From: a virus
DNA: 28,857 nucleotides
Strand: one strand, 5' to 3'
Virus record (IMG/VR): IMGVR_UViG_3300009184_000152
Coordinates: 1-28,857 of that record
The notes under the pieces were generated by a model. That model did no database searches and was not told the origin of the DNA. It saw only the letters and a list, made by a program, of their open reading frames with translations. Position 1 is the stretch's first letter. The number at the start of each line of letters is the position of its first letter. Shown here piece after piece: positions 1 through 28,857 of this stretch. Both the position numbers and the translations under genes were made by a program.

Positions 1-43
1 CCAAGAGCGTAAGTCCTCGTCCAGCTTTGGCAAAGGTACTTAA
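1..43 (+). CDS. C-terminal end of an upstream gene, possibly the scaffolding protein (partial)
   Basis: Reading in the frame that starts at base 2, the codons are open up to a TAA at 41-43 and encode a short Ser/Lys/Gly-rich tail ending SSFGKGT. The stop lies 18 bases before the next start, and a strong AAGGAG follows it, as at other junctions in this window. In many tailed phages the scaffold gene directly precedes the capsid genes, so scaffold is a guess from position only. Only about 13 residues are visible, so the identity cannot be tested here. Confidence 0.45.
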   Translation, partial: QERKSSSSFGKGT

Positions 44-61
44 ATTTTTAAGGAGTCTTAA

Positions 62-898
62 ATGGCTTATCCCGTCGTCTCGGCCCCCTACGGCCTAAAG
101 CCGATCAATCTGATCGGTGGTCAGGTATTTGCGGGTTCTACCCGTGATTACTCGATCCAGTATGGTTACGCATCAAACATCTTTTACGGTGACTTGGTAA
201 ATATTGTTCGTGGTTCTATTATTAAGAACACTGACACTACTGACTCTACCGGCACTGGTTTGGTTGGTGTGTTTTTGGGTTGTTCTTACACAAACCCTAC
301 GACCAAACAATTGCAATTTGCTCAGTACTGGCCCTCTGGCACTGCTGCTACTGGCAGAGCTATCGTCTGTGATGATCCTGACACAGTATTTAAAGTGGTC
401 ATGTGTTCCTCTTCAACGGTCATTGCCTCTGCTGCTACTGCTCTGTTAGGTCAAAACTTTGGTTTGATTCAAAATGCAGGTAACGTCAACACAGGTAATT
501 CTGCTGTTGCCGCTCTGTATAACGCATCAAGCACAGGTGTTGATCTTGCTCTACGTGCAGTTGGTTTGGTTGAGGAAACTGCCATTCAAACTAGCGCAAC
601 CGGCTCGTCTTCTTCTACTACCATTACATTGACTGGCTCTGGCTTGCCAAGCGCGTTGGTGGTCGGTACAGAAGTTGGCTACATTGCTGCTAATGGTCAG
701 TATGTTCAATCTGGCTCGTATGTGTCTGTGGCTGCGGCTGCGGGCGCTACGTCAGTGACCATTAACTCAACGATTGCGGTTCCCGGCAGTGTTACAGCCA
801 TTCCCGGCGGTTCCACTATTCTTTTCACCCAGTATCCAGAAATGCTTGTCAAACTTAACTTTGGCACTCATTCCTACTACACTGGCACAGCCGTTTAA
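62..898 (+). CDS. Head-associated structural protein upstream of the major capsid gene
   Basis: 278-residue protein, preceded by AAGGAG at 50-55. It begins MAYPVVSAPYGLKPINLIGG, a start I know from structural proteins next to capsid genes in aquatic phages; the function there is not established. The sequence is rich in Ser, Thr, Gly and Ala with little charge and no signal peptide, which fits a beta-rich virion protein. Residues about 180-255 form a Thr/Ser/Gly/Val-rich segment that reads like an added beta-domain before the conserved-looking end (FTQYPEMLVKLNFGTHSYY). It is followed after 11 bases by the major capsid gene, so a head-decoration or accessory capsid role is likely. No catalytic motif is seen. 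Confidence 0.85.
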   Translation: MAYPVVSAPYGLKPINLIGGQVFAGSTRDYSIQYGYASNIFYGDLVNIVRGSIIKNTDTTDSTGTGLVGVFLGCSYTNPTTKQLQFAQYWPSGTAATGRAIVCDDPDTVFKVVMCSSSTVIASAATALLGQNFGLIQNAGNVNTGNSAVAALYNASSTGVDLALRAVGLVEETAIQTSATGSSSSTTITLTGSGLPSALVVGTEVGYIAANGQYVQSGSYVSVAAAAGATSVTINSTIAVPGSVTAIPGGSTILFTQYPEMLVKLNFGTHSYYTGTAV

Positions 899-909
899 GG
901 AGCTGAATC

Positions 910-1818
910 ATGGCTATTTCACGCGCACAACTACTTAAAGAACTTCTCCCCGGTCTGAACGCTTTGTTTGGTCTGGAGTACGCCAAGTATGGTGAGGAAC
1001 ATAAAGAGATTTATGAAACCGAAACCTCTGAGCGTTCTTTTGAAGAAGAAACGAAACTGTCTGGTTTCTCTGCTGCCCCCGTTAAAAACGAGGGTTCTGC
1101 CATTGCTTATGACAATGCGCAGGAAGCATGGACTGCCCGATACAACCACGAAACCATTGCTTTGGGCTTCAGCTTGACTGAAGAGGCTATCGAAGATAAC
1201 TTGTATGACTCACTGTCTGCTCGTTACACGAAGGCTTTGGCCCGCGCTATGGCTTACACCAAGCAAGTTAAAGCTGCTGCTGTTTTGAATAACGGCTTCA
1301 GCAATGCTTACGCTGGTGGTGACGGTGTTGCTTTGTTTAGCGCATCACACCCCTTGGTGTCTGGTGGTACTAACAGTAACATCCCCTCTACCCCTGCTGA
1401 CTTGAACGAAACATCGTTGGAAAACGCTGTTATTCAGATTAGCTTGTGGACAGACGAGCGTGGCCTGTTGATCGCTGCCAAGCCTAACAAGTTGGTGGTT
1501 CCACCTGCACTCCAGTTCACGGCAACTCGCTTGCTTGAGACTGAATTGCGCGTGTCTACTGCTGACAATGATATCAACGCCTTGAAGAACAATGGTTCTA
1601 TCCCCGGTGGATATACCATTAACCACTTCTTGACTGATACCAATGCTTGGTTCCTGACTACAGACGTACCTAACGGCATGAAGCACTTTGTGCGTTCGCC
1701 TTTGGCCCAGTCTATGGACGGCGACTTTGACACAGGTAACGTCCGTTACAAGTCTCGTGAGCGTTACAGCTTCGGCTGGTCTGACCCTCTGGGCATGTTC
1801 GGTTCTACCGGTGCTTAA
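910..1818 (+). CDS. Major capsid protein, HK97-fold, Mu gpT-like
   Basis: 302 residues, with AAGGAG just before the start. The N-terminus has a charged helical arm (residues about 15-45, rich in Glu and Lys). It is followed by a long helix with TEEAIEDNLYDSLSARYTKA and then ALFSASHPLVSGG and LNETSLENAV, strings typical of the gpT-like capsid family. The mid-protein segment LVVPPALQFTATRLL and the C-terminal part with FVRSPLAQ and a closing GWSDPLGMFG also fit this family. The length fits a mature HK97-fold subunit with no fused protease. It should form the icosahedral shell. A terminator follows directly, consistent with high expression of this gene. The family assignment is from recognised sequence patterns, not a search. 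Confidence 0.93.
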   Translation: MAISRAQLLKELLPGLNALFGLEYAKYGEEHKEIYETETSERSFEEETKLSGFSAAPVKNEGSAIAYDNAQEAWTARYNHETIALGFSLTEEAIEDNLYDSLSARYTKALARAMAYTKQVKAAAVLNNGFSNAYAGGDGVALFSASHPLVSGGTNSNIPSTPADLNETSLENAVIQISLWTDERGLLIAAKPNKLVVPPALQFTATRLLETELRVSTADNDINALKNNGSIPGGYTINHFLTDTNAWFLTTDVPNGMKHFVRSPLAQSMDGDFDTGNVRYKSRERYSFGWSDPLGMFGSTGA

Positions 1819-1841
1819 TATTTCTTAGGAAATATATGGAG

Positions 1842-1870
1842 AAGGGGGCTTGTGCCCCCTTTTCTTTTGT
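1842..1870 (+). terminator. Rho-independent terminator after the major capsid gene
   Basis: A perfect 8-bp stem, AAGGGGGC (1842-1849) with GCCCCCTT (1854-1861), closes a TTGT tetraloop and runs into TTCTTTTGTTG. It lies 23 bases past the capsid stop. This is the only clear intrinsic terminator I found in the window. Confidence 0.9.
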
Positions 1871-1967
1871 TGTATATTGCTTTCAACCCGGGGTTATCCG
1901 GTGCATTAGACAGTCCCGGCTGACGACATACAGACTAATGCACTTCACTTGTATGTAAGGACACATC
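1871..1967 (+). promoter_or_regulatory. Leader region with 9-bp inverted repeat before the next operon segment
   Basis: About 100 non-coding bases lie between the terminator and the start at 1968. They contain a perfect inverted repeat, GTGCATTAG (1901-1909) and CTAATGCAC (1935-1943), enclosing 25 bases, plus a short CCGG repeat around 1889-1901 that could fold by itself. A weak TAAGGA (1956-1961) precedes the start. Coming right after a terminator, this is the natural place for a promoter, but I see no convincing -35/-10 pair. It could be a structured 5' leader or an operator. Confidence 0.45.
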
Positions 1968-2561
1968 ATGGCAACCACCACGTTCTCCGGCCCAGTCGTA
2001 TCTAACAACGGCTTTGAAACGGGCACTTCTGCTTCCCCTCTCGCAGTAACTACAGCAGAAAACGTTAATGCTGCATTTGCTACAACTTCAGCCACATCTG
2101 GCGATACACGTCTAAGCTATAACAAGCTGACCTTTACCTCTACAGGTTCAGGCGAAACACTTCGTGCTTTCTCTGTTGTTACTGGCGCAGCCGCAGCTAC
2201 TGCTGGCACGATCAACGGCGCTCATATCTCTACTGAGATTGATGGCACTGGCACTATTTCTGGCGCTGCTAACGCAATTCGCGCTACTTTGGGTGGTACA
2301 GCTACAACCCCCGGTGGTACTTTATCTGTGTTGCAGTTGGATACTAACTTTGCATCTGGTACAAGTGTTAGCGCAGCTTCTGCTTTTATCCGTGTAACTG
2401 ACAGCGGTGCTGGTACAGGTAAATTGACACGTTTGATGAACATTGGTTCTGGTACAGGCGTATTTACTGCCGCAACTTCTTCTAGCACTTTGGCTGGTGG
2501 TATTAAGATTCGTATCGGTTCTACCGATTATTTCTTAGTCGTTGCAAGCGCAGTGTCTTGA
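1968..2561 (+). CDS. Beta-rich virion structural protein, function unknown
   Basis: 197 residues of very low complexity: Ala, Ser, Thr and Gly make up most of it, there are almost no Lys or Arg, and there is no signal peptide. The first residues, MATTTFSGPVVSNNGFETG, resemble small structural proteins placed just after the capsid gene in aquatic phages. Internal strings such as LTFTSTGSGETLRAFSVVTG and GGIKIRIGSTDYFLVV suggest beta strands. Position suggests a head-decoration or surface protein, but no family with a known role is recognised. It is the first gene after the terminator and leader region, so it probably opens a new transcriptional segment. Confidence 0.82.
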   Translation: MATTTFSGPVVSNNGFETGTSASPLAVTTAENVNAAFATTSATSGDTRLSYNKLTFTSTGSGETLRAFSVVTGAAAATAGTINGAHISTEIDGTGTISGAANAIRATLGGTATTPGGTLSVLQLDTNFASGTSVSAASAFIRVTDSGAGTGKLTRLMNIGSGTGVFTAATSSSTLAGGIKIRIGSTDYFLVVASAVS

Positions 2562-2562
2562 T

Positions 2563-2739
2563 ATGCAGATAACCAAGGAATTCTTGGAGTCTGAGATTAG
2601 TGACCTTGAGCAAGAAATACATAAGGCAAGTGCATTTATGTTAAAAGCTCAAGGCACAGTCGAGGCATACAAGATGCTTATAAACAGGCTAGAAGCCCCA
2701 GAACCGGAGCAAGAAAATGGCACAGATACTCCTCTCTAA
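2563..2739 (+). CDS. Short coiled-coil protein, function unknown
   Basis: 58 residues from the ATG at 2563, one base after the previous stop, so translation is probably coupled. A TTG 21 bases further upstream is also in frame but lies inside the previous gene and has no ribosome binding site, so I prefer the ATG. The sequence (ITKEFLESEISDLEQEIHKA and onward) is one amphipathic helix with heptad-like Leu/Ile spacing, then an acidic tail. Small phage proteins of this kind occur between structural genes; the role is unknown. Its last 23 bases overlap the next gene. Confidence 0.75.
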   Translation: MQITKEFLESEISDLEQEIHKASAFMLKAQGTVEAYKMLINRLEAPEPEQENGTDTPL

Positions 2740-3043
2740 CGCCACCGCCACCGGCGCGGGTGAAGCGTGGCATCCTCGTGATACTGCGGCTGTTGCCACG
2801 TATACACAACATAGCTTCCAAGCTATTGGTTTAACCACAGCATCAACGGGTGCGGCTACCGTTTTGATTGAAGTTAGTAACGACGGTGTTAACTTTCTTA
2901 CAATGGGTGCGATTACTTTGACATTGGGGACATCCGCAACTTCTGATGGATTTGCGGCTGCAAACTCTTATGAGTACTATCGCGCTAACGTATCATCTAT
3001 CTCTGGTACTAACGCAAAAGTTACCGTGTACATGAAAGGCTAA
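2717..3043 (+). CDS. Small beta-rich virion protein
   Basis: 108 residues beginning MAQILLSNATATGAGEAWHP. A purine-rich AGCAAGAAA precedes the ATG, inside the end of the previous gene. The pattern of alternating hydrophobic residues, with VLIEVSNDGVNFLTMGAITL, looks like a compact jelly-roll or Ig-like domain comparing a measured value with noise, a pattern I have seen in phage head-fibre and neck-surface proteins. There is no signal peptide or membrane segment. A surface or decoration role is inferred from composition and location. Confidence 0.8.
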   Translation: MAQILLSNATATGAGEAWHPRDTAAVATYTQHSFQAIGLTTASTGAATVLIEVSNDGVNFLTMGAITLTLGTSATSDGFAAANSYEYYRANVSSISGTNAKVTVYMKG

Positions 3044-3045
3044 CC

Positions 3046-3519
3046 ATGTCAGTTGTAATCAATTCTGTAGTTGCTGGACAGCCTGTTATTTATTGCAATG
3101 CAATCACATCTCCTGCGGTAATGACTAATGGTTTAACCATTTTTAACACCGTTGGTGATATTTTGATTTTTGCTCTTTTGTCAGAGTGCTATACAGCCAA
3201 CAATGCTACGGCGTCTACGTTGCAGTACACCTCAACAAATAACGCAACATCTACTACGGCAAACATATCTGGCGTTTCGGCGGCTTTAACAAGCGCGGCA
3301 GCCGGTGTGGTGGTTACGGCTCAACTTGGTGCTGTGACTAATGCTCCAACAGTGTCAACTGCGGCAGGTGTTGGTGTGTTTCCTTGGGGCGCAGTTCGTG
3401 TTCCAAGCGGTAGTTCTATTAAACTTGTAGTAGGCGTAGGTTCAACTACAGGTAAATGGTCACATTATCTTCATTGGCAACCACTGCAAGATGGTGCTGT
3501 TGTTACTCCGGCATTCTAA
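3046..3519 (+). CDS. Beta-rich structural protein, function unknown
   Basis: 157 residues, starting two bases after the previous stop. It is rich in Ala, Thr, Val and Asn with few charged residues. It contains strand-like runs (GDILIFALLSECYTANNATA; SIKLVVGVGSTTGKWSHYLH). This composition matches the neighbouring virion proteins and suggests a surface-exposed beta domain. I recognise no defined family. The hydrophobic run near residues 37-48 is short and embedded in a beta pattern, so I do not read it as a membrane anchor. Confidence 0.78.
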   Translation: MSVVINSVVAGQPVIYCNAITSPAVMTNGLTIFNTVGDILIFALLSECYTANNATASTLQYTSTNNATSTTANISGVSAALTSAAAGVVVTAQLGAVTNAPTVSTAAGVGVFPWGAVRVPSGSSIKLVVGVGSTTGKWSHYLHWQPLQDGAVVTPAF

Positions 3520-3521
3520 TC

Positions 3522-3767
3522 ATGGCTAAGTCTCCAGCATGGCAGAGGAAAGAAGGCAAGAACCCCGAGGGCGGCTTGAACGCCAAAGGTCGAGCCTCTG
3601 CAAAAGCGCAAGGCATGAATTTGAAACGTCCCCAGCCAGAAGGCGGCTCCCGGCGAGACTCTTTCTGTGCGAGGATGAGTGGCATGAAAAAGAAGCTAAC
3701 CAGCGCGAAAACGGCAAACGATCCGAACTCACGCATCAATAAGTCTTTGCGGGCTTGGAATTGCTGA
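3522..3767 (+). CDS. DUF6321-like small basic phage protein
   Basis: 81 residues from the ATG at 3522, two bases after the previous stop. The start MAKSPAWQRKEGKNPEGGLN, the middle SFCARMSGMKKKLTSAKTA and the end DPNSRINKSLRAWNC match a well-conserved family of small phage proteins that I know as DUF6321, seen in cyanophages and other aquatic phages. The function is not known. It is strongly basic with two cysteines, which fits nucleic-acid binding, but this is an inference. It opens a run of small Lys/Gly-rich genes between the head and the neck genes. Confidence 0.88.
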   Translation: MAKSPAWQRKEGKNPEGGLNAKGRASAKAQGMNLKRPQPEGGSRRDSFCARMSGMKKKLTSAKTANDPNSRINKSLRAWNC

Positions 3768-3768
3768 T

Positions 3769-4143
3769 ATGCCAAGCACAAGCAAGAAACAACACAATTT
3801 CATGGCAGCGATTGCAAATTCGCCATCGTTTGCTAAGAAAGTAGGCGTCCCACAGTCCGTGGGCAAAGATTTTACAACTGCCGATAAAGGCAAGAAATTT
3901 TCAAAAGGTGGTGATACTATGGCTACAAAAATGATGGGTATGAAAAAAGGCGGCATGAAAAAAATGGCTGCTGGCGGTTCTGTTAAGGCTTCATCCATGG
4001 GCAAAGTTGCAACAGCGGCTCCTAGCCGTGATGGTATGGCTGTCAAAGGCAAGACCAAAGGTACGCAAATTAAAATGGCCGGTTCTGGTGTGCCTAATGG
4101 CATCGGTTCCCGTGTAATGAAAAAGGGCGGCAAAACTTGCTGA
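3769..4143 (+). CDS. Small basic Gly/Lys/Met-rich protein (DUF3008-like N-terminus)
   Basis: 124 residues. Residues 1-46 (MPSTSKKQHNFMAAIANSPS and onward) resemble the SKKQxxFM start of the DUF3008 group. Then comes a low-complexity middle with KKGGMKKMAAGGS, and near the C-terminus RDGMAVKGKTKGTQIKM. This last motif recurs in the next gene, so the two C-terminal parts are paralogous. No enzyme motif is visible. The strong positive charge suggests binding to DNA or to acidic capsid surfaces, perhaps as a packaged protein. Its start lies one base after the previous stop. Confidence 0.82.
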   Translation: MPSTSKKQHNFMAAIANSPSFAKKVGVPQSVGKDFTTADKGKKFSKGGDTMATKMMGMKKGGMKKMAAGGSVKASSMGKVATAAPSRDGMAVKGKTKGTQIKMAGSGVPNGIGSRVMKKGGKTC

Positions 4144-4157
4144 TCTAAGGAGCCATC

Positions 4158-4559
4158 ATGGCAAGAGACACAGTTTATTACGATGACCAGTCCAAGGGTG
4201 GCGGTGGTAGCGGCAAACTTTTTAAAGCCATGGAAGCATATGGTGGCCCCGCTGCGTTAGCAGGTAGCGGCGCGGCTGGTTATGCCGACTATAGACTTTC
4301 AAAACAAAGAGAGCAAGACAAAAACGAAGCGGCCTCTGAAATGAAGCGCGAGTCTCGTGGTGTCCCAAAACCCGCTAACTTTGATGCTATTCAAGAAGCT
4401 AAACAAGAAGTCAAAGATGCTGCTGCTCGTAAAAAGATCAGTGACATGGGTTACAAAAAAGGCGGTATGACAGCTTCCAAACGCGGCGACGGTATTGCTG
4501 TCAAAGGCAAGACCCGTGGCACTATGATCACTATGAAGGGTGGCGGCTGCGCCTACTAA
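4158..4559 (+). CDS. Small phage protein with helical middle and basic DGxAxKGKTxGT tail
   Basis: 133 residues, with AAGGAG before the start. The N-terminal part is Gly-rich (residues 10-45) with a hydrophobic Ala/Gly stretch (GGPAALAGSGAAGYA). The middle is a charged helix rich in Lys, Glu and Gln (residues 48-95). The C-terminal tail (KKGGMTASKRGDGIAVKGKT then RGTMI) repeats the tail of the previous gene. The function is unknown. The Gly/Ala stretch could touch membranes, but is too short for a sure membrane segment. Confidence 0.78.
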   Translation: MARDTVYYDDQSKGGGGSGKLFKAMEAYGGPAALAGSGAAGYADYRLSKQREQDKNEAASEMKRESRGVPKPANFDAIQEAKQEVKDAAARKKISDMGYKKGGMTASKRGDGIAVKGKTRGTMITMKGGGCAY

Positions 4560-4563
4560 AATT

Positions 4564-4839
4564 ATGATGCCATCCCGTGGTATGGGCGCAATTCGCCCCT
4601 CAAAAATGCCCGGCGCTAAGAAAATGGCGCGGCGGGATGACACTGATTTCACCCAGTACAAAGAGGGTGGCAAGGTAAACGCCGCTGGCAATTACACAAA
4701 ACCTAGTCTTCGCAAGAAGATTTTGGCGCAAGTAAAAGCCGCAGCAACGCAGGGTACTGGCGCGGGTCAGTGGTCGGCACGTAAAGCACAGCTTGTTGCC
4801 AAGAAGTACAAGGCGGCTGGCGGGGGCTACCGAGATTGA
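4564..4839 (+). CDS. First half of a DUF5872-like architecture (KPxLR...GQWSARKAQ)
   Basis: 91 residues from the ATG at 4564, four bases after the previous stop. An in-frame GTG at 4540 would add 8 residues but lies inside the upstream gene, with the nearest GAAGG touching it, so I prefer the ATG. Residues about 38-90 carry NYTKPSLRKKILAQVKAA, GAGQWSARKAQLVAKKYKAA and GGGY, the signature of the first part of DUF5872-like proteins found in bacteria and phages. The function is unknown. A KEGGKV motif precedes this domain. The gene overlaps the next by four bases. Confidence 0.8.
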   Translation: MMPSRGMGAIRPSKMPGAKKMARRDDTDFTQYKEGGKVNAAGNYTKPSLRKKILAQVKAAATQGTGAGQWSARKAQLVAKKYKAAGGGYRD

Positions 4840-5069
4840 AAGCGCCGCAAAAATCCCTAAAGGATTGGGGCAACCAGAAATGGAGAACCAAAAGTGGAAA
4901 ACCGTCTAGTAAAACAGGTGAAAGATACCTTCCAGAAGCTGCGATCAAAAGTCTCAGCCCTGCTGAGTACGCTGCGACGACCAAAGCCAAGCGGGCAGGA
5001 AAAGCCGCCGGAAAACAATTCGTAGCCCAACCCAAGACAATCGCAAAGAAAACAGCAGGGTATAGATAA
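4836..5069 (+). CDS. Second half of a DUF5872-like architecture (KSLKDWG...RYLP)
   Basis: 77 residues starting with a TTG at 4836 that overlaps the TGA of the previous gene (TTGA), so translation is probably coupled. No ATG is available before the conserved part. The sequence QKSLKDWGNQKWRTKSGKPS, ETGERYLP-like GERYLPEAAI and AGKQFVAQP match what follows GQWSARKAQ...GGGY in the single-chain proteins I recall for this family. The protein is basic and of unknown function. The final TAA overlaps the next start (TAATG). Confidence 0.8.
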   Translation: MKAPQKSLKDWGNQKWRTKSGKPSSKTGERYLPEAAIKSLSPAEYAATTKAKRAGKAAGKQFVAQPKTIAKKTAGYR

Positions 5070-6001
5070 TGGCTAAGACCACCGGAACCACAGCCTTTAA
5101 CCTCGACATGAACGACCTCATTGAAGAGGCGTTTGAGCGTTGCGGTCAAGAACTTCGTACGGGCTATAACTTCCGCACTGCACGTCGGTCATTAAACTTG
5201 CTAACAATTGAGTGGGCAAACCGTGGTTTGAACTTCTGGACTGTAGAACAGGGCCAGATTCCAATGGTGACGGGTCAGGCTATCTACCCCATGCCGGTAG
5301 ACACAATCAACCTCCTAGACACCGTTGTGCGCCAAAGCAATGGCACATCTAATCAGATTGATATCAACATCAGCAGTATTTCCGAATCGACCTACATGAG
5401 TCTGCCAAACAAGTTGGCACAAGGTCGCCCAATTCAATATTGGTTTAACCGCCAGTCTGGCCAAGAAAACCTGTCTACTGTTACTTTAAACGGCACTATA
5501 TCGTCTACAGCCACCACAATCACAGTGTCAAATGTGGCTAACTTAACGACCGCTGGGTTTATCAAAATTGATAACGAGACGATCAGTTACCCCAACGTAG
5601 ACCCGGTAAACAATCAGTTGATTAACTGTGCTCGTGGACAGAACGGCACAACCGCTGCGGCGCATACTACTGGTGCAGCTATGACCGTGCAGAACCTACC
5701 TGCTATTAACGTGTGGCCTACGCCTAACGCGCCCGGTGACCAGTACATGTTTGTGTACTACCGCATGCGCCGTATTCAGGATGCTGGCTCTGGTGTAACT
5801 GTGCAAGATATTCCATTCCGTTTTATTCCTTGCATGGTGGCAGGATTGGCTTATCTGTTGAGCATGAAATTGCCAGAAGTTGATCCAAACCGTGTAATGG
5901 CGCTTAAAGCCGACTACGAACAGCAGTGGGAATTGGCTCAGTCAGAAGACCGCGATACCTCTCCATTGAGGTTTGTGCCAAGGAACTTGTTCTATGCCTA
6001 A
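5069..6001 (+). CDS. P22 gp4-like tail accessory factor (head-tail connector) with inserted beta-domain
   Basis: 310 residues. Start FNLDMNDLIEEAFERCG, then RTGYNFRTARRSLNLLTIEW, and later YPMPVDTINLLDTVVRQ match phage proteins related to P22 gp4, which sits on the portal and seals the packaged head. The C-terminal part (PFRFIPCMVAGLAYLLSMKL, then a helix with DYEQQWELAQ) is also typical. Residues about 138-208 are a Thr/Ser/Asn-rich beta segment (ATTITVSNVANL, then CARGQNGTTAAAHTTG) lying between YWFNRQ and INVWPTPN, which are close together in the homologues I recall, so it looks like an inserted domain. The start overlaps the preceding stop as TAATG. Confidence 0.85.
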   Translation: MAKTTGTTAFNLDMNDLIEEAFERCGQELRTGYNFRTARRSLNLLTIEWANRGLNFWTVEQGQIPMVTGQAIYPMPVDTINLLDTVVRQSNGTSNQIDINISSISESTYMSLPNKLAQGRPIQYWFNRQSGQENLSTVTLNGTISSTATTITVSNVANLTTAGFIKIDNETISYPNVDPVNNQLINCARGQNGTTAAAHTTGAAMTVQNLPAINVWPTPNAPGDQYMFVYYRMRRIQDAGSGVTVQDIPFRFIPCMVAGLAYLLSMKLPEVDPNRVMALKADYEQQWELAQSEDRDTSPLRFVPRNLFYA

Positions 6002-6422
6002 TCGGTTTTCTTCCGGTAAGCATGCAATTGCTGAATGCGACCGTTGTGCGCAGAGGTACATGCTCAAGGAATTAAAGACACAGACGGTTAAGACTAAGCC
6101 ATTTAAGGTCAAAGTTTGCCCAGCATGTTGGGATCCCGATCAGCCACAGTTGCAACTGGGTATGTATCCAGTTAATGATCCGCAAGCTGTGCGTGAGCCG
6201 CGCCCTGATGTGAGTTACATAGTATCTGGCCAAAGTGGCCTACAGATTTTGCTAACGGACAGCACCACACAAGATGGGTTTGGTTATCCAGAGCAAGGCA
6301 GTCGGGTCTTTGAATGGGGCTGGAGTCCCGTTGGTGGAGCAAGTGGATTTGATACACTTTTAACGCCAAATAGCTTGGTGTTAGCAATAGAACTTGGTAC
6401 AGTTACGGTTACAGTTACATAA
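5994..6422 (+). CDS. Zinc-ribbon phage protein, function unknown
   Basis: 142 residues from the ATG at 5994, which overlaps the end of the upstream gene by 8 bases and has AAGGAA 8 bases upstream. An in-frame TTG-type start further up is unlikely because it lies inside the neighbour. Two CxxC pairs (CDRC near residue 17 and CPAC near residue 42) flank a Lys/Thr-rich stretch and make a probable zinc ribbon. Then follows DPDQPQLQLGMYPVNDPQAV, a string recurrent in phage proteins next to gp4-like genes. The C-terminal 60 residues look beta-rich (EWGWSPVGG; VTVTVT end). A structural role in the neck is possible. Confidence 0.83.
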   Translation: MPNRFSSGKHAIAECDRCAQRYMLKELKTQTVKTKPFKVKVCPACWDPDQPQLQLGMYPVNDPQAVREPRPDVSYIVSGQSGLQILLTDSTTQDGFGYPEQGSRVFEWGWSPVGGASGFDTLLTPNSLVLAIELGTVTVTVT

Positions 6423-6432
6423 GGAGCTTGAA

Positions 6433-6636
6433 ATGGACAAAGCGGATTTAAAACAGGACAAAAAGATGATGGCTGGAGCCGTGCATAAGCATGAGAAAAA
6501 GCTGCATCCCGGTCAGCCTATGACCAAATTGGCCAAGGGTGGCAAGACAAATGCTCAGATGAAAGCTCTGGGTCGTGGTTTGGCCAAAGTGGCTAATCAG
6601 AAAAAGTCTTCCTTCACATACAAAAAAGGAGCTTGA
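6433..6636 (+). CDS. Small Lys-rich phage protein
   Basis: 67 residues from the ATG at 6433, preceded by AAGGAG at 6421-6426. The sequence MDKADLKQDKKMMAGAVHKH then EKKLHPGQPMTKLAKGGKTN is very basic and mostly helical, with a KGGK motif in the middle and a Lys-rich end (NQKKSSFTYKKGA). I have seen similar proteins in aquatic phages near neck genes, without a known function. Binding to packaged DNA or to the portal region is possible. The charge and the KGG motif link it to the basic proteins at 3522-5069. Confidence 0.8.
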   Translation: MDKADLKQDKKMMAGAVHKHEKKLHPGQPMTKLAKGGKTNAQMKALGRGLAKVANQKKSSFTYKKGA

Positions 6637-6637
6637 T

Positions 6638-6904
6638 ATGGCCACTTTTAGCAAAAAAGTAATGGGCAAAGAAGTTGGTGATGCCAGCGTCTATGCTCCG
6701 CCCCACAACATGAGTGGTGAAGCAGGCGTGGACATCAAGAACAGTGGCTACCAAGGTGGTAACCGTTTTACTGCTAATGATGTAAATATGTCTGTTGGCA
6801 ACATCAGCCGTGACCCATACAAAGAACCAAAGACCTCTGGTATTAAAATTCGCGGTACTGGCGCAGCTACTAAAGGCGTGATGGCCCGAGGCCCAATGGC
6901 TTGA
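6638..6904 (+). CDS. Small phage protein, function unknown
   Basis: 88 residues from the ATG at 6638, preceded by AAAGGAGC. It starts MATFSKKVMGKEVGDASVYA and continues with Gly/Asn-rich, mixed-charge sequence ending in TSGIKIRGTGAATKGVMARG. There is no signal peptide, membrane segment or known motif. The C-terminal IKIRGTGAATKG is basic and somewhat like the IxMKGxG tails of the proteins at 3769-4559. It ends one base before the adaptor gene, so the two are probably translated together and may act in the same assembly step. Confidence 0.78.
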   Translation: MATFSKKVMGKEVGDASVYAPPHNMSGEAGVDIKNSGYQGGNRFTANDVNMSVGNISRDPYKEPKTSGIKIRGTGAATKGVMARGPMA

Positions 6905-6905
6905 T

Positions 6906-7862
6906 ATGAATTACATTGAACTGTTCAATACCATTCAGTCGTATACGGAAAATAATTTTCCGGACTTTACCGCTTCTAACAGCGATACGGTTACGCCTAC
7001 TGAACAGATCAATCGGTTCATTGAACAAGCTGAACTACGCATCTATAACACGGTGCAGTTTCCGTCGCTTCGCAAGAACATGACTGGCAACATCACGTCA
7101 GGTAACAAGTACCTCAAAGCTCCGGATGACTATCTTGCTACATATTCTTTGGCTGTGATAGATGCGTCTGGTAACTACGAGTACTTGTTAAACAAAGACG
7201 TAAATTACATTCGGCAGGCATTTCCCAATCCGACTACAGATACTGGCATACCTAGATACTATGCGTTGTTTGGCCCCTCTGTGCAAAGCGGTGTCATTAC
7301 AAACGAGTTGACGTTTATTCTTGGCCCAACACCTGACGCGGCATATACAGCAGAACTGCATTTCTACTACTACCCTGTGTCTATTGTGCAAGCAGTGATC
7401 TCATCTTTTGGGACACTGACAGGTGGTTCTGGCTACACAAACGGTTTGTATTACAACGTGCAGTTGACTGGCGGTAGTGGCTCTGGCGCTTATGCGGATA
7501 TCACTGTAAGTGGTGGTGCTGTAGTTGCGGTTGTTATTCGTAACGGCGGTTGTCTATACAAAGTAGGCGATGCGTTGTCAGCGGCAGTGGCTGATATTGG
7601 CGGTACAGGGACTGGATTTTCTGTACCAGTAGCCACAGTTGTTAATGTGACGGGCACTTCATGGCTTGGTGATAACTTTGATACGGTGTTGTTGTATGGC
7701 TCACTGGTTGAGGCTTATACCTACATGAAGGGTGAAGCAGACATGATCACGCTGTATAACCAGAAATATATGGAAGCCCTTGCACAAGCTAAACGTTTGG
7801 GCGATGGTATGGAGCGTCAAGATGCTTATCGTTCTGGTCAATATAGACAGGCGGTGACTTGA
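6906..7862 (+). CDS. SU10-type adaptor (head-tail connector ring) with inserted beta-domain
   Basis: 318 residues. Residues 1-165 (IEQAELRIYNTVQFPSLRKN; SLAVIDASGNYEYLLNKDVN; ELTFILGPTPDAAYTAELHF) and 249-318 (GTSWLGDNFDTVLLYGSLVE; AKRLGDGMERQDAYRSGQ) match the phage adaptor family that forms a ring under the portal. The segment from about 166 to 246 (GGSGYTNGLYYNVQLTGGSG; VSGGAVVAVVIRNGG; GGTGTGFSV) is a glycine-rich beta module of the type common in phage fibres and separates parts that are adjacent in ordinary adaptors, so it is very likely an inserted surface domain. It probably works with the gp4-like and gp10-like proteins. Confidence 0.87.
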   Translation: MNYIELFNTIQSYTENNFPDFTASNSDTVTPTEQINRFIEQAELRIYNTVQFPSLRKNMTGNITSGNKYLKAPDDYLATYSLAVIDASGNYEYLLNKDVNYIRQAFPNPTTDTGIPRYYALFGPSVQSGVITNELTFILGPTPDAAYTAELHFYYYPVSIVQAVISSFGTLTGGSGYTNGLYYNVQLTGGSGSGAYADITVSGGAVVAVVIRNGGCLYKVGDALSAAVADIGGTGTGFSVPVATVVNVTGTSWLGDNFDTVLLYGSLVEAYTYMKGEADMITLYNQKYMEALAQAKRLGDGMERQDAYRSGQYRQAVT

Positions 7863-8284
7863 TGGCTTTTACAGGTAACTACTCCTGCAATACAGTGCGG
7901 ACTGGCTTGATTAACGGGACGTTAAATTTTTCAACAGACACATTTTATTTGGCGTTGTATACCAACTCTGCCACTTTGAATCAGCTTACTACGGCCTACA
8001 CATCTAATGGTGAAACTTCCGGCGGCAATTATGCGGCTGGTGGGCTGGTAGTAACGGCGACAGTGAATACTGCGCTTAGTTCAAACAGCAGTACCATTTA
8101 CGTTAACTTTTCCAGCCCAGCGTGGACTGGTGCAATTACGGCTCGTGGCGCGTTAATTTATAAAGCCGGGGCGAATGGCGCTGTCTGTGTTTTGGACTTT
8201 GGAAATAACGTAACATCGACTGGCACTTTCACTGTAACGATGCCTGCTAACACTAGTACGGCTGCACTCATTAGACTTGTATAA
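7862..8284 (+). CDS. Beta-rich tail or fibre protein, paralogue of the gene at 8499
   Basis: 140 residues from the ATG at 7862, which shares its A with the stop of the adaptor gene. An in-frame TTG one codon upstream is a less likely start. The sequence has strand-like runs (TFYLALYTNSATLNQLTTAY; GALIYKAGANGAVCVLDFG) and ends GTFTVTMPANTSTAALIRLV. The ending is almost the same as in the protein at 8499-8975, so the two are paralogues. Proteins with this ending are common in aquatic phage structural blocks. The exact place in the virion is unknown; neck or fibre is likely. Confidence 0.82.
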   Translation: MAFTGNYSCNTVRTGLINGTLNFSTDTFYLALYTNSATLNQLTTAYTSNGETSGGNYAAGGLVVTATVNTALSSNSSTIYVNFSSPAWTGAITARGALIYKAGANGAVCVLDFGNNVTSTGTFTVTMPANTSTAALIRLV

Positions 8285-8293
8285 GGAGAAAAC

Positions 8294-8488
8294 ATGGCAC
8301 TGGTCACAACCACCAAAGGCGAAATGGACGAATCTTTGCTTGAAAAGCGAGAGGGTTCATTGGATAATGACAACGAATCAACCACATGGGTTGAGTATTG
8401 GCTGGATGGTGAACTTGTTCACCGCTCTGCTCATGTCGCCCTAAAGCAATCTGTAACACTAGCTGCTGAAGCGGCATCTTTTACCTAA
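8294..8488 (+). CDS. Small acidic phage protein, function unknown
   Basis: 64 residues, preceded by AAGGAG with a 6-base spacer. It begins MALVTTTKGEMDESLLEKRE and is acidic, with TTWVEYWLDGELVHRSAHVA in the middle, which looks like a two-stranded beta hairpin. No catalytic motif or membrane segment is seen. It is set between two paralogous structural genes. I recognise similar short proteins in phage structural blocks but no function is known to me. A scaffold-like or chaperone-like helper of the neighbouring fibre proteins is one possibility. Confidence 0.78.
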   Translation: MALVTTTKGEMDESLLEKREGSLDNDNESTTWVEYWLDGELVHRSAHVALKQSVTLAAEAASFT

Positions 8489-8498
8489 GGAGCCTAAT

Positions 8499-8975
8499 AT
8501 GGCAAACACACAAGCAATGACGACTAGTTTTATGGGCGAGTTGATGACCGCAACCCATAACTTTGGTACTGCCCCCGTTCGCGCAACTGGCGCAACTGAT
8601 GCGTTTAAAGCTGCTCTGTATTTGGCAACGGCTACATACAATGCGTCTACCACTGCCTACGCAACTACAAATGAAGTGACGGGCACTGGCTACTCTGCGG
8701 GCGGTGTTGCGGTTACATTTGGAACCCCACCTACGGCCACCAATTCTTCTACTACTGCGGGTGTTGCGTTTGTCACGCCTTCAGCCAGTATTACGTATAC
8801 CGGTGTAACGTTGACTACGGCTTTTGATGCAGTGTTGATTTATAACTCAACTCAAAGCAATAAAGCGGTAAGCGTCCATACTTTTGGTTCACAGACAATT
8901 ACTGCCGGTACGTTTACTTTAACAATGCCTGCGAATACAACTTCGACTGCTTTGATTCGTCTGGCTACAACCTAA
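8499..8975 (+). CDS. Beta-rich tail or fibre protein, paralogue of the gene at 7862
   Basis: 158 residues, with TAAGGAG before the start. The sequence includes FKAALYLATATYNASTTAYA (compare FYLALYTNSATLNQLTTAY in the protein at 7862), then GYSAGGVAVTF, FDAVLIYNST and the closing GTFTLTMPANTTSTALIRLA. Both genes therefore share one beta-sandwich-like fold, extended here at the N-terminus by about 20 residues (QAMTTSFMGELMTATHNFG). The duplication probably predates strong divergence. A 32-base gap with a hairpin follows before the repeat protein gene. Confidence 0.82.
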   Translation: MANTQAMTTSFMGELMTATHNFGTAPVRATGATDAFKAALYLATATYNASTTAYATTNEVTGTGYSAGGVAVTFGTPPTATNSSTTAGVAFVTPSASITYTGVTLTTAFDAVLIYNSTQSNKAVSVHTFGSQTITAGTFTLTMPANTTSTALIRLATT

Positions 8976-8978
8976 TAG

Positions 8979-9004
8979 GGCCGGTGGGGTAACTCACCGG
9001 AGTA
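8979..9004 (+). promoter_or_regulatory. GNRA-type hairpin overlapping the ribosome binding site
   Basis: CCGGTG (8981-8986) pairs with CACCGG (8995-9000), and the inner G-T and G-C pairs extend the stem to 8 bp around a GTAA loop, a stable GNRA type. The only Shine-Dalgarno-like bases for the ATG at 9008 are GGAG at 8999-9002, whose first two bases are in the stem. No T-tract follows, so it is not an intrinsic terminator. It could limit initiation or mark RNA processing. Confidence 0.6.
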
Positions 9005-9007
9005 GCC

Positions 9008-10195
9008 ATGTTCGGTATCTCCGCATTTGCCGAAGCGCCGTTCGCCTCGCTTGCGGGGCAGACGGTAGTCGTTGCTCTTACCGGCGTTCAGGCATCTGGC
9101 GCGGTAGGATCAGTCACGGCAAATAGTACCGTTGCTACTACAGGAGTTTTGGCTTCGGGTGCGGTAGGTACTGTAATAGGTGTTGAGTCTTTAGCTCTTA
9201 GTGGGGTTGAAGCGGCTGGCGCAGTTGGTACGGTTACGATAGCGGATAGAAATATTGCGCTGACTGGTGTTGAAGGTACGGGCAGGATTGGCGACGCTGT
9301 TGGAAGCAGTACTGTTGCTTTGACAGGAGTTTCAGCTTCTGGGGCAGTTGGTGATGTTGTATATACCAAAGCCGAAGCGTTAACTGGGGTTGTAGCCGCA
9401 GGCGCAGTTGGTGATGTAACGCTTGCAGGAACTGCGGCTCTAACTGGGGTTCAGGCACTAGGCGCAGTAGGTATTGTTACTCAAACGGGTGGCTCTACTG
9501 AAACAGGAGTTATAGCTTACGGCTCGGTTGGTAGTGTATCTGTAGGCAGCGTCACGGTTGCTCTGACTGGCGTATTTTCTTATGGAGATGTTGGCGCAAT
9601 TGGTGTAGCGGGTGTTGAGGCAGGACTTGTACACGTTGAAGCTGATGGTAATGTAGGCACAGTTAGCGTAGCTGAACGGTTTATTGCTCTGACTGGAGTT
9701 TCAGCTACTGGTACGGCTGGCGATATTCCTAGAGAGCTACCTATCTCGGGCGTTGAGGCTCAAGGTGCAGTAGGCAGTGTTGGTGTAGCCGCTGTGTCTG
9801 TAGCGTTGTCTGGAGTTAGCGCCTCTGGTGGGGTTGGCAATACCGGTGTTTTGCATGAAAATTCCTTAAACCTTCAAAATGGTTGGGGTACAGGCGCTTG
9901 GGGTGAGTATGGATGGGGTGAAGGCCCACCTGATACGATGCTTATTGGCGGTAGTGTTGGGTCAGTTTCTGTTACTCGTGTACACGATATTACAGGTGTA
10001 CAGGCTAGAGGATTTGTTGGCACATTTGGTGTTATCCATATCAATGGTGTATCAGGTGTTTCAGCTTTAGGGTTTGTTGGGAATGTCGCTGATTATTTTT
10101 GGACAACTATTGATGACAACCAGAATCCAGACTGGCATAATATAAGCGACTCAGATGTTGCCGCTTGGTCATTGATTGAAACGGAAGATGCGTAG
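9008..10195 (+). CDS. Virion protein made of about 15 LTGVxAxGxVG repeats
   Basis: 395 residues. After a short start (MFGISAFAEAPFASLAG) nearly the whole chain is built of 18-22-residue repeats with the core (A/S)LTGVxAxGAVGxV; I count about 15, the tenth degenerate. A Trp/Gly-rich break (NGWGTGAWGEYGWGEG, residues about 291-306) separates the last two. The C-terminal 33 residues (TTIDDNQNPDWHNISDSDVA) resemble terminal segments of other phage repeat proteins. The repeats suggest a beta-solenoid or filamentous beta stack on the virion. Two more copies of the same repeat occur at the end of the gene at 21737, pointing to shared structure or recombination. No enzyme motif is present. Confidence 0.85.
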   Translation: MFGISAFAEAPFASLAGQTVVVALTGVQASGAVGSVTANSTVATTGVLASGAVGTVIGVESLALSGVEAAGAVGTVTIADRNIALTGVEGTGRIGDAVGSSTVALTGVSASGAVGDVVYTKAEALTGVVAAGAVGDVTLAGTAALTGVQALGAVGIVTQTGGSTETGVIAYGSVGSVSVGSVTVALTGVFSYGDVGAIGVAGVEAGLVHVEADGNVGTVSVAERFIALTGVSATGTAGDIPRELPISGVEAQGAVGSVGVAAVSVALSGVSASGGVGNTGVLHENSLNLQNGWGTGAWGEYGWGEGPPDTMLIGGSVGSVSVTRVHDITGVQARGFVGTFGVIHINGVSGVSALGFVGNVADYFWTTIDDNQNPDWHNISDSDVAAWSLIETEDA

Positions 10196-10213
10196 CATAA
10201 GTAAGGATGCAAT

Positions 10214-10657
10214 ATGGCTCTAGTATTAGCAGATCGCGTTAAAGAAACCACGACCACGACTGGTACGGGTATGGTGACTCTGCTTGGAGCTTCAACGGGC
10301 TTTCAATCCTTTGCTATAATTGGTAACGCAAATACTACTTACTACACAATTGCGGGGCAAACTGGCAATCAGTGGGAAGTGGGTATTGGTACATACGGCG
10401 CGTCTGGCACAACGCTATCTCGTACCACAGTATTGTCTAATAGCGCAGGAACTCAACCTTCTGCGCTTGATTTTTCGGCAGGTACAAAAGATGTATTTGT
10501 TACCTATCCCGCAAGCTATGCTGTGGCTGCTACCAATGTTGGAACATCAGGCCAAGTACTTGTGTCAAACGGTACGGGTGTAGCCCCTACATTCCAAACA
10601 AGCACGGCAGCATCAAAATCGTATGTACAGGCAATGAGCATCCTGAATGGACTATAA
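10214..10657 (+). CDS. Beta-rich fibre or tail-surface protein
   Basis: 147 residues, preceded by TAAGGA. It starts MALVLADRVKETTTTTGTGM and runs through FQSFAIIGNANTTYYTIAG, QWEVGIGTYGASGTTLSRTT and DVFVTYPASYAV. This is a conserved beta domain that I know from many phage tail-fibre proteins, often fused to the N-terminus of longer fibres; here it is alone with a short tail (GTSGQVLVSNGTGVAPTFQT) of the kind that usually leads into a fibre shaft. A separate, stand-alone fibre part is therefore likely. It lies 18 bases after the LTGV repeat protein gene. Confidence 0.85.
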   Translation: MALVLADRVKETTTTTGTGMVTLLGASTGFQSFAIIGNANTTYYTIAGQTGNQWEVGIGTYGASGTTLSRTTVLSNSAGTQPSALDFSAGTKDVFVTYPASYAVAATNVGTSGQVLVSNGTGVAPTFQTSTAASKSYVQAMSILNGL

Positions 10658-10666
10658 GGACATAAC

Positions 10667-11272
10667 ATGGCAGTAACAAATTTTACCCCTCTCCTTGGTC
10701 TGGCATTGCCAACCACGGGCGATCTGTCCGGCACATGGGGAACCACGGTTAATACCGCTATTACTGATTTGCTTGATGATGCGGTGGCTGGTACGGTCAC
10801 GCTTTCAGCAAATGCAGATGTAACGCTAACTACAACAAATGGCGCGGATAACCAAGCACGTAACGCCATTATCTTGTGGACAGCCAGTAACGGCGCAACC
10901 ACTCGGAACATCACGGCTCCAGCCCAGAGCAAGGCTTATGTTGTAATTAACGCAGGCACTGGCTCTATTGTTGTTCGTGGCTCTGGCCCCACGGCTGGCG
11001 TAACTATTACCTCGGGCACTAAGGCATTAGTTGCTTGGAACGGTACCGATTTTGTTAAGGTCATTAGTAATCCAATCGTTCTTACCACTGATGTTTCTGG
11101 GATTCTTCCAGTAGCAAATGGTGGTTCGGGTACAGCTACCCCAAGTTTGGTTCAAGGAACAAACGTTACCATCACAGGTACATGGCCTAATCAAACTATT
11201 GCCGCTGCTGGTGGTAGTAGCGGTATTACCGCTGGCCAATCCATTGCTTTTGCTTTAATATTCTCTATCTAA
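10667..11272 (+). CDS. Fibre-like structural protein
   Basis: 201 residues, with AAGGA upstream. It begins TPLLGLALPTTGDLSGTWG and continues with VNTAITDLLDDAVAGTVTL, QARNAIILWTASNGATTRNI and APAQSKAYVVINAGTGSIVV. This is a recurrent phage fibre module with a small helical start and a beta sandwich. The rest contains GILPVANGGSGTATP, the proline/glycine string common before fibre tips. The chain ends early with SGITAGQSIAFALIFSI, a hydrophobic terminal beta strand that recurs in short fibre proteins. The role is probably in the host-contact apparatus together with neighbouring genes. Confidence 0.85.
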   Translation: MAVTNFTPLLGLALPTTGDLSGTWGTTVNTAITDLLDDAVAGTVTLSANADVTLTTTNGADNQARNAIILWTASNGATTRNITAPAQSKAYVVINAGTGSIVVRGSGPTAGVTITSGTKALVAWNGTDFVKVISNPIVLTTDVSGILPVANGGSGTATPSLVQGTNVTITGTWPNQTIAAAGGSSGITAGQSIAFALIFSI

Positions 11273-11282
11273 AGGAGTTCTC

Positions 11283-11666
11283 ATGGCCGCACCAAATATT
11301 GTTGCTGTAACAACAATTACACCAAACACACTGTCTATCACACCCGCTGATACGTCACGTAATGCGCTTGTAGCTGCGCCTTCTTCTGGCACTGCATTTA
11401 AAATCAACCAGATCATGATTGCAAACATTGACGGCTCTGCGGCGTATGACGCAACTGTTGAATTGCGTTTGGCGGATGGTACAACTTACCGTGCTCTTGG
11501 CTCCACAATCTCTGTTCCAGCCGATGCCACATTGATTTTGCTTGATAAGACTACAGCGTTGTATTTGCTAGATACCAGCGTAACGGGTCAGCCAAGCACA
11601 TTGTGGGCTACAAGCAGCACAGCAAGTAAGTTGACATTTACAGTCTCATACGAAGCTATCACCTGA
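11283..11666 (+). CDS. Small beta-sandwich virion protein
   Basis: 127 residues, AAAGGAG before the start. The alternating pattern (FKINQIMIANIDGSAAYDAT; VELRLADGTTYRALGSTISV; KLTFTVSYEAIT) suggests a single beta-sandwich domain of the sort found on phage heads and tails. It contains few charges and no membrane segment. Small proteins with the same style (start APNIVAVTTITPNTL) are common in aquatic phages, with no defined role. Situated between the fibre-like proteins and the kelch-like genes, it is probably part of the tail tip or fibre base. Confidence 0.8.
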   Translation: MAAPNIVAVTTITPNTLSITPADTSRNALVAAPSSGTAFKINQIMIANIDGSAAYDATVELRLADGTTYRALGSTISVPADATLILLDKTTALYLLDTSVTGQPSTLWATSSTASKLTFTVSYEAIT

Positions 11667-11678
11667 TAGGGGGGCATC

Positions 11679-12893
11679 ATGCCACTACGTCCTCCTGCTG
11701 GGTTTATCTCAGCATTTTTTGATCCGCTGAACAATCCTAATGCTCCGGTTTCTCCAGTAGCCACGGCTGGTGACGCAGACGCATCTATTGCTTTTACCCC
11801 GCCTACTAATGTGGGGGGTTCGGCTATTTCATTATATTCAGCCATTTCAACGCCCGGAGGTGTTATTGGTTCTGCGGCATCATCTCCTGTCACAGTGTCA
11901 GGGTTGTCAAATGGTACGGCTTATACGTTTGCTGTATGGGCTACAAATACTTATGGGCCAAGCGCATACAGCGTAGCTACTAACAGCGTATCTCCTTCTG
12001 GGCCAAGAGGTATTTTTGCTGGTGGAACTACAGACGGGGCTGGAAATACCTACACCAATACTATCCAATACATCGTAATTAGTTCTACAGGCAACGCCAC
12101 TAATTTTGGTGATTTAACTCTCAAACGTAGAAGTTTGACTTCTTGCGCTTCTACTACTCGTGGGGTATTTGCTGGTGGGCGGGACATAAATGGTTTTGCT
12201 AACACAAATATTATGGACTACGTAACAATAGCCTCTACAGGAAATGCGGCAGATTTTGGGGATTTGTTATCCGCATCAACACTTTATGCAGGTTGTTCTT
12301 CTTCAACTCGTGGGGTATTTGGAGGAAATGATGGCAATGTGATCCAGTACATCACAATTGCAACTACAGGCAACGCCACAGATTTTGGTGATTTTTCTGC
12401 AAATTGTTACAACTCCACCGCTTGTTCTTCTCCTACTCGCGGTTTATTTGCACTTGGAAGAACAAGTGTTGTTTCCAATGTTATTGAATACGTTACGATT
12501 GCTACCACTGGCAATGCTACAGACTTTGGTGACTTAAGTGTTGCAAGGCAAAGTCTTGCTGGATGTTCATCTTCTACAAGAGGTGTATTTGGTGGTGGTG
12601 GTACTAATAGTGGGGAAACAAACGTAATTGATTTTGTCACCATAGCCTCGACAGGAAATGCAACAGACTTTGGCGATTTGACGCTTGCACGTACAGAGTT
12701 AGCCGCATGCTCTTCTAACATTCGCGGATGTTGGGGCGGCGGCATTGACGCTGGATACCAAAATGTAATTGATTACGTCACCATCGCATCGGCAAGTAAT
12801 GCTACCGATTTTGGCGACCTTGCGGCCATTACAGGCTACAGCGGGCGTAATTTGTTAACTGGATGCTCTAACGCATCCGGAGGAGTTCAATAA
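11679..12893 (+). CDS. Kelch-like repeat protein 1: fibronectin III domain plus six repeats
   Basis: 404 residues. An N-terminal region starting PLRPPAGFISAFFDPLNNPN leads into a fibronectin type III domain (residues about 22-107, with AYTFAVWATNTYGPSAYS). Then follow exactly six repeats of about 43-56 residues, each of the form RGxFxGG, variable loop, N(V/T)I(D/Q)YxTIxxTGNATDFGDL, variable stretch, (A/S)CSSST. The diglycine and following Tyr recall kelch motifs, so I predict a six-bladed beta-propeller. The chain ends in a terminal variant, CSNASGGVQ. Ser/Thr-rich, Lys-poor, no signal peptide. Its TAA overlaps the next ATG. A receptor- or glycan-binding tail part is likely but not shown. Confidence 0.85.
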   Translation: MPLRPPAGFISAFFDPLNNPNAPVSPVATAGDADASIAFTPPTNVGGSAISLYSAISTPGGVIGSAASSPVTVSGLSNGTAYTFAVWATNTYGPSAYSVATNSVSPSGPRGIFAGGTTDGAGNTYTNTIQYIVISSTGNATNFGDLTLKRRSLTSCASTTRGVFAGGRDINGFANTNIMDYVTIASTGNAADFGDLLSASTLYAGCSSSTRGVFGGNDGNVIQYITIATTGNATDFGDFSANCYNSTACSSPTRGLFALGRTSVVSNVIEYVTIATTGNATDFGDLSVARQSLAGCSSSTRGVFGGGGTNSGETNVIDFVTIASTGNATDFGDLTLARTELAACSSNIRGCWGGGIDAGYQNVIDYVTIASASNATDFGDLAAITGYSGRNLLTGCSNASGGVQ

Positions 12894-15770
12894 TGCCAAG
12901 TTATTCAGGTGTATGGACACTCACTGCTCAGTACCAAGCCCAAGGTGCAGGGAATTGGCCTCTGCCGCCTTTGACGGGCGACATTGGTTTATTTATAGGT
13001 GGGGGAACGGCTTCGGGTTACAGGAATATTATTGATTACATTACTATTACCTCAACAGGAAACGCAATTGATTTTGGTGACATATCTCAGACTTTAGGTA
13101 ATTTAGCAGCTTGCGCTTCTACTACACGAGCCTTGTCTGGTGGTGGCACCCTTTCTGGAAGTATCTTTAGTTATACCAATGTAATTGATTTTGTAACCAT
13201 AGCCACAACGGGTAACGCTACAGATTTTGGTGATTTAACTGTTGAAAGGTTTAGTCTTAGTAGCTGTAATTCTTCTACTCGTGGCTTGTTCGCTGGGGGA
13301 AATGCTGCATTTGATACGTTTAACACCATTGATTATGTGACGATAGCCAGCGCAGGGAACGCTACAGACTTTGGTGATTTGACTGTAGCTAGAACCAGTG
13401 TGTCGTCATGCTCATCCTCAACCAGAGGTGTTTTTGGTGGGGGTTCTGCTGGTGGTGACCTAAATACCATTGATTACGTAACAATTGCCTCTGCGGGTAA
13501 CGCCACAGATTTCGGTGATTTGCTTGCCGCTAATTACTACGTAGGTGCATGTTCTTCATCTACAAGAGGAGTTTTTGCTGGCGGTAATTCAAACGTTATT
13601 CAATATGTAACGATTGCTTCTACAGGTAACGCCACAGACTTTGGTGATTTATCAGCATCAACATCTGGCCCTGCGGGGTGCTCAAATTCAACTAGGGGCG
13701 TCTTTGGTGGTGGTTACACAACAGATTACACCAACACAATCCAATACATTACGATTGCCAGCACTGGTAACGCAACAAGTTTTGGTGCTTTGACTACAGC
13801 TAGGGGGTTTTTGGCTGGAACTTCAAACTCCAACGGAGGTACTCAATAATGTCAATCTCTTCATGGAACGCAGGGATCATCAGACCCGTAGCCGTACCTC
13901 CTGCTGGGCCGTATGCAAGCGGAGCGGCTCCCGGTGTGTGGACGCTGGATCAAGCAACATTTTGGATCAAGCAAGGGCTTTGGCCTACGGCTGGTAATGT
14001 CGCACCAATTGGGTTGTTTGCGGGTGTGGCAAGTGGGGCTTCTAATGTAATTAACAGTTTGGTTTTAGCGTCTGCTGGTAATGCTGTAGATTTTGGTGAT
14101 TTGACAGTTGCTAGACTTTATGTAGCATCTGCAAGTTCTAGCACCCGAGGTCTTTGGGCGGGCGGCTCAATTGGTGGTGCGGAAAATAATACAATTGATT
14201 ACGTAACAATTGCGACTACAGGCAACGCCACCGATTTTGGTGATTTGACTGTTGAGTTATATGCTCTTTCTGGAGCGTCAAATGCAGTACGTGCGTGTTT
14301 TGGTTCCGGTAGAGACTCTGGAAGTAGTGTTGGTAATAACACTATCAGTTACGTCACAATTGCATCCACGGGTAATGCCACAGATTTTGGCGATTTAACA
14401 CAAAGACGTTATGCAACTGCCGCTTTAGCCTCAGATACACGGGCTGTTTGGGCTGGTGGTGATGGTACAGGTGGGCCATTTAATACAATTGATTATGTAA
14501 CAATTGCCTCAACTGGCAACGCCACAGATTTTGGTGATTTGATTACCGCAATATCAAACTCTGCTGGATGTTCTTCAAATACACGAGGGTTATTTGGTGG
14601 CGGCAGTTCGTCAACAAACGTAATTCAGTATATCACTATTGCTACAATAGGTAATACAACTGACTTTGGTGATTTATTAGCTACTACAAGCGTGTTGGCT
14701 TCTTGCGCTAGTTCTACTCTTGGCTTTTTTGCTGGAGGTAATAACTTAGCTGGATCTGCCACAAATGTAATTCAGTATGTGACTATCGCTAGTACAGGAA
14801 ATGCAACAGACTTTGGTGATCTAACAGCCGTAGCAAGACAATTTGCAGGATGTTCAGGAGCTGCAGCAGCAGTCCAACCCACACCAACAAGTGCGGCTAT
14901 GGCTTTCTTTGGTGGCGGTTATGGCACGGAAACACAAGCAAGCATCCAGTATGTAAATATTGCTACCACTGGCGATGCAATGTTGTTTAGCAACTTGACA
15001 GCACCTAGATACAACTTGGCTTCTTGTTCTTCAGCAACAAGAGGGGTTTGGGCGGGTGGCGTACCAAACGGTGGATCAAACTCAAATATAATTGATTACA
15101 TCGAGTTTTCAACATTTGGAAACTATGCTGATTTTGGTGATCTAGCATCTGCTGTCACCAATTTATCGGGGCTATCAAATAGCACCAGAGGGTTATTTTC
15201 TGGGGGCTACAACGGCTCAGTAGCAATAAATGTCATTCAGTACATCACCATTGCAACTACTGGTAATACCACTGACTTTGGTGATTTACTAAATATTCTT
15301 AATTATGGAGCTTCTTGTGCTTCGTCTACTAGAGGAATAACTGCTGGTGGCGATAGTGCCGCTGGAACTAGATATAACGTCATTCAGTACGTCACCATTG
15401 CTTCTGCTGGGAATGCAATAGATTTTGGTGATTTAACTAAAGGAGACGATTGCGGTTCTATGGCTAGTTGTTCGTCTTCTACTAGAGGGTTATTTGCTGG
15501 AGGCTCAGGCACAGGGGTTACTAACATTATTGATTATGTGACAATTGCCACAACTGGCAATGCCACAGACTTTGGTGATTTAATTACACCAACCTCATTA
15601 CTTGCAGGCGCATCATCATCAACAAGAGGTGTGTTTGCTGGTGGGTATACAACACAATACATAAACGTCATTCAATATGTAACCATCGCCTCAACAGGTA
15701 ACACAACCGATTTCGGGGACTTGGCAACTCCAAATGCGTTTTTTCCTTGTGGTGGTTGTTCCAACGCCCA
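12005..15770 (+). repeat. 24 kelch-like coding repeats over three genes
   Basis: Repeat units of about 130-170 bases run across three genes with a conserved core that encodes TGNATDFGDL; at DNA level the string GATTTTGGTGATTT or close variants recurs in most units. Third-position differences are common, so most copies are old or diversified, yet core similarity remains high enough to allow recombination among units. Units per gene are 6, 6 and 12. Confidence 0.85.
12893..13849 (+). CDS. Kelch-like repeat protein 2: six repeats
   Basis: 318 residues, starting with TAATG coupling. The N-terminal cap (YSGVWTLTAQYQAQGAGNWP, residues 4-22) matches a motif common at the start of phage fibre proteins, and a similar cap is present in the next gene. 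From residue 31 on there are six repeats of the same family as in the preceding gene, without the fibronectin domain. The last repeat has a terminal variant (FGALTTARGFLAGTSNSNGG). Most repeats contain GNATDFGDL; the first has GNAIDFGD and the sixth GNATSFGAL, as edges of a ring might. Predicted to be one six-bladed propeller on a short N-terminal base. Confidence 0.85.
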   Translation: MPSYSGVWTLTAQYQAQGAGNWPLPPLTGDIGLFIGGGTASGYRNIIDYITITSTGNAIDFGDISQTLGNLAACASTTRALSGGGTLSGSIFSYTNVIDFVTIATTGNATDFGDLTVERFSLSSCNSSTRGLFAGGNAAFDTFNTIDYVTIASAGNATDFGDLTVARTSVSSCSSSTRGVFGGGSAGGDLNTIDYVTIASAGNATDFGDLLAANYYVGACSSSTRGVFAGGNSNVIQYVTIASTGNATDFGDLSASTSGPAGCSNSTRGVFGGGYTTDYTNTIQYITIASTGNATSFGALTTARGFLAGTSNSNGGTQ

Positions 15771-15783
15771 CGGTGGTTTATGA
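13849..15783 (+). CDS. Kelch-like repeat protein 3: two fused sets of six repeats
   Basis: 644 residues, starting with TAATG coupling. After an N-terminal cap (PGVWTLDQATFWIKQGLWP, residues 29-47) come twelve kelch-like repeats. Repeats 1-6 span residues about 54-343 and end in CSGAAAAVQ, which resembles the terminal CSNASGGVQ of the first gene of this family. A Pro/Thr linker (PTPTSAA, 344-350) follows. Repeats 7-12 start at Met351 and end in CSNAHGGL. Repeats 7 and 8 are the most divergent (VNIATTGDAMLFSNL; IEFSTFGNYADFGDL). This looks like two six-bladed propellers joined by fusion of former separate genes. Position and composition suggest a surface, host-contact protein. Confidence 0.85.
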   Translation: MSISSWNAGIIRPVAVPPAGPYASGAAPGVWTLDQATFWIKQGLWPTAGNVAPIGLFAGVASGASNVINSLVLASAGNAVDFGDLTVARLYVASASSSTRGLWAGGSIGGAENNTIDYVTIATTGNATDFGDLTVELYALSGASNAVRACFGSGRDSGSSVGNNTISYVTIASTGNATDFGDLTQRRYATAALASDTRAVWAGGDGTGGPFNTIDYVTIASTGNATDFGDLITAISNSAGCSSNTRGLFGGGSSSTNVIQYITIATIGNTTDFGDLLATTSVLASCASSTLGFFAGGNNLAGSATNVIQYVTIASTGNATDFGDLTAVARQFAGCSGAAAAVQPTPTSAAMAFFGGGYGTETQASIQYVNIATTGDAMLFSNLTAPRYNLASCSSATRGVWAGGVPNGGSNSNIIDYIEFSTFGNYADFGDLASAVTNLSGLSNSTRGLFSGGYNGSVAINVIQYITIATTGNTTDFGDLLNILNYGASCASSTRGITAGGDSAAGTRYNVIQYVTIASAGNAIDFGDLTKGDDCGSMASCSSSTRGLFAGGSGTGVTNIIDYVTIATTGNATDFGDLITPTSLLAGASSSTRGVFAGGYTTQYINVIQYVTIASTGNTTDFGDLATPNAFFPCGGCSNAHGGL

Positions 15784-15811
15784 TGGAATCCCCCACAAAC
15801 AGGAGAACCCT

Positions 15812-16657
15812 TTGAGCAATGAACTGATCCTTGGCAACATGAACACTGCGCTGGTCGTAACAAAACCAGAGTACAACTTGATGTTGAAAAACATTCAAGA
15901 CCGGATGCCTGCCGTCACACGCGACACCAGCAACTTCCATAAGTCTCATAGCCAATTCATGTCGGTAACACTAGACGTAACGGCTATCACACCAATCCGT
16001 TCTATTAAGCACACCCTTGCCGAAATTGACAGAACTAAGTCTGCCCTGCAAGAAGCCTATATTGGCTTGCGTAAAAAACAAAACGAGTTGAAAAAGAAAG
16101 AGCGTGATCTGGAAGCCTCAACCGATCCGCTTGACCGTGAACTGTTTGAGATTGAAATCTTGGAACTTAACAGCCACCTTGAAGGCACACAAAACGCAGT
16201 CAACGGCGCGATTCGTAAAATGAACTTTATGGTGAATCAGCACCAACAACTGTTGGAAGCTGTTGGCAAGAACGAAATTACCGAAGAAGATTACGAGCGT
16301 GAAGAGTCCAAGTACCACATCATGACCTGTATGAAGCAAGCCCTGAATGCGGCGCGTTCACGCAACGGCATGATTGACGAAGGCAACTTGATTTATTTGT
16401 TTGACTTAGGTATCAACGCCGCTCAAGCACAAGCTGAAGTGTTTGCTTACCTGAACATGGAGAACCAGCTTATCTCCAACGGCAACGCCCCTACGCACGA
16501 GATGACCATACGTTGGCTTGAGGCTTGTGCAGACAAGTGGCAGCAAGACCCTGCTACCTTTGCGGCTCGTCGTGGCTTTTCCGTATTTGACCGTTCGTCT
16601 TTGACCAACTCTCCTGCGCTAGAAATGGCTCCTGACCCAGAGCAAAAGGCCGCATAA
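15812..16657 (+). CDS. Coiled-coil phage protein, function unknown
   Basis: 281 residues. I start it at the TTG at 15812 because AGGAG (15801-15805) lies 6 bases upstream, the start peptide becomes MSNELILGNMN, and upstream in-frame sequence lies within the kelch-like gene. Residues about 65-190 form a long charged helix (KSALQEAYIGLRKKQNELKK; DRELFEIEILELNSHLEGTQ), then a helical C-terminal domain with LIYLFDLGINAAQAQAEVFA and WLEACADKWQQDPATFAARR. No catalytic motif. Possible roles are fibre assembly chaperone or an internal structural protein. It overlaps the glycosyltransferase start by one base (TAATG). Confidence 0.8.
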   Translation: MSNELILGNMNTALVVTKPEYNLMLKNIQDRMPAVTRDTSNFHKSHSQFMSVTLDVTAITPIRSIKHTLAEIDRTKSALQEAYIGLRKKQNELKKKERDLEASTDPLDRELFEIEILELNSHLEGTQNAVNGAIRKMNFMVNQHQQLLEAVGKNEITEEDYEREESKYHIMTCMKQALNAARSRNGMIDEGNLIYLFDLGINAAQAQAEVFAYLNMENQLISNGNAPTHEMTIRWLEACADKWQQDPATFAARRGFSVFDRSSLTNSPALEMAPDPEQKAA

Positions 16658-17367
16658 TGCACCTCGTCGTCGGCACACCATGTTTCGGGGGGATGATGTG
16701 TACCGAATACACGGAGTCCCTGCTGGCGCTCAAGGAAGCCTGCCTGATGAACAACATCAAGCTGACGTGCATATTCCTTGGGAACGAGAGTCTGGTGCAA
16801 CGTGGCAGGAATACCATCGCGCATCACTTCATGCAGATGCAGGATGCAACCCACCTGATCTTTATTGACGCTGACCAGAAGTTTGTGGCAAACGACATTG
16901 CCCGAATGATTAAAGCCGACAAAGGTATTGTGGGTGGCCCAGTCCCTATGAAGGGAATTAACTGGGATAAGGTGCGTCAGGGCGCTGTTCTGAACCATCC
17001 TGCCCTGCACAAGCTGACGGGCATTTTTAATTTAAACAAGCTGGATGGTCACGAGATGATTAGCCCAGACTTACCGTTTCAAGTAAAGCATATTGGCACA
17101 GGATTTATGTTGATCCGCCGCGATGTTTTTGAGAAACTACAGTCTCATGTTGGTTGGTACGATAACGGGGGTGTAACTATCCCCAAGGGCGAGAAGGTGT
17201 ACGATTACTTCAAAGTGCAGAACTACGACCACGAGCTTCTGTCCGAGGACTACAACTTCTGCCACTTGTACCGTGAGCATGGTGGAACCGTCTGGGCCGC
17301 GCCTTGGTGCGAACTTGGACACTTTGGCGCATATCTTTTTAGCGGGCAATACGCCCAAGGAGCATAA
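16657..17367 (+). CDS. GT-A type glycosyltransferase
   Basis: 236 residues. The order of motifs fits a GT-A fold: an N-terminal strand with VVGTPCFGG, a charged region NESLVQRGRNTIAHHFM (residues 44-60), a metal-binding DAD triplet in FIDADQKF (D71-A-D73), a MLIRRDVFEKL strand-helix, then the acidic EDYNFC (near residue 200) and a late His in ELGHFGAYLF. It would move a sugar from a nucleotide-sugar donor; acceptor unknown. It lies just after the kelch-like and fibre genes, so virion protein modification or host surface sugar modification are both possible. No signal peptide, so cytoplasmic. Class is clear from motifs, substrate is not. Confidence 0.85.
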   Translation: MHLVVGTPCFGGMMCTEYTESLLALKEACLMNNIKLTCIFLGNESLVQRGRNTIAHHFMQMQDATHLIFIDADQKFVANDIARMIKADKGIVGGPVPMKGINWDKVRQGAVLNHPALHKLTGIFNLNKLDGHEMISPDLPFQVKHIGTGFMLIRRDVFEKLQSHVGWYDNGGVTIPKGEKVYDYFKVQNYDHELLSEDYNFCHLYREHGGTVWAAPWCELGHFGAYLFSGQYAQGA

Positions 17368-17369
17368 AA

Positions 17370-17711
17370 ATGGCACATCGCATGATGAAGTATCGTTTAG
17401 CCGCTGACGGCACAATCCCTACATTCCTCTGCCTACACGCTGAAGGCGTTGGCGGTGTGTTTGTGGTCGGCGACCCCAGCACCCCTAGCCCCCGTGATAT
17501 GGTCATGGTTGGCATCTCTGAAACTGATGACATTGGGGACGCTGAAGCTATTGCAACTAAAGCTGACCTGTTGGCGTATTTGACAACAGTGGGCGCAAAC
17601 TGGACACAGCCTGACCCAGCACAACCTAACAACCCAGAAGCTACTATTCCTTTTGATCCTTCTGCCGCTACAGACTGGGCATGGGGTCGTTTGGATGCGT
17701 TGAACGCCTGA
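17370..17711 (+). CDS. Small phage protein, function unknown
   Basis: 113 residues, preceded by AAGGAG at 17357-17362. It begins MAHRMMKYRLAADGTIPTFL, has a Gly/Val-rich beta part (HAEGVGGVFVVGDPSTP), an acidic stretch (SETDDIGDAEAIATKADLLA) and an Ala/Asp/Trp-rich end (AATDWAWGRLDALNA). No signal peptide or membrane helix. I recognise the style KYRLAADGTIPTFL from other phages near tail genes, without a known role. Two bases separate the stop from the next small membrane gene. Confidence 0.8.
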   Translation: MAHRMMKYRLAADGTIPTFLCLHAEGVGGVFVVGDPSTPSPRDMVMVGISETDDIGDAEAIATKADLLAYLTTVGANWTQPDPAQPNNPEATIPFDPSAATDWAWGRLDALNA

Positions 17712-17713
17712 TC

Positions 17714-17806
17714 ATGCGGGACTGGGTTCCGGCAATTATCATTGGTTTCTGTATAGGGGCTTTTGTAGTCTTCGGCACGCACGTGCTTGTATGGAGTTGG
17801 ATGTGA
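17714..17806 (+). CDS. 30-residue single-pass membrane peptide
   Basis: A short ORF from the ATG at 17714 to the TGA at 17804-17806. It encodes MRDWVPAIIIGFCIGAFVVF followed by GTHVLVWSWM: one hydrophobic helix (residues about 5-28) with almost no tail. Spacing to its neighbours is tight (two bases before, three bases after), with no other gene in the gap. In this position, at the head of a lysis-like cassette, a small membrane-active or holin-modulating peptide is a fair guess. There is no clear ribosome binding site, so translation would depend on coupling. Confidence 0.6.
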   Translation: MRDWVPAIIIGFCIGAFVVFGTHVLVWSWM

Positions 17807-17809
17807 TAA

Positions 17810-18097
17810 ATGCGTTGGCTCATCCTGTTACTGTTATTGGGGCTGGTTGGAGCCGTAGCCAAGAATGGCTGTCATGTGCGCGAGTTCTATGGGATTGGCT
17901 ACACGGTTCACGATCCAACCCAGCGGCACAAAGAGATGATGGCGTGGCTAGATCAGAACGCAGGTCATTGCAAGTCAACAGAATACGTGGTTATTTGGAA
18001 CAACCTGTCCGAGTGGGCGGGTACGGCAGACTCCACTTGGCTGCGTAACAAAGTTGTTCATGGATACAAAGATGCACTTGAACGGGAGAAGAAATGA
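17810..18097 (+). CDS. Small exported protein with two cysteines, function unknown
   Basis: 95 residues. MRWLILLLLLGLVGAVAKNG is a classic signal peptide, with AVA-K as the likely cut site near residue 17. No lipobox Cys is present, as the first Cys follows Asn-Gly. The mature part has two cysteines (NGCHV and GHCKS) that could form a disulfide in the periplasm, and hydrophilic helical sequence ending EREKK. It lacks the long coiled coil of an i-spanin. The role may be in envelope disruption or superinfection control. Its end overlaps the next small ORF start (ATGA). Confidence 0.75.
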   Translation: MRWLILLLLLGLVGAVAKNGCHVREFYGIGYTVHDPTQRHKEMMAWLDQNAGHCKSTEYVVIWNNLSEWAGTADSTWLRNKVVHGYKDALEREKK

Positions 18098-18225
18098 TTG
18101 ATGTACTAGAAATACTGCTTTGGTTGGCAGTGCCTATGAACTACATCTATTGGATCTTTATTCACAATGATTCCGCCCATACACAAGTGGTATCCAATGG
18201 TTCAGCCGGGGGGCGAACCAACTAA
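18094..18225 (+). CDS. 43-residue single-pass membrane peptide overlapping the next gene
   Basis: ORF from the ATG at 18094 (ATGA overlap with the upstream stop; GGGAGAAG is just upstream) to the TAA at 18223-18225. It encodes MIDVLEILLWLAVPMNYIYW and then IFIHNDSAHTQVV, giving one hydrophobic helix with a short polar tail. Its last 59 bases overlap the following gene in another frame. The coupling to the upstream gene and the membrane helix make it plausible, but the overlap lowers confidence. A small lysis or membrane accessory peptide is one idea. Confidence 0.55.
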   Translation: MIDVLEILLWLAVPMNYIYWIFIHNDSAHTQVVSNGSAGGRTN

Positions 18226-18406
18226 AACGGATGCGCTAGAACGCAGAGCAGAGCGCTTACAAGAAGAGTACAAGCAGGCGCTGAAGATGAAAAAGGTGAA
18301 GGATAAGATTGATGATCTTGAGTTTGAGTTGTATGTGAAGAAAGCGGAACAGAACCAGCTTAGACTTGAGATTTTTACAAACCGCAAGTTGGATATTTAT
18401 GTATGA
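18167..18406 (+). CDS. Small coiled-coil phage protein
   Basis: 79 residues. The start MIPPIHKWYPMVQPGGEPTK is followed by a long charged helix (residues about 22-75, with RRAERLQEEYKQALKMKKVK and DDLEFELYVKKAEQNQLRLE) likely to form a coiled coil. A second in-frame ATG at 18197 would give a protein 10 residues shorter; neither has a good ribosome binding site. I have seen similar QPGGEPTKTD proteins in phage genomes but know no function. It lacks a membrane anchor, so it is not a typical spanin. Its stop overlaps the next start as ATGA. Confidence 0.75.
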   Translation: MIPPIHKWYPMVQPGGEPTKTDALERRAERLQEEYKQALKMKKVKDKIDDLEFELYVKKAEQNQLRLEIFTNRKLDIYV

Positions 18407-18684
18407 CCAAGAAGCCAATAGTCAGATCCAAGAAGCCCTCGCCGGACACAAGGGACAAGTTGACGTTGTACGTCACGCTGATGGTCAGCACAACCCTGTG
18501 CATCTCTGTTTTGGCTATGGTAATCAGCTTTATGCTTGGCCTTTGGGCCAAAGAGGTGGACAACGCAGAGATATTCAAAATGATTTCACCCGCTTTTTCT
18601 ACACTTATCGGCGGCATGATTGGGTTCCTGAGTGGTATCAAACTCATGCAGAATGATGAAAAATCTAAATCTTGTAAGGACTGA
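18403..18684 (+). CDS. Two-helix membrane protein, candidate class II-like holin
   Basis: 93 residues. A basic N-terminal tail (MTKKPIVRSKKPSPDTRDKL) precedes two hydrophobic segments, about residues 22-47 (LYVTLMVSTTLCISVLAMVI) and 61-80 (ISPAFSTLIGGMIGFLSGIK), then a charged tail. With both ends expected in the cytoplasm this is class II holin topology, but that topology is shared by other small membrane proteins. It lies two genes upstream of the endolysin. The next gene is also a membrane protein, so the true holin could be either, or they could act as holin and antiholin. Confidence 0.7.
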   Translation: MTKKPIVRSKKPSPDTRDKLTLYVTLMVSTTLCISVLAMVISFMLGLWAKEVDNAEIFKMISPAFSTLIGGMIGFLSGIKLMQNDEKSKSCKD

Positions 18685-18686
18685 CT

Positions 18687-19178
18687 ATGTTTGAAGTATT
18701 TGGTGGCATATTGGGCGGGGCGCTAGGTGGTATCTTTCGCTTGGCTCCGGAAGTTCTCAAGTTCTTTGACAAGAAGAACGAACGCCTGCATGAGATGGCA
18801 ATGTTCTCCCGTCAGTGCGAACTTGAACAGCAACGGGGTCAAATGCGTTTGGCTGAGATTGGCGCACAGCGGGAAGCCGCTATTGACGTAGGTGTTATGG
18901 ATGCGTTTAACAACGCAATTGAGCAACAAGCCACAATGGTCAAAGCCGCAGGTGGTTGGGCGGCTAGTCTGTCTGCATCTGTTCGTCCTGTTGTAACTTA
19001 CTGGATTCTTTTGGTCTGGTCTTTTGTGCATTTGTGGTTTGGCTGGAACTCATGGATTGCAGGTGCTGCTCCTATGGAAGTCTTCAAGATGATGATGTCA
19101 CCTGACTTCTCGGCACTCTTGGCTGGAACAATTAACTATTGGTTCCTCGATAGAACTCTGAAGCAACGCGGGCTATGA
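18687..19178 (+). CDS. Membrane protein next to endolysin, candidate holin (3-TM type)
   Basis: 163 residues. Residues 1-22 (MFEVFGGILGGALGGIFRLA) form a glycine-zipper hydrophobic helix. Then comes an amphipathic, charged region (27-85) and a second hydrophobic block (VVTYWILLVWSFVHLWFGW, 102-120) with a weaker third one (FSALLAGTINYWFLDRTLKQ, about 141-160). This resembles phage proteins annotated as holins of three transmembrane helices. The gene directly precedes and overlaps the endolysin (ATGA), which supports a lysis role. The string FRLAPEVLKFFDKKNERLHE is frequent in phage proteins beside lysozyme genes. Confidence 0.75.
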   Translation: MFEVFGGILGGALGGIFRLAPEVLKFFDKKNERLHEMAMFSRQCELEQQRGQMRLAEIGAQREAAIDVGVMDAFNNAIEQQATMVKAAGGWAASLSASVRPVVTYWILLVWSFVHLWFGWNSWIAGAAPMEVFKMMMSPDFSALLAGTINYWFLDRTLKQRGL

Positions 19179-19618
19179 ACTTAGAACTAGCCGCAGAGAT
19201 GTGCAGACGGTTTGAGGGCTTTCGCTCCAAGCCGTATCTTTGCCCTGCCAACGTAGCCACAATTGGCTACGGTTCTACTTACTACGCAGACAAGCGTAAG
19301 GTAACTTTGGAAGACGCACCGATGGATGAGCCCACGGCACGGGCGCTTTTAATGATTGAACTTGAGCATACGTACCTGCCCGGTGTTTTGCGTAACTGCC
19401 CCGGCTTGATTACAGACGTTCGCAAGTGCAATGCCATCGTGGACTTTGCCTACAATTTGGGCACAGGACGCTTGCAAACATCCACGTTAAAGAGGAAAAT
19501 CAACGCCAATGATTGGGAAGGTGCAAAAGAACAACTGATGCTCTGGACTAAAGGTGGCGGCAAGGTATTGCCGGGCTTGTTAAAACGACGCACGGCTGAG
19601 TGCGCTTTACTGGATTGA
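19175..19618 (+). CDS. Endolysin, GH24 phage lysozyme (T4/P22 type)
   Basis: 147 residues. It hydrolyses the beta-1,4 bond between MurNAc and GlcNAc in peptidoglycan. The N-terminal catalytic triad is visible: Glu14 in RFEGFR, Cys23 in YLCPANVA and Thr29 in ATIGYG, with the same spacing (9 and 6 residues) as Glu-Asp-Thr in T4 lysozyme; Cys replaces Asp, as in some GH24 endolysins. DFAYNLGTGRLQTSTLKRKI and LMLWTKGGGKVLPGLLKRR are typical C-terminal lobe motifs. There is no signal peptide or SAR helix, so it should need a holin. The length is normal for the family. Confidence 0.95.
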   Translation: MNLELAAEMCRRFEGFRSKPYLCPANVATIGYGSTYYADKRKVTLEDAPMDEPTARALLMIELEHTYLPGVLRNCPGLITDVRKCNAIVDFAYNLGTGRLQTSTLKRKINANDWEGAKEQLMLWTKGGGKVLPGLLKRRTAECALLD

Positions 19619-19621
19619 CCG

Positions 19622-21733
19622 ATGCCATTACAAAAATTCCTGTTTAAACCGGGGGTCAACCGGGAAAACACACGATACACCACTGAAGGCGGTTGGTATG
19701 AGGGCGACAAGATTCGTTTCCGTCAGGGTAATCCCGAAAAGATCGGTGGCTGGACTGCGTTTGCCTTTGGCACTTTTACAGGTGTTTGCCGTTCGCTGTG
19801 GAATTGGATCACTTTAGCCGGTGAAAGTTTAGTAGGTGTCGGCACTAACGTGTATTTCTACATACTCAATGGCGGTGCTTATTACGACATTACCCCAATC
19901 CGAAAAACAATCACCCTCACAAATCCGTTTACTGCAACCAATGGCTCAAGTGTCATAGCAGTTTTTGAGACAAACCATGGGTGCGCAGATGGTGATACGG
20001 TTATCTATAGCGGTGGGGGTATTGTTGGTTTAGGTGGCAACATTACGGCGGGTGTTTTAACAAACACTTTTCAAATTTTGTTTGTTGATGATAACAATTA
20101 CAAAATTACAGTGTCTGCCACGGCTAATGCTACAGATGCTTCAGGCTCCCCCGGTGGCGGCACGGTCGTAACGCAATACGAAGTTAATACTGGCTCCTCA
20201 TATCAGGTGCCTCTTGTTGGCTGGGGTGCAGGTGTTTGGGGTGGTGGCACATGGGGTAATAGTCAAGCTACCTCTGCCTCGCTGTACATTTGGAATCAGC
20301 AGAACTTTGGTGAAGATTTACTGTACGGCCCTCGTGGCCAAGGCATTTACTACTGGAGTGCCAACGTAGGGTATGCACCAATTCAAATAACAATCAGTAT
20401 TGCATCTCCCGGAGTTATTACGTTACCCGCTGGGTTTTCGTTCCCTGATGGCACTTCAATTACGTTTACTTCTACAGGCGCATTACCGACCGGCTTGACT
20501 GTTGGCCAAGTTTATTTTGTAGTGAACTCAACGGGTGGCACATTTAATGTGTCTACTTCTATTGCAGGGACACCAATCACAACTGCTGGCGGTCAGTCTG
20601 GTACTCAACGTATTTCTCAACGAGGTATTGATTTAGCTGATGCGGGCGATGATGACGCTCCTATCTATCAAAACTATATTCTTGTGTCTGATGCCAGCCG
20701 TTTTGTACTTGTATTTGGTACAAACGATTATGGTAGTAGCATACTTAACCCAATGTTGATTCGTTGGTCAGATCAAGAAGATCCGTATACATGGACACCA
20801 CAGGCTACAAACCAAGCAGGTAGTCTGCAACTATCTCACGGTTCTCGAATTGTTACTGCTGTGCAGTCTCGTCAAGAGATTGTGGTATTTACAGATTCGT
20901 CGCTTTATTCATTGCAGTACGTAGGCCCACCTTTTGTGTGGACAGCACAACTTATTGCAGATAACGTGTCTATCGTTGGCCCTAATGCCGCCGTGATTGC
21001 ATCTGGCGCGGTGTACTGGATGGGCGTAGATAAATTTTATAAATACGATGGCCGAGTGCAGACATTGAACTGTGATTTGCGTCGTTATATTTTTAGTGAC
21101 TTTAATGCTCTCCAAGCCCAACAAGTCTATGCAGGCACTAACGAAGGCTTTAATGAAATCTGGTGGTTCTATTGTTCTGCCGATTCACTGGTAATTGATA
21201 AATACGTTATCTATAACTACGTTGAAAACGTCTGGAGTTATGGCAGCATGGGTCGTACAGCTTGGTTAGATTCTGGCCTGCTGCCCTTGCCTGTTGCCGC
21301 TACGTATGACAGTGAACTTGTACAACACGAAGATGGTGTAAACGCTTACGCTCTTGGAGAGCAGACAGCACTGTCCGCATACATTTCTTCGTCTGAATTT
21401 GACATTGGTGATGGCCACAACTTTGGTTATGTATGGCGCATATTGCCTGACTTAACGTTTGAGAACTCAACAACTAATCCTGTAAACGGCGACCCCGCCC
21501 AAGTTACTATGACTTTGTATCCGCTACAAAACTCTGGCTCTGGCACAGGGACTGCGGGCAGTGCAAGTGTTACTAAGGGTGCAACATACAACATCACTGA
21601 AGAATATACGGGGCAGGTTTATACCCGTGTTCGTGGTCGCCAGTTAATCTTTAAAATTGCCTCAGATCAGATTGGTACAACATGGCAGTTAGGTGCGCCT
21701 AGGCTAGATATCAGAGCAGACGGTAGGAGATAA
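19622..21733 (+). CDS. P22 gp10-like tail protein (packaged DNA stabilization family) with added beta-domains
   Basis: 703 residues. The start MPLQKFLFKPGVNRENTRYT then GGWYEGDKIRFRQGNPEKIG and GVCRSLWNWITLAGESLVGV is characteristic of phage proteins related to P22 gp10, part of the tail hub below gp4. The middle contains NPMLIRWSDQEDPYTWTPQA, IVVFTDSSLYSLQYVGPPF and WYFYCS-like NEIWWFYCSADSLVIDKYVI. The end has QLGAPRLDIRADGRR. Residues about 97-187 and especially 255-329 (ITISIASPGVITLPAGFSF; VGQVYFVVNSTGGTFNVST) are Thr/Gly-rich beta modules between conserved parts and look inserted. It most likely closes the tail hub. No enzyme motif. Confidence 0.87.
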   Translation: MPLQKFLFKPGVNRENTRYTTEGGWYEGDKIRFRQGNPEKIGGWTAFAFGTFTGVCRSLWNWITLAGESLVGVGTNVYFYILNGGAYYDITPIRKTITLTNPFTATNGSSVIAVFETNHGCADGDTVIYSGGGIVGLGGNITAGVLTNTFQILFVDDNNYKITVSATANATDASGSPGGGTVVTQYEVNTGSSYQVPLVGWGAGVWGGGTWGNSQATSASLYIWNQQNFGEDLLYGPRGQGIYYWSANVGYAPIQITISIASPGVITLPAGFSFPDGTSITFTSTGALPTGLTVGQVYFVVNSTGGTFNVSTSIAGTPITTAGGQSGTQRISQRGIDLADAGDDDAPIYQNYILVSDASRFVLVFGTNDYGSSILNPMLIRWSDQEDPYTWTPQATNQAGSLQLSHGSRIVTAVQSRQEIVVFTDSSLYSLQYVGPPFVWTAQLIADNVSIVGPNAAVIASGAVYWMGVDKFYKYDGRVQTLNCDLRRYIFSDFNALQAQQVYAGTNEGFNEIWWFYCSADSLVIDKYVIYNYVENVWSYGSMGRTAWLDSGLLPLPVAATYDSELVQHEDGVNAYALGEQTALSAYISSSEFDIGDGHNFGYVWRILPDLTFENSTTNPVNGDPAQVTMTLYPLQNSGSGTGTAGSASVTKGATYNITEEYTGQVYTRVRGRQLIFKIASDQIGTTWQLGAPRLDIRADGRR

Positions 21734-21736
21734 CCT

Positions 21737-22129
21737 ATGTCTATGCTTCAGAACCGGTCTTCACCAAACATACCGCAAGCACCTAAAGAGTACGATCAAA
21801 CGTACATGAATGCTTTGAGTAACGTGATTCGGTTGTTTTTTAATAACATCAACACGGTACAACAACTTAATCTGGCAAGTTTGAATCTTGACTTACGTAC
21901 ACTTCCTACGGATGCCGATCTACCTAACTTACGTATTGGCGACGTGTATCGGGATACCCAAGATGGCGTACAGGCCACAAGTCAAATGCTTCGTATTAAA
22001 GTTCCAGTTGAATTGACTGGAGTTTCAGGTTTAGGGGCAGTCGGTAGTGTTGGAGCCGTTGGAGGCACAATTACTAAGAATTTAACTGGTGTTTCTGGGG
22101 CTGGGGCAGTTGGCACAATGACCCCTTAG
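21737..22129 (+). CDS. Small tail protein with two C-terminal LTGV repeats
   Basis: 130 residues, three bases after the gp10-like gene. Residues 1-88 are a helical module (SSPNIPQAPKEYDQTYMNAL; VIRLFFNNINTVQQL) known from phage tail proteins next to gp10-like genes, followed by LPTDADLPNLRIGDVYRDTQ. The last 40 residues hold two copies of the LTGVxGxGAVG repeat that fills the protein at 9008-10195. This makes it an example of an otherwise conserved tail protein that has gained repeat units at its end. Function unknown; probably attached to the tail hub. Confidence 0.82.
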   Translation: MSMLQNRSSPNIPQAPKEYDQTYMNALSNVIRLFFNNINTVQQLNLASLNLDLRTLPTDADLPNLRIGDVYRDTQDGVQATSQMLRIKVPVELTGVSGLGAVGSVGAVGGTITKNLTGVSGAGAVGTMTP

Positions 22130-22163
22130 TACTAGAATATGACAAAACATAGAGGAGCCTATT

Positions 22164-23183
22164 ATGGGTACTGGAGTCGGTGAAGCGATGCTGCTTGGCG
22201 CGGCAATGGGTGGTGGCTCTGCCGCTATAACTGGTGGCGATCCTCTTAAAGGTGCCCTCCTCGGCGGCTTGACCGGCGGTGTTGGCTCGGGCATTGGTGG
22301 TGCTCTAGGTGGCGCGGCTGGTACGGAAGCGGCTTTGGCTACTGCGGGTACTGAGGCGGCTACAAATGCAACGATGGCGAATGCTTTACCTGCATCAAAC
22401 ATGATAGCTAATCCCATAGCTACTTCTGGTCTTCCAGCGGGTCAAAGTTTTGCACAGGCCAGCCAGTTGGCAAACACTACCTCCGGTGTTAATGCGGCAA
22501 TGAATCAGGCGCTTCCGCTTACAGGAAATTTAGGTGGCGCAGGTATCTCTGGCCTACCCGCCGCATCTACTTCTCCGTTTATACCTACTCCGTCTCCAAT
22601 TTCTGCACCTGCGGCAAGTGCGTCTGGAAACTTATTTAGTGATCCTATGAAATACATAGGAGATCATAAGTTCTTAGCTGGTTCTTCTGCTTTGGCTGGC
22701 GCTGTTGGTTCAAGACCCGACCCTTACATGCCGGAAGAATACAACGGCCCTCTCAAACGTTTCCGTCTTAGCTCAGACTATCGTGGCGTTACCCCCTACG
22801 CAGAAGGCGGCATTACTGATCTAGGCGCTATGGGTTATGACCGTATGGTTGGTGAACAACCTATGTACTCTTCTAACATGGCCGCTGGCGGCATCTCTAA
22901 TTTAGGTAGTTACTCTGATTACGCACGTGGTGGCCGTATGCTTAAAGGCCCCGGTGATGGCATGTCTGACAGCATCCCTGCAAGCATTGCAGGTAAGCGC
23001 CCTGCTCGTTTAGCTACTGAAGAGTTTGTTGTCCCCGCTGATGTGGTTTCCCACCTTGGTAACGGCTCCTCTGATGCAGGTGCCAAACAACTCTACGCCA
23101 TGATGGACAAAGTGCGTACCGCACGTACTGGCCGTAAGTCTCAGGGTCGTGAGATCAATCCCCAAAAGTACATGCCCGCATAA
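22164..23183 (+). CDS. Internal virion / DNA ejection protein candidate with glycine-zipper start
   Basis: 339 residues, preceded by GAGGAG. Residues 1-53 (GEAMLLGAAMGGGSAAITGG; GLTGGVGSGIGGALGGAAG) are a glycine-zipper segment suited to membrane insertion. The middle is Ala/Ser/Pro-rich and disordered. The C-terminal third holds three EGG/AGG/RGG motifs (AEGGITDLG at 213, AAGGIS at 240, ARGGRM at 254) and a conserved tail, DGMSDSIPASIAGKRPARLA, then EFVVPADVVSHLGNGSSDAG, seen in internal virion proteins of many phages. It probably travels in the head and enters the cell envelope. The tail may be a virion targeting region. Confidence 0.78.
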   Translation: MGTGVGEAMLLGAAMGGGSAAITGGDPLKGALLGGLTGGVGSGIGGALGGAAGTEAALATAGTEAATNATMANALPASNMIANPIATSGLPAGQSFAQASQLANTTSGVNAAMNQALPLTGNLGGAGISGLPAASTSPFIPTPSPISAPAASASGNLFSDPMKYIGDHKFLAGSSALAGAVGSRPDPYMPEEYNGPLKRFRLSSDYRGVTPYAEGGITDLGAMGYDRMVGEQPMYSSNMAAGGISNLGSYSDYARGGRMLKGPGDGMSDSIPASIAGKRPARLATEEFVVPADVVSHLGNGSSDAGAKQLYAMMDKVRTARTGRKSQGREINPQKYMPA

Positions 23184-23192
23184 GGAACAACC

Positions 23193-24317
23193 ATGTTAAT
23201 ACCTAGTAAATTTAGCGGTTATTCTTTTGATGGTTCACGCCGTTGCTTTGGCGGCGGTGGGGGTGGGGGTGGTGGTGATGGTACTAATAATGATGTATAC
23301 ACCCCAGCGTATACCCCACCTACAAATACAAATACAAACGTTACAAATACCGGTAATACAGCGGTTTCTACAGCCACCACTCCTTTTAGTAATATGGCTG
23401 TTAATACTCAACAAGGGTATAACACGTTGGCCGCACAGAAAGGTACGCCTTGGTTTCAATCCGGAAATGCTTATAACGAACTATTAAACCAAGGGTTTAC
23501 CAGCGGTCAGATTAAAGACTCCGCCAGTTCTATGTACGGTGCTCCGTCCGATTCCAACTGGGGCATGATGGTGCAAGATGCGGCTATGAAGTCTCCTACT
23601 GGCAGACCTATGGCAGGTTCTGATCAGTTCTTTCAGCCCGTCTATAACACGTCGTATCAAAACTACGCACGTCCTGCTACGCAATTTGACGTTAGCGCAT
23701 ACGGCACACAACCCACTAATTCGCCAGCTTTTAACTCTGGCATGTCCCGTGGTGCTATCAACCAAAGCCTTAATAACTTTTACAACACCAATTATCGGGA
23801 TAACCCAAATGGTGTGGGTATGGGTGATACGCTAGATTTTATGAGGCAAAACGGTATTAACCGTGATGACTTCCAAACGTGGGGTGGTGTAAAAAACTAC
23901 GGCCCTCAGATGTCTATGCCTTCAATGCAGACACAGGCACAACAGCCGTTTAATCCATTTAGCAATACTTCTGGGTTTGGTGGTTTACCAATGACTACTG
24001 GCTATGGTGGCTTTGGTAGCCTTGCTGGTGGTTTGTCGCCTTTTGTGACAAATCCAATGTACCAAATGCAACAGCCATATAACCCCTTTAGTTACCAACA
24101 GTCTTCTTATGGTGGCTACCAACCGTCTTATGGTGGTTATAGCGGCTTTGGCATGCAATCCCCATTTAGCTACCAACAGCAAGCACAACCTGCAATCCCA
24201 CCAAATTACGGCCCAAGTCAAGCTATTGTTGGCAGGTCTTCCCAAATGCGTGGCACCCCCAACGTGATGCGCCGTGCTGAAGGTGGCATTGCGTCTTTGA
24301 TGGATGATGTTGAATGA
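23193..24317 (+). CDS. Gln/Gly/Tyr/Pro-rich internal virion protein candidate
   Basis: 374 residues, with AAGGA upstream. It begins MLIPSKFSGYSFDGSRRCFG and a nine-glycine run, then Asn/Thr-rich spacer, a structured middle (NMAVNTQQGYNTLAAQKGTP; DSASSMYGAPSDSNWGMMV) and a low-complexity Tyr/Gly/Gln/Pro region (residues about 245-345, YNPFSYQQSSYGGYQPSYGG). It ends with MRRAEGGIASLMDDVE, carrying the AEGG motif shared with neighbouring ejection genes. No enzyme motif or signal peptide is seen. The order and motif suggest it belongs to the packaged ejection set; the function is not known. Confidence 0.75.
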   Translation: MLIPSKFSGYSFDGSRRCFGGGGGGGGGDGTNNDVYTPAYTPPTNTNTNVTNTGNTAVSTATTPFSNMAVNTQQGYNTLAAQKGTPWFQSGNAYNELLNQGFTSGQIKDSASSMYGAPSDSNWGMMVQDAAMKSPTGRPMAGSDQFFQPVYNTSYQNYARPATQFDVSAYGTQPTNSPAFNSGMSRGAINQSLNNFYNTNYRDNPNGVGMGDTLDFMRQNGINRDDFQTWGGVKNYGPQMSMPSMQTQAQQPFNPFSNTSGFGGLPMTTGYGGFGSLAGGLSPFVTNPMYQMQQPYNPFSYQQSSYGGYQPSYGGYSGFGMQSPFSYQQQAQPAIPPNYGPSQAIVGRSSQMRGTPNVMRRAEGGIASLMDDVE

Positions 24318-24745
24318 ACCTAACAATCCGTTCAGTAGATGTAAGCTACGTCCAACAAATCTGGCCTACGGTAAAACCGTACATTGAGGATGCGTTAAAC
24401 AAAGGCCATGACTTCCCTGACTGGGCGTATTGTTACAACATTGACCACGTACAACAATATGTAACTTCTGGGCAATGGCTCTTGTTAGTTGCTATTGATG
24501 AAGAGAAACAAATCCATGGTGCTTGCACCGTATCTTTTATAAACTACCCGCTTCATAGGGTAGCGTTTGTCACTTGCATTGGCGGTAAATTGATTTCTAA
24601 CCAAGCTACTTTTGAGCAATTAAAAGAGTTGCTTAAATCACATGGGGCAACGAAAATACAAGGTAGTGGCCGTGAAGCCATCGTGCGCTTGTGGAAACGT
24701 TACAACTTTGAACCGCGCAACACCTTAGTCGAGGTACTAATATGA
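24314..24745 (+). CDS. T7 gp13-like / GNAT-fold protein
   Basis: 143 residues, overlapping both neighbours by ATGA. The pattern MNLTIRSVDVSYVQQIWPTV, a central beta-strand set (WLLLVAIDEEKQIHGACTVS; HRVAFVTCIGGKL) and a C-terminal GSGREAIVRLWKRYNFEPRN resemble GNAT acetyltransferases and the small T7 gp13-type core protein. T7 gp13 is needed for normal ejection-core assembly; whether this protein binds acetyl-CoA is not known, since the usual QxxGxG/A pocket is not obvious. Its place inside the ejection block favours a virion or assembly role over a metabolic one. Confidence 0.72.
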   Translation: MNLTIRSVDVSYVQQIWPTVKPYIEDALNKGHDFPDWAYCYNIDHVQQYVTSGQWLLLVAIDEEKQIHGACTVSFINYPLHRVAFVTCIGGKLISNQATFEQLKELLKSHGATKIQGSGREAIVRLWKRYNFEPRNTLVEVLI

Positions 24746-26679
24746 GCTATTCCCGTAGACAACTTTACGCCATGGGTGAACCCCTTGGTGAATCTGTAAC
24801 CCGCAAAGAAGGTGGCCGTATTATTTATGGCGGCGGTGGCGGTGGTGGCCCAACAAACTCTACGGTTACGCAATCTAATGTGCCTGACTGGTTACGTCCT
24901 CAAGTTGAGAACGTACTTATGGGTGCGGGTAAAAACTTATTCCAAACTAAAAAAGTTGACAGTGGTCAAAAAGACGAAGCTGGTAATATCATTTACAACG
25001 AGGACATTACGGGTACTAAACCGTTTGTCCCTTACAGCAGTGATCCCTCTAAGTACGTAGCGGGTTTTAGCCCTCTGCAACAACAGGTTCAATACAATGC
25101 GGCCAACTTGCAAATGCCCGGCCAGTTTAATCAGGCTACGGGTTACGCTAACGCCGCCGCCCAAGGTGGTTTAGATACCGCTAATCAAGCCGCAGGTTAC
25201 GGTAACGCAGGTTTTCAGTCTGGCCAAATGGGTCAGGCTCTAGGTATGCAAGCGGCTCAACAGGCGGCTCAACGTGCGGCTGTAGCAGAACAAGCGGCTT
25301 ATGGTTACGGCGCACAAGGTCAGCAATCTGGCTTAATGGGTCAACAACTTGGTATTCAAGGTGGCCAATACTACGGCGGTATGGGTGCAGGTTACGGCCA
25401 ACAAGCCGCTGGTTTAGCAAATGCGGCTATGGGTTATGGTGGTATGGGTGCGGGCTATGGTAGCCAAGCCGCTAATTTAGCAAATACTGCTTTGGGTTAC
25501 GGCCAACGTGCTTCTACTATTGGTGAAATGGCATTGCAAGCCCAGCAAACTGGCCAAGGTATTACCGCGCAGTCTCAACGTCTAGCTGATCAACAAGCCG
25601 CCGCAGGAAGAGATTACGCCGCGCAGATGACCAATCCGTATGCGGTTCAGCAATACATGAACCCATATCAGTCTGCTGTGACTGATGTTCAATTAGCTTC
25701 AGCGCAACGCCAAGCTGATATTGCCGCTCAAGGTCGTAAAGCCGCCGCCGCTCGTGCGGGCGCGTTTGGTGGGTCACGTCAGGCTATTGAAAATGCTGAA
25801 GCTAATCGTGCTTTGGCTACACAGCAAGACATGATCCGTGCCCAAGGGCAACAAGCCGCCTACGACAAAGCAGTTCAAGCTATGCAGTATGGCTCCAATC
25901 TTGGTCTTCAAGGTTTGGGTGGTGCGCAATCTGGTCTAGGTACTGCCTTGCAAGGCGGTCAACTTGGTCTGTCTGGTATTGGCCAAGCCTTGGCGGGTCA
26001 GCAAGGTGCGCTGTCTGGTGTAGGTCAGGCTGGTGCTATGTATGGTCTGGGTATGCAGGGTGCGCAGTCAGGTCTTGCCGGTGTTAACGCCGCCAACCAA
26101 GCGTATCAAACTGGCATTCAAGGTGCAGGTATGGGTCTGCAAGGTGTGGATCGCCAACTGGCTGGTACTGCCCAAGGTATGCAAGGTGCTCAAGTTGGTC
26201 TGCAAGGTGTGGATCGTGCTTTGGCTTCCGGTCAACTTGCTCTTCAAGGTGCAGATCGCGGCCTAGCTGGTACTGCGCAAGGTATGCAGGGCGCACAGGT
26301 TGGTCTTCAAGGTGTCTCAGGACAACAAGCTGGTTATGGGTTAGCTAATCAATCTGCTGGGACTCTTGGTCAACTTGGCACACAGCAACTTGCTGCACAG
26401 ACAGGTATTCTTGGTTTGCAGAATCAGATTGGTGCACAGCAACAAGGTCAGCAACAGCAGATCATCAACCAAGCGATCCAGAACTACGCGCAAGCGCAAG
26501 AAGCGCCGATGACTGCGTTCAACCAATACAATGCTTTGTTGCGTGGCTACGCTGTCCCCGGCCAGACTACAACTCAATATCAAGCGCAACCTTCAATTAC
26601 TTCTCAAATGGCAGGTTTAGGTACAGCCGGTATCGGTGCGTTAGGTCTTTACAACGCCACAAGTGGCGCTCCACGATAA
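24742..26679 (+). CDS. Heptad-repeat internal virion / ejection protein
   Basis: 645 residues of Ala, Gly, Gln, Leu and Met-rich sequence. It starts MSYSRRQLYAMGEPLGESVT, then KEGGRIIYGGGGGGGP. Residues about 130-555 carry seven-residue periodicity; the clearest part is GLQGVDR, ALASGQL, ALQGADR, GLAGTAQ and so on (small-Leu-x-Gly). Exact longer repeats of 21 residues (211-252) and 35 residues (starts at 465 and 500) are multiples of seven. Such chains form packed helices that can line a channel through the envelope, as proposed for podovirus ejection proteins. A more charged helical region lies near residues 300-380. No lysozyme motif is seen. Confidence 0.78.
   Translation: MSYSRRQLYAMGEPLGESVTRKEGGRIIYGGGGGGGPTNSTVTQSNVPDWLRPQVENVLMGAGKNLFQTKKVDSGQKDEAGNIIYNEDITGTKPFVPYSSDPSKYVAGFSPLQQQVQYNAANLQMPGQFNQATGYANAAAQGGLDTANQAAGYGNAGFQSGQMGQALGMQAAQQAAQRAAVAEQAAYGYGAQGQQSGLMGQQLGIQGGQYYGGMGAGYGQQAAGLANAAMGYGGMGAGYGSQAANLANTALGYGQRASTIGEMALQAQQTGQGITAQSQRLADQQAAAGRDYAAQMTNPYAVQQYMNPYQSAVTDVQLASAQRQADIAAQGRKAAAARAGAFGGSRQAIENAEANRALATQQDMIRAQGQQAAYDKAVQAMQYGSNLGLQGLGGAQSGLGTALQGGQLGLSGIGQALAGQQGALSGVGQAGAMYGLGMQGAQSGLAGVNAANQAYQTGIQGAGMGLQGVDRQLAGTAQGMQGAQVGLQGVDRALASGQLALQGADRGLAGTAQGMQGAQVGLQGVSGQQAGYGLANQSAGTLGQLGTQQLAAQTGILGLQNQIGAQQQGQQQQIINQAIQNYAQAQEAPMTAFNQYNALLRGYAVPGQTTTQYQAQPSITSQMAGLGTAGIGALGLYNATSGAPR
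25372..25497 (+). repeat. Tandem 63-bp repeat in the ejection protein gene
   Basis: Two tandem copies (25372-25434 and 25435-25497), each encoding 21 residues, first YGGMGAGYGQQAAGLANAAM then G, second YGGMGAGYGSQAANLANTAL then G. Many silent differences show that the copies are not fresh duplications. The period keeps a heptad frame (3 x 7). Confidence 0.75.
26134..26319 (+). repeat. Direct repeat of about 81 bp at 105-bp spacing in the ejection protein gene
   Basis: The stretch from 26134 (codes for GLQGVDRQLAGTAQGMQGAQ and VGLQGV) is repeated from 26239 (codes for ALQGADRGLAGTAQGMQGAQ and VGLQGV). The 105-base offset equals 35 codons or five heptads, so the repeat keeps the helical phase. 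Silent changes indicate an older duplication. Confidence 0.75.
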
Positions 26680-26688
26680 GGTTAAATC

Positions 26689-28641
26689 ATGAGTCTCAAT
26701 AGCCTACAAGATGATATGTCACGTCGTGCCGCTTCTATGGCGGCAATGGCTAAACGTGCAAGCCGCCCAGAAGAAATCCAAGCCATACAGAAAAGTCTTG
26801 TAGCGGGTGTTCAGAGTGGCGCAATTCAACCCTACGTAGGTGTTCCCCTCATTCAGGAACTGACCAAGAAATTGGCAGAAGCCAAAGCCAAAATGGCGCA
26901 AGCTATCACTGGCGCGGGCATGCCACAGCCCCCACAGGGTGGCGCTCCGATTGCCCAACAAATTATGGCGCAAGCCGCTCAAGAAGATCGTGGAGTTGAA
27001 TCTTTAACATCTAACTTACCGCAGTCTTATACCGGCGGTGGAATTATTGCGTTTGAAGGTGGTGGCAAAGTTGAACGTTATCAAAATACTGGATTTACGG
27101 GTACGGCTCAAGTGGGTCAGTTGGGCTACGACCAACTCATGAAGCTATTTCAAACTGATCCTCAATTGGCTAAAGAAGCCGCTCTCCGTGCGGGGCCAAC
27201 GGGCGCAAGATTTTTGGCAGCTTTAGGTACAGGCGCACAAGCGGCTAATATGGCATTGATACCAACAGCGGCAGGATTGCCAGCGACCATGTTTGCTACT
27301 GGTGTTACAGGCGGTATGTCCCCTGAACAACGTGCGGGTATGTACTCCAATCCTATGGTTAGTGCAATGTCTGGGGACACAGGTATAGGCGCGGCGATTC
27401 AAAACGCTCCTAACATGGAAAAACCAACCATGGGTTCGGGCGAACAAATTATGAACGCTCTTTCGTTTTTCCCCAAAACGTTGATCAGCGCCCCCGGAGA
27501 TAAGGCAAACCCTAAAGGTTATGGTCTTACTCGTTTGTTTGCACCCAATGATGCGCCCCCTGCTGTAGCACCTACAGCTACCCCTGCGGCAACTGGCCCA
27601 ATTATTCCTTACGGTCAAAGCAAAGTTAATTTGCTTGGTGGAAACACAGGCGGTGCAGGTGCGGGAGGTGGTGCGGGAGGTGGCGGTGGCTTTAAGATGC
27701 CTGTGTTACAAGGTTTTACACCATCAGACACGCCTACGCTAGAGGACTACCACAACATTACTAAAGAGTTGCCAAAGAAATTGCAAGACGCTTCAGAGAA
27801 AGCCGTTAAAGCTACGCAGTCACAACTTGAAGAGTTTGATAAACCTTTAGAAGCCAAAGGCGCTCGTCTTGAAGGTCGTGAAGCACAGCTTGCAAAAGAC
27901 TCTGAAATTTCTCGTTGGTTGGCTGTTGTTAAAGGCGGTATTGCAACTCTAGGTGGTACTTCTAAGAACGCCGCTGAGAACATTGGCAAAGGTTTTAATG
28001 TTGGTATCGACGAAGCCATCCGTGGTGAAGCCGCAAACCGCGCCGCCAAGGACAGACTGGAAGACGCTAAAGACCGATTTGATGAGCAAAAGATTGCCGC
28101 TAAGAAGGGTAACCTCCAAGCCGCTCAACAAGCAGGCCAACGTGCGGCTGACGATCTGCGTCAAGCTACTCAACTGACAATGACTGGTGCCCACTACGGC
28201 AACACCGAAGCATTGAACCGCTATCAAACTGAACAGCAAGGTAGATTCCAACAAGCAAGTCTGGATCAGTCCGGCAAACTCGGTATTGCGGGTTTGATGA
28301 TGCAAGATAAACAGCTTGCTCAGACTGGTGCGTTCCAACAAGCCCAACTTGCCGCAAATGAAAAACGTTTTGCCGCTATGGATAAAGCATCTCAAGCTCG
28401 TATGATGCAAGTTCGCGCAACTGCTTTTGGTAAGTTTAATGAAACCGTAGCTCCTCAACTCAATGCGCAATTAACCAGTGAGTACGGTAAAAACTGGCGC
28501 ACTGCTCAAGACCCACGTAGTCTTCAAGCGCAAACGTTGTTTAAGCAAGCACAAAATGCCTACATAATAGATGCACTTGGACAGCATGACGCTTCTTCAG
28601 GCGCACGTTCAGCAGAAGGTCTATTAGGTTTAGGTGACTAA
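26689..28641 (+). CDS. Large helical internal virion / ejection protein candidate
   Basis: 650 residues, with AAGG upstream. Residues 1-105 are helical (LQDDMSRRAASMAAMAKRAS; LIQELTKKLAEAKAKMAQAI). Residues 112-132 carry the motif block TGGGIIAFEGGGKVERYQ. Residues about 165-215 are hydrophobic (GPTGARFLAALGTGAQAANM; LPATMFATGVTGG). A Pro/Gly/Ala-rich linker (about 288-340) leads to a long charged helical C-terminal half (EISRWLAVVKGGIATLGG near 412; RFDEQKIAAKKGNLQAAQQA). I place it among ejection proteins by order, helicity and motif; no catalytic residues are recognised. Confidence 0.8.
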   Translation: MSLNSLQDDMSRRAASMAAMAKRASRPEEIQAIQKSLVAGVQSGAIQPYVGVPLIQELTKKLAEAKAKMAQAITGAGMPQPPQGGAPIAQQIMAQAAQEDRGVESLTSNLPQSYTGGGIIAFEGGGKVERYQNTGFTGTAQVGQLGYDQLMKLFQTDPQLAKEAALRAGPTGARFLAALGTGAQAANMALIPTAAGLPATMFATGVTGGMSPEQRAGMYSNPMVSAMSGDTGIGAAIQNAPNMEKPTMGSGEQIMNALSFFPKTLISAPGDKANPKGYGLTRLFAPNDAPPAVAPTATPAATGPIIPYGQSKVNLLGGNTGGAGAGGGAGGGGGFKMPVLQGFTPSDTPTLEDYHNITKELPKKLQDASEKAVKATQSQLEEFDKPLEAKGARLEGREAQLAKDSEISRWLAVVKGGIATLGGTSKNAAENIGKGFNVGIDEAIRGEAANRAAKDRLEDAKDRFDEQKIAAKKGNLQAAQQAGQRAADDLRQATQLTMTGAHYGNTEALNRYQTEQQGRFQQASLDQSGKLGIAGLMMQDKQLAQTGAFQQAQLAANEKRFAAMDKASQARMMQVRATAFGKFNETVAPQLNAQLTSEYGKNWRTAQDPRSLQAQTLFKQAQNAYIIDALGQHDASSGARSAEGLLGLGD

Positions 28642-28643
28642 GT

Positions 28644-28857
28644 ATGATTCTCAATCTCCCCAAGCTCGGCCCCGTCAACTTTCGGGATGACATAACTCCT
28701 GAACAACTTCAATCTCAACTTGCCGCGCTTCAGGAGAAGTACGACTTCAAATTGCCAAAGCCTGACGTAGGGATTGGCACCCTCCTTAAACGTGGCTTCA
28801 TGCGTGGGGTGGGGGAAACAGGTATCGCCTTGGGAGATGTCCTCCCCGCCATGGGCG
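28644..28857 (+). CDS. N-terminus of a large internal virion protein (cut by window end)
   Basis: Open from the ATG at 28644 to the end of the window, 71 full codons. The start MILNLPKLGPVNFRDDITPE, then QSQLAALQEKYDFKLPKPDV and LLKRGFMRGVGETGIALGD, matches the beginning of very large virion proteins that follow ejection genes in podovirus-like aquatic phages, which I recall as T7 gp16-like by position. The glycine-rich end here may begin a membrane-active segment. The rest of the gene, and any transglycosylase domain, lies outside. Confidence 0.75.
   Translation, partial: MILNLPKLGPVNFRDDITPEQLQSQLAALQEKYDFKLPKPDVGIGTLLKRGFMRGVGETGIALGDVLPAMG

Follow-up and report, generated by a model that had tools for sequence, protein, structure and literature searches.

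Three adjacent genes of the window, by which we mean the whole stretch of 28,857 nucleotides analysed here, probably encode four closed six-bladed propellers of kelch type, each with a single variable face, acting as exchangeable adhesins of the virion for the host surface. We numbered these genes 1 to 3; they are on the plus strand, as are the flanking window genes of 9008-11666 and 18687-21733 described below. When the units of the form RGxFxGG...GNATDFGDL...CSSST are counted in the translated ORFs, genes 1, 2 and 3 contain 6, 6 and 12 of them, with a unit length of 43-51 residues (about 47) across the three genes. These numbers, their coordinates and the four variants that terminate the sets (CSNASGGVQ, TSNSNGGTQ, CSGAAAAVQ and CSNAHGGL) had been given in an earlier note on this DNA, and all were found again exactly. 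Gene 1 (404 aa, 11679..12893) starts with a GFIS-type N-terminus, followed by a fibronectin-III-like domain (about 11766-11978; fn3 E-value of 0.0018, below the Pfam cut-off) and by a putative six-unit propeller (about 12006-12890) delimited from the unit pattern only. Gene 2 (318 aa, 12893..13849) combines an anchor of the form GVW...G.WP with a short helix (12893-12976) and a predicted six-bladed propeller (about 12983-13846). Gene 3 (644 aa, 13849..15783) comprises an anchor (13849-13998), predicted propeller A (about 14008-14877), a PTPTSAA linker (14878-14898) and predicted propeller B (14899-15780); its 12 units are thus arranged as 6+6, the divider being the terminal variant CSGAAAAVQ together with the linker.

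Sequence searches give little hint of this architecture. At the DNA level, Tandem Repeats Finder detects no repeats, the units being too diverged; Pfam returned no kelch model for genes 1-3 up to an E-value of 10, and none for 60 relatives among the 25 families listed. The first of two PDB sequence searches found no relative and the second a single chance match to a short chain. In PHROGs, the genes match phrog_19111 (4e-24 for gene 3) and phrog_26444, to neither of which that database assigns a function. The kelch motif can nevertheless be read in an alignment of 2173 distinct units: strand B ends with the double glycine (88% and 93%), and the aromatic residue of strand D, which is Trp in classical kelch repeats, is replaced by Phe in 96% of the units.

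The AlphaFold model of gene 2, built on an alignment of 60 relatives, has a pLDDT of 95.2 and a pTM of 0.90, and its 24 strands are distributed as 3+5x4+1, that is, six four-stranded blades. The first blade is made of strands 31-35, 42-51 and 59-69 and of the C-terminal strand 308-311 (3+1 closure), a register that was taken from DSSP and from the full-length match to closed kelch rings, not from coordinates. With Foldseek, the top ranks for this model are the kelch domains of KLHL12, Plasmodium K13 and KEAP1, with TM-scores up to about 0.9. With VIA-align, a designed six-bladed kelch protein gave a Z of 39.4 and an rmsd of 1.9 over 274 residues; across the designed kelch proteins and Keap1, which is a close second, Z was 37-39 and rmsd 1.8-2.4 over 267-282 residues. 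The gene 3 model (AlphaFold, 34 relatives; pLDDT 82, pTM 0.51) consists of two sets of 24 strands, the second of which (set B) matches kelch proteins with a Z of 39.9; the mutual placement of the two rings is uncertain. Closed six-bladed rings, as claimed by the earlier note for all four sets, are therefore borne out for gene 2 and for both halves of gene 3 at the level of predicted structures, with six blades counted in the former and 24+24 strands in the latter, and extended to gene 1 from its identical unit architecture; taken together, the models and the unit pattern support four closed rings of kelch type in genes 1-3. A solenoid is ruled out by the models of genes 2 and 3.

We then asked how strictly the number six is kept in homologues, using a unit HMM built from the 24 window units and applied to six-frame ORFs from two viral contig samples. 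Sample 1, which consists of the best 80 relatives of gene 2 and may for that reason favour six-unit proteins, contains complete ORFs with 6 units (n=138), 12 units (n=31), 18 units (n=1) and 1-4 units (n=6). Sample 2 was drawn by a short DNA pattern inside one unit, so that array length was not selected, and contains complete ORFs with 6 (n=140), 12 (n=37), 18 (n=2) and other numbers of units (n=18). The two samples share some contigs; once duplicates were removed, the pooled set amounted to 317 distinct complete ORFs, 295 of which carry an exact multiple of six units (238 with 6, 55 with 12 and 2 with 18), as the earlier note had anticipated, and none of which carries 7, 8 or 9. Because of this distribution, the pattern of repeat numbers is far beyond chance, and the absence of ORFs with 7-9 units, together with the models, rules out a ring of seven to eight blades. 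In eight of the 22 exceptions, 5, 10 or 11 units were scored, and an internal gap or a leading stretch without scored units looks by eye like degenerate ones; 11 others are parts of genes that were split, L099 is just a short fragment and two are in-frame losses. In these last two, 3 units remain (L059 5962-6375, also found in L097) or a single one (L015 3994-4191) after an intact N-terminus; they may result from recombination between repeats or from assembly collapse. The strictness would be explained by the way each ring is closed: as the C-terminal strand enters the first blade and completes it, only whole sets of six would be tolerated, which both the model and the homologue counts support. 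Relatives also occur in bacterial assemblies (nine loci, L202-L210, from Parcubacteria, Epulopiscium, Pirellulales and others), mostly on short contigs and mostly with 6 or 12 units; as opposed to a cellular origin, these are possibly phage sequences binned with their hosts, or prophages.

Conservation is very unevenly spread over the unit. Among the 2173 distinct units, entropy reaches 3.0-3.9 bits in the BC loop (columns 8-14, linking strand B to strand C) and 2.8-3.8 bits in the DA loop (columns 36-41, from strand D to the next strand A), versus 0.07-2.2 bits in the CD turn and the start of strand D; conservation is far higher in the turns CD (GNATDFGD) and AB (SSSTRG) than in the two loops, and nearly all insertions are found in the latter, where they are frequent (28% at BC, 8% at DA). 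Since an antiparallel four-stranded blade has its BC and DA turns at one and the same end, the variable segments all point to one face: the BC and DA loops of the six blades make one face of the ring hypervariable, and the opposite AB/CD face is nearly constant. In the proposed mechanism, the AB and CD turns would thereby provide the constant side of the ring and the BC and DA loops its variable one. The earlier note had placed variable loops on the ring faces in general; their exposure on a face stands, but both segments are on the same one. The conserved turns also bear on whether the propellers could be carbohydrate-active enzymes (depolymerases) and not pure binders, as other phage propellers are enzymes, for example endosialidases (PMC4901313). 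We find this quite improbable, as the strongly conserved polar residues are located in turns common to all blades and no Pfam enzyme family was found above the cut-off in genes 1-3 or among the 25 families listed for the 60 relatives.

Eight close pairs, the only usable ones, give a dN/dS of 0.60 for each of the two loops (BC and DA) versus 0.16-0.25 elsewhere, values that fit either diversification or relaxed constraint; a value below 1 drawn from so few pairs does not sustain strong positive selection on the loops. A diversity-generating retroelement was discarded as the source of loop variation, as the reverse transcriptase RVT_1 was found in 0 of 17 contigs (which may be incomplete). Concerted evolution of the blades within a ring was discarded too, as blades of one protein (identity 0.48-0.49) resemble each other at most marginally more than blades of different proteins do (0.46-0.49). 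The position of a blade in the ring is conserved only weakly: in the GVW class, 38% of the nearest neighbours share it, versus about 17% expected.

Several kinds of N-terminus precede the ring module, such as GFIS plus fn3 in gene 1, the short GVW...G.WP form in gene 2, the long form in gene 3, and others. A profile search with the GVW anchor retrieved 29 ORFs of the same loci without kelch units; among the 10 that were examined, 5 carry Gly_rich_2 and 4 carry DUF7483, two of these with Laminin_G_3. By its major capsid protein (63-73%), the phage groups with Synechococcus phage MinM2, Pelagibacter phage HTVC023P and phage DSL-LC04. The last of these, an isolated phage, is collinear with the window: of the window genes 9008-10195, 10214-10657, 10667-11272 and 11283-11666, the first, third and fourth have homologues directly preceding the DSL-LC04 lectin genes, and the virion structural/stabilisation protein (19622-21733) has its homologue after them. 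In this slot, DSL-LC04 carries two proteins, one glycine-rich and the other a ConA-like lectin/glucanase of 1365 aa, and both genes start with the GVW anchor (2.8e-11 and 1.6e-13, respectively, in a two-sequence search); the MinM2 slot holds a tail-fibre-domain protein, the N-terminus of which resembles window gene 10667. The kelch genes thus occupy an adhesin slot, bounded downstream by the endolysin (19175-19618) and the stabilisation protein, and their N-terminal anchor is common to adhesin-like proteins of relatives; a gene in holin position starts at 18687 (phrog_6637, function unknown in PHROGs).

The anchors probably dock each protein on the virion, and a role as virion adhesin appears likely because the same anchor also heads lectin and glycine-rich proteins, including those of DSL-LC04 at the same genome position. 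The host-contact array put forward in the earlier note hence gains indirect support from the shared anchors, the slot and the single variable face. One has to consider that the rings might instead be stabilising decoration proteins of the capsid or tail, whose variable face merely drifts; the genes do sit in the virion structural region, and the loop dN/dS is below 1. This is unlikely in our opinion, given that relatives place lectin-type proteins in the same slot and on the same anchor, and that one would expect a cementing protein to conserve its contact surface and to be present in constant copy number, whereas matches vary from 1 to 6 per contig. Poxvirus kelch proteins act inside cells, and this precedent, together with the Keap1-like fold, could suggest proteins that are absent from the virion and act in, or are released from, the infected cell, blocking other phages or binding host proteins as BTB-kelch adaptors do. 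The position of the genes among virion genes and ahead of the lysis genes, as well as the anchors common to lectin-type proteins, makes this very improbable.

Other features of this part of the genome may be worth recording. Repeats resembling LTGVxAxGAVGxV occur in both 9008-10195 (many copies) and 21737-22129 (two, near the C-terminus), about 11.5 kb apart. ORF 16657-17367 is a relative of HTVC023P gp78 (28%, 8e-26), which adjoins a glycosyl transferase gene in HTVC023P, and has no Pfam match at E-values up to 10. Several small ORFs rich in Lys and Gly, with KKGG motifs (for example 3769-4143, 4158-4559 and 6394-6636), lie 3' of the capsid gene, in 3769-6636.

The three kelch genes are linked by TAATG stop-start overlaps, in which stop and start share one base (12891..12895 between genes 1 and 2, 13847..13851 between genes 2 and 3). 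No other type of junction is as frequent between neighbouring kelch ORFs (91 of 177), and the overlap of genes 1 and 2 is likely to reflect translational coupling; the adhesins of an array would then be co-produced as an exchangeable set binding the host surface. In five loci, a stop-start junction interrupts a propeller, each time within the BC loop, and splits it into 2+4, 1+5 or 4+2 blades: L062 (3447-4669), L094 (2820-4027) and L107 (2471-3585) with TAATG, L081 (4911-5914) with ATGA, and L176 (11603-12616 and 12561 onward) with TAATTAATG and TAAATG. In all of them, the stop codon overlaps the new ATG or directly precedes it; one would not expect frameshifts caused by sequencing errors all to fall in the BC loop with a restart codon. 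Judging from these junctions, the likely reading is that the BC loop tolerates a chain break and that the halves assemble, which would make them natural two-chain propellers. Only tentatively, and with more doubt than conviction, do we suggest that the family could constitute a natural display scaffold, invariant on one face and hypervariable on the other, deployed as a multi-ring array for host binding in which some rings are built from two stop-start-coupled chains (2+4, 4+2 or 1+5).

The family itself is new, and so are the strictness of its sixes, the genes and arrays with several rings, the restriction of variability to one face and the interchange of rings and lectin-type proteins behind a common anchor. 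Abundant environmental phage proteins that are nameless in Pfam and functionless in PHROGs are hereby given a fold and a testable candidate binding face, and the strict six combined with one-sided variability leads to direct predictions of host-specificity residues. The family spans hundreds of loci and, among annotated phages, was found in Synechococcus phage S-SKS1 only (28%). This protein, SWZG_00001, is a distant homologue of the repeats (27.8%) encoded four genes from a tail fibre gene; it differs by the lack of the GNATDFGDL motif, is truncated at the record end and is annotated as hypothetical. The direct sequence relatives are phrog_19111 and phrog_26444, for which PHROGs gives neither function nor fold.

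Kelch propellers have already been reported in phages: jumbo phage vB_PcaM_CBB has three near-adjacent kelch-propeller genes (CBB_550, 552 and 554), and the product of CBB_552 was found in the virion (PMC5259590). The suggestion of the earlier note that no such propeller set had been described in a phage was thus too strong. Both phages have several near-adjacent genes with kelch-type propellers, but the CBB proteins match InterPro kelch signatures whereas no Pfam kelch model matches the window family, which is frequent in environmental contigs and is distinguished by anchors of its own and by double or triple rings in tandem. Staphylococcus phage phi11 offers another parallel, with a propeller as putative receptor-binding domain of a virion adhesin; it differs in having five blades, and each chain of the trimer, which also has a stem and a tower, bears a single ring (PMC4901313). 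As for the fold, Keap1/KLHL and the designed SAKe kelch proteins share six four-stranded blades, the 3+1 closure and an rmsd of about 2 Å with the phage propeller, at only 11-16% identity. In Keap1-type kelch domains, the BC and DA loops form the face of the ligand pocket and the AB and CD turns the other face; in Keap1 and K13, the sites of highest conservation are found on this BC/DA face (PMC6650413), whereas it is precisely there that the phage family is most variable.
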